Origin: Propionibacteriaceae bacterium
GTDB lineage: Bacteria > Actinomycetota > Actinomycetes > Propionibacteriales > Propionibacteriaceae
DNA: 64,000 bases
Assembly: GCA_009780915.1 (NCBI GenBank)
Contig: WQZD01000010.1
Location: 22,529-86,528, forward strand
Reading direction: 5' to 3'
Shown here: one piece after another, positions 1 to 64,000 of the stretch
Position numbering within the stretch: position 1 is the first letter of the stretch
Layout: the number at the start of each line of letters is the position of its first letter
Notes under the pieces: model-generated
The model's input: the letters and a program-made list of their open reading frames with translations, nothing else
The model's database searches: none
What the model was told of the DNA's origin: nothing
Position numbers and translations under genes: made by a program

Positions 1-91
1 ATTTTGCCATAGATCGCCCTCAGCGCGCCAGTCGAGGCGGCGACGAGGAGCCCGTCAGACCCAGCTGGGCACGGGGTGCGGACGCACGTGT

Positions 92-697
92 CTAGTCGAA
101 AATCGGCCCGACGGTCCGGGTCCTCTTCAGCTCGAAGAAGCCTGGGTACGCCATCACGGCGCGTACCCCGTCGAAGAGACGACCGGCCTCCTCGCCCTTG
201 GGGGCCGGGGAGACGACGGGGCCGAAGATGGACATGTCGCCGATGCGGATGACCGGGGTGCCGACGTCCGTTCCCACCGGGTCCATCCCCCCGTGGTGGC
301 TGATCCTCATGGCGTCGTCCACGCGTGTCGTGACGCAGTCGTCGGCGATGGAAGCGTCCAACCCCAGATCCGTCAACGCCGCCCGGACGGTGTCGGGCTC
401 TCGGGGCTCGTCATGGATGTGGTAGCGGGTTCCCAGCGCGGTGTAGAACTCGCGCAAGGTCTCCTGGCCGTACCGCTGCTCCACCGCGATCGACGCGCGG
501 GCGCCGTACCACGCCTGGGTGGACATCCGCTCCTTGTAGTCCTCGGGCAGGTCGTCGCGGCCCTCGTTGAGCACCGCCAGGCTCATCACGTGGAATCTCA
601 CGGTCACGTCGCGGACCTTCTCCACATCGAGCATCCATCGGGAGGCCATCCACGCCCACGGGCAATAGGGATCGAACCAGAAGTCAACATCGGTCAT
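92..697 (-). CDS. DsbA-family / mycothiol-dependent nitroreductase-like protein
   Basis: A 201-residue thioredoxin-fold DsbA-like protein with its active-site motif at the extreme N-terminus (FDPYCPWAW, Cys about residue 12). The overall pattern resembles the mycobacterial Rv2466c mycothiol-dependent nitroreductase family, which reduces nitro-compounds and disulfides with mycothiol. In that family the motif is CPWC, whereas here the second Cys is Ala, so a monothiol mechanism or another function is possible. There is no signal peptide, so it is probably cytoplasmic. The ATG is preceded by GGAG at a suitable distance. It lies downstream of sdhB on the same strand but is separated from it by a strong hairpin. 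Family assignment is fairly sure; substrate is inferred. Confidence 0.8.
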
Positions 698-785
698 GAG
701 GACACTCCATCACATTTTCTGATCGATTCCCAGTCCGTCTCACGTCCTTGCTCCCGAAACCCTCACGTGCAAGAGAAATCAGAAG

Positions 786-814
786 AGGGCACGTGCGCGT
801 CACGCACGTGCCCT
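786..814 (-). terminator. Hairpin terminator after sdhB
   Basis: A perfect 12-bp inverted repeat (AGGGCACGTGCG / CGCACGTGCCCT, 5-nt loop) lies 20 bp beyond the sdhB stop. On the minus strand it is followed by a pyrimidine-rich stretch (CTTCTGATTTCTCTT). It probably ends the sdhCAB transcript and separates it from the DsbA-like gene. Confidence 0.7.
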
Positions 815-833
815 CCTGGGGTCTGAGACAGGC

Positions 834-1601
834 TCACTGCGCCCGGCCGTCACCTCTGAACAAGGAGGCGATCAGGTCGCGGTTGAGCTGAGCGATGGAT
901 TCCAGCGGAATCTCCTTCGGGCACACCGAGGCGCACTCGCCGATGTTCTGGCAACCGCCGAAGCCGTTGTCGTCGTGCGCCGCGACCATGGCCTTCACGC
1001 GCAGCATGCGCTCGGGCTGGCCCTGGGGAAGATTGTCCAGATGGGTGATCTTCGCCGATGTGAACAGCATCCCGGCGCCGTTCGGGCACGCGGCCACGCA
1101 GGCCCCGCATCCGATACAGGTGGCGGCGTCGAAAGCCCGGTCCGCCAACCGCTTGGGAGCGGGGGTGGAGTGGGCCTCGGGCGCCGAGCCTGTGTTGACC
1201 GAGATGTAGCCGCCGGCCTGGATGATCCGGTCGAACGCCGACCGGTCCACCACGAGGTCCTTGATGACGGGGAAGGCGCCAGCCCTCCACGGCTCCACCT
1301 CGATGACGTCGCCATCGTGGAAGTTGCGCATGTGCAACTGGCAGGTCGTCGTCGGCACCGGGGACTCGTACCGCCCGTGGGCGGATCCGTTGATCACGAT
1401 GCCGCACATCCCGCAGATGCCCTCGCGGCAGTCGTAGTCGAAGGCCACAGGCTCCTCGTCGCCCGCTGTGAGGTTCTCATTGAGCAGATCGAGCATCTCC
1501 AGGAAGCTCATCTCTTCGGAGACGTTGTCCAGCTGATAGGAATGCATCGATCCTTCAGCATTCTTATTGGCCTGACGCCAAATTTTCAGTGTGATTTTCA
1601 C
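834..1601 (-). CDS. sdhB: Succinate dehydrogenase / fumarate reductase iron-sulfur subunit
   Basis: This 255-residue subunit carries electrons between the FAD of SdhA and the quinone/haem of SdhC. Three cysteine clusters are visible: the plant-type [2Fe-2S] site ([10 protein letters not shown], about residues 60-70), a ferredoxin-type cluster ([12 protein letters not shown]) and a final cluster ([12 protein letters not shown]). The start is GTG, overlapping the sdhA stop as GTGA, so translation is coupled. It is the last gene of sdhC-sdhA-sdhB. The order and the single membrane subunit are those of the Bacillus/actinobacterial type, which uses menaquinone. It could work as succinate dehydrogenase or as fumarate reductase; sequence alone does not decide the direction. 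Confidence 0.96.
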
Positions 1602-3607
1602 TTGTAACTCCGTTGCTTCAACTCGATGGCCTCGTACTTGAGAGGTTCCTTGTGCAAGACCGGCTTGCTCCCGTCGCCCGTGAACTCCCAGGCCGCCACA
1701 TAGGCGTACTGGTCGTCATGGCGCAGAGCCTCGCCGTCCTCGGTCTGAGACTCGCGACGGAAGTGACCGCCGCAGGACTCACGCCGATGCAGAGCGTCGA
1801 TGCACATCAGTTCGCCCAGGTCGATGAAATCGGCCACACGACCGGCGCGCTCGAGGGCCTGGTTGAAGTCCTCGTTGACGCCCGTGACCTTGACGTTCTT
1901 CCAATACTCCTCGCGCAGGGCTCGGATCTTGTCGATGGCGATCTTGAGACCCTCCTCGGTGCGCTCCATGCCGCAGTACTCCCACATGATGGCGCCGAGT
2001 TCGCGGTGGAAGGAGTCCACCGAACGCGTGCCCTTCACAGCGAGCAGCTTCTCGATGCGCGACACAGCCGACTCCAGAGCCTCCTGGGACGCCTGGGTCA
2101 TGTCGTCGATCTTCTCGAAGGGACCCGCGGCCAGATAGTCGTTGATCGTGTTCGGCAGGACGAAGTACCCGTCCGAGAGCCCCTGCATCAGCGCCGAGGC
2201 GCCGAGGCGGTTCGCGCCGTGGTCGGAGAAGTTCGCCTCGCCGCACACGTACAGGCCCTTGATCGAGCTCTGCAGGTCGTAGTCGACCCACAGCCCGCCC
2301 ATGACATAGTGCACAGCCGGGTAGATACGCATCGGGGTCGCGTACGGATCCTCGCCCGTGATCTGGGCGTACATGTCGAACAGGTTCCCGTACTTGTCCT
2401 CGACGGCCTTGCGGCCCAGGCGTGCGATGGCCTCGGTGAAGTCCAAGTACACACCGCGTCGACGCTGCTGCGTCTCGCCCTCTTGCGTCACCTCGGTGAC
2501 CAAGGGGCCCACGCCGCGTCCGTCGTCGCACATGTACTTGGCCTGGCGGGAGGCGATGTCGCGCGGGACGAGGTTGCCGAAGGAGGGGTAGATCCTCTCC
2601 AGGTAGTAGTCGCGATCCTCCTCAGGGATGTCACGCGGGTCCTTCTCGGCGTCATCGGGGTTCTTCGGAACCCAGATCCGGCCGTCGTTGCGCAGCGACT
2701 CGGACATCAAGGTCAGCTTGGACTGCATCTCTCCGTGGACGGGGATGCAGGTCGGGTGGATCTGCGTGTAGCAGGGGTTCCCGAAGTACGCGCCCTTGCG
2801 GTGCGCCCTCCAGCTCGCCGTGACGTTGGAGCCCATGGCGTTGGTGGACAGGAAGAACACGTTGCCGTACCCGCCGGAGGCCAGGACGACGGCGTCGCCG
2901 TACCAGGTCTCGATCTCGCCGGACACCAGGTCGCGGGTGACGATGCCGCGGGCGCGTCCCTCATGGACGATCACCTCGAGCATCTCGTGACGGGAATGCA
3001 TCGTGACGGTGCCGGCGTCGACCTGACGCTCCAGGGCCTGGTAGGCGCCGATCAGCAGTTGCTGGCCTGTCTGGCCACGCGCGTAGAAGGTGCGCTGCAC
3101 CTGCACGCCGCCGAACGAGCGGGTGTCGAGCAGGCCGCCGTACTCGCGGGCGAAGGGAACGCCCTGGGCCACGCACTGGTCGATGATGCTCGCGGACACT
3201 TCGGCCAGACGGTAGACGTTGGTCTCGCGGGCACGATAGTCGCCGCCCTTGACAGTGTCGTAGAAGAGCCTGTACACCGAGTCATTGTCATTGCGGTAGT
3301 TCTTGGCGGCGTTGATGCCGCCCTGAGCCGCGATGGAGTGCGCCCGGCGAGGGCTGTCCTGGTAGCAGAAGTTATGGACGTTGTAGCCCGCCTCGCCCAG
3401 GGTCGCCCCTGCGGCGGCGCCGGCCAGGCCGGTGCCCACGATCAGGACCGTCAGCTTGCGACGGTTGGCGGGGTTGACGAGCTTGGCCTCGAACTTACGC
3501 GTCGACCATTTCTTCTCGATGGGGCCCGCGGGGGCCTTGGTGTCGTGGATCTCGGCGCCCAGGGTGTAGTACGGGTTGGAGGCGGGGGGCCTCGTTGTTG
3601 CAGTCAT
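1598..3607 (-). CDS. sdhA: Succinate dehydrogenase / fumarate reductase flavoprotein subunit
   Basis: This 669-residue subunit oxidises succinate to fumarate (or the reverse) with covalently bound FAD. The N-terminal dinucleotide fold is seen as [17 protein letters not shown]. The flavinylated His lies in [15 protein letters not shown], and the substrate/FAD region [18 protein letters not shown] is near residue 430. The reading frame stays open upstream, but the ATG 2 bp after the sdhC stop (MTATTRPP) is the natural start. It overlaps the sdhB GTG by four bases. The length is normal for the Bacillus/actinobacterial type. Confidence 0.96.
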
Positions 3608-3609
3608 AG

Positions 3610-4314
3610 TTAGCTCACCATCCCAAGGAGTACGGCCAATGGAGGAAGAATGAAGCCTACGAACAGCAGCGCCGCCACGAAATAGGCCAGGACGTTGAGG
3701 ACGGTGCGCGCACCGGGGCCAACATTGGCCCCCAGGGTGGTGAACGCCGACCAGAAACCATGGCGCACATGCATACACACCACGGCCACGAAGATCGCGT
3801 AGATCAAGACGACCCACCATTGCGAGAACGCGCCGAGGAACATGTGGTACGGGTCATGGACCGCGTACGCGAAGCCTGGCGTGATCGTGCCGGTGGTGAA
3901 CATGAGCAGGTGGAAGACGAGCAGCAAGCCGAGGGTGATGCCACCCCACCGCATGAGCTTGGCAGACAGCGTCTGCTCCTTGCGGTTCTTGCGCACGTAC
4001 TTCGCGCCACGCCCGTGGAGGCTCGCGTTCCACAGGATCGCCATCAGGTAGATGTGCAGCACGAGGCACACCACCAAGAAGATCCTGAAGAGCCAGATGA
4101 ACCACCCATGGGGAAGGATCGGATAAAGGAGATCATGTTTCAACCAATCGGCGTAATAGTTGTACGCCTCTGGGCTGACGAAGATCTTGAGATTGCCAAA
4201 CATGTGCATGAGCAGGAAACAAATCAACACCAAGCCGGTGACGGCCATCAGGGCCTTCTTCGCGACGTTGGAGCGGATCGCCTTTTGATGCACGCTCAAA
4301 GATGTAGATGCCAC
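3610..4314 (-). CDS. sdhC: Succinate dehydrogenase cytochrome b subunit
   Basis: A 234-residue membrane anchor with about five hydrophobic helices (for example [18 protein letters not shown] near residue 21 and [17 protein letters not shown] at the C-terminus) and several membrane His residues suited to ligate haem b. It matches the single-subunit cytochrome b558 type that binds menaquinone and anchors SdhAB, so no sdhD is expected. It is the first gene of the operon. The predicted GTG start lies six bases after a TAAGGT box, which suggests a leaderless transcript. Confidence 0.93.
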
Positions 4315-4326
4315 ACCCCCACCTTA
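4315..4326 (-). promoter_or_regulatory. -10 box of the sdhCAB operon (probable leaderless start)
   Basis: On the minus strand TAAGGT is followed by six G/T bases and then the sdhC GTG. This TAnnnT-N6/7-start spacing recurs before several other genes in the window. Confidence 0.5.
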
Positions 4327-4403
4327 GCGGAGGTGAGCGGCTCGATGGCAATCGAGCAGGTGTACATAGAAATCGTCCGTGACGCGCTCACGTCCCCGAC
4401 CGG

Positions 4404-4409
4404 TAGAAT
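4404..4409 (+). promoter_or_regulatory. -10 box upstream of the DUF349 gene
   Basis: TAGAAT lies 29 bp before the ATG and upstream of a GGAGG ribosome site. No convincing -35 box is seen. Confidence 0.4.
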
Positions 4410-4438
4410 CGGCCCAACGGCTGACACAAGGAGGGTCC

Positions 4439-5473
4439 ATGGACGCCGACATCACCACCGACGCAGGGGGCCTCGACCCTTCCCCCTCCGCGCGTCAGGC
4501 TCAGCGCGCGGCCACTCTGGCGACGAAAGAGTCGTTGATCGCTCAGGCTGAGTTGGTGGCGATGACCGCTCCGACACGGACCGCATCGTCGCAGATGAAG
4601 GCATTGTTGGCGCAGTGGAAAGAGGCCGGGCGCACGACCAAAGCCGAGGACCAAGCCCTGTGGGACCGCTTCAACACCGCCCAGGAACAACTCTTCACCC
4701 GCTTGAGCTTGTTGCGGGACCAACGCAACGCGTCGGCCGCCCAGGCCAAACAGGTGAAAGAAGGCTTGATCGCCACCGCCGAGGAACTGGTCCACCGCCA
4801 AGACCTGCGCCAGGCCACCGAGACGATGGCCATGCTGATGACCGAATGGAAACAGACCCCGCCAGCGCCCGACGACAAGGGATTATGGCTGCGGTTCAAG
4901 GCGGCGCAGGACGAGGTGTACGCCCGGCGCAACCAGGAGCGCACCCGCTCCCAGTCCGACCAGCGCCAGGCCGCCGACCTCAAACGCTCTGCCATCCGTG
5001 CGGCCCAAGCCTTGGTGGGCGCCCCCGATCTGCGCCAGGCCACGGACGAGGCGCGCACCCTCCAGACAGCTTTCCGCGAGGCCGGGTACGCGGGCCATGC
5101 CCTCAACAAGGATTTGGGCGACCAGTTCCACCGTGCCATCCAGGAGTTCTACGCCTGGATGCGCAAGGAGCCGGCCCGCCGACGCGACACCGGGGAGCAG
5201 GGGTCGTACAGCCGACGCACCCGGCTCGTCCAACAGATCGACCAGGTGCATGCCGAGATCGCCCAGGCCGAGCAGGCTCTGGGGACCACCGACCCGTCAG
5301 GGGCGAAGAAGTCCCATGGCCGGAGCATCACCCTCACCCTCGGCCAGTCGGACGCCTACTCCTCCGCGGCGGCCCAAGCCCTGCGCCTGAAGATCCAACT
5401 GACCGACCTGGAGTCCCAGCTCCGCTCGCTGGACTCCAGGCTGGGACGCGAGGACGCCCAGGCGGGGCAGTGA
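4439..5473 (+). CDS. DUF349 domain protein
   Basis: A 344-residue, highly charged, helical protein made of repeated DUF349 units. Each carries the pattern LxxxWKExGxxxxxxxxxLWxRFxxAxxxxxxR, seen around residues 50-90, 120-160 and 195-240. A C-terminal coiled coil follows (QQIDQVHAEIAQAEQAL), like those of the wider family. No signal peptide or membrane segment is present, so it is cytoplasmic. The start is fixed by GGAGG four bases before the ATG (MDADITTD). The biochemical role of DUF349 proteins is unknown to me. The gene is transcribed divergently from sdhC. Confidence 0.85.
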   Translation: MDADITTDAGGLDPSPSARQAQRAATLATKESLIAQAELVAMTAPTRTASSQMKALLAQWKEAGRTTKAEDQALWDRFNTAQEQLFTRLSLLRDQRNASAAQAKQVKEGLIATAEELVHRQDLRQATETMAMLMTEWKQTPPAPDDKGLWLRFKAAQDEVYARRNQERTRSQSDQRQAADLKRSAIRAAQALVGAPDLRQATDEARTLQTAFREAGYAGHALNKDLGDQFHRAIQEFYAWMRKEPARRRDTGEQGSYSRRTRLVQQIDQVHAEIAQAEQALGTTDPSGAKKSHGRSITLTLGQSDAYSSAAAQALRLKIQLTDLESQLRSLDSRLGREDAQAGQ

Positions 5474-5558
5474 GCCCGCCTCCATCGATATCACGATGAC
5501 CCTGCCCAGGGCTCTCCCCCAGTGATACTGTGAGAAGACCACACGGGAAGGGGATGCC

Positions 5559-8258
5559 GTGACGACGTCGACCATCGACCACCCAATCGAACCCTACGCC
5601 CAGACCGGCACGGATGTGCTCGCCGCCCTCGACTCCAGCGTCGACGGGCTGAGCGAGGCCGAGGCCGCCGCTCGGTTGCGCCGCGACGGCCCCAACCGGA
5701 TCCCCGAGGGCAGACGCGACCCTGCCATTGGGAAGTTCATCCGGCACTTCGACGACATCCTGATCTACATCCTGTTGGCTGCGGCGGCCCTCAAAGCCGC
5801 CATGGGCGAGTGGATCGACTTCGGCGTCATCCTGGTGGTGGCCCTCATCAACGCCACCATCGGTTTCATCCAGGAGGGCCGCGCCGAGCGGGCCCTCGAC
5901 GGGATCCGGGCCATGCTGTCCACCCGCGCCCAGGTGCTGCGCGACGGGTCCTGGACCCAGGCGCCCGCCGAGGACTTGGTCGTCGGAGACCTGGTGCGTG
6001 TGGGCCCCGGGGCCCGAGTGCCCGCCGACCTGCGCCTGCTCGACGCCAGCAATCTGCGTGTGGACGAGGCGGCCCTGACCGGCGAGGGCGAGCCAGCCAC
6101 CAAGGGGGTCGACCCGGTCGAGCCCGGGACGGGCATCGGGGACCGCGCCTGCATGCTGTTCTCCTCCTGCCTGGTGTCCTCCGGCGTCGGCGTGGGCGTG
6201 GTCACCGCGACCGGGCGGCACGCCGAGATCGGGCGCATCACGACGATGCTGGCCCAGATCGACACCTTCGACACGCCCCTGACCCGCCAGATGGCCCGTT
6301 TCGGCAAGATCCTGGCCATGGTGATCGGCGGGATGGTGGTGGTCATGGCGGTGATCGGCAAGGTCCTCCACCAGATGCCCTTCGCCGAGTTGACCTCGGC
6401 GACCATCGGTTTCGCCGTCGCGGCCATCCCCGAGGGCCTGCCCGCCCTCGTCACGATCACCCTGGCCCTCGGGGTGCAGAACATGGCCCGGCGCCACGCG
6501 ATCATCCGGCGCCTGCCGGCGGTGGAGACCTTGGGCGCCGTCACACGCGTCTGCTCGGACAAGACGGGCACCTTGACCACCAACGAGATGACGGTGCGAA
6601 CCGTGGTGACCAGGCGTCACACCTACTCGGTCAGCGGATTGGGGTACGCGCCCGTCGGCGACATCCACGACGAGGCCCACCGGGTGTCCATGGGCGAGCG
6701 AGACGACTTGGACGACTTCGTGATGGCCGCCTGCGCGCCCCTCGACGCCGTCGTCGCGCAGTCCGACACGGGGTGGACCCTCGTCGGGGAGCCCACCGAG
6801 GGCGCGCTGCGTACCCTGGGACTCAAAGCCGGGCTCGACGCCAGCGCCTATCCCCGCCTGGCGCACCTCCCCTTCGACTCCGCGCACAAGTACTCGGCCA
6901 CCCTCACCGACACCCCCACAGGGGTCCGGCTCTTCCTCCTCGGCGCCCCCGACCGCATCCTCGACCGCTGCGTGACCCACCTCGACGCGGACGGCCAGGC
7001 GCCCATGGACCGCGCGTGGTGGGAGGGCCAGATCGCGGCCCAGTCCTCCCTGGGACTGCGCGTCCTCGGGGCGGCGTCGCTGGAATGGACGGGCGCCACC
7101 ACCGGCCTCGACCATGCGGACCTGACCGGGCTGTGCTTCGCCGGGATCGCCGCCATCCAGGACCCGCCCCGCCCGGAGGCGATCGTCGCCATCCAGACCT
7201 GCCACACGGCCGGCATCGGCGTGACCATGATCACCGGCGACCATGCGGGAACGGCCCAAGCCATCGCCGACGAGATGGGCATCCTCCTCCACGACGCCGA
7301 CGAGATCCCGGTGGTCACCGGCGCCGAGGTGGAGGGCGCCACCGACGAGCAGTTGCGCGACATCGTCGCGCACGCCCAGGTCTTCGCCCGTACCTCCCCC
7401 GAACACAAGCTGCGTCTGGTCAAAGCCCTCCAAGCCAACGGCGAGGTCGTCGCCATGACCGGGGACGGGGTCAACGACGCCCCCGCCCTCAAACGTGCCG
7501 ACGTGGGGGTGGCCATGGGCATCAAAGGCACCGAGGCGACCAAAGAGGCCGCCGAGGTCGTCCTGGCCGACGACAACTTCGCCACCATCGAGCACGCCAT
7601 CGAGGAGGGACGCCGGATCCACGACAACCTGCACAAGTCCGTGCTCTTCCTGCTGCCGGCCAACGGCGCCCAGGCGCTCGTGGTGCTCATCGCCGTGCTG
7701 TTCGGGCTGACCTTGCCGCTGACCCCCACGCAGATCCTGTGGGTCAACATGGTCACGACGGTCACCTTGGCCTTGGCTCTGGTCCGCGAACCCGCCGAGC
7801 CCGACCTCATGACGCGGCCGCCACGGTCCCCCAAGGCCCACCTGGTGAGCCTGGCGCACCTGCCGCGACTCGCCGTGGCGTCCGTCCTGATCGCAGCCAC
7901 GACCCTGGTCGCCTTCAGCCTCGCCCGGGCGTGGGGCGCCGACCTGGCGACGGCCCAGACCTGGGCGGTCAACGCCCTCGCCCTGGGACAGGCCGCCTAC
8001 CTGTTCAACTCCCGGTTCCTCCGCGAGTCGAGCTTCCGTCGCGAGGCCGTCGTCGGCAACCGCATGGTGTGGGTGGTGGTCGCCCTGCTCGTGGCGCTGC
8101 AGATCCTGTTCGTGTACGTGCCGATCATGCACGTGTGGTTCGGGTCTGCGGGGATCACGGCCGCCGGGTGGCTGGTCCCCCTCGGGTTGGCCGTGGTGGT
8201 CTTCCTCGCCATGGAGGGCGTGAAGGTCGCCCTGCACCAGGTCGAGTCGCAGGTGTGA
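5559..8258 (+). CDS. P2-type cation-transporting ATPase
   Basis: An 899-residue P-type ATPase. It has the phosphorylation motif [10 protein letters not shown] (Asp near residue 335), the dephosphorylation loop LTGEGEP, the M4 motif [11 protein letters not shown], the hinge [12 protein letters not shown], an N-terminal cation_ATPase_N domain and about ten membrane helices. PEGLP in M4 is typical of calcium/sodium P2 pumps. The M6 segment reads [10 protein letters not shown] rather than the NxVTD of SERCA, so the ion is uncertain. It is probably translated from the GTG after AAGGGGA. Its stop overlaps the next gene (GTGA), indicating a two-gene transcript. Confidence 0.92.
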
Positions 8259-8806
8259 GCGTGGGGGCCCGCATCACCGAGGAGTTCTATCGTCGCGACG
8301 TGCTCGAGGTCGCCCCTGATCTGCTGGGCGCCGTCATCTGCCATCGGGTGGGGTCCGAGGTCCTGCGGGGACGTGTCACCGAGGTCGAGGCGTACCGAGG
8401 CCAGGAGGACACGGCGTGCCATGCCAGGGCGGGGCTCACCCGGCGCACCCAGCCGTTGTACATGGCCGGAGGACACGCCTATGTCTACCTCTGTTACGGG
8501 ATCCATCGCCTCTTCAACGTCGTCACCGGCGGGGAGGGCGAGCCTCAGGCCGCGTTGATCCGGGGCCTGGAGGGCTGGCCGGGGCCGGGGAGGTGGACGA
8601 AAGCCTTCTCGATCAGCCTGGACGACAACCGTGCCGATCTGGCACGGTCGCCCGACCTGTGGATCGAATCGGACGGGTGGACGCCCCCGGAGATCCGAAC
8701 GTCGCCGCGCGTCGGGATCGACTACGCCTCACCGGAGGACCGCGAGCGGCCCTGGAGATTCACAGCGGCGGGCACGGCACCTCCACCTCCGCCAGGTCGT
8801 CCATGA
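8255..8806 (+). CDS. mpg: 3-methyladenine DNA glycosylase (AAG/MPG family)
   Basis: A 183-residue base-excision repair enzyme that removes alkylated purines. Family signatures are EFYRRDVLEVAPDLLG at the N-terminus, the catalytic TEVEAYRGQEDTACHA with the active Glu, the YVYLCYGIHRLFNVV strand and the substrate-site segment QAALIRGLEG. The start is the GTG overlapping the ATPase stop (a GTG two codons later is possible). It is slightly shorter than most homologues, and its 3' end overlaps the convergent rnz gene by about 47 bp. Confidence 0.92.
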   Translation: MSVGARITEEFYRRDVLEVAPDLLGAVICHRVGSEVLRGRVTEVEAYRGQEDTACHARAGLTRRTQPLYMAGGHAYVYLCYGIHRLFNVVTGGEGEPQAALIRGLEGWPGPGRWTKAFSISLDDNRADLARSPDLWIESDGWTPPEIRTSPRVGIDYASPEDRERPWRFTAAGTAPPPPPGRP

Positions 8807-9695
8807 CGCGGGTGTCGGGGTGGATCCGCCGGGCCCGATGGGCCATGGCATGCAGATCGGTGAGGGAATGACGCGCGCTGACATGGGTGAGCAGGAGGGT
8901 CCGCACCCCGGCCCGCCGCGCGATCTGGGCCACTTGGTCGCAGGTGGAATGCCCGTACTTCGACCCGAGGTCCGCCTGCGTGTGGTCGTACGTGGACTCG
9001 TGGACGAGCACGTCGGCGTTGTCAGCCAGGTCGACCGTGGCCTGGGCAGGGCGGGTGTCCCCGCAGATGGCGAGGACCCGTCCGGGGATGGGCGGCCCCA
9101 GGAACTCCCGGCCGTCCACGGTCCTCCCGTCGGGGAAGGTGACGGTCTTGCCGGCCTTGAGCTCGCCGTACCACGGCCCGGGGCCGAGACCCATCTGTCT
9201 GAGACGGTCCACCTGGAGAGCCCCCGGACGCGGATCCTCCTCGATCCGGTACCCGAAGCAGGGGACGACATGGTCCAACCCCCGCACGCTCACGGAGAAA
9301 TGGTCCTCGTGGAAGAGGGTTTCCCCGTCCTCGACTTCGTGGGTGACAAGGGGGTACGTCAAGTGCGACTGGGTCAGGCGCAGCGTGGTGTCGATCAGTT
9401 CCGTGAGGCCGGGCGGGCCGTACACATAGACCGGACTGGTCTCGGCCTGGAACGAACGGCTGCTCAAGAAGCCGGGCAGCCCGAAGACGTGGTCCCCGTG
9501 GAGGTGGGTGATGAAGATCCGGTTGACACGCCGGATGCGCAGGGACGCCTTCATGCATTGGTGCTGAGTGCCCTCGCCCGCGTCGAAGAGCCAGATCGAC
9601 CCGTTCTCGGCCATCAGGTCCAGCGCCGTGGACGCGACGTTGCGCGTCGCCGATGGCACCCCCGCCCCCGTGCCGAGAAAGGTCAGCTTCATCAT
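8760..9695 (-). CDS. rnz: Ribonuclease Z
   Basis: A 311-residue zinc-dependent endonuclease that trims tRNA 3' ends. The N-terminus MKLTFLGTGAGVPS, the metal site FITHLHGDHVFGLPG (HxHxDH) and the second site HESTYDH are diagnostic. Processing by RNase Z matters for tRNAs lacking an encoded CCA, such as the tRNA-Val in this window. Two adjacent ATGs are possible starts; GGAG sits five bases before the second (9692). The 3' end overlaps mpg on the opposite strand. Confidence 0.95.
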   Translation of the reverse strand: MMKLTFLGTGAGVPSATRNVASTALDLMAENGSIWLFDAGEGTQHQCMKASLRIRRVNRIFITHLHGDHVFGLPGFLSSRSFQAETSPVYVYGPPGLTELIDTTLRLTQSHLTYPLVTHEVEDGETLFHEDHFSVSVRGLDHVVPCFGYRIEEDPRPGALQVDRLRQMGLGPGPWYGELKAGKTVTFPDGRTVDGREFLGPPIPGRVLAICGDTRPAQATVDLADNADVLVHESTYDHTQADLGSKYGHSTCDQVAQIARRAGVRTLLLTHVSARHSLTDLHAMAHRARRIHPDTRVMDDLAEVEVPCPPL

Positions 9696-9734
9696 CGCTC
9701 CGATATCTGGAAGAACTCCAGTGTAGCCCGGAGG

Positions 9735-10379
9735 TCAGGGGGCGAGACGCTCCCGGATCCAGGCGCCGCCCTCACGTCGGTAACGGACGCGGTCGTGGAG
9801 ACGAGAGGCGCGGCCCTGCCAGAACTCCCATAGGTCGGGGACGAGACGGTAGCCGCCCCAATGGGCGGGTCGAGGAGGGTTGAGACCCATGGTCGCCGAC
9901 ACCTTGGCGGCGTTCGCGAGCAGGTGGGCCCGGCTGGGGATCACCTGGGACTGCGGCGAGGCCCACGCGCCGATACGCGAGTCGAGCGGACGCTGGGCGA
10001 AGTACGTGTCGGACTCGGCCTCGGAGACCTTCTCCACGATGCCCTCCAGCCGTACCACCCGCTCAGCCTCGACCCAGTGGAACTGGGCGGCCGCGTACGG
10101 GTTGCCCGCTAGGTCCATGCCTTTGCGGCTGGTGTAGTTGGTGTAGAAGACGAGCCCGGCCTCGTCGACGCTCTTCGCCAAGACGATTCTGGTGGAGGGC
10201 CTCCCGTCGGCGCTCACGGTGGCCAGGGTCATCGCGGTCGCCTCGGTCACCCCCCGCTTGATGGCCTCGGACATCCACCGCTCGAACAACGCCAAGGGCG
10301 TGGCCGCCGCGGCGGTGTCATCCAGATGCCCGCGATCATAACTCCGACGAATATCGCGTAAATCCACATGGGTCAGCAT
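9735..10379 (-). CDS. pdxH: Pyridoxamine 5'-phosphate oxidase
   Basis: A 214-residue FMN enzyme converting pyridoxine/pyridoxamine phosphate to pyridoxal phosphate. Recognisable segments are the N-terminal [16 protein letters not shown], the FMN-binding [20 protein letters not shown], the stretch [20 protein letters not shown] and the C-terminal [15 protein letters not shown]. The length is normal and it is cytoplasmic. It appears to be a single gene, 39 bp upstream of rnz on the same strand, so the two may be co-transcribed. Confidence 0.96.
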
Positions 10380-10427
10380 ACAAGACGGTGGTCGAGCGTG
10401 GTTCGCTGGATCGGTGTGATATATTGA

Positions 10428-10449
10428 TGACTAGTCAGATGACTAGTCA
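10428..10449. promoter_or_regulatory. Tandem palindromic operator of the toxin-antitoxin operon
   Basis: The perfect palindrome TGACTAGTCA occurs twice with a 12-bp repeat period, 14 bp before the antitoxin ATG. Phd/YefM antitoxins bind such short paired palindromes and repress their own operon. Binding is inferred. Confidence 0.7.
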
Positions 10450-10463
10450 AAGGTGGTGCGACC

Positions 10464-10724
10464 ATGGCAGAAGCTCCCGTGTGGCCTGTGCAGGACGCCA
10501 AGGCTCGGTTCAGCGAGTTGCTGGACACGTGCCTGACCCAGGGGCCTCAGACGATCAGCCGCCGAGGAGTCCCCGAAGCAGTGCTCATGTCTCTGGACGA
10601 CTGGCGCCACGCCACCGCCCCACGCGCGACACTGAAAGAACTGCTGACCCAAGACACCGCACGCTTCATCCTCGACCTGCCCGCCCGAGGACAGGGACGC
10701 CACCGAGAGATCGACGGGGACTGA
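10464..10724 (+). CDS. Phd/YefM-family antitoxin
   Basis: An 86-residue protein with the typical antitoxin N-terminal fold: VWPVQDAKARFSELLD followed by ISRRGVPEAVLMSLDDW. This half dimerises and binds DNA, while the C-terminal tail (LPARGQGRHREIDGD) would block the toxin. It sits one base before a PIN-domain gene and just after two TGACTAGTCA palindromes. Antitoxin pairing with a FitB/VapC-type toxin is common. Ribosome site AAAGGTGG. Confidence 0.88.
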   Translation: MAEAPVWPVQDAKARFSELLDTCLTQGPQTISRRGVPEAVLMSLDDWRHATAPRATLKELLTQDTARFILDLPARGQGRHREIDGD

Positions 10725-10725
10725 A

Positions 10726-11136
10726 ATGTACCTTCTCGACACGAACGTCGTCTCCGAACTGCGCAAACCTACACCCCATGGTGGCGTCCTCGCGTGGATC
10801 GCCGGCCAACCTGATGCCAATCTGCACATCTGCGCCCTGACCGTGGGTGAGATCCAGATCGGTGTGGAACGGACCCGCCGACAAGACCCAGCCAAGGCCG
10901 ATGAGATCGAGGCGTGGCTCGACCAGGTGATCCGCACCCACGACGTCCTGGCCGTGGACGCGGACACCTATCGCATCTGGGGGAAACTCATCACGGGCCG
11001 CTCCGACACCCTCTACGAAGACGCGTTGATCGCGGCCTGCGCCCTCCGTCACGGCCTCACCGTCGCGACACGCAACATCAAACACTTCCGCCTCTTGGAT
11101 GTGCCGGTGGTCGATCCGTTCGCAGCGCTGTCCTGA
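10726..11136 (+). CDS. PIN-domain ribonuclease toxin (VapC/FitB-like)
   Basis: A 136-residue PIN-domain protein. The acidic metal-binding residues are visible as LLDTNVVSEL (Asp5), TVGEIQIGVERT (Glu near residue 44) and the C-terminal TLYEDALIAACALRHGLTVATRN with conserved Asp/Asn. Such toxins cleave tRNA or rRNA when free of antitoxin. It directly follows the antitoxin gene (one-base gap), so the pair is a type II toxin-antitoxin module. The subtype pattern is closest to FitB. The RNA target cannot be told from sequence. Confidence 0.9.
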   Translation: MYLLDTNVVSELRKPTPHGGVLAWIAGQPDANLHICALTVGEIQIGVERTRRQDPAKADEIEAWLDQVIRTHDVLAVDADTYRIWGKLITGRSDTLYEDALIAACALRHGLTVATRNIKHFRLLDVPVVDPFAALS

Positions 11137-11280
11137 GATTCGCTCGTCGCCACGTCTATTGAGAAGGAGACTGCGAAGGGGACGATCGTCTGTCGTCGTC
11201 ACCATCAGCCCACAACGGGTCATCCAGTTTTCTGGGGAGTACGCGACAAACGGCGATGAGCAACCTCCTAGTCGGGTTGA

Positions 11281-11535
11281 TCACTTGCCACCGTCTCGAC
11301 GCTGAGTCGCACCTCCGGTGACGACAGCGACTGCGACAGCGCCGACGCCCAAGCCGGCTGCCAATAGTCCGCCCTGACCGGCGTCCCACAATCGAGGAAC
11401 AAACACGGGGACGATGACGGCGCTAGCCGCGACAAGCATGAGGGCGACGATGAGAACCGGCCACCACTTGCGCCGCCAACCCATGGCGCCGAGGGTCCCG
11501 ACAATCAGGCCTGAGACGAGCCATATGACACTCAC
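11281..11535 (-). CDS. Small membrane protein, function unknown
   Basis: An 84-residue protein consisting almost wholly of three hydrophobic segments (VIWLVSGLIVGTLGAMGW, WPVLIVALMLVAASAVIVPV, GGLLAAGLGVGAVAVAVVTGG) with a basic C-terminal tail. The GTG start is supported by a strong GGAGGAGGTGA site. I do not recognise a family. It is read in the same direction as the tRNA gene immediately upstream. Confidence 0.6.
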   Translation of the reverse strand: MSVIWLVSGLIVGTLGAMGWRRKWWPVLIVALMLVAASAVIVPVFVPRLWDAGQGGLLAAGLGVGAVAVAVVTGGATQRRDGGK

Positions 11536-11569
11536 GTACAGTCACCTCCTCCACGAGTGACAACCACAG

Positions 11570-11642
11570 TGGATTCAGCCGGGCTCGAACCGACGACCCC
11601 TTCCTTGTAAGGGAAGTGCTCTACCAACTGAGCTATGAATCC
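11570..11642 (-). tRNA. tRNA-Val (anticodon UAC)
   Basis: The minus strand folds as a tRNA. The acceptor stem is GGATTCA/TGAATCC, the D-arm is GCTC-AGTTGGTAGA-GAGC-like, the anticodon stem is CTTCC/GGAAG with loop CTTACAA (anticodon TAC), and the T-arm contains GGTTCGAGC. The discriminator base is A and CCA is not encoded, so it needs RNase Z and nucleotidyltransferase. Confidence 0.92.
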
Positions 11643-11661
11643 TCGACCATGCCGAGGGGGA

Positions 11662-12081
11662 TCAGCGCCTCACACTCTTGGGGCGCACGACTTTATGGGC
11701 AGACCAATCTTTGGACACCGAGGCGGAGGTTGTCAAGCACAACCCTGCGGCCACGACACCCTCGGACAAGTCCGACTGTGGCACTTGCCCGGGTCGGCCG
11801 ACCTTGGGTGTCAGCACCCACAGGAAACCCGCGGGCCCCAGATCGGTCAGGGAGTCGATCAACAAGTCCATCACGTCGCCGTCGTCCTGGCGTAGCCACA
11901 GGACGACGGCGTCCACGGCCTGCTGGGATTCCTCGACGAGATCGGAGTCGATCATCTCCATGACAGCTTGCCGGAAGTCTTCGTCTGAGTCCTCATCCCA
12001 GCCGAGTTCTTCGACAACCATGCCTTGCATAAGACCAAGCTGATGGACGCCCGTCGCTTCATCGGGCCCATTCTGGCTCAC
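11662..12081 (-). CDS. DUF3052 family protein
   Basis: A 139-residue acidic protein of the actinobacterial DUF3052 family. It is recognised by GMVVEELGWDEDSDEDFR, IDSDLVEESQQAVDAVVLW, GFLWVLTPKVGRPGQV and the ending SKDWSAHKVVRPK. Function is unknown and no membrane segment is present. The GTG of MSQNGPDE is favoured because AAGGAG lies six bases ahead; an earlier GTG at 12096 would add five residues. It is a useful lineage marker for Actinobacteria. Confidence 0.85.
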   Translation of the reverse strand: MSQNGPDEATGVHQLGLMQGMVVEELGWDEDSDEDFRQAVMEMIDSDLVEESQQAVDAVVLWLRQDDGDVMDLLIDSLTDLGPAGFLWVLTPKVGRPGQVPQSDLSEGVVAAGLCLTTSASVSKDWSAHKVVRPKSVRR

Positions 12082-12304
12082 GTTTTTCTCCTTCACATCG
12101 ACGCATGATATGCCCGAGACACCAATCTACGCGATTTGTTCCCCATATGTTGAATCGAGTGCCATTCCCCGTGGGCGTACGGGCCCCGCCCCTCGCCCGT
12201 ACGGGGGCGGGCGGGCCCACGGCGATCACCGCAGTGGTCCGACCCCCGGCGTGTGCCCTCTGCCAGATTCCACCATCCGCTATCCTACGAAAAGAGAAAG
12301 TGAG

Positions 12305-13168
12305 ATGCGGATGGATTGGTTCATTTCTATCGTCCTGGGCATCGTGGAAGGGATCACTGAGTTCCTGCCGGTGTCGTCCACAGGCCACCTGACGATCGTC
12401 GAGAAACTCTTCGGTTTGTCGATCGACTCCGCCGACGTGACGGCCTTCACCGCCATCATCCAAGTCGGCGCCATCGTGGCGGCGATCGTGTACTTCTGGA
12501 AAGACATCGTCCGCCTGGCCGTGGGCTGGTTCATGGGGCTGTTCAACGCCAGCAGGCGAGGCACCGATTACCGCCTGGGCTGGGCCGTCATCGTCGGATC
12601 CATCCCCATCGGGATCGTCGGCCTGGCCCTGCGCTCCGTCATCGAGACGACACTGCGCTCTCTGTGGGTCGTGGGCGTCGCCCTGATCGTGTGGAGCCTG
12701 GTGCTGTGGTACGCCGACCACCACTCGGCACGGCTGGCCAAAGCCCAACGGGCCCACGTGCGCGACGAGTCCACCCTCACCGTCGTGGACGCGCTGATCA
12801 TCGGATGCACGCAGTGCCTGGCCCTGGTCCCCGGGGTCTCGCGCTCGGGCGCCACGATCTCCGCGGCTCTCCTGCGCGGCATCGACCGTACCACCGCGAC
12901 CCGGTGGAGCTTCTTCCTCGGCATCCCCGCCCTGACCCTGTCCGGCCTCATGCAGGCCGCAACGGCCTACCATGCGATCTCGACCGGGATCGGCTGGGGG
13001 CCCACGGCCGTGGCCACCCTGATCTCCTTCGTCGTGGCCTACGCCACCATCGCCTGGTTGTTGAGGTTCGTGTCCTCCCACCGGTTCACCGTCTTCATCG
13101 TGTACCGCATCCTGGCCGGCCTGGCCGTGATCGCCTTGATCAGCTTTGGAATCGTCCAAGCGGTGTGA
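12305..13168 (+). CDS. uppP: Undecaprenyl-diphosphatase
   Basis: A 287-residue polytopic membrane enzyme (BacA/UppP) that recycles undecaprenyl pyrophosphate, the lipid carrier of cell-wall synthesis; its overproduction gives bacitracin resistance in other bacteria. The signatures are GIVEGITEFLPVSSTGHL near the N-terminus and LVPGVSRSGATISAALL in the middle, the two halves of the active site. The start ATG follows a GAGAAAGTGAG stretch, and a TATCCT box lies about 20 bp upstream. Confidence 0.96.
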   Translation: MRMDWFISIVLGIVEGITEFLPVSSTGHLTIVEKLFGLSIDSADVTAFTAIIQVGAIVAAIVYFWKDIVRLAVGWFMGLFNASRRGTDYRLGWAVIVGSIPIGIVGLALRSVIETTLRSLWVVGVALIVWSLVLWYADHHSARLAKAQRAHVRDESTLTVVDALIIGCTQCLALVPGVSRSGATISAALLRGIDRTTATRWSFFLGIPALTLSGLMQAATAYHAISTGIGWGPTAVATLISFVVAYATIAWLLRFVSSHRFTVFIVYRILAGLAVIALISFGIVQAV

Positions 13169-13219
13169 GACTTCGCGCCGTCTCGGCCCCTTCGCCAACA
13201 TCTGCTGCGCACCATGCCC

Positions 13220-13225
13220 TAGTCT
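13220..13225 (+). promoter_or_regulatory. -10 box, leaderless start of the aldo-keto reductase gene
   Basis: TAGTCT is followed by seven bases and then the ATG, with no ribosome site between. This favours a transcript starting at the AUG. Confidence 0.5.
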
Positions 13226-13232
13226 TGGCTCT

Positions 13233-14204
13233 ATGCGTACTGCTCATGTCGGGGAATCCGACCTCGTCGTTTCCCGCATGGGTCTGGGAACCATGTCCTG
13301 GGGGGCCCGAACCTCGGCCAACGACGCCCTCGCCATGCTCAAAGCCTTCCACTGGAAGGGGGGAACCCTGATCGACACGGCGTCCGCCTATGGTTTCGGC
13401 GAGGTGGAGTCCATGATCGGCCGGTTCCTGTCCACCTCGATCCGTCGCGACGAGGTCGTCCTGTCCACGAAATCAGGCTTCGTCCTACGAGGCGACCAGC
13501 GCGTGATCGACAACTCCCGTACCACCCTCCTGGCCGACCTGGAAGGCTCGCTTCGCCGCCTGAGGACGGATCGGGTCGACCTCTGGCAGGTCCACGCCTG
13601 GGGAGACACCCCTCTGGACGAGACCCTCGCCGCCGCCGACGAGGCCGTGGCACGAGGCATGGCCCGCCACGTCGGGGTCTCCAACTTCGTCGGCTGGCAG
13701 GCCGCCCAGGCGCACACCTGGCAGCGGGCCCTGCGCCGCACCCCCGTCGTCTCCGTCCAGGCGGAGTACTCCCTCCTGGCCAGGCGCGCGGAACTGGAGC
13801 TCCTTCCGTGCGTGATCGACCTGGGGATGGGATTCTTCCCGTGGTCCGGCCTGGGTCGCGGCGTGCTCACCGGCAAGTACACGGACTCGATCCCGCGTGA
13901 CTCGCGTGGAGACGACCCCCGCATGGCATGGTTCGTGGACCAGTACCTCGACGAGGGCTCCCGGCGTATCGTCCAGGCAGTCGTCACGGCAGCGGACGGG
14001 CTGGGCCTGAGCCCCGCCCAAGTGGCGTGGATCTGGGTACGGGACGCGCCCGGGGTGACCGCGCCCCTGATCGGCCCCCGCGACCTGGACCAACTGGCGC
14101 CCCTGCTCGCCGTGGACGAGATCCAGTTGCCCGAGCCCATCATCTCCGCCCTGGACGACGTCTCGGGCGGGCCCAACCAGTCGCGAGCCCTCGACGCCCG
14201 CTGA
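13233..14204 (+). CDS. Aldo/keto reductase
   Basis: A 323-residue NADPH-dependent (beta/alpha)8 oxidoreductase. Visible features are the N-terminal VSRMGLGTMSWG, the catalytic Asp/Tyr region GGTLIDTASAYGFGEVESMIG, the Lys strand VVLSTKSGF, RVDLWQVHAWG (in place of the usual LxQxHxxD) and the cofactor-binding end GVTAPLIGPRDLDQL. Substrate is not predictable. The start is the ATG seven bases after TAGTCT. Confidence 0.92.
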   Translation: MRTAHVGESDLVVSRMGLGTMSWGARTSANDALAMLKAFHWKGGTLIDTASAYGFGEVESMIGRFLSTSIRRDEVVLSTKSGFVLRGDQRVIDNSRTTLLADLEGSLRRLRTDRVDLWQVHAWGDTPLDETLAAADEAVARGMARHVGVSNFVGWQAAQAHTWQRALRRTPVVSVQAEYSLLARRAELELLPCVIDLGMGFFPWSGLGRGVLTGKYTDSIPRDSRGDDPRMAWFVDQYLDEGSRRIVQAVVTAADGLGLSPAQVAWIWVRDAPGVTAPLIGPRDLDQLAPLLAVDEIQLPEPIISALDDVSGGPNQSRALDAR

Positions 14205-14303
14205 CAGGCGACCACGCGCAGACGACCGCTGACAGACACCAGCGGGCAGGCGACCACGCGCACATGGCGTGTGGCGGTAGGTCTGCGCCCTGGAAACCGC
14301 GCC

Positions 14304-15155
14304 TCAGGGCTGGACGAACTCGATGTCGGGGGCGAAGACCGCGCGGCGTACCGTCCGGCGGAAGGCCGCCAGCACAGGCGCGCCGACCAAGACGATCAGC
14401 ACAGTGTTGGCCACAGCCCTGCCGGTGTCCCACACGGCGGTGGAGGTGATCAGCGTGAACCAGGCGAAGCGGGTCAGGTTCTCCAGCAGCGGACCGCCGG
14501 GGATGTACGCCAGTTGGGCGTCGGCGCCCATCGACGGGCCGGTGACGAAGGGCCAGAACCACAGGTTCATGATGGCCCCGAAGAGGTAGGCCACCACGAT
14601 CCCGTACACCACGAGCAGGGCTACCTCCGCCTTGCCCCTCACCCATCGCCCGAAGAGGCGGTTCGGCAAGAAGCCCGCCCCCATGCCGATCCACGCCGAC
14701 GCCAGCATCTGGAAGGGCATCCACGGCCCCACTCCGGCGGTGAGCAGGGCGGACGCGAACATGGAGGTGCAGCCCAAGACGAAGCCGAACCCCGGGCCGA
14801 AGACCCTCCCGGCCAGGATGAGGAGGAAGAACACGGTCTCGATCCCGCCGGTCCCCGCCCCTAGGGGGCGCAGGGCCGCGTTGATGGCGGAGAGGACTCC
14901 CAGGATGGCCAGGGCTTTGGCGTCGATCCCCTTCTCCGAGATTTGCGCCAAGACGAGGAAGATCAGCAGGGGCAGCAGGGCGACGAAGATGAAGGGCGAG
15001 GCGTCCCCCAGACCGCTCGGCGAGGGGGCGGCGACGAACAGGGGCCACGCGAACATGCCGAGACCCGCCACGGTCAGGACGGTGAGCATCAGCGCGGACT
15101 TCCACTCCAACGGCACAGGCCGGTCGTCCAGGGTCAGGGGTGCGCGCCGGGTCAC
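14304..15155 (-). CDS. ECF transporter S component (probable cobalamin)
   Basis: A 283-residue integral membrane protein with about six to seven helices and the small-residue-rich segments (GTGGIETVFFLLILAGRVFGPGFG, read in parts) typical of vitamin-binding S components. It is the last gene of the riboswitch-led operon, and its GTG start overlaps the end of ecfA (GTGA). In an ECF transporter the S component binds the vitamin in the membrane and toggles against EcfT. Cobalamin as substrate is inferred from the riboswitch and the transcobalamin-like partner. Confidence 0.82.
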   Translation of the reverse strand: MTRRAPLTLDDRPVPLEWKSALMLTVLTVAGLGMFAWPLFVAAPSPSGLGDASPFIFVALLPLLIFLVLAQISEKGIDAKALAILGVLSAINAALRPLGAGTGGIETVFFLLILAGRVFGPGFGFVLGCTSMFASALLTAGVGPWMPFQMLASAWIGMGAGFLPNRLFGRWVRGKAEVALLVVYGIVVAYLFGAIMNLWFWPFVTGPSMGADAQLAYIPGGPLLENLTRFAWFTLITSTAVWDTGRAVANTVLIVLVGAPVLAAFRRTVRRAVFAPDIEFVQP

Positions 15156-16897
15156 GAGCGGTCCCCCGCCCCTGGGTCGAGGTCGATCTCGTGCAGCGCC
15201 TGGTCCACTTGATAGGGGGTCAACCAACGCATGGGGTGGAGCACTTTGGCCACCTGGGGGGCGAACAGGGCGGAGGTGCCCAGGACCTCGGCGGCGCTGC
15301 CGGTGTGGATGACCTCGCCCGCCGCCATGACGATGATCTGGTCGGCCACTTCGGCGGCGAACTCGACGTCGTGCGTGACCACGGCCACCGCCCGGCCGTC
15401 ACCGGCCATCTCGGCCAGGATCTGCGCCAATGTGGCTTTCGCCGGGTAGTCCAGGCCCCGGGTGGGCTCGTCCAAGAGGATGGCATGGGGGCGGGCGGTC
15501 AACTGGATGGCCAGCACCAGGCAGAGCTTCTGGCCCTCGGACAGGTCGCGCGGATGGGTGGCGGGGTCGATGGTGGGCGCCAGAGCGTCCACGATCCTGC
15601 GGCACAGCCCCGGCTCGCACCCGCTCTCCGCGTCGGCGGCCTGGCACTCCTGGTCGACGGTCGGCAGATAGAGCAGGTCGGCGGCGCTCTGGGGGACCAA
15701 CCGCACGAGGTCCCGCACCTGGTCGGCGGGGACGTCGCCCAACCCGACCCCGTCGACGAAGAAGGCGCCGGAGTCGAGCTTCTGCACCCCTGTCAGGGCC
15801 CACAGCAGGGTCGATTTCCCCGACCCGTTCCTGCCCATCACCACGGTGATGGCGCCCGCGGGGAAGGACACGGACACATCTTTCACCGCGTGGACAGGCC
15901 CGTACGACACGCTCAGGCCCTCCACCTGCACGCCCGCGGGTCGCGACCCGTCGCGACGGCGGCCCCGGGAATGACGCCGTCTCGCGGCGACGGGCGTGTC
16001 GACCCCTTCGCTCAGCGCCAGCCGGACCGAGGACTTCCCCTCGGCGGGTGGGATACGCGGCCATCGCTGCGGGTCGACTCCGTCCACGGCCTGTCGTAAC
16101 CCGTCGGCCATGCGACGAGCTTCGCGCACGGACAGGGGCACCTGGTCGAACCCGGCCCGTCGTCCGAGATCCACCACGGGGGGGACGAGGGGGCTGATCG
16201 CCATGACCTCGCGCGTCGGCCCGTCGATCACCCTTCCGGTCCCGTCCAGCAGGAGCATGCGGTCGGCGTACCCCGCCACCCTCTCCAGGCGATGCTCGGC
16301 GACGATGACGGTCAGCCCGATGTCGTGGACCAGGCGCAGCAGAGCGGCCAGCACCTCCTCGGCCGAGACGGGGTCCAAGGCGGAGGTGGGCTCGTCGAGG
16401 ACGAGCACCCGTGCCCCCGTGGCGAGCACCGATCCGATGGCGACTCGCTGCTGCTGCCCGCCGGACAAGGTGCGCAAGGGACGAGAGCGTAGATCCGCCA
16501 GACCGAGGATGTCCAGCGTCTCCTCGACACGGGTCCTCATGGCCTGCGGGCCGATCGCGAGTTGCTCCATGCCGTAGGCCAACTCCTCCTCGACCGTGTC
16601 GGTGACGAACCCCGCCAGGGGATCCTGACTGACCACGCCCACCATGTCGGCGAGGTCGCGGGGAGGGTGGGTCGCGGTGTCGAGGCCGTTCACACGCACC
16701 CGCCCGGTCACGATCCCGCCGGTGAAGTGGGGCACGTGCCCGTTGATGGCGCCGAGCAAGGTCGATTTCCCCGATCCGGTGCGGCCAGCCACCAGGACCA
16801 GCTCGCCGTCGGGGATGTGGATGTCGACGTCGCGCAGGACCAGCCGTGCCCGAGGGTCGGCGGTGTAGCGGATCGACACATGGTCGACATCGATCAT
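15152..16897 (-). CDS. ecfA: ECF transporter ATPase, two ABC domains fused (EcfA1-EcfA2)
   Basis: A 581-residue fusion of two ABC ATPases. Domain 1 has Walker A GRTGSGKST (about residue 38), signature LSGGQQQRVA and Walker B VLVLDEPTSALD. Domain 2 has Walker A GRNGSGKST (about residue 345), a variant signature LSEGQKLCLVLA and Walker B ILLDEPTRGLD. ATP hydrolysis drives the ECF vitamin importer through EcfT. The start ATG overlaps the ecfT stop (ATGA) and is preceded by GAGGTG. Confidence 0.93.
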   Translation of the reverse strand: MIDVDHVSIRYTADPRARLVLRDVDIHIPDGELVLVAGRTGSGKSTLLGAINGHVPHFTGGIVTGRVRVNGLDTATHPPRDLADMVGVVSQDPLAGFVTDTVEEELAYGMEQLAIGPQAMRTRVEETLDILGLADLRSRPLRTLSGGQQQRVAIGSVLATGARVLVLDEPTSALDPVSAEEVLAALLRLVHDIGLTVIVAEHRLERVAGYADRMLLLDGTGRVIDGPTREVMAISPLVPPVVDLGRRAGFDQVPLSVREARRMADGLRQAVDGVDPQRWPRIPPAEGKSSVRLALSEGVDTPVAARRRHSRGRRRDGSRPAGVQVEGLSVSYGPVHAVKDVSVSFPAGAITVVMGRNGSGKSTLLWALTGVQKLDSGAFFVDGVGLGDVPADQVRDLVRLVPQSAADLLYLPTVDQECQAADAESGCEPGLCRRIVDALAPTIDPATHPRDLSEGQKLCLVLAIQLTARPHAILLDEPTRGLDYPAKATLAQILAEMAGDGRAVAVVTHDVEFAAEVADQIIVMAAGEVIHTGSAAEVLGTSALFAPQVAKVLHPMRWLTPYQVDQALHEIDLDPGAGDRS

Positions 16898-18057
16898 CGT
16901 GGAGCACCTCGTAACGTCAATGGTTGTCTGTCGGGGGCGTGGTCGGCTGTCACAGTCACAGACCCCGAGGGCCAGCGCTGCGGGGACGGCGCCAGGGCGG
17001 CTGGAACTAGCAGGACGAGCACAGCGAGCAGGGCGCCCACGCTGACCGGGGGCACGCCGAGGGGCTGCGTCGGAGGGTAGGCGACCAGGGGTTGGGCGAT
17101 GGACACGACGACCATCCCCACGCAGGCCAGGATCCCCGATCCCAGGACCACCCATTCGGGAGCGGCCATCGGGTCGGGACGGTACCTCGTGCGATGCGCC
17201 CGCGCGCCGGACAGCTTCAGTCCCGCCACGGCGACCACCACGCCGACGGCGACCATCGAGGCGCCCGCCCACACGGGGGTCACCCCGGTGTCGAGCAGCC
17301 CGTACGCGCCCACGCACACGGCCAGGGACCCCAGGATCAGCAAGGCGGAGGTGGCGCGTCGCGTCGCGGGACTGACCGGCGCGGAGCGCCCGTACCCCCG
17401 GGAATCCATGGCCCCGGCGAGGATCAACGAGCGGTCCAAGGCGTCGGAGAGGACGGGCATGGCGACGTTGCGGATCAGATGCGCGCCCTTGCCGGTCTCC
17501 GCGCGCAGTTGGCGCGCCCGTCCGACCCGTACCAAGGACTCCGCCAGTTGCGGGAACACGGAGATGGCGATGACGACGACCGCCCCCCACTCGTACAAGG
17601 CCCCTGGGACGGCCGCCAGCAGTCTCTTGGGATTGGCCAGCGCGTTGGCCGCGCCGACGGCCACCACCATGGCCGCCAACTGGAGCGCCGATCCGCCGGC
17701 GCCGACGAGCGCCTCGGCTGACACGGGCCCCAACAATCTCACAGACGGAAGCCCCGGAATGGTCACGACCGGAAGCCGGAGCACCACCGTGGGCCCGGCG
17801 GCCGAGAACAGGACACGGAACCCCACCCGCAGGACGATGATGAAGCACGCAAGATACAGGTACATCCGAAAGGCCATCGCCCACGGCGCGGACGTGCGCC
17901 GGACCTGGACCGTGACACAACAGATGGCGATGAGCAGGCCGAGCAGGATGGGATTGACCGTGCGCGACGCGACCACCGCGCACCCGATCGCCCAGCCCCA
18001 CCACGCCCCCGGGTGAAGAGAGCGCGGCATGAAGAACCTTTTCACCACGGATGTCAT
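16894..18057 (-). CDS. ecfT: ECF transporter transmembrane component T
   Basis: A 387-residue membrane protein of the CbiQ/EcfT family. The coupling helices that contact the ATPases show as VGRARQLRAETGKG and the diagnostic AGAMDSRGYGR. Membrane helices lie on both sides, and the C-terminal third carries extra hydrophobic helices beyond the usual length of about 250-270. Start and stop overlap the neighbours by four bases (ATGA on both sides), so the five genes are translationally linked. Confidence 0.9.
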   Translation of the reverse strand: MTSVVKRFFMPRSLHPGAWWGWAIGCAVVASRTVNPILLGLLIAICCVTVQVRRTSAPWAMAFRMYLYLACFIIVLRVGFRVLFSAAGPTVVLRLPVVTIPGLPSVRLLGPVSAEALVGAGGSALQLAAMVVAVGAANALANPKRLLAAVPGALYEWGAVVVIAISVFPQLAESLVRVGRARQLRAETGKGAHLIRNVAMPVLSDALDRSLILAGAMDSRGYGRSAPVSPATRRATSALLILGSLAVCVGAYGLLDTGVTPVWAGASMVAVGVVVAVAGLKLSGARAHRTRYRPDPMAAPEWVVLGSGILACVGMVVVSIAQPLVAYPPTQPLGVPPVSVGALLAVLVLLVPAALAPSPQRWPSGSVTVTADHAPDRQPLTLRGAPR

Positions 18058-19007
18058 GGTACGCCATGACGTCGTCGGAACCAGGCCACCCCTGCGGCGG
18101 CCCCGCCGATCAGGACGGTCAGCGCCACCCCCGCGCCCGCGCCCCACCGATAGTCTCGGGGGGACACGTCCGCGTCGTCGGTCGGGCCAGGAGTCGCCTG
18201 TGCGCCCGCCTGGGGGGACGAGGAGGGGGACGAGGAGGGCGGCATGCCCGCCGACTCGGAGCCGGAGGGCGTGTCCGTCTCGGCCGGGTCTCCGGTCGGG
18301 GCGACCGCCGACGAGCCGGGCTCGGAGGTAGCGCCGCCCGACGAGGGGCCCTCGGGACGGGAGGGGGCCGGTGGCACGGGAGGGGGTTCGGGCGCCTGTG
18401 ACGTGGCGGGGGCGGGCTCGGGGGGCGGGGTCGCCCACATGCTCGGCGTCACGCGAGGGACGGGCGCTTGCCCGAATCCTCGTCCCAGCGAGAAGGACCA
18501 CCCTTCCCACTGTCCGACAACGACCGCCCGTGTGGAGGGGCCTTGCGTGGCGTACGTCCAGGAGCCGCCCTGGGGCGCCCACCAGAACGACCAGTACGCG
18601 GTCGCCGGCGGAGTGCTGACGCAGGACTCGACGTACGTCCCCCCGTTCGGGAGGGTGATGACCTCAGACTCCCCGGGACGGGAATCGATCCGGCACACGA
18701 ACCCGATCCCGTCTCGGGCCGTCCCTTGGACGGATGCCCCGGACGCCCGCAGGGCGTCGAGGGACGTGCTTCCCGCCGACAGGCCGGAGACGCAGGTCGT
18801 CCTGGTCCCCTCGCCCAGACCCTGGAAGTCGACCACCACCGTGACCGCGCCCGAGTCCGTGGCCGCGCAGGCGCCCGGACGCGCATGGACGCCCGCCAAC
18901 GGCAGGGCGCGAACAGTCCTGTCGGCTGCGGGGACGACAGAGGGTGGAGGGCCGGCGGCGGCGACTACCGTCATCACCGCCGCCAGCCCGATGAGCAGGT
19001 GTCTCAC
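18054..19007 (-). CDS. Secreted, membrane-anchored SCO2322-like protein of the cobalamin operon
   Basis: A 317-residue surface protein. It has a signal peptide (RHLLIGLAAVMTVVAAAG), a globular domain of about 150 residues with YWSFWWAPQGGSWTYA and EGWSFSLGRG, a long Pro/Ser/Thr/Glu-rich linker, a C-terminal helix (AGVALTVLIGGAAAGVAWF) and a basic tail. The globular part resembles the Streptomyces SCO2322 family, found beside ECF transporters, and the DUF4430/transcobalamin beta domain. A GTG start overlapping the upstream stop (GTGA) fits the operon pattern; an ATG at 19022 is an alternative. A role in handing vitamin to the ECF transporter is inferred. Confidence 0.8.
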   Translation of the reverse strand: MRHLLIGLAAVMTVVAAAGPPPSVVPAADRTVRALPLAGVHARPGACAATDSGAVTVVVDFQGLGEGTRTTCVSGLSAGSTSLDALRASGASVQGTARDGIGFVCRIDSRPGESEVITLPNGGTYVESCVSTPPATAYWSFWWAPQGGSWTYATQGPSTRAVVVGQWEGWSFSLGRGFGQAPVPRVTPSMWATPPPEPAPATSQAPEPPPVPPAPSRPEGPSSGGATSEPGSSAVAPTGDPAETDTPSGSESAGMPPSSSPSSSPQAGAQATPGPTDDADVSPRDYRWGAGAGVALTVLIGGAAAGVAWFRRRHGVP

Positions 19008-20788
19008 TGGTGCAGCGCCCATCGACGCAGGAGGACGACTCCCCCGAGCGTCGAGATGACAGCACACATCGGCATGGCACTGCTCGGCGCCGCCACCGAT
19101 CCGCCCGTCGGCGCAGTGATGGCGGCAGAAGGCGCCGACGAGGTGTCATCCGTCGGGTCCGTCCCACTGGGAGTGGTGGGTTTCTCCGACGGATCCTCAG
19201 GCGCCTCGCAGGCGGGGACGGGAAGGCCCCGGTCCATGCCTGTCACAGACAGGGACGCGAACTGCGGACCGCCCAGTCCCAGGACGGCTTGGACGGACGC
19301 ACGCAGGAACTGCGCCGCCGTCCCCGGCTGCAGACCGTCGGTGAGGGCCGAGTCGAACCCCGCGCGGTCGTAGGCGATGGCCCCGAGATCCGTGGGGGCC
19401 ACGGATGCGTCGCCCGTCCCCAGCGCCTCGCAGGTGACCTGCAGGGCGCCGATGAAACCGGCCGCGTCGGCGGCGGCTTCGGTGTTCGTCTGGAGAGCTT
19501 GGGCGGCCAGACCCGTGCTGTTGGCGTTGGCCACACCGAAGCTGGAGAACCCGCCCGTCGCGTCCTGTTGGCTCGCCAACCACTGCTCGGAGGTCGCGAT
19601 CGCCGGGTCGTCCGCAGGCACGGAGGCCGACCGCAGAGCTTGGACCACCATGGCCGTCGAATCGACGTCCGGGGCCGAGCAATCGGGCGACCACCCGTAG
19701 GACCCCTGGTTCGCCGACGAGGGGTCTGTGCACTGCTGGCGCGTCATCCACGCCGTGGCTTGCGCGGGGACGCCGCCGCTCGTCCTCGCCAGGGCCAGCA
19801 TGGCCAAGGGGTGGGAGAAGACGGAATCGGTCCCGCTGCGCCCGAAGGAGCCGTCGGCGTTCATCACCGATCTCAGGTCGGCGAGGAGGTTGCGCGTCCC
19901 GCCCTCGACCGGGAAGGCGGCGGGGTCGAGCCCAGCCACCTCCAGCCCCAGGACCGTCTTGGCGATCTTCGCCCAGGCGGTCGAGACGTCGGCCTGGGGG
20001 CCGATGTACGCCGTCCCCGAGGCGTAGACCTTCTGCGCGGTCGCCATCAGTTGGTCCGCGCCGACCCCGGAGGAGGCCAAGGCGAAGATGGCGTCGAGGG
20101 TGAGGCCCCAGTCCGGGGACGCTCCCCCCAGGGCGACGTCGCCCGTGGCCGCCAGTTGCGAGGCGATCCAGGCGGCGGCCCATCCCGCGTCAGGAGAGCC
20201 CTGCGCGGCCGACGGCGGCGCGGGAATCATCACGTCCCCGCGCGGCAGGTCGCTCAACGCCGGAGTCGGCACGCACACCGACGGGTCGTCCATGGCGTCC
20301 GTGTAGCCCGGCATCGAGTCGGCCAACATGCAGTCCCACGAGTCGAAGACCCGGAAGAGATAGGCCTGGTCGGTGGAGACGGGCCCGTCCATGGCCCCCA
20401 CTTGCGCCATACGCCACGCGTCGCCCGGTAGCCCGGACGCGGTGCCGGACGTGGTCGAGGTGTAGAGCGCCCACCAGCCTTGCCAGCCGTACAGGACTGC
20501 GGGATCGATGCCGTCGATGGCCGTCACGAAGCCGCTGGCGTCGGTGACGACGAACCCGGCTTTCTGGAAGGCGTCCAACACGGTGCCGGAGGCGCCGGGG
20601 GCGCACCTGACATCGGCCTTCGTCCCGTCCAGGGAGTAGTCGACCACGACAGTGACGCCTTGGCCCGGTTGGCATGCGGCGCCTGTGACGTCGGCACCGT
20701 CGGCCCGTGCCGACAATGGCGCGAGCAGACCGAGCAATGAGACAGATAAGGCAGCCGCGATAGGGACTGCCTTAGAGAGAATTTTCAT
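19004..20788 (-). CDS. Secreted transcobalamin-like protein (DUF4430 domain plus alpha/alpha-barrel)
   Basis: A 594-residue exported protein, first gene after the cobalamin riboswitch. It has a signal peptide (residues 1-29), then a DUF4430-like beta domain (about 35-130, with VTVVVDY and YGWQGWWALYTS), then a prenyltransferase/squalene-cyclase-like alpha/alpha-barrel (about 190-520, with repeats such as STAMVVQALRSASVPADDPA and STGLAAQALQ). A Thr/Pro-rich stalk and a hydrophobic C-terminus with a basic end follow. Human transcobalamin and intrinsic factor use the same two folds in the opposite order. Capture of B12 at the cell surface is inferred from this and from the riboswitch; I cannot verify binding residues. 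Confidence 0.82.
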   Translation of the reverse strand: MKILSKAVPIAAALSVSLLGLLAPLSARADGADVTGAACQPGQGVTVVVDYSLDGTKADVRCAPGASGTVLDAFQKAGFVVTDASGFVTAIDGIDPAVLYGWQGWWALYTSTTSGTASGLPGDAWRMAQVGAMDGPVSTDQAYLFRVFDSWDCMLADSMPGYTDAMDDPSVCVPTPALSDLPRGDVMIPAPPSAAQGSPDAGWAAAWIASQLAATGDVALGGASPDWGLTLDAIFALASSGVGADQLMATAQKVYASGTAYIGPQADVSTAWAKIAKTVLGLEVAGLDPAAFPVEGGTRNLLADLRSVMNADGSFGRSGTDSVFSHPLAMLALARTSGGVPAQATAWMTRQQCTDPSSANQGSYGWSPDCSAPDVDSTAMVVQALRSASVPADDPAIATSEQWLASQQDATGGFSSFGVANANSTGLAAQALQTNTEAAADAAGFIGALQVTCEALGTGDASVAPTDLGAIAYDRAGFDSALTDGLQPGTAAQFLRASVQAVLGLGGPQFASLSVTGMDRGLPVPACEAPEDPSEKPTTPSGTDPTDDTSSAPSAAITAPTGGSVAAPSSAMPMCAVISTLGGVVLLRRWALHQ

Positions 20789-20890
20789 TCATTATTCTTT
20801 CTGTGAGCGATCCGAAAGAGAACGTCACAGAAAGTCAGGGATGATTTCCGACGCCCCTCCACAGACCTCGATGGTGGGAAACGCTCCTTA

Positions 20891-20984
20891 CCAGTCAGGT
20901 ATCCGGACTCATCGTCGACGTGCGACGATACACCGTTGCGGGTCAGTGTCGGGATTCAACCGACTTCCCCTGTCTGGGCAGGTT
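20891..20984 (-). promoter_or_regulatory. Cobalamin riboswitch
   Basis: The minus-strand leader contains the conserved blocks of a B12 riboswitch in order: GGGAAGTCGGTTGAATCC, then CTGACCCGCAACGGTGTA, then the 3' box GAGTCCGGATACCTGAC. It lies just after dapC and about 100 nt upstream of the transcobalamin-like gene. Adenosylcobalamin binding should switch off the downstream ECF operon, probably by hiding the ribosome site or by termination. No clear U-tract terminator is visible. Confidence 0.88.
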
Positions 20985-20999
20985 ATTGAGTTGTGAGGC

Positions 21000-22097
21000 T
21001 CACACTAGCACACGCGCGGCGGCGGCGGCGACACGTTCATCACTGGCTGTCAACGCGATTCTGACGTGGTTGGCGCCCGCGGCGCCGTAGAAGTCCCCAG
21101 GGGCGACGACGATCCCCCGCTCGGCCAGCCAATGCGCGGTCGCCCGACCGGATTCGAAGCGCGTGGCCCACAGGTAGAGGCCGCCGTGAGAGTCGTCGAT
21201 GCGGAACCCCGCGCGTGTCAGGGCCTGGGCGAGCAGGGCACGACGAGCGAGGTAGCGCGCGCGCTGCTCCTCGACGTGGGCGGTGTCGCCCAGCAGCGCC
21301 GTCATGGCCGCCTGCACGGGCGTGGACACCATCATGCCCAGATGCTTGCGAAGGCCGACCAGGGCCGTCACAACCTGCTCGTCCCCCACCACGAAGCCGG
21401 CCCGATAGCCGGCCAGGTTCGACCTCTTCGACAAGGAGTACGCGCCCAGGATCCCGTGGAGGCTGCCCTGGTTGACCCGGGCGTCGAGGACGGACACCGG
21501 CTCGGCGTCCCACCCGAACTCCCCGTAGCACTCGTCGGCGACGAGCAGGGCCGACTTGGCCCGGGCGTACTCGACCCATGCGGCCGTCTCGGCGAGGGAG
21601 TCGACCTTCCCGGTGGGATTGGACGGGGAGTTGGTCCACACGAGCACGGGCGACTCGTCGGCCACGTCGTGCGGGGTGGACGCGGTGACGATCCGCGCTC
21701 CGGCCATGAGGGCGCCCACCGCATACGTGGGGTACGCGATCGCGGGGATCACCACGGTGTCGCCGGGGCGTACCCCCATCAGAAGCGGAAGCAAGCCGAC
21801 GATCTCCTTGGTCCCGATCACGGGCATGACGGATTTGGGCGTCATCGCCGGCGCGGACCAGCGGGTGGCCATGTACGTGATGACAGCCTCGTGGAGGGCC
21901 GGCGTGCCCCACACCGTCGGGTATCCGGGGGCGTCGGCCGCGCGGGTCAACGCCTCACGGGCGATCATGGGGGTGGGGTCGACCGGGGTGCCCACGCTCA
22001 GATCGCAGACGCCGTCGGGATGGGACGCCGCCAAAGCGACATCGTCGGCGATGGTGTCCCAGGGGAAGTCCGGCAGGGCCGGGGTACGGATGGTCAT
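21000..22097 (-). CDS. dapC: Succinyldiaminopimelate transaminase
   Basis: A 365-residue PLP-dependent class I/II aminotransferase of the actinobacterial DapC type, acting in lysine/meso-diaminopimelate synthesis. The cofactor Lys lies in YSLSKRSNLAGYRAGF, and the substrate strand is NSPSNPTGKVD. The adjacent upstream fdxA gene is the standard actinobacterial neighbour of dapC and supports the assignment. Its stop codon is only 16 bp from the start of the cobalamin riboswitch. Confidence 0.92.
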   Translation of the reverse strand: MTIRTPALPDFPWDTIADDVALAASHPDGVCDLSVGTPVDPTPMIAREALTRAADAPGYPTVWGTPALHEAVITYMATRWSAPAMTPKSVMPVIGTKEIVGLLPLLMGVRPGDTVVIPAIAYPTYAVGALMAGARIVTASTPHDVADESPVLVWTNSPSNPTGKVDSLAETAAWVEYARAKSALLVADECYGEFGWDAEPVSVLDARVNQGSLHGILGAYSLSKRSNLAGYRAGFVVGDEQVVTALVGLRKHLGMMVSTPVQAAMTALLGDTAHVEEQRARYLARRALLAQALTRAGFRIDDSHGGLYLWATRFESGRATAHWLAERGIVVAPGDFYGAAGANHVRIALTASDERVAAAAARVLV

Positions 22098-22145
22098 GGT
22101 CCCTCCTGATTCAGGCCGCGAACCCGGGGAGGATCAGCGGAGCGC

Positions 22146-22466
22146 TCACTCCCCCTGGACGGGCAGGGAGGTCACGAAGGGGTGGTCCTTGTCCTGAGGC
22201 CCCAGGCGTGCCGCGCCCCCGGGAGCGCCGAGGTCGTCGAAGAAAGCTGAGTTGATCGCCGCGAATTCGACCCACTCGGACGGAAGATCATCCTCGTAGA
22301 AGATCGCCGTCGTGGGGCACACAGGCTCACAGGCGCCGCAGTCCACGCATTCGTCCGGGTTGATGTACAACGTGCGATGACCTTCGTAGATGCAATCGAC
22401 CGGACATTCCTCCACGCATGCCTTGTCCTTGACATCCACACACGGTAATGCGATCACGTAGGCCAT
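22146..22466 (-). CDS. fdxA: Ferredoxin FdxA (7Fe type)
   Basis: A 106-residue ferredoxin. CVDVKDKACVEECPVDCIY supplies the [3Fe-4S] site and CVDCGACEPVCP the [4Fe-4S] site, with the usual C-terminal extension ending in PVQGE. It is a soluble electron carrier. The ATG is preceded by GAAAGGA. It forms the fdxA-dapC pair common in Actinobacteria. Confidence 0.96.
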   Translation of the reverse strand: MAYVIALPCVDVKDKACVEECPVDCIYEGHRTLYINPDECVDCGACEPVCPTTAIFYEDDLPSEWVEFAAINSAFFDDLGAPGGAARLGPQDKDHPFVTSLPVQGE

Positions 22467-22521
22467 GGGATTCCTTTCAGGGCGGCTATGGAGAAACTTT
22501 ACACTCTTCGTCTCGTGGTCG

Positions 22522-24192
22522 TCATCCTCGCCCGGCTCGGCGTACGGCTCTCCTCTTGCCTTGTTCTTCGGCGTCGGGGAGGGGGACGGCGGCGATCAGT
22601 TCTCGGGTGTAGTCCTGCTGGGGGTCGCGCAGGACTTGCTCCCGCGTGCCCAGCTCGACCAGTTCGCCATGGTGCATCACGGCGATGCGGTCGGCCAACA
22701 GGTCGACCACCGCCAGGTCGTGGGTGACGAACAGACACGCGAAACCCATCGCGTGCTGCAACCGGACGAAGACCTCCAACACCCTCGCCTGGACCGAGAC
22801 GTCCAGAGCCGACGTGGGCTCGTCCGCCACCAAGAACTCAGGACCGGTGGACAACGCCCTGGCCAGACTGACACGCTGGCGCTGGCCTCCGGACAACTCG
22901 TGCGGATACCGGGCGACGTAGTCCACCGGCAGTTCCACGGCGTGGAGGAGGTCCTTGGCCCGCTCCAGACGCTGGGCCTTGGTGCCCATGTCATGGATGA
23001 GCATGGGCTCGGCGATACAGTCTCCGACGGTCATGCGCGGATTCAGGGAGGACGCCGGGTCCTGGAAGACAAAACCGATCTTGCGGCGCACGTCCCTGAG
23101 GGTCTTCCCCTTCGCGGTGACGATGTCCACCCCGAGCACGTTGATCGCGCCCGACGTGGCCTCCTGCAAGCCCACCGTGGAGCGGCCCAACGTCGTCTTC
23201 CCCGACCCGGACTCCCCCACCAGGGCCAGGATCTCATGGGAATGGACCTCCAGGTTCACGCCCTTGACGGCATGCACCGGCTCGGCCCCCCACCGGCCCG
23301 GGAAGTCCACGCACAGGTCGTGGACGCTCATGACCACATTCGTCCCCACCCGTTCGGTCGGGGTGTTCATCGACGCCGGACGCGGGCGCCCCAGATAGGG
23401 CACGGAGCTGAGCAGATGCTTGGTGTACGGATGCTGGGGCGCCTGGAAGATCTGGAGCACGTCGCCCGTCTCGACCAACTCGCCACGGTACATCACGGCC
23501 ACGCGATCAGCCATGTCCGCGACGACGCCCATGTTGTGCGTGATGAGGATGATGGCCGTCCCCAGTCGGTCCTTCAGGTCGTGGAGCAGGTCGAGGATCT
23601 GCGCCTGCACCGTGACATCCAGGGCGGTCGTGGGCTCGTCGGCGATGATGACTTCTGGATCGCACGAGATCGCCATGGCGATCATCACACGCTGCTTCTG
23701 CCCGCCGGAGAGCTGGTGGGGGTACGAATGGACCCGCTGATCCGGTTCCGGGATCCCCACCAAGTCCAACAATTCGACGGCGCGGGCCATGGCCTGCTTC
23801 CTCGTCATCTTCCGATGGACCCTCAGCGCCTCGCAGATCTGCCATCCGACCGTGCGGACGGGATCGAGGGCCGTGGAGGGCTCCTGGAAGATCATGGCGA
23901 TCCTGTCGCCCCTGACGCGACGGATGGCCTCGCCCTTCATGCCGATCAATTCGGTCGCCCCGAGACCAGCCGAACCGGTCACGCCAGCCGTGTCGGGCAA
24001 CAGCCCGATCATGGCACGGGACCCCACGGTCTTGCCCGAGCCGGACTCCCCGACGATGGCGAGCACTTCGCCCGGCGCCAGGTCGTACGAGATCCCTTTG
24101 ACGGCCTGGACCGGGGCGCCGTCGGTGCGGAAGTTCACATGGAGGTTCTCGACCCGCAGGAGCGGGCCGGCGGAGTCAGTGCGCTCGCTCAT
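22522..24192 (-). CDS. Peptide ABC transporter ATPase, two domains fused (DppD-DppF type)
   Basis: A 556-residue protein with two complete ABC ATPase domains of the oligopeptide/dipeptide class. Domain 1 has Walker A GESGSGKT (about residue 42), signature LSGGQKQRVMIAMA and Walker B VIIADEPTTALD. Domain 2 has GESGSGKTTLGRS, LSGGQRQRVSLARAL and FLVADEPTSALD. Both end in the oppD/oppF C-terminal segment. It energises the adjacent permeases. The ATG overlaps the permease stop (ATGA). Confidence 0.94.
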   Translation of the reverse strand: MSERTDSAGPLLRVENLHVNFRTDGAPVQAVKGISYDLAPGEVLAIVGESGSGKTVGSRAMIGLLPDTAGVTGSAGLGATELIGMKGEAIRRVRGDRIAMIFQEPSTALDPVRTVGWQICEALRVHRKMTRKQAMARAVELLDLVGIPEPDQRVHSYPHQLSGGQKQRVMIAMAISCDPEVIIADEPTTALDVTVQAQILDLLHDLKDRLGTAIILITHNMGVVADMADRVAVMYRGELVETGDVLQIFQAPQHPYTKHLLSSVPYLGRPRPASMNTPTERVGTNVVMSVHDLCVDFPGRWGAEPVHAVKGVNLEVHSHEILALVGESGSGKTTLGRSTVGLQEATSGAINVLGVDIVTAKGKTLRDVRRKIGFVFQDPASSLNPRMTVGDCIAEPMLIHDMGTKAQRLERAKDLLHAVELPVDYVARYPHELSGGQRQRVSLARALSTGPEFLVADEPTSALDVSVQARVLEVFVRLQHAMGFACLFVTHDLAVVDLLADRIAVMHHGELVELGTREQVLRDPQQDYTRELIAAVPLPDAEEQGKRRAVRRAGRG

Positions 24193-25328
24193 CGGGCATC
24201 CTTCTGGTCGGTGGTGGCGTCCGGGTCGGGCCGGGCGCCCGCAGGTCCCCCGTCGTCCGGCGGCACACCCATCTGCTCGGTGACGGCACTCGAACCGGTG
24301 GGGACGGACGTGGCCAGCCCGTCTGCGCCAGCCCCCGCCTCGACCGCCGTGGCGAGTTCTTCCTCGTCGGCGGTGGTCGTCCCGCCACGAGTGCGCAGCA
24401 AGGGGTTGAGGACGTCGTTGAGAGACTCGCCGATGAGGGTGACCCCGACGACGATCAACACGATGGCCAGACCCGGGAAGACGGCCGTCCACCAGATGCC
24501 GTTGGCGATGTCGGAACGAGCCTTGTTCAGGTCGTACCCCCATTCGGCGGCCGAGTTGGGCTCGATGCCGAATCCGAGGAAGCCCAACCCGGCCAGCGTC
24601 AGGATGGACTCAGACGCGTTCAGCGTCATCAGCACGGGGATCGACTGGCTCACGTTGGGCAGGATGTGGCCGAACATGGTCCGCAACGGGCGGGCGCCGG
24701 CCACCCGGGCCGCGTCGACGTACGGTTCCACCTTGGCGGCCATGGTGGCGTTGCGGGTGACGCGGAAGTACTGGGGGACGAACACCACGGTGATCGACAC
24801 AGCAGCGGCCATGATCCCCGTCACCGCCCCCGACCTGCCCTGGGACACCATGATCGACACGACGATGGCGAGGAGTAGGGAGGGGAAGGAGTACAAGGCG
24901 TCCATGATCAACACGAGGACCCGGTCGAGGATCCCGGCGACGAATCCGGAGATGACGCCCAAGGGGACTCCCACGACGATGGACAGCGCCACCGCCATGA
25001 GGATCACTTCGACCGCCGTGCGGGCGCCGAAGATGATCCTCGACGCCACGTCGAATCCGCCGACCGTCGTGCCCAGAGGATGGGCCGCCGACATGGGCAA
25101 CTGGGTCTCGAAGATCTGCGCGAAGCCATAGGGCGCGATCCAGGGCGCGCCAACAGCGACGATCAGGAAGAGCGCCACGATCACGATGCCGACGAGGAGC
25201 ATGCCCCGTTGCAGACCATGGGTGGACCTGATCAGCGCCACTCCGGGGACGCGGAACCTCTTCCCGGGGGGTGTGGCGATCGGTCCGGCGGTGCTGAAAT
25301 CAGCCGTGTCAAGGGCGAGCGTGGACAT
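24189..25328 (-). CDS. Peptide ABC transporter permease (DppC/OppC type)
   Basis: A 379-residue membrane permease with an N-terminal OppC_N segment, five further helices and the EAA loop (YVDAARVAGARPLRTMFGHILPN) that docks on the ATPase. The C-terminus carries an unusual cytoplasmic tail of about 70 residues rich in Ala, Asp, Gly and Pro after the last helix (from about residue 308), not needed for the fold. The ATG overlaps the dppB-like stop by one base. Confidence 0.93.
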   Translation of the reverse strand: MSTLALDTADFSTAGPIATPPGKRFRVPGVALIRSTHGLQRGMLLVGIVIVALFLIVAVGAPWIAPYGFAQIFETQLPMSAAHPLGTTVGGFDVASRIIFGARTAVEVILMAVALSIVVGVPLGVISGFVAGILDRVLVLIMDALYSFPSLLLAIVVSIMVSQGRSGAVTGIMAAAVSITVVFVPQYFRVTRNATMAAKVEPYVDAARVAGARPLRTMFGHILPNVSQSIPVLMTLNASESILTLAGLGFLGFGIEPNSAAEWGYDLNKARSDIANGIWWTAVFPGLAIVLIVVGVTLIGESLNDVLNPLLRTRGGTTTADEEELATAVEAGAGADGLATSVPTGSSAVTEQMGVPPDDGGPAGARPDPDATTDQKDAR

Positions 25329-26371
25329 CAGTACCTCACTCTCGGGTCGACGAGCGCGTTGATCGCGTCGATCAGGAAGGACGCCACGGCGATGACCACG
25401 GCGATGGCGGTGGTGATCCCCTGGACGGCGACGAAGTCGCGTTTGAGCAGGTATTGGCTGAGCCAGTAGCCCAGCCCCTGCCACTCGAAGGTGGTCTCGG
25501 TGAGGATGGCGCCGCCGAGCATCATGGCGATCTCCATGCCCATCACGGTGACCACGGGGATCAACGCGTTGCGGAACGCGTGCTGGGACACGACCTTGCC
25601 CTCCGCCACGCCCCGGGCCCTGGCCGCCGTCACATAGTCGGCTCGCAGGGTCTGGAGGAGGTTGATCCTGATCAGCCGTATGAAGACACCTGCGGTCAGC
25701 AGGCCCAGCGCGAGACCGGGCAGGACGGCGTGGAGGAGCACGTCCTTGATCACAGCCCAGTCCCCGTACTCGATGGCGTTGATGATGTAGATGTGGGTGT
25801 TGACCTGGACGCCCGCTTCCAGCTTGGTCGCCACCATGGGCGAGGCCCGACCCGAGATGGGCAGCCAGCGCAGCCAGATGGAGAAGACGAGCTTCAGCAG
25901 CAGGGCGACGAAGAAGACCGGCGCGGCGTAGAAGAGCACGGCGAAGGAGCGGATGGCGATGTCGGCGCCCTTGTTGTACTTCCGAGCCGCCAGGCGGCCC
26001 AAGGGGATGCCGACCGCGAAGGCCACGATGAGGGCCCAGAAGACCAGTTCCAGCGTCGCCGGGCCGTACGTGACGAGGATCTGGGACACGGATTGATTGT
26101 CGGTGGTGCGACCGAAGTCCCCGTGGAGGATGCCCCACAGGTAACGCCCGTACTGCACGAGGATGGGGTCGTTGTACCCGGCCGCCTGCTTGCGCGCCTC
26201 GATCTCCTCGGGTGGGAGACGCCCGCCCATGGCGGCCGTGATCGGGTCGCCGGTGACACGCATGACGAAGAAGACCACGGTGACGAGGATCAACACCGTC
26301 GGAACGATCAGCACCAAACGCAGTAACAAGTACTTCGCCAACGCTCTGCGCGAACTCACAGCTTTAGCCAT
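25328..26371 (-). CDS. Peptide ABC transporter permease (DppB/OppB type)
   Basis: A 347-residue permease with six helices and the EAA loop DYVTAARARGVAEGKVVSQH. It contains the OppB N-terminal pattern VVFFVMRVTGDPI. The ATG at 26371 (MAKAVSS) is preferred because AGAAAGG lies at the right distance; an ATG at 26386 would add five residues. It is the first permease gene after the binding protein, from which it is separated by about 300 bp and a terminator. Confidence 0.92.
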   Translation of the reverse strand: MAKAVSSRRALAKYLLLRLVLIVPTVLILVTVVFFVMRVTGDPITAAMGGRLPPEEIEARKQAAGYNDPILVQYGRYLWGILHGDFGRTTDNQSVSQILVTYGPATLELVFWALIVAFAVGIPLGRLAARKYNKGADIAIRSFAVLFYAAPVFFVALLLKLVFSIWLRWLPISGRASPMVATKLEAGVQVNTHIYIINAIEYGDWAVIKDVLLHAVLPGLALGLLTAGVFIRLIRINLLQTLRADYVTAARARGVAEGKVVSQHAFRNALIPVVTVMGMEIAMMLGGAILTETTFEWQGLGYWLSQYLLKRDFVAVQGITTAIAVVIAVASFLIDAINALVDPRVRY

Positions 26372-26616
26372 GTCTGCCTTTCTCATTCCCGTGCGCCCCG
26401 TCCAGACCTGGCGGGACTGTCACTCACGGTGTGCGACGTGCCCGTGTCACCTCTTCCAGCCCACGTGCCAGCTGTTCCCCTGTGAACCGGAATAGTACCC
26501 TAATTCGAGGCCGGGGACGAATGGCGCTCGGCGATCTCACGAGAATCGTTCGGAATATTACTCTCCGCTCTCGCACCCCCACGACGATTCACGCCTGGTG
26601 GGCATCCCGCTGCCGA

Positions 26617-26657
26617 GAAAAAGGATCGGGGGCGCGACCCATGAGCCGCGCCCCCGG
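26617..26657 (-). terminator. Rho-independent terminator after the peptide-binding protein gene
   Basis: On the minus strand a 10-bp stem (CGGGGGCGCG / CGCGCCCCCG, about 11-nt loop) is followed by CCTTTTTCTC. It lies just after the binding-protein stop, so the abundant binding-protein message can end here with partial read-through to the permease genes. Confidence 0.8.
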
Positions 26658-26678
26658 TCCGGGGTCCTTGATCAGTGA

Positions 26679-28277
26679 CTAGGACTTGGTGATCGTGTTG
26701 AAGTGGAGGTTCTCGTCCACGCCCAGGTCGATACCGGAGATGGTCGTGCCCGAGACGGCCCACTGCGAGCCCTGCAGCAACGGCAAGGTCGACAGGTAGT
26801 TCTGAGCCAGATCGGTCTGGATCTGCTCGATGATCCCCGCACGCGTCGTCGGATCGGTCTGCGTGACCTCAGCCTGGATCTGCGCGTCGATCTCGGGAAC
26901 GCTGAAGTGGTTGTTCAGGAAGTTCCCCGTCGCGAAGAACGGCGTCAGGTAGTTGTCGGCGTCCGGGAAGTCCGGGAACCAACCGAGCTGGTAGATCGGA
27001 TAGGCGTCCGCGACACGCTCCTTGTTGTAGGTCACCCACTCCGTGGACTGGAGGTTGACCGTGAACAGGCCCGTGGACTCCAACTGCTGCTTGATCAGGC
27101 CGTACTCCTGGTCGGAGCTGGAGCCGTAGTGATCAGGGTTGTACTGGATGTTCAGCGTGACCGGGGTGGCCACACCGGCGTCGGACAGGTACTTCGCGGC
27201 GGCGTCCTTGTCGGGCGTGGCGCCGTAGATGTCGCACACCGCCTTGTTGGCGCCCATGAAGCCATCGGGGATGAACGAGCACAGAGGGGTGTACTGACCC
27301 TTGTACACGTTGCTCGACAGGGCGTTGCGGTCCACGGACGCGGCCATGGCCTGGCGGATGGCGAGCTTCTGGGCGTCGGTGTCACCGGGCATGGTGTTCA
27401 TGTTGAACACGATGTAGCGGATCTCGCCGCCCTTGGCCGACCACACCTTGACCGAGGTGTCGGACTGCAGGTTCTGGATGTCCGTGGGCGTGAGCGAGCG
27501 GTAGGCCACGTCGATCTCACCGGTGGTGACGGCCAACTTGAGGTTGGTGGCGTCCGTGTAGGTCGTCTGCGTCACGCCGCCGTTGGCCGGCTTCGGCTGG
27601 GCGCCGATGTACCCGGCGTACGGGGTGAACTGCACAGAATTGTTCTTGGTGTAGGACGTGATCGTGTACGGGCCCGAGAACGCGTTGGCGGCGACGATGT
27701 CGTCATCCGACATCAGGGCGTCGGCCGGGAAGACCTCTTCGTCCACGATGGGACCGGCGTTGGTCGCGAGGACCTGCGCGAAGGTCTGGTCGTTGGCGGC
27801 CTTGAGGGTGAAGTCCACGGTCAGGGCGTCGGGGGCCGCGACGGAGTCGAGGTTGCCCAGCAGGGACGAGGGGCCGTTCGGATCTGCGATGGCGAGCATG
27901 CGATCGAAGCTGAACTTCACGTCGGAGCTCGTCAGGTCGTGCCCGTTGGCGAACTTGATGCCCTCGCGCAGCTTGCACTCGAAGAGGGTCGGCTCGACGA
28001 AGGCGCAGGACTGCGCGGCGTCGGGCTGCGGGGTGTTCTGGCCCGGCACGAAGCCGTACAGGAACGAGAACACCTGGATCTGTGTGGCCAGGGACCCGTG
28101 GTCGTAGGACCCGGCCGGGTCGAGGGTGGTCAGCTTGTCCGTCGTGCCGACGACGATCTGAGCGTTCGCGTTCGGTGCGCTCGTGTTATTGTCTGTGGTC
28201 CGCCCGCATCCACTCAATGTGGTCGCAGCGGCAAGCCCGACGGCGAGAAGCCCCAGAGCTGTCTTCCTGAATGCCAT
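26679..28277 (-). CDS. Peptide ABC transporter substrate-binding lipoprotein
   Basis: A 532-residue SBP_bac_5 family lipoprotein. The signal peptide ends in the lipobox LSGC (Cys about residue 24). After it come TLDPAGSYDHGS, the typical N-terminal pattern of DppA/OppA, and the signature-like region KLREGIKFANGHDLTSSDVKFSFDR (read in parts). It captures peptides outside the membrane and delivers them to the permeases encoded downstream. The ATG has AAGGAG eight bases ahead. The ligand class is inferred from family only. Confidence 0.93.
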   Translation of the reverse strand: MAFRKTALGLLAVGLAAATTLSGCGRTTDNNTSAPNANAQIVVGTTDKLTTLDPAGSYDHGSLATQIQVFSFLYGFVPGQNTPQPDAAQSCAFVEPTLFECKLREGIKFANGHDLTSSDVKFSFDRMLAIADPNGPSSLLGNLDSVAAPDALTVDFTLKAANDQTFAQVLATNAGPIVDEEVFPADALMSDDDIVAANAFSGPYTITSYTKNNSVQFTPYAGYIGAQPKPANGGVTQTTYTDATNLKLAVTTGEIDVAYRSLTPTDIQNLQSDTSVKVWSAKGGEIRYIVFNMNTMPGDTDAQKLAIRQAMAASVDRNALSSNVYKGQYTPLCSFIPDGFMGANKAVCDIYGATPDKDAAAKYLSDAGVATPVTLNIQYNPDHYGSSSDQEYGLIKQQLESTGLFTVNLQSTEWVTYNKERVADAYPIYQLGWFPDFPDADNYLTPFFATGNFLNNHFSVPEIDAQIQAEVTQTDPTTRAGIIEQIQTDLAQNYLSTLPLLQGSQWAVSGTTISGIDLGVDENLHFNTITKS

Positions 28278-28330
28278 TCTTCATTCTCCTTATATGTTGG
28301 ATCCCCCACAATGTCAGGGAATCGATGTCC

Positions 28331-28342
28331 CCCCATATGGGG
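28331..28342. promoter_or_regulatory. Palindrome upstream of the peptide-binding protein gene
   Basis: CCCCATATGGGG, a perfect 12-bp palindrome, lies 54 bp before the binding-protein ATG and could be an operator. No regulator is encoded nearby; the assignment is speculative. Confidence 0.25.
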
Positions 28343-28481
28343 CCCACATTCACCGTGAGGCTCCACATGTCAAGGGCATGAGTCTACAATCCTCGCTGTC
28401 GCTGGCAAGAGGCAGTCCATATTCAGGACAGATTTGTTATGGAATTGTGACTTTCCTTGTCACACCAGCGCCCAGACATGG

Positions 28482-28517
28482 CTGACGCCCCACAGCGTGC
28501 GAACCGTGGGGCGTCAG
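28482..28517 (-). terminator. Hairpin after leuA
   Basis: A 12-bp perfect stem (CTGACGCCCCAC / GTGGGGCGTCAG, 12-nt loop) begins 11 bp past the leuA stop. No U-tract follows, so termination would be of the U-less actinobacterial kind, or it simply protects the 3' end. Confidence 0.55.
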
Positions 28518-28527
28518 ATGATGAGGC

Positions 28528-30267
28528 TCATTCGCCGCGGTGGCGGTACGACCGGTCGATGGCCGAGCAGACGGCTTTGAGGGAGGCTGTGACGATGGAC
28601 GGATCCACGCCCACTCCCCACCACACGGCGCCGTCGACCTCCGCCTCGACATAGGCGGCCGCCTGCGCGTCGCCGCCGGAGGAGAGGGCGTGTTCGGCGT
28701 AGTCCAGGACCTTCACCTCGTAGCCGATTCCGGCCACCGCGTCCACGAAGGCCGACACGGGACCGTTGCCCCGCCCGACGATCTCGACGACGTCCCCCCG
28801 CGTGTCGACCTCGGCCGTGATCTCGTAGTCCCCGTCCTCGCTGCTCACACTGGAGGCCACTAGAGACATCGGGGTGGTGTCGGTCATGTACTCGTCGGTG
28901 AACAACTCCATGATCTGGGACGAGGTCACCTCGGTGCCGGTGGCGTCCGTGTACCGCTGCACAGCGCGCGAGAAGTCCAACTGCAGGCGACGCGGCAAGT
29001 CGAAATGATGGTCGGTCTTCATCAGGTACGCCATCCCGCCCTTGCCGGACTGGGAGTTCACGCGGATCACCGCTTCGTACGTCCTCCCCACGTCCGCGGG
29101 ATCGATGGACAGGTACGGCGCCTCCCACCCGATCTGATGGATGCTGACCCCTCGTTCGTCGGCACGACTCTGCAATTCTTCCAACCCCTTCTTAATTGCG
29201 TCTTGGTGAGACCCTGAGAAAGCAGTGTAGACCAAGTCCCCGGCGTACGGGTGGCGAGGATGGACCGGCAGGCCGGTGCAGTACTCGACCGTGCGGCGGA
29301 TCTCGTCGATGTCGGACAGGTCCACCTTGGGGTCGATCCCCTGGGAGAACAGGTTCATGGCCAACGTGACCAGGTCGACGTTGCCCGTACGTTCCCCATG
29401 GCCGAACAGGCAGCCCTCGACACGGTCGGCGCCAGCCATCAGGCCGAACTCGGTGGCGGCCACGGCCGTGCCCCGGTCGTTGTGGGTGTGCAGGGAGACG
29501 GCGATGAACTCGCGGCGGGAGATGTGCCGGATGAAGTACTCGATCTGATCGGCGTAGGTGTTCGGCGTGGACATCTCCACCGTCGCCGGCAGATTGAGGA
29601 TGATCTCCCGGTCGGGACCGGGGCCCCAGACGTCCATCACATTCTCGCAGACCTCGACCGCGAAGTCGGTCGGCGTCTGGGTGAAGATCTCCGGGGAGTA
29701 CTCGTAGCCGAAGTCCGTGCCAGCCAAGTACTTGTCGGCGTACTCCATGACCCACCGCGTGCCGCGTCGGGCCAGGGCCACCGTCTCCTCGGCCGTGTTG
29801 TGGAAGACCACCCGCCTGAAGAGTTCGGACAGGGCGTTGTACATGTGGATCGTCGCCCGCTTGGCGCCGACCAGGGACTGGGCCGTCCGATCGATCAGGT
29901 CCTCTCGCGCCTGGGTGAGCACGGAGATCCGAACGTCGTCGGGGATGCGGTCGGACTCGATCAGGGAACGGACGAAGTCGAAGTCGGTCTGCGAGGCCGA
30001 GGGGAATCCCACCTCGATCTCTTTGTACCCCATCTGCACCAGCAAGTCGAACATGCGCATCTTGCGCGCGGGGGTCATGGGGTCGATGAGGGCTTGGTTC
30101 CCGTCGCGCAGGTCGGTGGACAGCCACCTGGGCGCGTGGGTGATCTTCTTGGCCGGCCAGGTCCGGTCGGGCAGATCGATGGGCTGGAAGGGCAGGTAGC
30201 GCCCGAAAGGCATGGGCGACGGCTGCTGGAATGTGTTAGTTGATTGTTGTGTTCTGACGGTGTTCAT
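28528..30267 (-). CDS. leuA: 2-isopropylmalate synthase
   Basis: A 579-residue enzyme for the first step of leucine synthesis. The catalytic TIM barrel shows STDLRDGNQALIDPM, the metal-site region SLHTHNDRGTAVAATEFG and FGHGERTGNVDL. The C-terminal 150 residues form the LeuA dimer/leucine-feedback domain (EDGDYEITAEVDTRGD). The long N-terminus (PFGRYLPFQPIDLPDRTWP) marks the type 2 actinobacterial form. GAGGAAG precedes the ATG. A leader peptide and hairpin upstream point to attenuation by leucine supply. Confidence 0.96.
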   Translation of the reverse strand: MNTVRTQQSTNTFQQPSPMPFGRYLPFQPIDLPDRTWPAKKITHAPRWLSTDLRDGNQALIDPMTPARKMRMFDLLVQMGYKEIEVGFPSASQTDFDFVRSLIESDRIPDDVRISVLTQAREDLIDRTAQSLVGAKRATIHMYNALSELFRRVVFHNTAEETVALARRGTRWVMEYADKYLAGTDFGYEYSPEIFTQTPTDFAVEVCENVMDVWGPGPDREIILNLPATVEMSTPNTYADQIEYFIRHISRREFIAVSLHTHNDRGTAVAATEFGLMAGADRVEGCLFGHGERTGNVDLVTLAMNLFSQGIDPKVDLSDIDEIRRTVEYCTGLPVHPRHPYAGDLVYTAFSGSHQDAIKKGLEELQSRADERGVSIHQIGWEAPYLSIDPADVGRTYEAVIRVNSQSGKGGMAYLMKTDHHFDLPRRLQLDFSRAVQRYTDATGTEVTSSQIMELFTDEYMTDTTPMSLVASSVSSEDGDYEITAEVDTRGDVVEIVGRGNGPVSAFVDAVAGIGYEVKVLDYAEHALSSGGDAQAAAYVEAEVDGAVWWGVGVDPSIVTASLKAVCSAIDRSYRHRGE

Positions 30268-30312
30268 GGGTTCTTCCTCGCTGAGATGTGGATAAATAGG
30301 TCACGCGAAACT

Positions 30313-30342
30313 CCGCAGCGAGAGTTTCTTCACTCGCTGCGG
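30313..30342 (-). promoter_or_regulatory. Attenuator hairpin in the leuA leader
   Basis: A 10-bp perfect stem (CCGCAGCGAG / CTCGCTGCGG, loop of 10) overlaps the end of the leader peptide gene. A ribosome stalled at its Leu codons would prevent or change this fold. No U-tract follows, so control may act on translation or through an alternative pairing. Confidence 0.6.
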
Positions 30343-30368
30343 CAGCTAAGAAGCAGCCAACACGCCAT
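30330..30368 (-). CDS. leuL: leuA leader peptide
   Basis: A 12-codon frame reads MACWLLLSCRSE, with three consecutive leucine codons (CTG CTT CTT), and its end lies inside the attenuator hairpin. It is 63 bp upstream of leuA on the same strand. The ATG sits seven bases after a TAGACT box, so the message probably begins at the AUG and needs no ribosome site. Leader peptides controlling leuA are known in Actinobacteria; this one is inferred by position and codon content. Confidence 0.7.
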   Translation of the reverse strand: MACWLLLSCRSE

Positions 30369-30375
30369 GAGGGAT

Positions 30376-30405
30376 AGTCTAAGCAGACTCGCCCCTCGAA
30401 CACAA
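30376..30405 (-). promoter_or_regulatory. Promoter of the leuL-leuA transcript
   Basis: On the minus strand a -35-like TTGTGT and a -10 box TAGACT are 18 bp apart, with the leader ATG seven bases after the -10. Confidence 0.6.
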
Positions 30406-30423
30406 GGGCAAGAACCATACAAC

Positions 30424-31242
30424 TCATCCATCCGGGTTCAGCGCGTAGCACGCGATGGCCGTCGCAGCGGCGACATTGAGGGAGTCTGTGCCGCGTGACA
30501 TGGGGATCCTCACCACGACATCGGCTCTCTCCAACCAGTGGTCGGACAGTCCTGCGCCTTCCGTCCCGAGCAGCACGGCGACAGGACGCGGCGCCGCCGC
30601 CAGGTCCCGCGCCAGGGCGGACAGCGGAACCGACTCGGGGGTGAGCGCCATCGCGACGATCGTGAACCCCCGCGCACGAAGATCGTCGAGGGGGTCGCCC
30701 TGGTCGGGCATCCGCGCCCACGGCAGGGAGAAGACCGCCCCCATCGAGGTCTTGACCGCTCGCCGGTACAGGGGATCGGCGCACCGCGGCGACAGGAGGA
30801 CCCCATCCCAGCCCAGCCCCGCAGCCGAGCGGAGGATGGCCCCGATGTTGGCATGGTCGACGATGTCCTCCACCACGATCAGACGGGTGGCGCCGTCGAC
30901 CACCTGGCCCATGTCCCACCCGTCGCCGCGGTGGAAGGCGGCCAACGCGCCGCGGTGGACGTGGAAGCCCGTCACCTGCTCGGCCAGGGATTCGGTGACG
31001 ACGTAACACGGGACAGGGCTCGCCCCCAGCACCTCGTCCAGGCGTGGGATCCACCGGGGGGCCAGCAGGAAGGAGCGGGGCACGTACCCCGCCTGCCATG
31101 CGCGGGCGATCACCTTCTCCCCTTCGGCGATGAACAACCCGCCGTCAGTCTCCAGCCTGCGCCGCAGACTGGAGTCGCGCAGGCTGACGTAGTCCCCGAG
31201 ACGTGGGTCGGCGGGATCGGTGATGTCGGTGAAGGTGGCCAC
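30424..31242 (-). CDS. TrmH/SpoU-family RNA 2'-O-methyltransferase
   Basis: A 272-residue SPOUT methyltransferase. It has an N-terminal substrate-binding part (LFIAEGEKVIARAW) and a C-terminal knot with the SpoU motifs: VEDIVDHANIGAILRSAAGLG (motif 1, read in parts), VAVLLGTEGAGLSDHWL (motif 2) and IPMSRGTDSLNVAAATAI (motif 3). It uses S-adenosylmethionine to methylate ribose in tRNA or rRNA; the target nucleotide is not predictable. The GTG of VATFTDI is taken as start because the open frame upstream is not coding-like. Confidence 0.9.
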   Translation of the reverse strand: MATFTDITDPADPRLGDYVSLRDSSLRRRLETDGGLFIAEGEKVIARAWQAGYVPRSFLLAPRWIPRLDEVLGASPVPCYVVTESLAEQVTGFHVHRGALAAFHRGDGWDMGQVVDGATRLIVVEDIVDHANIGAILRSAAGLGWDGVLLSPRCADPLYRRAVKTSMGAVFSLPWARMPDQGDPLDDLRARGFTIVAMALTPESVPLSALARDLAAAPRPVAVLLGTEGAGLSDHWLERADVVVRIPMSRGTDSLNVAAATAIACYALNPDG

Positions 31243-31277
31243 CCACCCAGGGTAGTACGCCCGGGACGCGGACGGGG

Positions 31278-34200
31278 TCAGCGGTGCTTGGTGACGTTCC
31301 GTGAGATCCCGGGCGCTTGTTCGGCAGTGGTCGACATGGAGGTCGAGGACGCGCCCATGGCGGAGGTGACCAGGATCGGGGAGGTCGACACCGTCCCCAT
31401 CCCGGGCTCCAGCCAGGTGACGACCACCTCGTACGTCCCCGCGACGGGGGCGGTCAACCGTGCTGAATAGGTGCCGGGCTGGGTCTCGGTGAAATCTGTG
31501 ATCTGGACGTCGGCCCCGACACCGGGGTCGGCACCGCCGGACGAGGTGATCGCCGCTGAGATCAAGGACCCCTGGCCCGTCAGCGGCGCCGACGCGGAAC
31601 CGCCCACCCTGGCGACCACCGACGCGGTCAGGATGTAGCTCTCCAGCCCGTCGCCGACCGCGGCCAAGGGGTCCGGGGTCACGGACGTGCTCAGCGTGGA
31701 CGACCATGCCGGGATGAACGTCACATGGGCCGGGCTGTCGACGAGATCCCGGACGAGATGGTCGGCGCCGGTGAAGGTCACACGCACCGGGAAGATGCCG
31801 ACTTGGTGGGAGACGATCGTCGCGGTGTACGTCCCGTCGCCGTTGTCCACGAGGGGGGCGGCCACCTGGGTGCCGGTCGTCGTGACCCCCAGGTCCGAGA
31901 CCAGACCCGTGACGCGCCCGCCATTGACGTCCCTGGCGTAGATCGTGACCGTGTAGGCGTCCACGCCGTTGGCGAGTCGAACGCCCTGGGTCATGGAATA
32001 GCTCAGTGTCGAGGGGTCGGGCGGGGCGCAGCCTGGAAGGAAGGTCACGGCGACGGGAGAGCCCGCGAGAGGGCGTAGGACCCCGCCGTCCACCACCTGG
32101 GCCGACACGGTGACCGTCTCGGAGGTCTGGTCTGCGACAGTGGCCGACGCGACGCCCGACTCGTCGGTCGTCACGGACGCGGACGACACCGTCGCTTCGC
32201 CGTCGACGCTCAGACGGACCACAGCGTCCGACAGGGGGCGCCCGGCCTGGTCCTTCACCTGGACCGACACGGTGGTCGCTCCCGGTCGGTCGCACGGGAT
32301 GGTCACCACCTGCGACTCCACGGCCAGGGACGACTGCCAGGCGTCCGGGGTCCCCGGGCGGAACACCAGGTCCTGGGGCGTCTGCTCCACCGGGATGGTC
32401 TGCCCCGTGTCGAGGGTGACCCACGCCTGGAGGGCCACCGTCTCGGCGTGACGATCGGTGACCAGGACATCGGCATGGCCCTGTCCGTCCAGGGTCGCCG
32501 TTCCGCTCGTCAGGGCGGCGGCGCCATCCACCTGGAATCCCACGTCGAGGCCGGCGACAGGGGTCCCGCATCCGTCGATCCAGTCGACCGACACCTGGTA
32601 CGCGGTGGCGCCGTCCGCGGGAACCGGCGCGTCGCCGACCTGCGAGACGGTGGCCACCGGGGCGGACGACGGCATGGGGACGGCCACGAGGCCCATCGGG
32701 ACCTCGACAGGGGAATCCGCGAGGTCGCGCCACACGCCATCGACCAGCACCTGGGCCGACACCTCCGGTCGGCCGCCCGCCAGCAGAGCCCCCAGATCGA
32801 CGACCGCTGTGAGGTTTGCCACACCGTCGTCGTCGGTGGTCGCTTCGGGCTGGATGGCCACCAGCGGGCCGGCCACGCTGAACCGCACATTCGCCGCCGG
32901 CACCGCACGGCCGGCCGTGTCGAGGATGGTCGCCTGCGCGGTGACCTCGGTGGTGGAGATCTCGGGGGCCGCCCAGCACGGGGGTATCGTCACCTGGATC
33001 GGGTCCGAGGTGACGACCAAGGTCGACCCCTGCGGATCGACAACCGGCTCGGGCACCTCGACGATGGTCGGATCGGAGAGGTTCCCCGCCTGGTCCGCCG
33101 TGGTGAGTTGAACCGTGGCCCCGTGCTCCATGACCCCCCGGGGGACGTCCAGCGACCAGGCGCCTGTGGCGTCCACGGGCGCCGAACCGATGAGGGCGCC
33201 ACCCGAGCCGCGGACGGAGACCGTCCACCCCACACCGACGACACCAGGCGCCGACCCCTCGATCCGGGCGGCCGTGGCCGAGTGGACGACAGGGGCCGAG
33301 GGACGCGCGGTCACCAAGGGGACCGACCTCGCCACGGAGGGATTCCCCGCGGCGTCGACGGCCACGGCGGTGACGACCCCGGACTGCGCGCCGGGCGGAG
33401 TGGGCGCCATCCACTGGCCCGAGCGCGGCGTCACATGGACCACCGAATGGTCAGGCCAGGTGAGGGTGATGGTGACGCCCGGGTCGCTCGTGCCGGAGAC
33501 GATGGAGGAATTGGCGGTCTGGATGACGGGGGCGTTCGGGATGGTGGTGTCCAGCCAGGCCGTCGCGTCGGGACCGTCGCCCTGGGGGCCGACGCCTGTG
33601 GCCGTGACGGGGCCGGACGCCATTCCCGCAGGAGTCGGCGCCGACCAGGACCCGTCCGGCGCCACGGGCACGGGAGCGGACACGGTCGCGTCGGGCCACG
33701 TCAGTCGCAGCGTCCAGGTCGGGTCGACGGGCTCCGGCAGGGCTCCGGCGACGATTCGAGCATTGGCCGTGTCGACTTGGGGGGCGGGCGGGAGAAGGCC
33801 GGCCTGGTCGACGACGACGTACCCCGAATACCCCGTGTGCGTGGCGGGATCGGTGACAGCCACCTTGATCGCCAGGCTGCGCGACGCCGCGTCGCCGTTG
33901 GCCGCCAGGTGGATGCGCATCGTCGCGGGCCCGACGCCCCCCGAGGGCTCGGGAGCGGCCACGACACCCGCCGGAACACCCGTGACCTGCCACCGATCCT
34001 GGGCGTCGAGCGGGAGGTGGACGGTGATGGCGGCGCCCGCCGACCCCGTGTCCGCGCTCGCCAGGGTGGCGCCGTCGTCGGTCCAGCACACGCCGTCCGC
34101 GTACCGGGTCAGGACGGGGCACGTGACGACCGTCCCCGTCCCGTCGTACACACCCGGATCGGCTGGGACCAGGTCATAGATCGCCACCTCAGGCCACTGC

Positions 34201-35783
34201 GAAGCGAAGTCGATCACCACCTGCGTCCCGTCCGGCTCGTCGATGGTCGCCGAGGAGGACGTGAAACTGAAGGGCTGCTCCTCCCCCACGCGATGGGCGA
34301 GGACCCAGGACATGACCGCGCGCTCGTCCAGGACGGAGTCCGCCTGGACCATGGCGGCCAGATTGGCCCCGTCGCTGAACAGGTCGGCCAGGCTCAAGTC
34401 GGCGCCGGTGTCCAGACGCGCGTTGAGGACCGCCGCCACCGGGGACGGGCCCGACGTGGCGCCTGACGGCACGCTGACGAGCGACAGGACGTTGCCGAAG
34501 TCGGCCTCCACGGACAGGGACAGAGTCAGGGTCACCGGGGTGCTGCGCAGGGACGCCATGTCGCCGGTCGGCAGGCACGCCTGCCCCGAACTGAGGCGGT
34601 CCGTCCCCCATGCCTGTTTCAGGTAGGCGTCCTGCCTGTCACGGAAGGTGGCCATGAGGGCGTTCTCGACATCCGTGTCGGCCAGTCCCGAGATACGGGC
34701 CCGCTGCACCTGGGCGCAGTGGGGAATCGCTGTCGTGTCCGTCCTCGCGCTCACCAACTCGGTCGTCCACGTGACCGTGACGGGGTTCACGTCGAAGGTC
34801 TGGCCATCACTGGCCAGCTCCGACGGAGACGAGGAGATCGCAGCCGGGACGTCGGGCGTGGCCGTGGCCGTCACCGGCGATCCGAGGGGTTGGAACCCCG
34901 CTCGCTCAGTCACGGATCGCCCCTGGGCGGACAGCAGGGATTGAGCCAGGACGCGTGCCGGGGACGTCGAGGCGTCGGCGTGGTCGATGACGATGGCCAG
35001 AGACGAGGTCAAGGGATAGCGCCCCGACTGCACGGCAGACGCCGACGGCGCCACGCCGTCGACCCCGATCAGGTGGATCCCCTGGCCTTCCAGGTCGGTC
35101 CAGTCGGACCAGATGGCGTTCACGTAGTACCCGTACGCGTACCCGATGGCGCCGTCCTGCCCGGTGAAGATCGCTGGCGCGTCGATGGGACCCGTCGGCC
35201 CGGGAGTGCGCTGGAGGGGGGCTGGAGCCATGGCCGTGGCGCCCATGACCAGGTCGGTCATGGCGGCCTGTGAGGCGGAGTCCGATCGTTGCTGGTACGC
35301 GGTGATGGGACCCGGCGTCCCTCCCACCTGGGCCCAGTCGGTGATCGCGCCGGAGTAGATCTGACGCAGTTGGGTCTGGGACAGGGAGGTCACCGGGTTG
35401 TCCGCGCCGACCAGGAAGAAGAATCCTTCCGTGGCGAGGGGGATGACCTCCAGGTCCATCCCCGCCTCGCGGGCGGCGTCGAGTTGGGACGTGGTGGGCG
35501 CCGGCACGAGGATGAGGTCGGCGTCGCCGACGATCAGGCGGCGGTACGCGTCGTCGGTGGAGGTGAAGCTCATGGAGGAGAGGTCGGCGATGTCGCCCAG
35601 GGACGCTTGGCCGTACGCCATGGCCAGGGTGTACGCCTCAGGGGACCCGTCGATGCTGACGACGGACAGCGGTGACGTGACGGGATCGGCGGCGAATGCC
35701 TTCGGCGCCGCCAAGCCCGCCATGGCGAGAGTGAGACTGGCCGCGCACACACCGCAGAAGGTGCGCCAGCCGCGAGCCCTCAT
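31278..35783 (-). CDS. Giant secreted protein: PstS-like phosphate-binding domain, DUF3298-like domain and Ig-like repeats
   Basis: A 1501-residue exported protein. After a signal peptide (about residues 1-33) comes a PstS/PBP-like domain (about 35-300; TSTDDAYRRLIVGDADLILV and GQDGAIGYAYGYYV). Next is a region like DUF3298 (about 315-560; LNARLDTGADLSLADLFSDG). Several Ig-like domains follow: first Big_6-like repeats with PDGSWSAPTP, then at least three Big_1/invasin-like repeats with ILDTAGRAVPAANVRFSVAG and related strings. There is no LPxTG motif or terminal helix, so anchoring is unclear. ATG 35783 has GAGGAG five bases upstream; a GTG two codons earlier is less likely. Domain names are from pattern recognition. 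The function is unknown; a phosphate-sensing or adhesive surface role is only a guess. Confidence 0.75.
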   Translation of the reverse strand: MRARGWRTFCGVCAASLTLAMAGLAAPKAFAADPVTSPLSVVSIDGSPEAYTLAMAYGQASLGDIADLSSMSFTSTDDAYRRLIVGDADLILVPAPTTSQLDAAREAGMDLEVIPLATEGFFFLVGADNPVTSLSQTQLRQIYSGAITDWAQVGGTPGPITAYQQRSDSASQAAMTDLVMGATAMAPAPLQRTPGPTGPIDAPAIFTGQDGAIGYAYGYYVNAIWSDWTDLEGQGIHLIGVDGVAPSASAVQSGRYPLTSSLAIVIDHADASTSPARVLAQSLLSAQGRSVTERAGFQPLGSPVTATATPDVPAAISSSPSELASDGQTFDVNPVTVTWTTELVSARTDTTAIPHCAQVQRARISGLADTDVENALMATFRDRQDAYLKQAWGTDRLSSGQACLPTGDMASLRSTPVTLTLSLSVEADFGNVLSLVSVPSGATSGPSPVAAVLNARLDTGADLSLADLFSDGANLAAMVQADSVLDERAVMSWVLAHRVGEEQPFSFTSSSATIDEPDGTQVVIDFASQWPEVAIYDLVPADPGVYDGTGTVVTCPVLTRYADGVCWTDDGATLASADTGSAGAAITVHLPLDAQDRWQVTGVPAGVVAAPEPSGGVGPATMRIHLAANGDAASRSLAIKVAVTDPATHTGYSGYVVVDQAGLLPPAPQVDTANARIVAGALPEPVDPTWTLRLTWPDATVSAPVPVAPDGSWSAPTPAGMASGPVTATGVGPQGDGPDATAWLDTTIPNAPVIQTANSSIVSGTSDPGVTITLTWPDHSVVHVTPRSGQWMAPTPPGAQSGVVTAVAVDAAGNPSVARSVPLVTARPSAPVVHSATAARIEGSAPGVVGVGWTVSVRGSGGALIGSAPVDATGAWSLDVPRGVMEHGATVQLTTADQAGNLSDPTIVEVPEPVVDPQGSTLVVTSDPIQVTIPPCWAAPEISTTEVTAQATILDTAGRAVPAANVRFSVAGPLVAIQPEATTDDDGVANLTAVVDLGALLAGGRPEVSAQVLVDGVWRDLADSPVEVPMGLVAVPMPSSAPVATVSQVGDAPVPADGATAYQVSVDWIDGCGTPVAGLDVGFQVDGAAALTSGTATLDGQGHADVLVTDRHAETVALQAWVTLDTGQTIPVEQTPQDLVFRPGTPDAWQSSLAVESQVVTIPCDRPGATTVSVQVKDQAGRPLSDAVVRLSVDGEATVSSASVTTDESGVASATVADQTSETVTVSAQVVDGGVLRPLAGSPVAVTFLPGCAPPDPSTLSYSMTQGVRLANGVDAYTVTIYARDVNGGRVTGLVSDLGVTTTGTQVAAPLVDNGDGTYTATIVSHQVGIFPVRVTFTGADHLVRDLVDSPAHVTFIPAWSSTLSTSVTPDPLAAVGDGLESYILTASVVARVGGSASAPLTGQGSLISAAITSSGGADPGVGADVQITDFTETQPGTYSARLTAPVAGTYEVVVTWLEPGMGTVSTSPILVTSAMGASSTSMSTTAEQAPGISRNVTKHR

Positions 35784-35975
35784 GGCCACTCCTCATCGTT
35801 GATCGGGGTCGCGGACGGTGCGTTCACCAGAAGAGACACTTGGCACCAGCCCCGCTACCCCCACCTGTTGACAGTCTTCTAGGACCTGATTATAGCTGAA
35901 ACGTGCAAAATCAGCCTGAAACAGGGTAGGGATCCATATCCCTTGCAGGTGTCGGTCTCGTCGCTCGCCGCCCGC

Positions 35976-36893
35976 TCAGAAGCCCAAACGGTTCAGCGCT
36001 TTCGGGTCGCGCTGCCACTCCTTGAGGACCTTGACTTTCAGGTCCAAGTACACGGGCATCCCCATCAGGCGGGATATCCTCTCGCGGGCCAACGTGCCGA
36101 TCTGCTTGATCCGAGCCCCTTGGCGCCCCACGACGATGGGCTTCTGGGAGTCGCGTTCGACGACGAGGTTCGCGTAGATGTCCAGCAGGGGTTTGTCCTC
36201 GGGCCTGTCCGGGCGCAGCCCCATCTCCTCGATCGTCACCGCGATGGAGTGCGGAAGCTCCTCGCGCGCCTCGGCCAAGGCGACCTCGCGGATCAGTTCC
36301 GCGATCAAGGTCTCGGTCGGCTCGTCGGTGACCTCGCCGTCCGGGTAGTACGCGGGGCCCTCCGGCAACTGGGCGATCAACAGGTCTCGCACGAGGTCCA
36401 CGTTCACGCCGCTCACCGCCGAGACGGGGATGATCTCGGCCCACTGGATCCCCAGCTCGCCCTCCAGCCCTTGGATGTCGAGGAGGTGCTCGCGTGTGCG
36501 GGCGTCCGACGCGGCGTCGACCTTGGTCGCCAACGCCACCAGGGTCGGGCGGTGGGTCAGTTCGGCCAGTTGCGTGATGAGGAAGCGGTCCCCCGGGCCG
36601 ATCTTCTCCGGACAGGGCAGGCACACCCCGACCACGTCGACTTCGCTCCACGTGTCATAGACGAGTTGGTTGAGCCGTTCGCCCAACAGGGTGCGGGGAC
36701 GATGGACGCCTGGAGTGTCCAGGATGACCATCTGAGCGTCCTCCCTGGTCACAATGCCTTTGACGATGTGCCGGGTCGTCTGCGGCTTGTCCGAGGCGAT
36801 GGCCACTTTCGTCCCGACCAGGGCGTTGACCAGGGTGGACTTGCCCGCGTTGGGGCGTCCCACGAAACATGAAAATCCTGACAGGTGAGTCAT
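35976..36893 (-). CDS. era: GTPase Era
   Basis: An Era GTPase of about 305 residues, needed for 30S ribosome maturation. G1 is GRPNAGKSTLVNALVG, G3 is DTPG, and the G4 position reads TKVD (the usual NKxD with Thr for Asn, a variation seen in some actinobacterial Era). A C-terminal KH domain (VVGRQGARIKQIG) binds 16S rRNA. The start overlaps the corC-like stop; either the GTG at 36896 or the following ATG fits. It is the last gene of the phoH-ybeY-corC-era run. Confidence 0.96.
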   Translation of the reverse strand: MTHLSGFSCFVGRPNAGKSTLVNALVGTKVAIASDKPQTTRHIVKGIVTREDAQMVILDTPGVHRPRTLLGERLNQLVYDTWSEVDVVGVCLPCPEKIGPGDRFLITQLAELTHRPTLVALATKVDAASDARTREHLLDIQGLEGELGIQWAEIIPVSAVSGVNVDLVRDLLIAQLPEGPAYYPDGEVTDEPTETLIAELIREVALAEAREELPHSIAVTIEEMGLRPDRPEDKPLLDIYANLVVERDSQKPIVVGRQGARIKQIGTLARERISRLMGMPVYLDLKVKVLKEWQRDPKALNRLGF

Positions 36894-38269
36894 CACGCCT
36901 CCGTCGATGAATGGGTTGTGGTCGTTTTCGTACGCTCGGCATGGGCGCCGAGCGCGTCATGGCCGTTGGCGGGCGGGCCAGGCGGCTGGTCGGCCGCCTC
37001 GTGGACATGCTCCCGCGTGACCATCACGGTGGAGATCTGGTGGCGACGACCCGCGTACTGGTCGGCGACCATCTCCAGCCCCTCCCAGACCAGGGTCGAT
37101 CCGGGGATGGGGACTTGGTTGAGCTCCTTGGCCATGATGCCGCCGATGGAGTCCACGTCCTCGTCGTCCAACTCCATGCCGAACAGGTCGCCCAGGTCGG
37201 CCAGGCTCAGGCGCGAGGACACGCGGTAGACCCCTTCCGAGACTTCCACGACCGGGTCGGCCTCCTGGTCGTACTCGTCCCGGATCTCTCCGACGATCTC
37301 TTCGAGCAGATCCTCGATGGTGACGACCCCGGCCGTTCCCCCGAACTCGTCGACCACGACGACCATGTGGATCCTCGCCGCCTGCATCTCGCGCAGAAGG
37401 TCGTCGGCCGGTTTGGAGTCGGGGCACCACGTGACCGGTCGGGCCAATGAGGAGACGAGCTCTGAGGACTGGGCGTCCGACTTGTCATACACCCGGCGCA
37501 CGATGTCCTTGAGGTACACGATCCCGGTCACATCGTCCAGCCCTTTTCCGCCCGTGACCGGGATCCGGGAGAATCCCGACCTGAGGAAGAGCGACAGCGC
37601 CTGACGCAGCGTCTTGCCCTCGTCCATGTGGACGACGTCCGGGCGAGGCACCATCACCTCGCGGACCAGCGTGTCGCCGAGGTCGAAGACCGAGTAGATC
37701 ATCTTCCGCTCGTCGGCCTCGATCTGGTTGGCCGCCTCCGCCATCTCGACGAAGTCGCGCACCTCGTCCTCGGACGCGAACGGCCCGTCGGGGTAGCCCT
37801 TGCCGGGGGTGAGGATGTTGCTGAGCAGGATCATCAGTTGCGGGATGACGAAGAAGACTGTGGTGAGCACTCCCATCAGGGAGCAGGTGGCCGCCGCGAC
37901 GCCCACGCAGTTACGGCGTCCGAGTGTGCGCCCGGAGACATGGACGACGACGAACAGCAGGACGAGGTCGATCGCTCCGGCTTCGAGGGCGCCCCACCCG
38001 TCGGAGCGCACATGGGTCAAGACGAGGTAGACCACGAGCACGCTGAAGGCGACCTCGGCGACGACGCGCAAGAACAGCGCGGTCGACACGGTCGGCGCGG
38101 GGTCGGCTGCGATGGAGGCCAGCTTCTCGGCGTTCCTGCCCTCATCGTCGACGAGCCGGCGCGCCCGTCCTTTGGTCAGCGCCGAGAACGCCTCCTGGGT
38201 CGCGGCGAAGAAAGTCGCCAACCCCAGACAGACGACCGCCGCGATCATCATGATCGCCACGGCTGTCAT
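36893..38269 (-). CDS. CNNM/CorC-family hemolysin-like membrane protein
   Basis: A 458-residue protein with an N-terminal DUF21/CNNM membrane domain (four hydrophobic helices in residues 1-150), a CBS pair (about 200-330; VPRPDVVHMDEGKTLRQAL and VVVDEFGGTAGVVTIEDLLEEIVGEI, read in parts) and a C-terminal CorC_HlyC domain. The family is linked to magnesium and cobalt transport. The conserved neighbours ybeY and era are usual for this gene. It overlaps era by a few bases. Confidence 0.92.
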   Translation of the reverse strand: MTAVAIMMIAAVVCLGLATFFAATQEAFSALTKGRARRLVDDEGRNAEKLASIAADPAPTVSTALFLRVVAEVAFSVLVVYLVLTHVRSDGWGALEAGAIDLVLLFVVVHVSGRTLGRRNCVGVAAATCSLMGVLTTVFFVIPQLMILLSNILTPGKGYPDGPFASEDEVRDFVEMAEAANQIEADERKMIYSVFDLGDTLVREVMVPRPDVVHMDEGKTLRQALSLFLRSGFSRIPVTGGKGLDDVTGIVYLKDIVRRVYDKSDAQSSELVSSLARPVTWCPDSKPADDLLREMQAARIHMVVVVDEFGGTAGVVTIEDLLEEIVGEIRDEYDQEADPVVEVSEGVYRVSSRLSLADLGDLFGMELDDEDVDSIGGIMAKELNQVPIPGSTLVWEGLEMVADQYAGRRHQISTVMVTREHVHEAADQPPGPPANGHDALGAHAERTKTTTTHSSTEA

Positions 38270-38305
38270 CGTTCGGCCCTTCCAGGGGCCCGACGACGGT
38301 CCGGG

Positions 38306-38770
38306 TCAGACATGGGCGCCGCCCAGGCGTTTCTCCCACGCCGCGATGATCTGGTCGTTGACGCCGAACATCACGGCCTTCTCGCTCGGCTCCATGTGGT
38401 CGAAGCCGAGGAGATGGAGCAGGCCGTGGACGAGCAAGTAGTCAGCCTCCTGGGGGGAGGTACGTCCGCCCTCCTTCGCCTGACGGTCGACGACGGCGGG
38501 GCACAGGACGATGTCCCCCAACACCCCCATGGGGGGCTCCTCGTCCGGCTGGCCGGGGCGCAACTCGTCCATCGGGAAGCTCAGCACGTCGGTGGGGCCG
38601 GGCTCTCCCATGAACTTCTCGTGGTAGGCGGACATGGTCTCCTCGTCGACGAGGACGATGGACAGCTCCGCCTCCGGATTGATGTGCAACGCCTCCATGG
38701 CGAAGGCGGCCAACTGCACCAGCCTCTTCTCATCGGCTGGTTGGCCTGACTCATTGTTGATGTCGATCAT
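38306..38770 (-). CDS. ybeY: Endoribonuclease YbeY
   Basis: A 154-residue metalloprotein for rRNA maturation and ribosome quality control. The zinc motif HGLLHLLGFDH and the preceding TDVLSFPMDE are diagnostic. It lies 11 bp after phoH and 36 bp before the corC-like gene in the standard order. Confidence 0.96.
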   Translation of the reverse strand: MIDINNESGQPADEKRLVQLAAFAMEALHINPEAELSIVLVDEETMSAYHEKFMGEPGPTDVLSFPMDELRPGQPDEEPPMGVLGDIVLCPAVVDRQAKEGGRTSPQEADYLLVHGLLHLLGFDHMEPSEKAVMFGVNDQIIAAWEKRLGGAHV

Positions 38771-38781
38771 GGTTCGCCCTT

Positions 38782-39789
38782 TCAGTCGCGGGACCGTCTG
38801 GTGCGAGCCTCGTGGCTCGCCCGATGTGCTTCGTACGTGTCGTATGCGGCGGCGATATGGCCGACCAGGGGGTGGCGTACGACATCCTTGTTGGTCAGCC
38901 GACAGAACGCGATGTCGTCGACCCCCTCCAGGATCCCCGGCACCTCTTTGAGCCCAGACCTCATCGACCCCGGCAGATCGATCTGGGTGACGTCGCCCGT
39001 GACCACCATCGTGGACCCGAACCCCAGACGGGTCAGGAACATCTTCATCTGCTCCATCGAGGTGTTCTGAGCCTCGTCGAGGATGATGAAGGCGTCGTTC
39101 AGGGTGCGGCCCCTCATGTAGGCCAGCGGTGCGATCTCGATCGTCCCCGCCGTCAGCAGACGCGGCACGGAGGCGGGGTCCAGCATGTCGTGCAGGGCGT
39201 CGTACAAGGGCCGCAGGTAGGGGTCGATCTTCTCGCTCAGCGTCCCCGGCAGGAAGCCCAGGCGTTCCCCGGCCTCGATCGCGGGGCGCGTGAGGATGAT
39301 CCGCGAGACCATCTTGGCCTGGAGGGCCTGTACGGCCTTGGCGACCGCGAGATAGGTTTTGCCCGTCCCGGCGGGGCCGATGCCGAAGACGACGGTATGG
39401 GTGTCGATGGCGTCGACGTACCGTTTCTGATTGGCGGTCTTGGGCCGGATCGTACGTCCCCTGTGGGACAGGATCGACGAGGTGAAGACCTCGGCCGGGC
39501 GGATCGTCTCGGCGTCGTCCATGTGGGCGATCCGCTCCACGTCCGGAAGGCTCAGCCCCTGGCCGGTGCGCAGGATCGTCACCATCTGGGTGAGCACGGC
39601 CTCGGCGTGGGCGACCGCGCCTTGGTCGCCTGTCAAGGTGATCTCGTTGCCGCGCACATGGATGTCAGCGTCGAGCGCTGTCTCCAAGAGGCGGAGGAAT
39701 TCGTCGCCAGCCCCCACGACAGCGACCATGGGAATGGACGGGGGCACCGTGACGTGCCGGGAGCAGGATCGAGTCTCAGTGTCGGACAA
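38782..39789 (-). CDS. phoH: PhoH-family ATPase
   Basis: A 335-residue protein with an N-terminal KH-like part and a PhoH ATPase domain: Walker A GPAGTGKTYLA, Walker B AFIILDEAQNTS and VVTGDVTQIDLP. It is probably an RNA-associated ATPase or helicase. The start appears to be TTG with GGAGG about 12 bases ahead, an unusually long spacing. It opens the phoH-ybeY-corC-era transcript; in related genomes rsmE and dnaJ lie close upstream, but here about 8 kb separates them. Confidence 0.94.
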   Translation of the reverse strand: MSDTETRSCSRHVTVPPSIPMVAVVGAGDEFLRLLETALDADIHVRGNEITLTGDQGAVAHAEAVLTQMVTILRTGQGLSLPDVERIAHMDDAETIRPAEVFTSSILSHRGRTIRPKTANQKRYVDAIDTHTVVFGIGPAGTGKTYLAVAKAVQALQAKMVSRIILTRPAIEAGERLGFLPGTLSEKIDPYLRPLYDALHDMLDPASVPRLLTAGTIEIAPLAYMRGRTLNDAFIILDEAQNTSMEQMKMFLTRLGFGSTMVVTGDVTQIDLPGSMRSGLKEVPGILEGVDDIAFCRLTNKDVVRHPLVGHIAAAYDTYEAHRASHEARTRRSRD

Positions 39790-39887
39790 TGTGATGGGTG
39801 AACCTCCGCAGCGTTTCTGTGATCATTCTAGCGCCCTCGGCGGCGCCCTACCGTCCGCCCACACGAATGGTGTGCGGGCGGACCCAG

Positions 39888-39893
39888 TAAGAT
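39888..39893 (+). promoter_or_regulatory. -10 box before the queuosine-precursor transporter gene
   Basis: TAAGAT lies seven bases before GTG 39901 and overlaps ATG 39892. The spacing suggests a leaderless message beginning at that GTG, three codons inside the longest frame. Confidence 0.45.
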
Positions 39894-40590
39894 GCTCGCT
39901 GTGAACCAGAGCGCGGCGCGTGGCCCGAAGTACTACGACCTGATCGTGGCCGGTTTCTGTGCCATGCTCTTGATCGCCAACGTCGCGGCGACCAAACTCA
40001 TCGCTGTCGGACCGGACTGGTCGCCCTTCGGGGTCCACATCCTGCCCCTCGTCTTCGACGGCGGGGCCATCACCTTCCCGCTCACCTATGTGCTGGGCGA
40101 CTGCCTGGCCGAGGTCTACGGATTCGCGAAGGCTCGACGCGCGATCGTCATGGGGTTCGTGGTCTCCGTCACGGCCAGCCTCGTCTTCTTCCTCGTCGAC
40201 ATCGCCCCCCCGGACGCGAGTTGGGGCAACCAAGAAGCATGGACGTCCGTGCTCGGGCTGGTCCCCCGCATCGTGGCGGGCTCCCTGGCCGGGTACTTCG
40301 TCGGCCAACTGTTGAACGCGAAAGTCCTGGTCAAACTCCGCGACCGGGCACGCCCCGGGTCCCTGTGGTTCCGCCTGATCGGCTCGACCGTGGTCGGAGA
40401 GGCCGCCGACACCCTCCTGTTCTGCACCATCGCGTACGCCTTCATCGTCGACTGGGGCACCCTCGGCAACTACATCGGGGTGGGGTACGTGTACAAAGTC
40501 GGCCTCGAAGCCGTCCTGCTGCCCATCACCTTGCGCGTCATCCCCTGGCTGAAGCGCCACGAATGGACCGACACCACCCCTGTGGCGTGA
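39892..40590 (+). CDS. Queuosine precursor transporter (YhhQ family)
   Basis: A 232-residue membrane protein of the YhhQ/DUF165 family, importers of queuosine precursors such as preQ1 or queuine. Family marks are NVAATKLIAVGP, FDGGAITFPLTYVLGDCLAEVYG and the late FRLIGSTVVGEAADTLLF. About six helices. The first ATG is given, but GTG 39901 is an equally good start because of the TAAGAT box. The tgt gene about 6 kb away would use the imported base. The stop codon directly abuts the stop of the convergent reverse transcriptase gene. Confidence 0.9.
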   Translation: MLAVNQSAARGPKYYDLIVAGFCAMLLIANVAATKLIAVGPDWSPFGVHILPLVFDGGAITFPLTYVLGDCLAEVYGFAKARRAIVMGFVVSVTASLVFFLVDIAPPDASWGNQEAWTSVLGLVPRIVAGSLAGYFVGQLLNAKVLVKLRDRARPGSLWFRLIGSTVVGEAADTLLFCTIAYAFIVDWGTLGNYIGVGYVYKVGLEAVLLPITLRVIPWLKRHEWTDTTPVA

Positions 40591-41655
40591 TCACTGGGCA
40601 TCGTCACCCGCAGATGCGCGTTCGCATCGCAGCGAATCGCAGAGCTGAGACCTCAAACCATACGTGTGGCCGTGCTTGAGGTGTGCGAAGTGCGCGCTTA
40701 CCCTCTGCCCCACGTCAGAAGCAGTGAGTTCTCCGCGATTGTGCCTGCGAACCATCCCTGCCATGCCACGCTTCAAACCGGGTTTCTTACCGCTCGCAAG
40801 CCGACGAACAACCTTCCCCTGCGGAGTCTGATGAAAATGGAAGCCCAGATACGTGACCCCTTGGCTCAGCGAGGTGATCTGAGTCTTGGAGTTGAAGTCA
40901 AGTCCCAGACACTTGGCCACGGCACGCATCTGCCGCAGACAGTCACGGAGCATGTCGCGGGACTCATGAACAACGACCATATCGTCCATGTACCGAGTGT
41001 AACCACGCAGTCGCAAACCTTCTTTGACTAGCCGATCAATAGGATCCAGATAGAGAAGCGCCAGCCATTGACTCGTCTGATTGCCCAGGGGAAGCCCCAT
41101 CCCCGGTTGACTGTGGTACGACTCCATGATCACTCGAAGCAAGTCCACCACCTCAACCTCTGGAAAGATCCGCTCCACCTGTTTCAGCAAGACATCATGC
41201 CGGACATTGTCGAAGTAATGACGGACGTCCACTTTCAGCGCATAACCCACGGAACCAGTGGCCCGATACGTCTCGGCCATGAAGCGCGTGAGTCGCCCCA
41301 TGGCGAAGTGGGTGCCCTTGCCCAGACGGCACGCGGCATTGTCATAGACGAGATGCCTGTCGACGACAGGCCCCAGTAGATTGTCACAAAGGCTGTGCTG
41401 CACAACCCTGTCTCGGTAAGCAGGCGCCGAAATGAGACGCCGTTTAGGTTCAAAGACCTCGAAAACTCTGTATGTGGTCGGCATGTAGACGCTGGTTTTC
41501 AATTCTTCTTGTAGCGCGACGAGATTGTCCGCCAGATTCATCTCGAACCGCACAACATCCCGCGAATGCCTTTTGCCTCGTCGAGCTCGCATGTGAGCGT
41601 GGTACAGATTCTGAAAATCATAGACAGATTCATATACAGGGCTCTCTGTCACCAC
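40591..41655 (-). CDS. DGR reverse transcriptase
   Basis: A 354-residue reverse transcriptase of the diversity-generating retroelement class. It has the palm motif KVDVRHYFDNV (Asp about 143), the DGR-specific motif PLGNQTSQ (about 189-196; group II introns and retrons have QGxxxSP here) and the catalytic YMDD (about 222-225). A thumb domain follows, with no maturase or endonuclease domain. GTG 41655 is chosen because GAGGA lies eight bases ahead; the frame stays open through the template repeat but is not coding-like there. The enzyme copies TR RNA with errors opposite adenines. Its stop is adjacent to that of the convergent YhhQ-family gene. Confidence 0.95.
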   Translation of the reverse strand: MVTESPVYESVYDFQNLYHAHMRARRGKRHSRDVVRFEMNLADNLVALQEELKTSVYMPTTYRVFEVFEPKRRLISAPAYRDRVVQHSLCDNLLGPVVDRHLVYDNAACRLGKGTHFAMGRLTRFMAETYRATGSVGYALKVDVRHYFDNVRHDVLLKQVERIFPEVEVVDLLRVIMESYHSQPGMGLPLGNQTSQWLALLYLDPIDRLVKEGLRLRGYTRYMDDMVVVHESRDMLRDCLRQMRAVAKCLGLDFNSKTQITSLSQGVTYLGFHFHQTPQGKVVRRLASGKKPGLKRGMAGMVRRHNRGELTASDVGQRVSAHFAHLKHGHTYGLRSQLCDSLRCERASAGDDAQ

Positions 41656-41868
41656 CCACCACGTCCTCGCCACTGTTTCACTGGTGGGGGAGGCGGCACG
41701 ACGCCGCCTCCCGAAGGGATGAAAACCAGATGAAGCGAGCCGCTGTCTGCGCGTCCACCCCACCACCAGCATGTGTTCGTCCGAGCGGAGGCCCGAACAG
41801 GAATTCGGTTCCTTTGCCTTATACGCAGACGGCCCCTCCTGGGGACTCGTTTCGGGCAGCAAGGCAAG

Positions 41869-41982
41869 GCGGGACGCACACCCAGACGAGCAACCACAGC
41901 GTTGTTGTTGTGATTCCCGTCCGTGTTGACGTTGCCAGCGTTGACAGGGAGACTCCCCGGCGACCGCAGCCACCACGGCGCC
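41869..41982 (-). repeat. DGR template repeat (TR)
   Basis: This 114-bp non-coding copy, between avd and the RT gene, aligns without gaps to the VR at 42709-42822 (constant offset 840). All 96 non-adenine positions (minus strand) are identical. Nine of 18 adenines differ. The adenines cluster in eleven codons, including six AAC and one AAT, the classic design that allows many amino acids without stop codons. Confidence 0.96.
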
Positions 41983-42018
41983 ATCAACCGAAACCCTTGG
42001 CCTGACCGCACCATGACA

Positions 42019-42501
42019 TTACGCACCATGCCGCGCACCCTCCCCATCAGACCAACGCCGGGCATCACTGGCGATCCAGCCGCCCAGCAGACGTTGGCAT
42101 GCGGATGCCAACTGAAGTATTCTTTCATATTCACTCGCACGGAGTCCATTCCGTTCAAAAAGGAGGGCGCCGATGAAACTGAGCAATTTCACCGAGGTCA
42201 AGGCCCGATTCTGAAGACTGCGCCGTTCCTCATACCGGACAATGTCCGTCGCATGCCGCACGTACACCTCATTAGCGCGGAAGACGCACTCCGTGATGTC
42301 CAACGCCAGATTCTGCAGCCTCGACGAGAAGGTGAAGCGGAACTTCTTCGGAGCCCGATCTGTCGCGTCCACGATCACCTCGAGGAGTTCCTTCGCGCGA
42401 GCGATGACTGCCATATCCGCCGCGCCATCAGATTGGGGGCGGCGCATGTGAGCTTGATTCATGCCGATAGTGTGCCAGAAAACATGACTGGTGGCTGACA
42501 T
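42019..42501 (-). CDS. avd: DGR accessory variability determinant (Avd)
   Basis: A 160-residue, mostly helical protein of the Avd/S23-like four-helix-bundle family. It is recognised by APKKFRFTFSSRLQNLALDI and the following basic helices, and by position between target gene and TR. Avd forms a pentamer that binds the reverse transcriptase and the TR RNA and is needed for mutagenic homing in the Bordetella phage system. The start overlaps the target stop as TGATG (GTG at 42504 is also possible); an internal ATG (MNQAHM, 42462) would be closer to the usual length. Confidence 0.88.
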   Translation of the reverse strand: MSATSHVFWHTIGMNQAHMRRPQSDGAADMAVIARAKELLEVIVDATDRAPKKFRFTFSSRLQNLALDITECVFRANEVYVRHATDIVRYEERRSLQNRALTSVKLLSFIGALLFERNGLRASEYERILQLASACQRLLGGWIASDARRWSDGEGARHGA

Positions 42502-45500
42502 CACCGTTCGTCATGCGCCCTGCTCGCCAAGCGCCTGCGAATCGCATCAGCCTCCGGTGAGCGGTCCATGTCAGTCATGTCCGTCCAGCTCTGCTCGATA
42601 TCATCCATGGGCATCACAATGACGGGGAAGTCACCGTGTTCCGACGAGCCCACACTCCGAGATTGAGATTCATCGATGTCAGATGACGGATTCACCCTCA
42701 CCCACAAAGCGGGACGCACACCCAGACGAGCAACCACAGCGTTGCTGCGGCGATTCCCGTCCGTGTCGACGCCGCCAGCGTAGACAGGGAGACCCCCCGG
42801 CGACCGCAGCCACCACGGCGCCGGGCTAGTCTCCCCCATGGCGCACGCTTGAGCCCTGTGCCGCACACTTGGATCGACTGAATCTATGGGGACTCGATAG
42901 ACCCAATCACACAATTCGGTGTCATCCAAGAGATACAGAGCCCCGTCAGTCCCGTCGCATTGAGGCAGAACAAGATGGCCCTTCAAGCCGTCGACGCACT
43001 CCCACTCCCTCCGAGTGGCACGCGCAACGTCGGTGAGCACACATGATGCGACTGCCTGGAATTCTTCTGAGTTCTCGAAGAATTGGTTGAGCTCCGCCCG
43101 GATGCTGGACTGCTCCCATGTCACTTGGTCCAGGCATGAGTGATAGGAACCCCATCCCACGATGTATGTTGACAACAAGAGCGCCTCGTCATGGGCTTGA
43201 TGGATGACCGTCCATCGCCAGGGTCCAAAGCGGACCTCCTCGCCTTCCCTGCTGACGGAGAAGAAGCTGTCCACTGCCGTCTGATCCCCCAGCCGCTCGT
43301 AAGGAGAGTGTCGACCTTCCCCCACACCTACATCCTCGATCCACGAGATAGCCCTCCCAGGAACCCAACCCCGGATCCCTCCCCAGGTGTGACCGTCGGG
43401 AATCTCGCCTGTGTGTGACCACTTCTCTGCAAGCACCGCCAAAACCCGAGAAAGCACGCCCGGGCGTCCACTTGCCGCCATTGTTCCCCATGCGTCTTCC
43501 GCCTCCTCGGCAGATATCGTCAGGTTCCTCATCCCAGTCGACAGCCAGGTGTCCCACGCGTCCACCAGAGTCACGTGGGCCTTCTTCGCCAACGCACGTC
43601 GAACGAGCCTGATCGCGATCCTCAGGGCTGTCTGAAGATCGGGGACGGTGGTGAGAACTCTTTCCATGAACTCGTCCTCCGAGCCGTCTCGTACCATCGG
43701 AGAAATGGAGAACTGTTGATCAATGAGATAGTCAGCCAACTCCTCCGGCCAGAGGCTCCCAATGCCTCCCTCACTATCGCTTGGATACAACCAGTGGAGC
43801 GCCTGCTTCCATTGATCCACCGAATACACGAAGCCTGGATCGACACAGGAGACAATCCACTCGATGCCCCATTGTGGAATCGGAGCATCATCATCGCTTG
43901 CACCCTCTTGGAAAGCAAGAGCCCTCAGGGTCATGAATCGGGCGATACGAGTCTGAATGAACAGGTCACTATCCGGGCTTGTTAACTCCGCATTCGCCTG
44001 TGGGAACAGTCTGCACATGAAGTCGACTGCGTTATTCCAGTGACGGCGTTCATGGTGGAGCAATGTCTCGAAGACGTCATCGATCTTCAGCAAGCTTTTG
44101 GATGTGACCTCAACCCCATATTTGCGGTTCAGAACCGCCGCCAGAGCCCTGACATTCATGTCGATAGGACGTGCCATGTCCTGCTCATTCCTCACCTGCC
44201 GCAGGTACTTGCGGACTCCAATCAGATGATCCCCTGACCGTGAATGTTTCGCAAGAGACACCTGTTTGGCATAGAACTCGTAGGCCGCCGTATAGAGGTC
44301 TGAAACCTCGGCAGCAGTGAGACCGTGACTTCGTTGGAGGTCCACATGCCAGATATCCCCCTTCCCGCATCCTTCCTCTTTAGCCAGCACTTGAGCGAGG
44401 TTCGCCATTCCGTCAGCCGATCGGTCAACCAGAAGGAGTGTGATGGGGTACGCCCCAGCGGTGTCACTGGCGTGCTCGATGGCATCCCGAAGGTTCTTCC
44501 GAATGTCCTCTTGTGGTCGGGCCAGAACGTGATCCACGAAAATCACACACGGTCGTCGTCGCCAGAAATCAATCGCCACCTGGACGGCAGTCTGGCCCGT
44601 GTCATCAACGAGGGGACTCGCCAAGGAATAGCGGTCGTTGTGACTTGGGCCGTTGGATTGATGATCCCGCACCCCTTTCAGGCGCAGGTACCCAATCTTA
44701 TTCCTCACTAGTGCCTTCTCAATTTCGTCAGCCAACCGAGTCTTGCCCATTCCTGCACCGCCGGACACCAGGATCACCCGCGGTCCGCCCTGGCGTGGAT
44801 CCCATGTGAGCAAGTCCCCCACCGTCCATCGCCTGGGAGTGGCTTCTCCCTGGCGGTTGTCCCCCACGCCGATGGCGTAGTAGTTCCGTTGAAATGGATC
44901 GGGCCCACGCTCGGGCTTGAGGATATGCGCCGGTGAATCTCGCTTAGGGTCGTACCAGCCATACAGCCCGCGGGCCGCTGTCAGCCAGGGACTCCTCTCA
45001 CCACGGAACAACAGCCCCACCGCGCCCACGAGCACGAGAAGGACTGCTGAGGATACATTCCATACATGAGTTGGCTGTTGTGGCTGATCGATGAATCGTG
45101 GGATGAACTGCGCCGCCACCATGAAGAACACCGTGAGAAGCAGATAGATGCCCACAGCCCTCAACCCAGGCATGCGCAAGTAGTATGTGACCTCCTGCCA
45201 CGACCATCGTGCCATGAGATGTCCAAGTCCCTGGACGGGCACGATGACGCCGAAGACTTCTAGCGCAAGAACCACCACAGTCACCACCAGGCTCCCATTC
45301 CTCACACTGTCCCACGACAAGGGATGGGGAACGAGGCCAAGCCACGAGAAGAGCCATGTCATCCCTGACAGAAGTGCGATACTGGCGCTCGCTGCCACCC
45401 CTTCGCAGGCCACCAGCCAACGGGCGCCTTGGCGTTGATAATCGTCGCTCCTTCGATACGCCTTCCATTCGGGTGTGCGTCTGTGCGTCCACCCAGAACA

Positions 45501-45680
45501 GAGGAATGCGCACACCACGGCGACAACCGCCGCTATCACCCCGGACGAGAGGAAGAGGAGTGTCGGTGGCAGGATTTCCCACAACGCGATCCCCATGAGA
45601 CCTGCGAGCGCCGTACCCCCAATCTCCACGGGGGTCGCCTGGAAAGCCCATCTCCGCAATACGGTGGGGCGAGTGCTCAT
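42501..45680 (-). CDS. DGR target: membrane-anchored P-loop NTPase with variable DUF6273/C-type-lectin-like domain
   Basis: A 1059-residue protein. Six hydrophobic helices lie in residues 18-225. A P-loop NTPase follows, with Walker A GGAGMGKT (307-314) and a Walker B-like strand PCVIFVDHV (377-385). Then comes a helical region (about 450-790) and a C-terminal DUF6273/CLec-like domain (about 800-1000, with DQVTWEQSSIRAELNQFF and the WWLRSPG...GVRPALW signature) containing the VR. A 60-residue acidic tail ends it. A strong GGAGG precedes the ATG. The N-terminal anchor followed by an ATPase implies that the variable domain is cytoplasmic. The layout resembles STAND-type sensors, but clear STAND sub-motifs were not verified. 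Base composition is visibly less GC-rich than in neighbouring genes. Confidence 0.88.
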   Translation of the reverse strand: MSTRPTVLRRWAFQATPVEIGGTALAGLMGIALWEILPPTLLFLSSGVIAAVVAVVCAFLCSGWTHRRTPEWKAYRRSDDYQRQGARWLVACEGVAASASIALLSGMTWLFSWLGLVPHPLSWDSVRNGSLVVTVVVLALEVFGVIVPVQGLGHLMARWSWQEVTYYLRMPGLRAVGIYLLLTVFFMVAAQFIPRFIDQPQQPTHVWNVSSAVLLVLVGAVGLLFRGERSPWLTAARGLYGWYDPKRDSPAHILKPERGPDPFQRNYYAIGVGDNRQGEATPRRWTVGDLLTWDPRQGGPRVILVSGGAGMGKTRLADEIEKALVRNKIGYLRLKGVRDHQSNGPSHNDRYSLASPLVDDTGQTAVQVAIDFWRRRPCVIFVDHVLARPQEDIRKNLRDAIEHASDTAGAYPITLLLVDRSADGMANLAQVLAKEEGCGKGDIWHVDLQRSHGLTAAEVSDLYTAAYEFYAKQVSLAKHSRSGDHLIGVRKYLRQVRNEQDMARPIDMNVRALAAVLNRKYGVEVTSKSLLKIDDVFETLLHHERRHWNNAVDFMCRLFPQANAELTSPDSDLFIQTRIARFMTLRALAFQEGASDDDAPIPQWGIEWIVSCVDPGFVYSVDQWKQALHWLYPSDSEGGIGSLWPEELADYLIDQQFSISPMVRDGSEDEFMERVLTTVPDLQTALRIAIRLVRRALAKKAHVTLVDAWDTWLSTGMRNLTISAEEAEDAWGTMAASGRPGVLSRVLAVLAEKWSHTGEIPDGHTWGGIRGWVPGRAISWIEDVGVGEGRHSPYERLGDQTAVDSFFSVSREGEEVRFGPWRWTVIHQAHDEALLLSTYIVGWGSYHSCLDQVTWEQSSIRAELNQFFENSEEFQAVASCVLTDVARATRREWECVDGLKGHLVLPQCDGTDGALYLLDDTELCDWVYRVPIDSVDPSVRHRAQACAMGETSPAPWWLRSPGGLPVYAGGVDTDGNRRSNAVVARLGVRPALWVRVNPSSDIDESQSRSVGSSEHGDFPVIVMPMDDIEQSWTDMTDMDRSPEADAIRRRLASRAHDER
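42709..42822 (-). repeat. DGR variable repeat (VR)
   Basis: Codes residues 954-991 of the target. Relative to TR the changes are S963G, N967Y, N970G, N972D, H977R, N978R and N979S, from nine nucleotide changes all at TR adenines (A to G seven times, A to C once, A to T once). The GC-rich 3' flank ending in GTGCGTCCCGC is a candidate initiation-of-mutagenic-homing site. Confidence 0.95.
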
Positions 45681-45898
45681 AGTATCCTCCCTCGTGGCTC
45701 ATCAATGAGCATCAGGCATGAAGCAAGACCTGACAAACCACCACTATAGACGTCGATGTGATGTCAGTTGCAGACGTGCCGAAAATGAGCAGTCTGTCGC
45801 CAGGTTTTGCCCCCGCACGGGCGTCTCTGCGAGCATGGGACGAGGGGGACGAGAGCCCTTCGGGGCACTGACCACCGAATGAAAGGCGATCACCACGC

Positions 45899-46873
45899 AT
45901 GGAACGGTATGAATGGAGGGGCTTGTCCCTGGACATCGCCCGCAGCTTCTTTCCTCCGGCGGTGCTTCGCCGCGTGGTGGACCGGCTGGCCGAGTTCGAC
46001 CTCAACCGGCTGCACCTGCACCTGAGCGACGACCAGGGGTGGCGCCTGGAGATCCCCTCGCGGCCGGAGTTGACGGCGCGGTCGGGATCGAGCGCCGTGG
46101 CCGGCGGGCACGGGGGCTTCCTCTCCGTGGACGAGTACTGCGACCTGGTCGACTACGCCTGGTCCCGATCCGTGGTCGTGGTCCCCGAGATCGATCTGCC
46201 CGGGCACACCCACGCCGCGCTGCACGCCTGCCCCGAGTTGAACCCCGGCCACGAGGCCCCCGCCACCTTCGACGGGATCGACGTGGGGTTCTCCCACCTG
46301 CATCCCGACCTGCCGGGAACCGAGACCTTCGTGCGCGATGTGCTGACGCAGGTCGCCGCGATGACACCGGGGCCGTGGGTCCACATCGGCGCCGACGAGT
46401 GCCCCCTGCTGGAGCTGGACGACTACGCGCGATTGGTGAGATCGGCTTGCGACATCCTGGCTGACAGCGGAAAACATCCGATCGCGTGGCAGGAGGCGGC
46501 GTCGGCCGAGGTGGGGCCGTCCCTCATCCTGCAGTACTGGCGCACGGGACTGGACCACATCCCCCACGCCCTGGACGACCTGCTGGCACAGATCCGTGAC
46601 GGAGCGCAGGTCATCTTGTCCCCCGCCTCGCACGTCTATTTCGACATGAAGCACTCCCCCGACGACACCCTCGGCCAAGACTGGGCCGGCCACTTGCCCG
46701 TCGAGAAGGTGCGGACGTGGGTCCCCGAGAAGACGCTGCCGATCGACCCGGCGTCCATCCTGGGAGTCGAGGCCGCGATCTGGACGGAGCGCATCCACAC
46801 CGAGGAGGACCTCAACCGCATGCTGCTGCCCCGACTGGCCGCCTTCGCCGAGGTGGCGAACCGGCCGCGGTGA
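45899..46873 (+). CDS. Beta-N-acetylhexosaminidase catalytic domain protein (GH20)
   Basis: A 324-residue glycoside hydrolase family 20 protein, essentially the catalytic barrel alone. It has RGLSLDIARSFFPPAVLRR, NRLHLHLSDDQGWRLEIP, EIDLPGHTHAAL and the catalytic Asp-Glu pair in HIGADECP. It should remove terminal N-acetylhexosamine. There is no signal peptide and no GH20b domain, so it is predicted to be cytoplasmic and to act on imported sugars. No good ribosome site is visible next to the ATG. It is the only plus-strand gene between the DGR and tgt. Confidence 0.88.
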   Translation: MERYEWRGLSLDIARSFFPPAVLRRVVDRLAEFDLNRLHLHLSDDQGWRLEIPSRPELTARSGSSAVAGGHGGFLSVDEYCDLVDYAWSRSVVVVPEIDLPGHTHAALHACPELNPGHEAPATFDGIDVGFSHLHPDLPGTETFVRDVLTQVAAMTPGPWVHIGADECPLLELDDYARLVRSACDILADSGKHPIAWQEAASAEVGPSLILQYWRTGLDHIPHALDDLLAQIRDGAQVILSPASHVYFDMKHSPDDTLGQDWAGHLPVEKVRTWVPEKTLPIDPASILGVEAAIWTERIHTEEDLNRMLLPRLAAFAEVANRPR

Positions 46874-48121
46874 TCACTTCTTAGTGCGTCGGTACCGGCC
46901 GAGGAAGTCGTCGCGGAAGCTGTCGAAGTCTCCGGTCTCGATCGAGTGGCGGATGTCGTCCACCAGGCGCACATGGAAGCGCTCGTTGTGGATCGTCATG
47001 AGCGTGTAGAGCAGCAACTCGTTGGCCCGCGTCAGGTGATGGAGGTAGGCCCGCGTGTGATGCGTGCAGGTGTAGCAGTCGCACCCGGGCTCCAGCGCTG
47101 AGAAATTTCTCTTGCTTGGCAGGGTGTCCACGTTGTAGCACCCGTCGGCGGTGTAGACGCGCCCGTTGCGCGCCGTGCGTGAGGGGTTCACGCAGTCGAA
47201 GGTGTCCGCCCCGGTCTCGATCGCGGCGAAGAGGTCCTCCGGCTCCGAGATGCCGAGCAGGTGTCGCGGCTTGTCGTCAGGGAGTTCCTCGTTGACCCAG
47301 CGGCAGATGGTGCCCAGGTTCTCCTTCTCCAGGGCGCCTCCGATCCCGAAACCGTCGTAGACCTGTCCGTCCACCTCGGCCTCGGCCAGGTCGCGTGCGG
47401 CCTTGCGCCGTAAGTCCTCGAACTGGGCGCCCTGCACCACGCCGAACAACCCCTGGTACGGCTTGTCGGCCCTCTCCTCGGTCAGGCGCCGGTGCTCCCT
47501 CAGGCAGCGCAGCGCCCAGGCGTACGTACGGTCCAAGGACGCCTCCTGGTACCCGCGCGTGTTCATCAGGGTCGTGCACTCGTCGAAGGCGAACATGATG
47601 TCCGCGCCCAGTTGGTGCTGGATCCGCATCGACACCTCGGGGGTGAAGCGATGCTTGGAGCCGTCCCGGTACGACCGGAAGTTCACCCCGTCGTCGTCGA
47701 CCAGCGCCAGGCGGTCCTTGCCCTTGGCGATCACGTCGTCGCTGGCCAGCCCAGCCGTGGACATGGCCAGCACCTTCTTGAAGCCCGCCCCTTGGCTGAG
47801 CACCTGGAAGCCGCCCGAGTCGGTGAAGGTCGGCCCCTGCCAGCCCATGAAGGCGCCCACGCCACCGGCCTCGTCGACCAGGTCCGCGCCGGGCTGCAGA
47901 TAGAGGTGGTACGCGTTGGCCAGCACGGCCTGCGCCCCCAGCTCGGCCACGTCGCGCGGCAAGACGGCTTTCACGGTGGCCTGGGTGCCCACCACGATGA
48001 ACGCGGGGGTACGGATGTCGCCGTGGGGGGTGTGGATCACCCCGGAGCGCCCCAGCCCATTGGGCAGGGAGGCCCCTGGGGTGAACGAGAAGGTCTCCTG
48101 CTTGCGATCGGGCGAGGTCAT
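46874..48121 (-). CDS. tgt: tRNA-guanine transglycosylase
   Basis: A 415-residue enzyme that exchanges guanine 34 of tRNA (Asp, Asn, His, Tyr) for a queuosine precursor. It has the substrate-pocket strand PTFTDSGGFQVLSQG, the catalytic Asp region ETGADTFDCVNPSRTARNG and the zinc site CDCYTCTHHTRAYLHHL. ATG 48121 overlaps the rsmE stop (ATGA). The YhhQ-family transporter gene about 6 kb away likely supplies its substrate. The DGR lies between them. Confidence 0.96.
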   Translation of the reverse strand: MTSPDRKQETFSFTPGASLPNGLGRSGVIHTPHGDIRTPAFIVVGTQATVKAVLPRDVAELGAQAVLANAYHLYLQPGADLVDEAGGVGAFMGWQGPTFTDSGGFQVLSQGAGFKKVLAMSTAGLASDDVIAKGKDRLALVDDDGVNFRSYRDGSKHRFTPEVSMRIQHQLGADIMFAFDECTTLMNTRGYQEASLDRTYAWALRCLREHRRLTEERADKPYQGLFGVVQGAQFEDLRRKAARDLAEAEVDGQVYDGFGIGGALEKENLGTICRWVNEELPDDKPRHLLGISEPEDLFAAIETGADTFDCVNPSRTARNGRVYTADGCYNVDTLPSKRNFSALEPGCDCYTCTHHTRAYLHHLTRANELLLYTLMTIHNERFHVRLVDDIRHSIETGDFDSFRDDFLGRYRRTKK

Positions 48122-48936
48122 CGTCCTCCTTGTGCGCCGATGGGCGGCGCGTCGTCGTGGGGGGTGGGTCGAGTCTGGGGGGACGGGGCGGTACGGGCCT
48201 GGCCCACCTCGGCCAACAGTCGCACCTGCGTGACGGCCACGGCTCCGGCCGTCGAGGTGCGCAGCACCGTGGCGCCCATGAGGTACGTGACGCCGGAGGC
48301 CTCTTCGAGCACGCGGACCTCTTCGTCGGTCAACCCGCCCTCGGGGCCGATCACGATCACGACCGTGCCCGTGCTCGGCACCAGGCACTCGCTGATCGGG
48401 CGGGTCGCCTTCTCGTGCATGATGATCGCGCAATCGGCGTCGGCCACCAGCCCGGCCACCTCGGGGAGGGTGGCGCACTCACCGATCACGGGGAACCTCA
48501 ACCGGCGCGACTGCTTGGACGCCTCGCGAGCCGCGTTCCACCACTTGGATCGGGCCTTGTCGCCCCGCTCGCCGGTCCATCGCACCTGGCTGCGGGCCGC
48601 CGCCCAGGGGCGTATCTGGTCCACGCCCGCCTCGGTCATGAGGTCGACGGCCAGTTCGGCCCGGTCGGCCTTGGGCAACGCCTGGGCCACGGTCACGTGC
48701 AGGCCAGGGGGCGGCGTCGCCAGCACGGAGTCGACCTCCACCTCGATCCTGGTCTTCGACACGCTCGCCACGCGCCCGATCACGCCTCGTCCGCCACCAT
48801 CGGTGATCGTGACCGTCTCCCCGACCGCCATGCGTCGCACGACCGCCGCGTGATGGGCCTCCGGGCCGGTGACCGCCACGACGTCCCCCGGACAGACCGA
48901 CGGGTCGAGGTCACAGACGAAGAAGCCGTCGCTCAC
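48118..48936 (-). CDS. rsmE: 16S rRNA m3U1498 methyltransferase
   Basis: A 272-residue SPOUT methyltransferase with an N-terminal PUA-like part ([21 protein letters not shown]), [14 protein letters not shown], and the C-terminal SAM knot [16 protein letters not shown] and [17 protein letters not shown]. It modifies helix 44 of 16S rRNA. A C-terminal tail of about 30 residues ([14 protein letters not shown]) is an extension. It overlaps both dnaJ (four bases) and tgt. Confidence 0.94.
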
Positions 48937-50135
48937 GAGAAGGCTTCTTTGATCTTGCCGAAGAAACCGGTGTGCGCCTTGCCGTCTTCACCGTGGACGG
49001 TGGTGCGGATCGCGGAACTGGAGAACACGGTCGGGGTGATCGGGCCGTCTTCCCCGCGGACCTTGGCCAGGCCCGCCAACAGATCGCGTTGGGCGTCGTC
49101 GAGGACCGATGGGGTGGTCACGAAGACCGTGATCACCATGTCGCCGCGTCCACGCCCGCGCAGCTTTGGCACGCCCAGGCCCTTGACCACGACTCGGCTG
49201 CCGGTCTGGGTCCCCGCCGACAAGGCGATGGTCACCTCGGACTCGGCGTCGTCCCTGTCCTCTTTCTCGGCGTCCAGTGTGGCGACGATGAGGTCGGCGC
49301 CCAGGGCCGCAGCCGTCATCGGCACCTCCAGGGTCGTCTCCAGATCGTCGCCGTGGCGAGTGAACACCGGGTGCTCCGCCACGGCGATCTCGACGAACAG
49401 GTCGCCGGCCGGCCCTCCGCCGGTCCCCGCGTCGCCCTGCGACTCCAGACGGATGCGGTTGCCCGTGGTGACACCGGCGGGCACCTTGACCGAGACCTTG
49501 CGCTTGGAGCGGACCCGGCCCTCGCCGTAGCAGTCGGCGCAGGGGTGCTCGATGATCGTCCCGTACCCCCGGCACTGACCGCAGGGCGAGGAGGTACGGA
49601 TGTCGCCGATGAAGGAGCGCTGCACCTGCGTGACTTCGCCACGGCCCTGGCAGGCGCGGCAGGTCACGGGCTTGGTGTCGTCGGCGGCGCCCGACCCACG
49701 GCAGGACTCGCAGAGGACGACCGCGTCGATCGACACGGAACGGGTCGCCCCGAAGGCCGCCTCCACCAACGACAGCGTGAGCCTCTCCAGGCGGTCCTGG
49801 CCTCGCGCCACTCGCGACCGGGGCCCTCTCGACCCCATGGCGCCGCCGAACATGGCGTCCACGATGGTGGTGAAATCGAAGCCTTGTCCGCCGAAGCCGG
49901 AGAAGCCGGGCATCCCGCCCGACATGGGGTCGCCGCCCCGATCGTAGAGGCTGCGCTTCTGGGGATCGGACAGGACCTCGTACGCCTCGCCGATCTGCTT
50001 GAACTTCTCCGCCGACGCCGCCTCGCTCGCCACATCGGGGTGGTACTTCATGGCGAGTTTGCGATAAGCCTTCTTGATCTCTTCTTCGGAAGCGTCCCGA
50101 GGCACGCCAAGAACAGAATAGTAATCAGTTGTCAT
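48933..50135 (-). CDS. dnaJ: Chaperone protein DnaJ
   Basis: A 400-residue type I J-protein. The J domain has the HPD motif in MKYHPDV, followed by a Gly/Phe-rich part ([15 protein letters not shown]). The zinc domain has four repeats ([32 protein letters not shown]), then the C-terminal client-binding domains. It stimulates DnaK in protein folding. It starts two bases after the hrcA stop and shares its CIRCE-controlled transcript. Confidence 0.96.
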
Positions 50136-50136
50136 A

Positions 50137-51144
50137 TTATCCTTCAGCCAGAATCCGGCTCACATAGCGCGCGACGGCCCGTACGGAGGCCATCGTCGAG
50201 GGGTAATCCATACGTGTGGGACCGACCACCCCCAAGCCGGCCCATGCGTCGTCCACGCCGTACCCGGTGGCGACCACCGAGGCGGACGACAAGTTCGCGT
50301 GCATGTTCTCTTGGCCGATGCGCACCATGACGTCCGTGGACGCCTCGCCCAGGAGTTTCAGCAGGACCACCTGCTCTTCCAGCGTGTCCAGGACGGGACG
50401 GATGGTCGTCTCGAACTCGTCTGAGAACTGTGTGAGGTTGTTGATGCCCGCCACGACGATCTTCGTCGGCTGGTCCGTGGCCAGGATGTCGAGGATGCCG
50501 GCCACGATCCCCACGGCCACCCCTCGGGACTCCAGCGGCACGGTGGACGCGAATTCGGCGAGGACTTCGGCGGCGCGTCGCGGCCCGAGCCCGGCCAAGG
50601 CCTGGTTGAGGCGGTCGCGCAGAAGATCGAGGGCGATGGGGTCGCTCGATCCCAGATCGACCGATCGTTGAGCGACCTTGCCGGCGGAGTTGACGACGAT
50701 CAGCAGGCCTCGCGAGTCGTGCAGGGACACGATGTCCACCCGACGCACCACGGAGGCGCCCATGGTCGGATACTGCATGATGGCCACCTGCGAGGTGACC
50801 TGGGCCAGGAGCCTCACCGTCCTGGTGACGATGTCGTCGAGGTCCACGGCTCCCGACAGGAACGCGGTGATGGCCCTCTTCTCCACGGCGGTCAGCGGCT
50901 TCATGCCCGCGAGGCGGTCGACGAAGAAGCGGTATCCCTTGTCAGTGGGGATTCGCCCCGCCGACGTGTGGGGCTGGGTGATGTACCCCTCGTCCTCCAG
51001 AGCGGCCATGTCGTTGCGCACCGTCGCGGAACTGACGTCCAAGTGGTGGCGTTCGACGATGGCGCGAGACCCCACCGGCTCCCGTGAACGGACATAGTCG
51101 GTAACAATGGCCCGCAGCACGGCTAGCTTGCGCTCGTCGAGCAT
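50137..51144 (-). CDS. hrcA: Heat-inducible transcription repressor HrcA
   Basis: A 335-residue repressor. The N-terminal winged helix ([22 protein letters not shown], read in parts) binds CIRCE, and the rest is the GAF-like and C-terminal oligomerisation region ([21 protein letters not shown]). It represses class I heat-shock genes with help from GroE. The ATG is preceded by a strong AGGAGGTGAGGG. A CIRCE element 32-58 bp upstream shows autoregulation. Confidence 0.96.
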
Positions 51145-51175
51145 CCCTCACCTCCTGGCCTGTCCATCAGGGTCT

Positions 51176-51202
51176 AGCACTCCCAATCCTTGAGTGCCAG
51201 TT
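51176..51202. promoter_or_regulatory. CIRCE operator of hrcA-dnaJ
   Basis: CTAGCACTC, nine bases, GAGTGCCAG matches the CIRCE consensus TTAGCACTC-N9-GAGTGCTAA with one mismatch in the left and two in the right arm. HrcA binds such sites. Confidence 0.9.
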
Positions 51203-51274
51203 TACCGTACCCAGACCCGAGCCGAGCGCACAGAACTGCGGGTGAATGACATGATGGATCGGCGGCGCCTTCGA

Positions 51275-51280
51275 TACCCT
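51275..51280 (+). promoter_or_regulatory. -10 box before the MBL-fold gene
   Basis: TACCCT lies six bases before the ATG with no ribosome site between, a possible leaderless start. It lies close to, but beyond, the CIRCE element. Confidence 0.35.
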
Positions 51281-51286
51281 GGACCC

Positions 51287-52108
51287 ATGGAATTTCGGCA
51301 GCTACGCCCCCACGTCTTCGTCGCATCGCTCGACGAGGGCGACGTCACCGTCACCGTTCTCGTCGGCCAGGACCGGTGTCTGCTCGCGGACACGGGGTCG
51401 AGTCCCGCCCTGGGCGCCCAGATCCGCGAGGCGGTGTCCGCCCTCACCGACAAGCCCTTGGAGACTGTCGTGGTCACCCATGGCCATTGGGACCACGCTT
51501 TCGGCCTCGCCGCCTTCCAGGACCTCGACACCATCGGGCACGAGAACCTGATCGGCGACCTGCGGTGCGAGGAGAACCTCGCCTGGGCGAAGGGCCACGG
51601 CGTCGACATGGCCGCCCTGGCACGCCCGGCCACGGCGATGTCGCTGATCGCCATCCGGGACCTCGGCCGCACGAGCGTCGAGATCGCCCATTTCGGCCCG
51701 GGCCACACGCGTTCGGACCTGATCATCGCATCCCCTCAGTTGTCCACGATCATCGTCGGGGACTTGGTCGAGACGGGCCCGCCTCAGTTCGACGAGACCT
51801 CCAGCCTGTCCGGCTGGGTGAAATCCCTCGACGCCCTCCACGTCCTCCTGAAAGAGGACACGATCGTGATCCCCGGCCACGGACCGGCCCTGGACTTCTA
51901 CGACGTGGCCCATTTCCGCGCCGGCTTGGCGGCGATCTGGGATCAGAGCGAATGGGCGTACGCCCAGGGCATACCGGTGGACGCGGTCTTCGGGTCGAAT
52001 GACCTGGAATGGCCCTGGGACCAGCACACGGCGGTGACGGGCATCGCCCTGGCCTACCAGGAACTCGCAGCCCGGCCCCGACCCGACACCGGGCTCAGGG
52101 GGTGCTGA
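51287..52108 (+). CDS. MBL-fold metallohydrolase
   Basis: A 273-residue metallo-beta-lactamase-fold enzyme with VVVTHGHWDHAFGLAAF (HxHxDH; Asp and His ligands), the third ligand region FGPGHTRSDLIIA and a final VIPGHGPAL. Substrate is unknown; hydrolases such as glyoxalase II and lactonases share the fold. No signal peptide. The start at MEFRQLRPH is set by the homology-like onset and the TACCCT box. The 3' end overlaps the convergent P-type ATPase gene by 14 bp. Confidence 0.85.
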   Translation: MEFRQLRPHVFVASLDEGDVTVTVLVGQDRCLLADTGSSPALGAQIREAVSALTDKPLETVVVTHGHWDHAFGLAAFQDLDTIGHENLIGDLRCEENLAWAKGHGVDMAALARPATAMSLIAIRDLGRTSVEIAHFGPGHTRSDLIIASPQLSTIIVGDLVETGPPQFDETSSLSGWVKSLDALHVLLKEDTIVIPGHGPALDFYDVAHFRAGLAAIWDQSEWAYAQGIPVDAVFGSNDLEWPWDQHTAVTGIALAYQELAARPRPDTGLRGC

Positions 52109-54536
52109 TCGACGGCGTGCCGCCATGGTCCGCGACCGATGCCAGTTCCGCGTCATGCTGGCGCACGGGCGAGCGCAGACTGTAGGCGCGCCTGACTTGG
52201 TGGGCGACCTCCACCACGAGGGCGCCGCACCCGCCGATGATCAGGGCGAGCGGCCACTGGCCCACGGGAAGGCTGAGGTCGAAGAAGACGCGGGCCGGCT
52301 GGAAGAAGAACGCGCAGAAGGCCACACCCACCATGGCCACGATCGTCGCCACCTTCCACCACAGCCAGGGACGGGCCAGCACGCCGAGGAGCCAGAAGTT
52401 CACGACGAACAGCACGACCAGAGCGAGGGTGCTGGCTTGGGCCGGGGTCCCTCGCAAGAAGGCGAAGGCCACGAAGGCGGCCATCCCCGCCGCGACGCCT
52501 GCGGGGATGGAGAGGGACAAGACCCGGAAGAGGAACCCGGGCACGTACTTCCGCTTGTTGGGGCCCAAGGCCAAGATGGCGGCGGGGATGCCGATGGTCA
52601 GCACGGAGTACAAGGTCAGATGCCTGGGCAAGAAGGGGAAGGCGACCCCCAGGATCGCCGTCGAGATCAGCAGGCAGGCAGCCATGACGTTCTTCGAGAC
52701 GAACAACGAGGCCACCCGCTCGACGTTGCCGATGAGGCGACGCCCCTCGGCCAAGACCATGGGCATGTGGGAGAAACACGAGTCGAGCAGGACGATCTGC
52801 GCGACCGCTTTGGTGGCTGGCGCCCCGTTGCCCATGGCGATGCCGATGTCGGCGTCTTTGAGCGCCAGCACGTCGTTGACCCCATCGCCGGTCATGGCCA
52901 CGGTATGCCCCCTCGACTTCAGGGCGTTGACGATGAGCCTCTTCTTCTCGGGCGTGACACGCCCGAAGACGGTGATGCCCTCGACGATCTCGGCCAGTTC
53001 CTCGACGCTGTCGGGGAGGGCACGGGCGTCCACCACCGCTGACGACGAGTCCGATCCGTGAGGCCCTTGGTCGCCCTCGACCGCCAGTCCGACTCGACGC
53101 GCCACGGCGGCCACCGTGACGGGGTTGTCGCCGGAGATGACTTTCACCGTGACGTCCTGGCTGGCGAAGTAGGCCAGGGTCTCGGCCGCGTCGGGACGCA
53201 CAGCCTCGTTCAACTGGACGATGGCGACCGGTGTCACCTGCCCCCAGTCCTGGAGGGCGTCGACTTTGGCGAGGACCACGACGCGCACCCCGTCGGCGGC
53301 CAGGGGGGCCACCTCGGCTCGCAGGGCCTCGTCGTGGGGGGCCACGATCTCGGGGGCGCCGAAGATCCATCCCTGCCCGTCGTCGAGAGTGGCGCCCGAG
53401 AACTTGCGGGCGGAGGAGAAGGGGACCCGCGCGACGACCTCGTGCGCGGACGGCGGAACGCGCGTGGCGATGGCCAGCGCGGTCGCGTTGGGCACGGGGT
53501 CGTGGGCGAAGGCGCCCAGAGCGTCCAACGCCTCGGCTTCCCCATGGCCGTCGAGCACCTGGCAGCGGTCGTAGACGATCTCGCCCTGGGTCAGGGTTCC
53601 GGTCTTGTCCACGCAGATGACGTCCACGCGCGCCAGCCCCTCGATGGCCGGAAGCTCCTGGACGAGGGCCTGCTGGCGGGTCAGTTGGAGGGCCGCGAGG
53701 AGGAAGGCCAGCGTGGTCAGCAGCACCAAGCCCTCCGGGACCAGGGCCACCAGCCCTCCGGCCGACCTCAAGACGATCGTGCGCCAGTCGGCGACCACCT
53801 GGGCCCAACTGCCGTCGGGCAGACCCCGCCATTGGGCGACGAGGGCGACCGGGAACATGACCACCACCACCCAGGTGATCCAGCGCAGCAGACGGTTGGT
53901 GGAGGCCTGCACCTCCGAGTACGCCCGGGTGAAGACCTTGGCCTGACGGGAGAGCTTCTGGGCGGTGGCCTCCTCCCCCACGACCGCGGCCCTGAACACC
54001 CCCGTCCCGGCGACGACCGCCGTGCCGGAGAAGACCTCGTCGGCCACGGCCTTGTCGACCGCGTCGGACTCGCCGGTCAGATTCGACTCGTCCACCTCCA
54101 GGTTGTCCGCGCTCACCAGGGGCCCGTCGGCGGGGACCTGGTCGCCCGGGCGCAGGCACACCAGATCGTCCTGGACGACGGCGCCCACGTCGATGGTGAT
54201 CCGGTCGCCGTCTCGGATGACGGTGGCCCTGGGTGTGTGCAGGACGGCCAGAGAGTCGAGCTTGTGCTTGGCGTACCACTCCTGCCCGATGCCCAGCACG
54301 GAGTTGGCGATCAGGGCGAGCCCGAAGAGCCCGTCGATGTACGACCCGGTGAGCAGCACCAGCACGAACAGGGCGCCGAGCAGAGCGTTGAACCGGGTGA
54401 AGACGTTGGCTTTGACGATCTGGGACAAGGAGCGCGAGGTCACGGAGACGACGGCGTTGGTCCGGCCCTGCTCGACGCGCACGGCCACCTCGCCACTGGT
54501 CAGTCCGGTCATCGTGTCAGGGGGTGTCGGGTCCAC
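52095..54536 (-). CDS. CtpE-like P-type cation-transporting ATPase
   Basis: An 813-residue P-type ATPase with ESNLTGESDAV, LVALVPEGLVLLTTLAFLLA in M4, the phosphorylation site CVDKTGTLTQGE, TGDGVNDVLALKDADIGIAMGNG (read in parts) and a cluster of C-terminal helices. PEGL-VLL in M4 and the overall pattern resemble mycobacterial CtpE, a calcium-uptake P-type ATPase. The GTG start (VDPTPPDT) lies seven bases after TAGGAT; an upstream ATG in frame is less likely. Substrate is inferred from family. Confidence 0.88.
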   Translation of the reverse strand: MDPTPPDTMTGLTSGEVAVRVEQGRTNAVVSVTSRSLSQIVKANVFTRFNALLGALFVLVLLTGSYIDGLFGLALIANSVLGIGQEWYAKHKLDSLAVLHTPRATVIRDGDRITIDVGAVVQDDLVCLRPGDQVPADGPLVSADNLEVDESNLTGESDAVDKAVADEVFSGTAVVAGTGVFRAAVVGEEATAQKLSRQAKVFTRAYSEVQASTNRLLRWITWVVVVMFPVALVAQWRGLPDGSWAQVVADWRTIVLRSAGGLVALVPEGLVLLTTLAFLLAALQLTRQQALVQELPAIEGLARVDVICVDKTGTLTQGEIVYDRCQVLDGHGEAEALDALGAFAHDPVPNATALAIATRVPPSAHEVVARVPFSSARKFSGATLDDGQGWIFGAPEIVAPHDEALRAEVAPLAADGVRVVVLAKVDALQDWGQVTPVAIVQLNEAVRPDAAETLAYFASQDVTVKVISGDNPVTVAAVARRVGLAVEGDQGPHGSDSSSAVVDARALPDSVEELAEIVEGITVFGRVTPEKKRLIVNALKSRGHTVAMTGDGVNDVLALKDADIGIAMGNGAPATKAVAQIVLLDSCFSHMPMVLAEGRRLIGNVERVASLFVSKNVMAACLLISTAILGVAFPFLPRHLTLYSVLTIGIPAAILALGPNKRKYVPGFLFRVLSLSIPAGVAAGMAAFVAFAFLRGTPAQASTLALVVLFVVNFWLLGVLARPWLWWKVATIVAMVGVAFCAFFFQPARVFFDLSLPVGQWPLALIIGGCGALVVEVAHQVRRAYSLRSPVRQHDAELASVADHGGTPSISTP

Positions 54537-54543
54537 GTCACCG

Positions 54544-54549
54544 ATCCTA
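54544..54549 (-). promoter_or_regulatory. -10 box, leaderless start of the CtpE-like gene
   Basis: On the minus strand TAGGAT is followed by seven bases and the GTG start codon. Confidence 0.5.
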
Positions 54550-54616
54550 GGCGACGCCGACCGCACGTGCCACACTCCGCACCCCTGAGAGGTCCCCCAT
54601 CTGGGCCGGACGGGCC

Positions 54617-55648
54617 TCAGGGGCGCAGGGTCGCTTTCCAGGGACGTTGCTTGCTCGTCAGGCGGACGGCTTCGAGGGACACGCCCAAGGCCGTCAGGAA
54701 GATCGCCATGCGGACGTTGACGCCGTTGTCGGTCTGATGGAAGATCGCCAGACCCGGGAGGTCGTCCACGTCGCCGGACAGGTCGTACGCGTCGGGACGG
54801 GAGTCACGGGGAAGGGGGTGCATCAAGATCGCGCCGAGATTGTCGGCCTCGGCGAGCATGGACCAGTTGAGCAGGTCGCCGCGGGCGTCGGCCTGGGACA
54901 TCTCATCGGTCATGCGCTCGCGCTGCACACGGGTGGCGTAGATCACGTCGGCGCCGCGGACGGCGTCCACGACCGTGTCCATGACCTGCACCGTGTGGCG
55001 CCGCGCGGTCACGTACTGTTCGACTTCCAGCGGCAAGCGCAGGCCGGGCGGGGAGAACAGGGTGAAGGTCACGTCGTCGTGCAGGCTCATGAGCTTCATC
55101 AGGGAGTGGACTGTGCGCCCGTACTTGAGGTCGCCGAGGATGGCGATCCGACATCCGTCGACCTCTTTGCCGCGCGCGGCCAGTTCTTTGCCCAAGGTGT
55201 ACACGTCGAGCAGCGCCTGCGAGGGATGCTCCCCCGCGCCGTCCCCCGCGTTGATCACGGGCACCATCGCGGCCGCGGCGAATCTCGCCACCGAGCCCTC
55301 GTCGGGATGACGCACCACCAGCACATCCGAGTATCCCGACACCACGCGCGAGGTGTCGGCGATCGACTCCCCTTTCGCCATGGACGAGAAGGTGAACCCC
55401 GTCGTGGTCGTCACTTCGCCCCCGAGGCGCTGGAAGGCGGACTCGAAGCTCAGGCGCGTGCGTGTGCTGGGCTCGAAGAAGAGGGAGCACAGCATGGCCC
55501 CGTCCAGCACGGTGCACACCGCTTCCCTCTTGGCGATGGGATCGACGGCGTCGGCCAGGTCGAACAGGGTCCGCAGGTTCTCACGATCGAATTGAGAAAC
55601 GGACAGTAGGTGTCGACCCTGCTCGAACAGGGGAAGATCGGTGGTCAT
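54617..55648 (-). CDS. pyrB: Aspartate carbamoyltransferase catalytic subunit
   Basis: A 343-residue enzyme of pyrimidine synthesis. The carbamoyl-phosphate site shows FFEPSTRTRLSFESAF, the GEHPSQALLDVYTLG segment is present, and HPLPRDSRPDAYDLSGD contributes to the aspartate site. The reading frame opens further upstream, but ATG 55648 has AAGGAG five bases ahead. It is a stand-alone gene, with no pyrI, pyrC or carA beside it. The sequence resembles the longer class of ATCases rather than the roughly 310-residue form usual in actinobacterial pyr operons. Confidence 0.9.
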   Translation of the reverse strand: MTTDLPLFEQGRHLLSVSQFDRENLRTLFDLADAVDPIAKREAVCTVLDGAMLCSLFFEPSTRTRLSFESAFQRLGGEVTTTTGFTFSSMAKGESIADTSRVVSGYSDVLVVRHPDEGSVARFAAAAMVPVINAGDGAGEHPSQALLDVYTLGKELAARGKEVDGCRIAILGDLKYGRTVHSLMKLMSLHDDVTFTLFSPPGLRLPLEVEQYVTARRHTVQVMDTVVDAVRGADVIYATRVQRERMTDEMSQADARGDLLNWSMLAEADNLGAILMHPLPRDSRPDAYDLSGDVDDLPGLAIFHQTDNGVNVRMAIFLTALGVSLEAVRLTSKQRPWKATLRP

Positions 55649-55794
55649 GTGCGCTCCTTGTCCCATGCGACCCACTCTAGCGTGCCGTCGGTTCGTCACG
55701 GCCAGGTCGGACAGCCAGGTCGGACGAGGCCCGGCGTGCCACGGGCGCGGCGCACGCGGGGAGGGCGCCGCTCAGGCAACCGTCACAGAACCGC

Positions 55795-57045
55795 TCAGGC
55801 CGCCGTCACGGATCGGCGCTTGTTGAACAGGTCGAAAGCCACGGCCGCCGTCAGGATCAACCCCTTCACCACGGGTTGCACGCCCTGGGAGACGCCCATC
55901 AGTTGCATGCCGTTCGAGATGACCGCCATGATCAACCCGCCGATCACGGCGCCCGCGATCCGTCCGATCCCGCCGGTGGTCGAGGCGCCGCCGATGAAAC
56001 AGGCCGCGATGGCGTCCAACTCGAAGCCGGTGCCTGCCGCGGGCTGGGCGCCGTTCATGCGGGCGGAGAAGACAACGCCGCCGACGGCCGACAAGAACCC
56101 CATGTTGACGAAGGTCCAGAAGGTCACCCATTTGACCTTGACCCCGGACAGTTCGGCGGCCCAACGATTGCCGCCGATGGCGTAGATGTCGCGGCCGAAG
56201 GCCGTCCTGCCCATGACCATGGAATAGACCATGATGAGCACCGCGAGCAGGATGAGGATGAACGGCAGGCCGCGGTTGTGGCTGATGCGCCAGGCGAAGG
56301 CCATGGCCACGGCGGCGACGACGACCAGTTTGGCGACGAAGAACGGCGTCGGGGCGACGGCTTGGCGGTAAGCGATCTGCCCCATCCGAGCACGCCACTG
56401 CGACCCGGCGTACCCGACGACGGCGATGGCGAAGACGACCAGCGTGAAGATGTCGTACCCCGGCCCGCCCAGGACACCGTTGATGAACCCGTTGGCGATG
56501 TTGTAGTAGGTCCCGCCGAAGGGCGACAGGGACTTGTAGTCCAAGATGAGCTGGGCCAGGCCACGGAAGACGAGCATGCCGCCGAGGGAGACGATGAAGC
56601 CGGGGATGCCCACGACGGCCACCCAGAATCCCTGCCAGGCGCCCACCACCAGGCCCACCGCGATGGCCGCGAGCACGCCCATCCACCACGGCGCTCCTCC
56701 CCGCACGACGACGACCGCCGCAACCGCGCCGGTCAGCGCCACGACGGAGCCCACCGACAAGTCGATCTGCGCCAGGACGATGACCATCAACATGCCCAGG
56801 GCCAGGATGAGGACGTAGGCGAACTGCAGGACCAGGTTGGTCAGGTTGGCGGGGCTGAGGAACTTCGGCTGCAAGATGGAGAAGACGACGACCACCACGA
56901 CGAACGCCAGCAGGATCCCGTTCTTGCGGGCGTTGTCGAGCAGGTAGCGCCCGAAACCGCCGGGGAGGCTCGCGCGGGCGCCGGGGCTGGAGGGTGGAGA
57001 GTCGGGGGCGTGGAGGATGGCCGTGCGCGTGTCCGAAGTGCTCAT
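55795..57045 (-). CDS. Monosaccharide ABC transporter permease (MmsB/XylH type)
   Basis: A 416-residue permease of the BPD_transp_2 family with ten or more hydrophobic segments and typical strings VLILALGMLMVIVLAQIDLSVGS (read in parts), GRTAFGRDIYAIGGNRWAAELSG and FIGGASTTGGIGRIAGAVIGG. It imports a sugar together with the ATPase and binding protein encoded just upstream. It overlaps the ATPase gene by four bases. Confidence 0.92.
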   Translation of the reverse strand: MSTSDTRTAILHAPDSPPSSPGARASLPGGFGRYLLDNARKNGILLAFVVVVVVFSILQPKFLSPANLTNLVLQFAYVLILALGMLMVIVLAQIDLSVGSVVALTGAVAAVVVVRGGAPWWMGVLAAIAVGLVVGAWQGFWVAVVGIPGFIVSLGGMLVFRGLAQLILDYKSLSPFGGTYYNIANGFINGVLGGPGYDIFTLVVFAIAVVGYAGSQWRARMGQIAYRQAVAPTPFFVAKLVVVAAVAMAFAWRISHNRGLPFILILLAVLIMVYSMVMGRTAFGRDIYAIGGNRWAAELSGVKVKWVTFWTFVNMGFLSAVGGVVFSARMNGAQPAAGTGFELDAIAACFIGGASTTGGIGRIAGAVIGGLIMAVISNGMQLMGVSQGVQPVVKGLILTAAVAFDLFNKRRSVTAA

Positions 57046-58583
57046 TCGAAGGTGTCCTTTTCTCTGGTCATGAGTTCCATCAGCGTCTCGGCGGTGGCGG
57101 TCCTCGCGTCCACCTCGCCGGTGATGACGCCGGCGCTGAGGGTGTAGATGCGGTCGGAGATGCCCATGACTTCAGGCAGTTCCGACGAGATGACGACGAC
57201 CGCCTTGCCCTGGGCGACCATCTCGTTGATCAGGGTGTAGATCTCGTACTTGGCGCCGACGTCGATCCCCCGCGTGGGCTCGTCGAGGATGAGCACGTCG
57301 GGGTCGGTGTACAGCCACTTGCCGAGGACCACCTTCTGCTGGTTGCCGCCGCTGAGTTTGGCGACCCCGGCCAGAACCGTGGGGGTCTTGATGGCGAGCG
57401 CCGAGCGGTAGCCTTCGGCGACGCGGATCTCCTCGTTGTCATCCACCCATCCCAGCATCGGTCCGGTCAGTTTCCTCAGCCCGGCGGCGGTGATGTTGGT
57501 CTTGACGTCCGTCAAGAGGTTGAGGCCGTACCGTTTGCGATCCTCGCTGACGTAGGCCAGTCCGTTGTCGATGGCGTCGGCCACGCTGCTCAGGCGGACC
57601 TGCCCGCCGTGCAGGAAGACCCGTCCGGAGATGTTCGCGCCGTACGACATGCCGAACAGGCTCATCGCCAACTCGGTGCGCCCCGCCCCCATCAGCCCGG
57701 CGATGCCGACCACCTCCCCGGCATGGACGGTGAAGCTGGCCGAGCGGATCATCACACGCCCGGGCTGGGTGGGGTGGCACACGGTCCAGTCCTCGACACG
57801 CAGGACCTCGGGGCCCACATCGCGCTCGCGCTCCGGGTAGCGGTGGGACAGGTCCCGGCCCACCATGGCCTTGATCAGCCTCTCCTGGGTGGCGTCGCTC
57901 CCGTCCAGGGATTCGATGGTACGCCCGTCGCGGATGACGGTGATGGCGTCCGCGATCTCGATCAACTCGTTGAGCTTGTGGGAGATCATGATGCAGGTGA
58001 TGCCCTGGTCCCTCAGCGACCGCAGCAGGCCGAGGAGATGCTCGGAGTCGGTGTCGTTCAGGGCGGCCGTGGGCTCGTCGAGGATGAGGAGGCGGACGTC
58101 TTTGGACAACGCCTTGGCGATCTCGACGAGTTGTTGCTTGCCCACTCCGATGGCGCCGACGGGGGTCGTCGGGTTCTCGTCCAGGCCCACGGCGGCCATG
58201 AGCGCCGCCGCGTCGGCGTTGGTCCTCCCCCAGTCGATCAGGCCGAGCCGGGAGCGCCGCTCGTTGCCGAGGAAGATGTTCTCGGCGATGGACAGGTACG
58301 GGCTCAGCGCCAGTTCCTGGTGGATGATGACGATCCCGAGGGCCTCGGAGTCGTTGATGGAGCCGAACACGGCCTCTCGTCCGTCATACAGGATCTGACC
58401 GGAGTAGGTCCCGTGGGGGTAGACGCCGGACAGCACCTTCATCAAGGTGGATTTCCCGGCGCCGTTCTCCCCGCATATCGCATGGATCTGACCGCGTCGG
58501 ACCGTCAGCGTCACATCGTCGAGGGCGACGACCCCGGGGAATGTCTTGACGATGGAGACCATCTCCAAGATCGTGTCGGTCAT
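57042..58583 (-). CDS. Monosaccharide ABC transporter ATPase (MmsA/XylG type)
   Basis: A 513-residue protein with two ABC domains. The first has Walker A GENGAGKSTLMKVLSG and Walker B RLLILDEPTAALND. The second has the degenerate P-loop GLMGAGRTELAMSL usual in sugar importers, then LSGGNQQKVVLGKWL and VLILDEPTRGIDVG. The middle gene of a binding protein-ATPase-permease operon like chvE-mmsA-mmsB. Confidence 0.93.
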   Translation of the reverse strand: MTDTILEMVSIVKTFPGVVALDDVTLTVRRGQIHAICGENGAGKSTLMKVLSGVYPHGTYSGQILYDGREAVFGSINDSEALGIVIIHQELALSPYLSIAENIFLGNERRSRLGLIDWGRTNADAAALMAAVGLDENPTTPVGAIGVGKQQLVEIAKALSKDVRLLILDEPTAALNDTDSEHLLGLLRSLRDQGITCIMISHKLNELIEIADAITVIRDGRTIESLDGSDATQERLIKAMVGRDLSHRYPERERDVGPEVLRVEDWTVCHPTQPGRVMIRSASFTVHAGEVVGIAGLMGAGRTELAMSLFGMSYGANISGRVFLHGGQVRLSSVADAIDNGLAYVSEDRKRYGLNLLTDVKTNITAAGLRKLTGPMLGWVDDNEEIRVAEGYRSALAIKTPTVLAGVAKLSGGNQQKVVLGKWLYTDPDVLILDEPTRGIDVGAKYEIYTLINEMVAQGKAVVVISSELPEVMGISDRIYTLSAGVITGEVDARTATAETLMELMTREKDTFE

Positions 58584-58682
58584 GGGCTCTAGTTCCTTCC
58601 ATGCGGGAGGGCGCCGACGAGGAGCGGCGACGATGAGGCGGGAGGGACGGGGGAGGCGGGTGGACGCCTCCCCCGCGTGGGA

Positions 58683-59822
58683 TCACTGTCCGGCGTCGAC
58701 CTGGGCTTGGGTGTAGTACCCGGAGGAGATCAGCAACGACGCGATGTCGTCCTTGTTGACGGTGTCCACGCCGAGGAGCATCGCCGGGACGGTCTTCACC
58801 CCGTTCTCGTACGTGGTCGTGTCATTGGCGACGGGCTTGTTCCCCTGCAGGAACGCCGAGGCGGCCACGACCGCCTGGTCGGCGAGCTTGCGCGTGTCCT
58901 TGAAGATGGTGGAGAACTGCACCGAGTCGTTGATCAGCTTCACCGAGGCGATCTCGGCGTCCTGTCCGGTGACGACCGGCAACCCCTCGGCCAGGGTCGG
59001 CCCCAGGCCCACTCCTTGCAGGGCGGTGATGACGCCACGGCTGATGCCGTCGAAGGGCGAGAGGACCCCCGCCAGCCCCGTGCCGTCCCCGCCATAGGTC
59101 GAGGCCAGGATGTTCTCCATGCGGGTCTGGGCCGTGGCCTGTTCCCACCTCAGGATGGCGCACTGGGCGAAGGCGGTCTGGCCCGATCCGACCCGCAGGG
59201 CGCCGGAGTCGAGGAAGGGCTTCAGCGTGTCCATCGCGCCATTGAAGAAGAAGCTCGCGTTGTTGTCATCTGACGAGCCGGCGAACAGTTCGATGTCGAG
59301 CGGTCCAGCCGGGGGGTCGACGACGGGCACGCCCTTCGCGTCGGTGAGCCCCAACCCGTACAGGAGGGAGGTGGCCTGGGCCACGCCCACCTTGTAGTTG
59401 TCGAAGGTGACGTAGAAGTTCACATGGGGAGAGTCCCGGATCAGCCGGTCGTACGCGATGACCGTGATCCCCGCGTCGGCGGCTGCCTGCAACTGGCTGG
59501 TCAACGCCGTGCCGTCGATGGAGGCGATGATGAGGACCTTGTCGCCCTTGGTGATCATCTGGTCGATCTGCTGGGTCTGGGTGGGAATGTCGTCGTTGGC
59601 GAACTGGAGGTCCACCTTGTACCCGAGGGCTTCCAGCCCCGCCTTGACGGCGCTCCCGTCGGCGATCCACCGCTGCGAGGCCTGCGAGGGCATCGCCACA
59701 CCGATGGTGGTCTCGACCTGGGTAGACGGGTTCGCGCCTCCGCCGGCCCCGCCGCCTGCGCACCCCGCCAACGTGCACGCCAACAGGCCCGCCAGGCCCG
59801 CTGCGATCATCTGTGTCTTCAT
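58683..59822 (-). CDS. Monosaccharide ABC transporter binding lipoprotein (ChvE type)
   Basis: A 379-residue lipoprotein (lipobox LAGC, Cys about residue 21) of the periplasmic-binding-protein 4 family. It has the N-terminal TIGVAMPSQASQRWIADG, then IASIDGTALTSQLQAAADAG and VIAYDRLIRDSPHVNFYV. Homologues bind multiple monosaccharides such as xylose, arabinose, glucose or galactose. ATG 59822 has GGAGAGGA ahead. Two LacI-type operators lie between this gene and the divergent regulator. Confidence 0.92.
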   Translation of the reverse strand: MKTQMIAAGLAGLLACTLAGCAGGGAGGGANPSTQVETTIGVAMPSQASQRWIADGSAVKAGLEALGYKVDLQFANDDIPTQTQQIDQMITKGDKVLIIASIDGTALTSQLQAAADAGITVIAYDRLIRDSPHVNFYVTFDNYKVGVAQATSLLYGLGLTDAKGVPVVDPPAGPLDIELFAGSSDDNNASFFFNGAMDTLKPFLDSGALRVGSGQTAFAQCAILRWEQATAQTRMENILASTYGGDGTGLAGVLSPFDGISRGVITALQGVGLGPTLAEGLPVVTGQDAEIASVKLINDSVQFSTIFKDTRKLADQAVVAASAFLQGNKPVANDTTTYENGVKTVPAMLLGVDTVNKDDIASLLISSGYYTQAQVDAGQ

Positions 59823-59939
59823 GTGATTCCTCTCCGGGCCGGCCGTCCTCGGCCTGACCCCTGCCGGTGTCAAGAAACCCGGCGCCACCATCGACGCCGA
59901 CGGGACGAATCCGTGGCTGCGAACTCTCCGCGGATTTCA

Positions 59940-59953
59940 TGTTAGCGCTCACA
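59940..59953. promoter_or_regulatory. LacI-family operator 1
   Basis: TGTTAGCGCTCACA, a near-perfect palindrome of the TGTnAGCGCTnACA class bound by LacI/GalR regulators. It lies 118 bp upstream of the sugar-binding protein ATG. Confidence 0.7.
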
Positions 59954-60028
59954 CTTTTGTTAGATCAAGGCTTTTCCCTTATCAATCGGATATTTTCACA
60001 ATGTTGCGAGAATGATGATGCTAATGTT

Positions 60029-60042
60029 TGTGAGCGCACACA
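60029..60042. promoter_or_regulatory. LacI-family operator 2
   Basis: TGTGAGCGCACACA, a second copy of the same palindromic pattern with one mismatch in the core, 89 bp from operator 1 and 43 bp before the regulator gene. Two such sites would allow DNA looping and control of both divergent transcripts. Confidence 0.65.
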
Positions 60043-60071
60043 CGAGCAAGACAATCAGCCCCCTCACGTCT

Positions 60072-60077
60072 TATGCT
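60072..60077 (+). promoter_or_regulatory. -10 box, leaderless start of the LacI regulator gene
   Basis: TATGCT is followed by seven bases and ATG 60085. Confidence 0.5.
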
Positions 60078-60084
60078 TGGAACT

Positions 60085-61095
60085 ATGGAGATTTCACGTA
60101 CCCCTCCCACGATGGCTGACGTCGCCGCGGCTGCCCACGTCTCCCAGCAGACGGTGTCCCGGGTGCTCAACAACCACGCCAGCGTGTCCGACGAGACCAG
60201 ACGGTGCGTGCTCGCGGCCGTGGCGGGGTTGGGGTACCGCCCGAACCTGGCGGCCCGTGCTCTCGCGACGGGCGCCAGCCGGGTCATCGGGGTGCTCGTG
60301 CCGGGCGGGGCCTCCCCCGACCCGTCGGGCGTCCTGCTCGCCATCGAAGAGACGGCCCGTGAGCGCGGTCACGGGGTCTCGCTGGCCTTCCTGCCGACCG
60401 AGGGGGCCGATGCGACCGCCGCCGCCGTGGCCCATGTCATCGACCACGGCGTCGACGCGATCATCGCCCAGGCGCGGACCCAAGCGGGGGTGGACGCCAT
60501 CATGTCCGCCTGCGCGGGGATCCCCACCGTCTTGATGGGACCCGGCCTGGTCCCTGACGCCGTGTCGAGCGTCGACATCGACCACGCCGAGGGGGTCCGC
60601 GCGGCCATGACTCTGCTCAAAGGACTGGGGCACACCCGTATCGCCCATGTCCGCGGCCCCGCCGGAGACCTCGCCGCCCATGCCCGTGCCGCCGCCTGGC
60701 GTGAGGCTCTGCCCGAATCCCGCAGACATGCCGAATGGGAAGCCGTCGGGGACTGGTCCGCCGCGTCGGGCTATCAAGCCGCGATGTCCTTCTTGGCCCT
60801 GCGCACCCCGCCGACCGCCATCGTCGCCGCTGACGACCGGATGGCCATCGGAGTCCTGCGCGCCCTGCACGAGCGGGGACTGGTGGTCCCCCGTGACATG
60901 TCGGTCGTCGGCTTCGACGACAGGGAGGGGGTCGACTGCTCGATCCCTCCGCTGACCACGATCCGGCGACCCTGGCGTCAGCTCGGCCAGGCCGCCGTCG
61001 AGGCTGCCGTGGACCTGATCGCCCACGTTCCGCCCCGCCACGAGAGGATCCTCCCCGAGATGGTCGTACGCTCCTCCACGGCCACACCTGGCTGA
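60085..61095 (+). CDS. LacI-family transcriptional regulator
   Basis: A 336-residue repressor. The N-terminal helix-turn-helix ADVAAAAHVSQQTVSRVLN and hinge GYRPNLAARALATG are followed by a sugar-binding core with VIGVLVPGG, DIDHAEGVRAAM and IVAADDRMAIGVLRAL. It is divergent from the sugar ABC operon, and two operators of the family type lie between them, so local control of sugar uptake is strongly suggested. The inducer is unknown. ATG 60085 is preferred over ATG 60073 because of the TATGCT-N7 spacing. Confidence 0.93.
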   Translation: MEISRTPPTMADVAAAAHVSQQTVSRVLNNHASVSDETRRCVLAAVAGLGYRPNLAARALATGASRVIGVLVPGGASPDPSGVLLAIEETARERGHGVSLAFLPTEGADATAAAVAHVIDHGVDAIIAQARTQAGVDAIMSACAGIPTVLMGPGLVPDAVSSVDIDHAEGVRAAMTLLKGLGHTRIAHVRGPAGDLAAHARAAAWREALPESRRHAEWEAVGDWSAASGYQAAMSFLALRTPPTAIVAADDRMAIGVLRALHERGLVVPRDMSVVGFDDREGVDCSIPPLTTIRRPWRQLGQAAVEAAVDLIAHVPPRHERILPEMVVRSSTATPG

Positions 61096-61105
61096 GGCGG
61101 GCGCT

Positions 61106-62272
61106 TCAGTCCTGACGGTCGATGAAGGCCGCCATGGCCGGGACGGTGAAAGCGACCCAGCCGTGTTGTGGGGCGTATATCATGCCCTTGGCAATGAGAG
61201 TGGCCCTTAGTGGACCCAGTGTCGAGGCCTTCTTGCCCAAACGTTCCGCGATCCAGCCAGCGGAGCTGGGCCCTTCCCCATCGACAGCCATGGCCCTCAG
61301 GTAGTCTCGTTGGGCCACGGTCGCCCGATCCCAGCGGATGCGGAAGAAGCCCGTGTCGAGGGCCAGGGTTCCCTGTGCGATCCCCACACGGGCGTCGGAG
61401 TCGCTGATGGGCGACGCCTGCGCAGCGTTCCACGAGTCTTGCCCATACTCCTGCAGGAAGTACGGATACCCGCCCGCCGCATCAGTGACGCGACACAGCG
61501 CCTTCTCGCTCCACGAGACTCCCGACGCGGACGCGGGTCCCGTGAGGACCTCACGGGCTTGGGTGGTGGTCAACGTGCCGAGAGCGTGGAAAGTGAACAG
61601 TCGTTCAGCATAGGATTTCGCTTCAGAGAGTTGTCGAGGCACGTTGGGCAACCCGGCCAAGGCGACCAGGAGGGGTTCCTGGCGCTGGTTGGCGGCATGG
61701 ACGAGGGCGCACAATGTGGCGAGTTCCTCGGTCGACATATCCTGCGACTCGTCGATCAAGACAGCTACTCCTGTGCCCCTCTCCTGGCCGACGTGGGCGA
61801 GGTCCATCAATAACCGCCCCAGATCGGTCTCCAAAGAGCCGGTGTCGGCACCGCCTCCATCGACTCCCGACAGGTCCAGACCGAAATGCCACACCCCCGT
61901 GGAGTCGTAGGACGCCTTGAAGCTGAGAGCGGTCTTCACAGCCTTGAGGATCCGGGCGCCCACGCCAGGACGGGCGATGTCGAGGAGCAACCCGTGCATA
62001 GACTCGCCAATCGGTTCGCGGATGGACACCCCGCGACGCGCCTCGGCTTGGACGACGACCCATCCCTGCCGTTGAGCCATGAGGGCGAGTTGGGTCAGCA
62101 GAACCGTCTTGCCCACCCCGCGCAGACCATAGAGAACCATGGACTGAGCGTCACGACCAGACTGCATCCGATCGAGGGCGACGTCCCATGCCTCTATCTG
62201 GGCGTCACGTCCGATCAGTTCTACTGGGCGGCGTCCCGCTCCAGGGGAATATGGGTTGTCTCGTGGGTCCAT
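61106..62272 (-). CDS. AAA/ORC-like ATPase, function unknown
   Basis: A 388-residue cytoplasmic P-loop ATPase with Walker A YGLRGVGKTVLL (about residue 50), Walker B VAVLIDESQDMS (about 170), an AAA-like sensor region and a C-terminal winged helix-like part (GWIAERLGKKASTLGPLRATL). The layout matches the AAA_16/archaeal-type ATPases often found alone in actinobacterial genomes. No toxin, nuclease or transposase partner is visible beside it. The AT-rich upstream region suggests acquisition. The function is not predictable. Confidence 0.7.
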   Translation of the reverse strand: MDPRDNPYSPGAGRRPVELIGRDAQIEAWDVALDRMQSGRDAQSMVLYGLRGVGKTVLLTQLALMAQRQGWVVVQAEARRGVSIREPIGESMHGLLLDIARPGVGARILKAVKTALSFKASYDSTGVWHFGLDLSGVDGGGADTGSLETDLGRLLMDLAHVGQERGTGVAVLIDESQDMSTEELATLCALVHAANQRQEPLLVALAGLPNVPRQLSEAKSYAERLFTFHALGTLTTTQAREVLTGPASASGVSWSEKALCRVTDAAGGYPYFLQEYGQDSWNAAQASPISDSDARVGIAQGTLALDTGFFRIRWDRATVAQRDYLRAMAVDGEGPSSAGWIAERLGKKASTLGPLRATLIAKGMIYAPQHGWVAFTVPAMAAFIDRQD

Positions 62273-62455
62273 CTCTCCTGCCCTTTCCTAGGGAAATATC
62301 TTCACATCGACACCGCCAGGCAGAAATATCTGCCGTAAAACGGAAACATACTAAAATAGTATACTCACTGATTTTGTCACATATTTCCCTATATTCAGCT
62401 CATATGGCCGAGAATTCCCAATATTTCGCTAAAGTTCCGTCTCTTCCCCAGCTCT
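62273..62455. other. AT-rich intergenic region with repeated ATATTTCC motifs
   Basis: This 183-bp stretch is markedly AT-rich compared with everything around it. It holds GAAATATC twice, ATATTTCC/AATATTTCG on the other side, and the palindrome TACTAAAATAGTA. It should contain the promoter of the AAA ATPase gene and possible binding sites for a repressor. No RNA or coding frame was recognised. Confidence 0.4.
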
Positions 62456-63295
62456 CTAGAGATCGTCGGGTTGGACGAAGTCGATCAGGCGCTCCACTTC
62501 CGTGACGAAGGGGCGGTCGAGGTCCTCCCACGACTTCACGGAGGCCAGGATCCGCCGCCAGGCCCGGCCCAGGTCCTCTTTCGTACGGTAGTCCCACCCC
62601 AGACCGGCGCAGATCCCACGCTTCCAGTCCGTGCCGCGCGGCACCTCGGGCCAGACGGAGCGGCCCAGGGCGGAGGGACGCACCGCCTGCCAGATGTCGA
62701 CGTACCGGTGGCCCGTGATCAGCACGTGATCAGCCGAGGGGCCTTCCATGACCTCGGTGACGATACGGGTCTCCTTGGTGCCATGGATCAGATGGTCCAC
62801 GAGCACTCCCAGCCGCCTCGTCGGGTCGGGGTCGAACTGGGCCACCTTCTCGACGAGGTGGTCGACGCCGCCCAGCGGCTCGACCACGACGCCGAGGTAG
62901 CGCAGGTCGTCCCCCCACACCTTCTCGATCAGTTCCGCGTCGTGGGTCCCCTCGACCCAGATCCGCGACCCCCGGGCGGTCTTGGCCGGGTGCGGGTCGG
63001 CGCGCAGGGAGCCGGACGCGGTGTGCGTCGGCGACTGGACAGCCCGTGCCGGGACCTTGGCGTCGACCGGCTTGCCGTCCAGGAGGAACCCAGGCCCGAG
63101 GGGGAAACTGCGGCGCTTGCCGTGGCGGTCCTCCAGGACCACCAGCCCGTTCTCCCACATCGTCACCGCCCCGCAGAAGCCGCTGGCCGGGTCTTCCAAC
63201 ACCATGCCGACCTCGATGCGGATTTCTGTGGTGACCGGCTTGCCGGCCTTCCTCCACCCGGGGGCGAGGACGTCAGTGGAGTATCGATCAGTCAC
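62456..63295 (-). CDS. DUF3097 family protein
   Basis: A 279-residue protein of the actinobacterial DUF3097 family. It has an N-terminal part RYSTDVLAPGWRKAGKPV, a central toprim-like stretch RIWVEGTHDAELIEKVWGDDLR (read in parts) and LGVLVDHLIHGTKET. The biochemical function is unknown; the central part suggests nucleic-acid handling. The GTG start lies seven bases after TATCCT. It is a lineage marker. Confidence 0.85.
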   Translation of the reverse strand: MTDRYSTDVLAPGWRKAGKPVTTEIRIEVGMVLEDPASGFCGAVTMWENGLVVLEDRHGKRRSFPLGPGFLLDGKPVDAKVPARAVQSPTHTASGSLRADPHPAKTARGSRIWVEGTHDAELIEKVWGDDLRYLGVVVEPLGGVDHLVEKVAQFDPDPTRRLGVLVDHLIHGTKETRIVTEVMEGPSADHVLITGHRYVDIWQAVRPSALGRSVWPEVPRGTDWKRGICAGLGWDYRTKEDLGRAWRRILASVKSWEDLDRPFVTEVERLIDFVQPDDL

Positions 63296-63302
63296 GCAGA
63301 CG

Positions 63303-63308
63303 AGGATA
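63303..63308 (-). promoter_or_regulatory. -10 box, leaderless start of the DUF3097 gene
   Basis: On the minus strand TATCCT, seven bases, then the GTG start codon. Confidence 0.5.
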
Positions 63309-63752
63309 GCGGCTCGCACACGGCGAGCATCGCCGCCTCGCTGATCGCCGAGGCATGCCCGGTCCTCGCTGGCGCGTCTACCGCCCTAGGGCGTGAAATC
63401 CATCCTCTTGCGAGACAAGGTTGACACCAAGACAACTCTCGCAGCCGCGGACCCCTAGGCGGTTATATGTCAGGCCCTCTACTAGAGTGCGAGAAAGTCC
63501 CCTACATCCCCGATATGGTATCGCAGGCAGTGCATGGCACGGGCGGATACAAGCGCGGTCTCACACCAATCAAGCAACATGCCTAATCGAATGCCACAGT
63601 GATTGGGAGCCATCTAGCACACCACCCCAGGCATTGACAGGCCAGCACACCACAGCATCCATTCAGGATTCAGACTTGACCCGTGATTACCACATGAGAC
63701 GGATAATAGGCCGTGTACAGAAACCTTCGCCCACGAGTACGAAGATTCCCAC
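63309..63752. other. Intergenic stretch without a supported gene
   Basis: A stretch of about 440 bp with lower GC. Short open frames exist on both strands, but their translations look random and none has a ribosome site or family pattern. It may be decayed coding sequence downstream of the broken permease gene. Confidence 0.4.
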
Positions 63753-63893
63753 TCAGGCCATTCGAAGGGCGGCCAGCGGTGATTGTCGTGCAGCCTGAGT
63801 CGCGGGATACATTCCAGATATCATTCCAACCAACACGGCAATAATGGGAGCTCCGCACACTAGCCCGAGTGGAATGAGGTCAAGTCCCGTCAT
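63753..63893 (-). pseudogene. C-terminal remnant of an FtsX/MacB-like ABC permease
   Basis: Reading the minus strand gives about 45 residues ending in VGMISGMYPATQAARQSP and LAALRMA before a TGA. This is the classic end of FtsX-like permeases (last helix, then a YPAxxAARxxPxxALR tail). The rest of the gene is missing upstream, where about 10 bp further the end of another open frame, perhaps a transposase, begins. The gene was probably cut by an insertion or deletion near 63890. Confidence 0.6.
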
Positions 63894-63904
63894 GTGGTGT
63901 AGTT

Positions 63905-64000
63905 TCAGGCGGCGATGGGGAGTGGTGTGGTGATCGGCTGGGCGGGCTGGGTGGTGTCGGTGGTGAGGGTGTGGATGAGTCGGCGCATGGAGATTTCTGA
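63905..64000 (-). CDS. 3' end of an open frame running off the window (possible transposase)
   Basis: The last 31 codons of a minus-strand gene are visible (EISMRRLIHTLTT and later PITTPLPIAA, then TGA). The Thr/Pro-rich end and the position against a truncated permease suggest an insertion-sequence transposase. No catalytic part lies in the window, so this is a weak call. Confidence 0.35.
   Translation of the reverse strand, partial: SEISMRRLIHTLTTDTTQPAQPITTPLPIAA

Follow-up and report, generated by a model that had tools for sequence, protein, structure and literature searches.

An intact diversity-generating retroelement, probably horizontally acquired, predicted to mutate the lectin of a likely NLR-like intracellular sensor in Propionibacteriaceae

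Results

The window, the whole 64,000-nucleotide stretch of DNA that was analysed, covers positions 22529-86528 of contig C10 in a Propionibacteriaceae genome of 2.78 Mb that is 99.4% complete. A sequence-only reading had placed four elements of a diversity-generating retroelement (DGR) on the minus strand of 40591-45680, in the order target gene, avd, TR and reverse transcriptase (RT) gene. All four were found there, and every frame, those of the RT and avd included, is open and free of internal stops and frameshifts (Table 1). These open frames, together with the placement of the RT among DGR RTs and the adenine bias of the TR/VR pair described below, bear out the proposal of a complete DGR in an actinobacterium; as judged from its sequence, the cassette is a real and intact DGR.

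Table 1. Features of the DGR cassette, in positions of the window
Feature	Position	Strand	Basis
DGR target gene, 1059 aa	42501..45680	-	ORF, Pfam, helix prediction, model
VR, codons about 954-992 of target, within lectin domain	42705..42822	-	118-base TR match
avd accessory gene, 146 aa	42019..42459	-	PHROG, NCBIfam and Pfam scores; alternative start GTG 42504
TR, 18 adenines	41865..41982	-	Repeat match to VR
Spacer RNA element, downstream side of TR (putative)	41758..41821	-	Box CARAGGAA, hairpin, box RAAYA; 9-locus alignment
10-bp GC-rich hairpin between TR and RT start	41688..41712	-	Hairpin scan
DGR RT, 353 aa from GTG	40591..41652	-	PHROG, RVT_1, motifs, trees, PDB
Inserted low-GC cassette, YhhQ-type transporter gene on one side, host genes GH20 and TGT on the other	40591..45680	.	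GC, empty sites

Differences between TR and VR are directed at adenines

TR and VR are the longest repeat pair within 39000-47000 (118 bases, 92% identity). The two repeats differ at 10 positions, 9 of which are TR adenines (P 5e-8, with sites treated as independent), and in a 114-base core, from which the last 4 bases were dropped, all 9 differences fall at TR adenines (P 7.5e-9, again with sites treated as independent). This core statistic rules out a chance repeat as the origin of the pair. From TR to VR the adenine changes comprise seven A>G, one A>T and one A>C. The sole difference elsewhere is a C>T located 4 bases from the 3' edge, such that 99 of the 100 non-adenine positions in the 118-base match are identical. 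The TR adenines are divided between codon position 1 (9 adenines) and codon position 2 (9 adenines) of the VR frame, and a stop codon can be created from none of the 18. A DNA search of the genome of the window detected no further copies of either repeat, and the only DUF6273 matches in that genome are the target and, below the cut-off, the TR. We infer mutagenic retrohoming, by which the DGR would diversify the lectin of the target.

The RT belongs to a DGR lineage associated with DUF6273-like lectins

The RT can be read as a 461-residue frame that extends back through the TR. Because homology begins near 41640 and the longer frame crosses the TR, translation probably starts from the GTG at 41652. 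The protein matches PHROG_1423 (7e-101) as well as Pfam RVT_1, and both of the motifs that had been claimed for it, PLGNQTSQ and YMDD, are present. In DGR RTs the motif (I/V/L)GxxxSQ replaces QGxxxSP, and the window RT has LGNQTSQ in the position of the group II QGxxxSP. Its best PDB match is 8ub7 (1.3e-39), which we take to be the BPP-1 DGR RT, followed by 5hhl (6.2e-15) and the group II RT 6ar1 (7.4e-15). All DGR rows were separated from group II rows at 100/100 in trees of 31 and 56 rows, placing the window RT among DGR RTs and apart from group II introns; the difference in PDB scores and the 31-row tree rule out identity as a group II RT.

The two trees agree. In the 56-row tree, for which two long outgroup rows were dropped and every third viral locus was used (27/80), the window RT and four RTs of three same-genus genomes form one cluster (97/94). 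This cluster joins eight cellular RTs from Clostridia, Christensenellaceae, Lachnospiraceae and Betaproteobacteria (100/99), the eight as a single branch being weak (81/69). The cellular group is sister to 30 phage RTs (100/99), with all 43 RTs joined at 99/97. RTs with formylglycine-enzyme-type or Mtd targets, from cyanobacteria, Prosthecochloris, Treponema, Bacteroidetes and BPP-1, fall outside. The RT rows L035 and L056 are in neither tree, and L024 has no tblastn row.

A scan for viral relatives of the RT gave at least 577, of which the best 80 loci were kept. Using a home-made lectin profile, we found a DUF6273-like lectin at 62 of these 80 loci and at 8 of the 9 cellular loci tested from the window RT group (the exception being L050), the profile having been built in part from five of the eight cellular loci that it matched (L048, L049, L052, L055 and L059). 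Among 14 other reference loci, such a lectin was found only in three phages of the sister clade. On these counts the RT lineage and the lectin type travel together.

Avd and the TR-RT spacer

The product of avd matches the PHROG_3206 Avd family at 2e-19 and lies under the cut-offs of both NCBIfam DivGenRetAVD (37.6 bits, cut-off 80) and Pfam bAvd (20.8 bits, cut-off 40). The spacer element, absent from the parts named in the sequence-only reading and aligned over 9 loci, is common to the window and related cellular DGRs. The outer 5 pairs of its stem are kept in 45 of 45 cells of the alignment, 14 of them changed on both sides, compared to 49-69% in slid controls, with the caveat that the stem was picked from folds of the same sequences and the covariation count therefore leans in its favour. 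Of 10 spacer sequences, 7 folded better than their simple mononucleotide shuffles (z -1 or lower), the Clost157 segment being mis-cut. The top nine matches of a model of the element are its own building sequences, and the only other one below E 0.01 is L049 (0.0036); among the matches listed there is none for L050 or L059, those of L055 lie away from its TR, and at E 0.1 the model found nothing in the 80 best viral loci and the element had no Rfam match. Independent support for the putative RNA element is thin. We infer that it is part of the RNA bound by RT and Avd.

The target joins predicted membrane helices and an NTPase to the lectin that carries the VR

The target has a domain-based layout, with six predicted membrane helices (residues about 18-225), a P-loop NTPase (about 260-430, with the P-loop GGAGMGKT at residue 307), a helical middle, a C-terminal DUF6273 lectin (residues 831-995; Pfam 37.4 bits, cut-off 23.5) and a 60-residue tail. 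The VR is thus carried by a domain of the C-type lectin fold. The NTPase falls just under the cut-off for AAA_16 (31.6 bits, cut-off 32.6) and scores 13.6 bits against NACHT (cut-off 26.7), and its Walker B region reads CVIFVDH compared to VIFDGLDE or similar in the sister proteins. By these profile scores it is a divergent NTPase and not a confident NACHT or STAND domain. Because the inner membrane loops contain 19 Lys and Arg residues and the outer loops only 1, the NTPase and the lectin should be cytoplasmic.

The structure model of the target (mean pLDDT 54.6) is poor apart from the lectin, and a Foldseek search of the PDB gave no match at E 0.001. Homology searches with the full target (7994 scored candidates) and with residues 1-820, the membrane-NTPase part (7995 scored candidates), recovered only the protein itself, and there was no PADLOC match to the target. 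We interpret the target as a likely DGR-hypermutated, NLR-like cytoplasmic sensor.

The cassette occupies a variable chromosomal site

The GC content of the cassette is 57.7-58.9% compared to 65.8-69.0% in four flanking genes. The GH20 gene was considered as a part of the cassette and rejected, its GC content of 69.0% being at the level of host genes. The site was compared in the five of nine genomes that have both flanking genes on one stretch. TGT and YhhQ lie about 66-134 bases apart in three sister genomes (G180, G181 and G186), where the site is empty, and ABC-transporter-like genes occupy the site in two others (G176 and G177). The low GC content and the empty site in the three sister genomes give the cassette a foreign appearance, and it was probably gained by horizontal transfer. 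PhoH and TGT are 20 kb apart in G185. The YhhQ-TGT site, at 39892-48130 of the window, is variable in the genus, and in the window it holds both the DGR and GH20. The genes around the cassette (PhoH, YhhQ, GH20, TGT, RsmE and DnaJ) are housekeeping genes and form no defence island. At a threshold of E 1e-25, the only RT detected in a sample of 394 genomes of the class was that of the window.

Sister DGRs of the same genus act on NACHT-type targets

RT matches at E 0.001 were found in 30 of 198 genomes of the family, and at 1e-49 in five: that of the window, G180, G181, G187 and, as a partial match, G165. The genome of the window belongs to the same genus as G180, and G180, G181 and G187 are three same-genus genomes with DGRs of the same clade. 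Differences between TR and VR fall at adenines in 16/16 cases in G180, 18/20 in G181 and 18/18 in G187. For VRs on other contigs, compared to the TR of their own genome, the counts are 21/26 (G187, locus L073) and 21/28 (G180, locus L146).

The DGR-target lectins of these three genomes are fused to NACHT wherever the N-terminus is known, and two have a phosphorylase domain. The G180 and G181 targets read NNH6-PNP-NACHT-DUF6273. The L073 target reads NNH6-NACHT-DUF6273 with a stretch that is TIR-like by eye. NACHT scores are 30.9 bits for G180 and 35.2 bits for L073, with G181 just under the cut-off of 26.7 at 25.8. The target at L067, with its N-terminus off the contig, has only the lectin by Pfam and a NACHT-type C-terminal stretch in the alignment, and the L146 target is KAP-like by eye. 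These sister cassettes on genes of immune-receptor type suggest that bacteria may have evolved mutable immune sensors on more than one occasion.

DUF6273 is present in 6 of 19 genomes of the genus. The G180 NACHT-lectin search returned 138 proteins; among the 120 listed, at least five contain DUF6273 (P0002-P0005 and P0012), and many of the G180 NACHT relatives, among the matches listed, have WD40 or pentapeptide repeats where the lectin sits. P0004 and L080 are SIR2_2-NACHT-DUF6273 proteins. Between the G180 target and P0003, 12 of the 16 VR residues that are adenine-coded differ, compared to 3 of the 24 remaining residues of the VR (Fisher P 1.3e-4), a pattern of divergence such as a DGR would leave.

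Further DUF6273 loci were observed in the genus. In G187, TIR_2 is joined directly to DUF6273 with no NTPase between them (L071, 9742-11319), and KAP NTPases with a DUF6273 end occur in G181 (L140, 4012-6192) and G180 (L145, 194-2578). G180 has 19 DUF6273 matches, including a same-strand run of lectin frames of 189-556 residues on contig C62 (L074, 988-13074), where comparison with the G180 TR showed no long match biased to adenines. The G180 contigs that carry the TR and the VR have identical 119-base ends (L066, 1-119; L075, 9836-9954); the assembly probably broke at the repeat-bearing DGR locus. A decayed DGR was observed in G165 (L070, 4258-5458), which comprises a lectin VR end and an avd that continues into the C-terminal half of an RT; the repeat scan found no TR there.

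Discussion

We favor the interpretation, at a probability of roughly 55%, that the window carries an intact DGR, probably horizontally acquired, that would mutate the lectin of a likely NLR-like intracellular sensor of intruders. The immune role is probable judging by domain company alone. In the mechanism that we propose, RT and Avd would bind the RNA of the TR together with the structured spacer, the RT would copy the 118-base TR with errors at adenines, and the cDNA would replace the VR. The varied face of the lectin could then bind a foreign molecule in the cytoplasm, ligand binding would allow assembly of the NTPase, and the membrane part (in the window) or the phosphorylase part (in the sisters) would kill or stall the infected cell. 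Many variants of the sensor would coexist in a population, and infection would select among them.

A less probable interpretation, although one deserving some weight, is that the DGR works on a membrane protein for signalling or adhesion, the lectin serving to recognize sugars, hosts or neighbours, or else a metabolite within the cell, and the NTPase giving a non-immune response. The NTPase of the window is not a confident STAND domain, and the nearest RT relatives outside the actinobacteria serve lectins in proteins that by eye are signal-peptide-like or autotransporter-like, with no P-loop noticed. Surface targets of DGRs are also known in Legionella and Treponema, as told in PMC10907252. 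However, the charges of the membrane loops put the lectin inside the cell, and the same-genus RT relatives act on NACHT proteins, both of which count against this interpretation.

A hairpin just 3' of the VR aids homing in BPP-1 and is absent from some DGRs. Scanning for perfect stems of at least 6 pairs with loops of 3-8, within 160 bases, we found no hairpin after the window VR, whereas the same scan found one at all five related VRs examined. The sequence-only reading had all parts needed for retrohoming present: the four parts are indeed open, but the scan found no perfect 3' hairpin. It is conceivable, if rather unlikely, that the DGR is a decaying passenger with open parts whose homing has stopped, for example for want of such a hairpin; the decayed DGR of G165 and the single non-adenine difference at the 3' edge of TR/VR are consistent with such a history. 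The near identity at non-adenine positions instead suggests recent copying, and every frame is open, both of which count against decay. A prophage element with a target that serves the phage is highly improbable. The phage RTs of the sister clade, and the DUF6273-like lectins at most of the kept viral loci, would fit it, but the flanking genes run from PhoH to DnaJ and the target has an NTPase fused to its lectin, a P-loop pattern being found in just one of 64 viral lectin frames.

Beyond the sensor at this locus, a broader evolutionary scenario can be put forward tentatively, at somewhat under even odds. Hypermutating NLR-type receptors may have evolved a second time, through recruitment in Propionibacteriaceae of a DGR lineage related to the gut-phage one. 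The DUF6273 sensor would have been passed among alarm proteins of membrane-helix, phosphorylase-NACHT and KAP-like types, staying hypervariable within the cell. One published hypothesis on the purpose of cell-borne DGRs is that some of them provide anticipatory immune sensors in multicellular bacteria (PMC10907252), and DGR-based immunity has been put forward as a general hypothesis (PMC10053308). If a different RT lineage and a different lectin family reached the same kind of protein, such convergence would strongly support the immune reading. With several lectin-NTPase fusions beside one DGR lineage in one genus, a mutable sensor with exchangeable effectors becomes directly testable as a general bacterial design.

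Comparison with known systems

DGRs have already been counted in Actinobacteria (PMC6642488), so the phylum is not new for them. Nor is the architecture of the target, which the sequence-only reading could not match to a described one, without precedent, since lectin-tipped STAND NTPases are described as DGR targets in PMC10907252 (Dore et al. 2024). According to that paper, STAND NTPases with FGE-type or other CLec domains are diversified by DGRs of RT clade 5D in multicellular bacteria, some with TIR or peptidase N-termini and, in DGR 3 and DGR 9, membrane helices; their role as antigen sensors is proposed there as a hypothesis only. Like the window target, they have the VR in a C-terminal lectin fold joined to an NTPase, theirs being STAND-type. 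Their lectins are FGE-type, whereas that of the window is DUF6273 with no FGE-sulfatase match, and the window RT stands apart from the sampled FGE-type RTs of cyanobacteria and Chlorobi, which serve as proxies for clade 5D in trees that hold no 5D row. A P-loop NTPase fused to a DGR-diversified lectin is also shared with the AAA ATPase-lectin targets of CPR bacteria, whose RTs are said to form clade 2 (PMC10907252). FGS-lectin DGRs have been placed within ternary conflict systems (PMC7159879). Six DGR clades are recognized, with viral and cellular members mostly separate (PMC8144416). In the titles and abstract openings of the papers listed we found no DUF6273-NACHT targets of DGRs.

The BPP-1 DGR of a Bordetella phage shares with the window the order target, avd, TR and RT and a VR at the 3' end of the target, but its target is a phage tail protein and its RT is distant in our trees, whereas the window target is a membrane NTPase. 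The tentaclins are DGR targets of gut phages with a hypermutated DUF6273-type C-type lectin (PMC10743442); the RT of phage nd12 is in the sister clade of the window group. The tentaclin lectin is N-terminal, on a phage protein with Ig-like domains (PMC10743442), whereas that of the window is C-terminal on a cellular membrane NTPase in which a Pfam scan at E 0.1 found no Ig-like family. Bacterial NACHT/NLR-related and Avs proteins have an effector-NTPase-sensor layout, with the sensor C-terminal (as told in PMC10907252), which the window target would share. The sister targets match Pfam NACHT and NNH6, whereas the window NTPase is only AAA_16-like, and unlike the NACHT/NLR-related and Avs anti-phage proteins the window target has its proposed sensor end under the control of a DGR. 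The window system differs from the published lectin-STAND DGRs in lectin family, in host group and, judged by the proxy RTs, in RT lineage.
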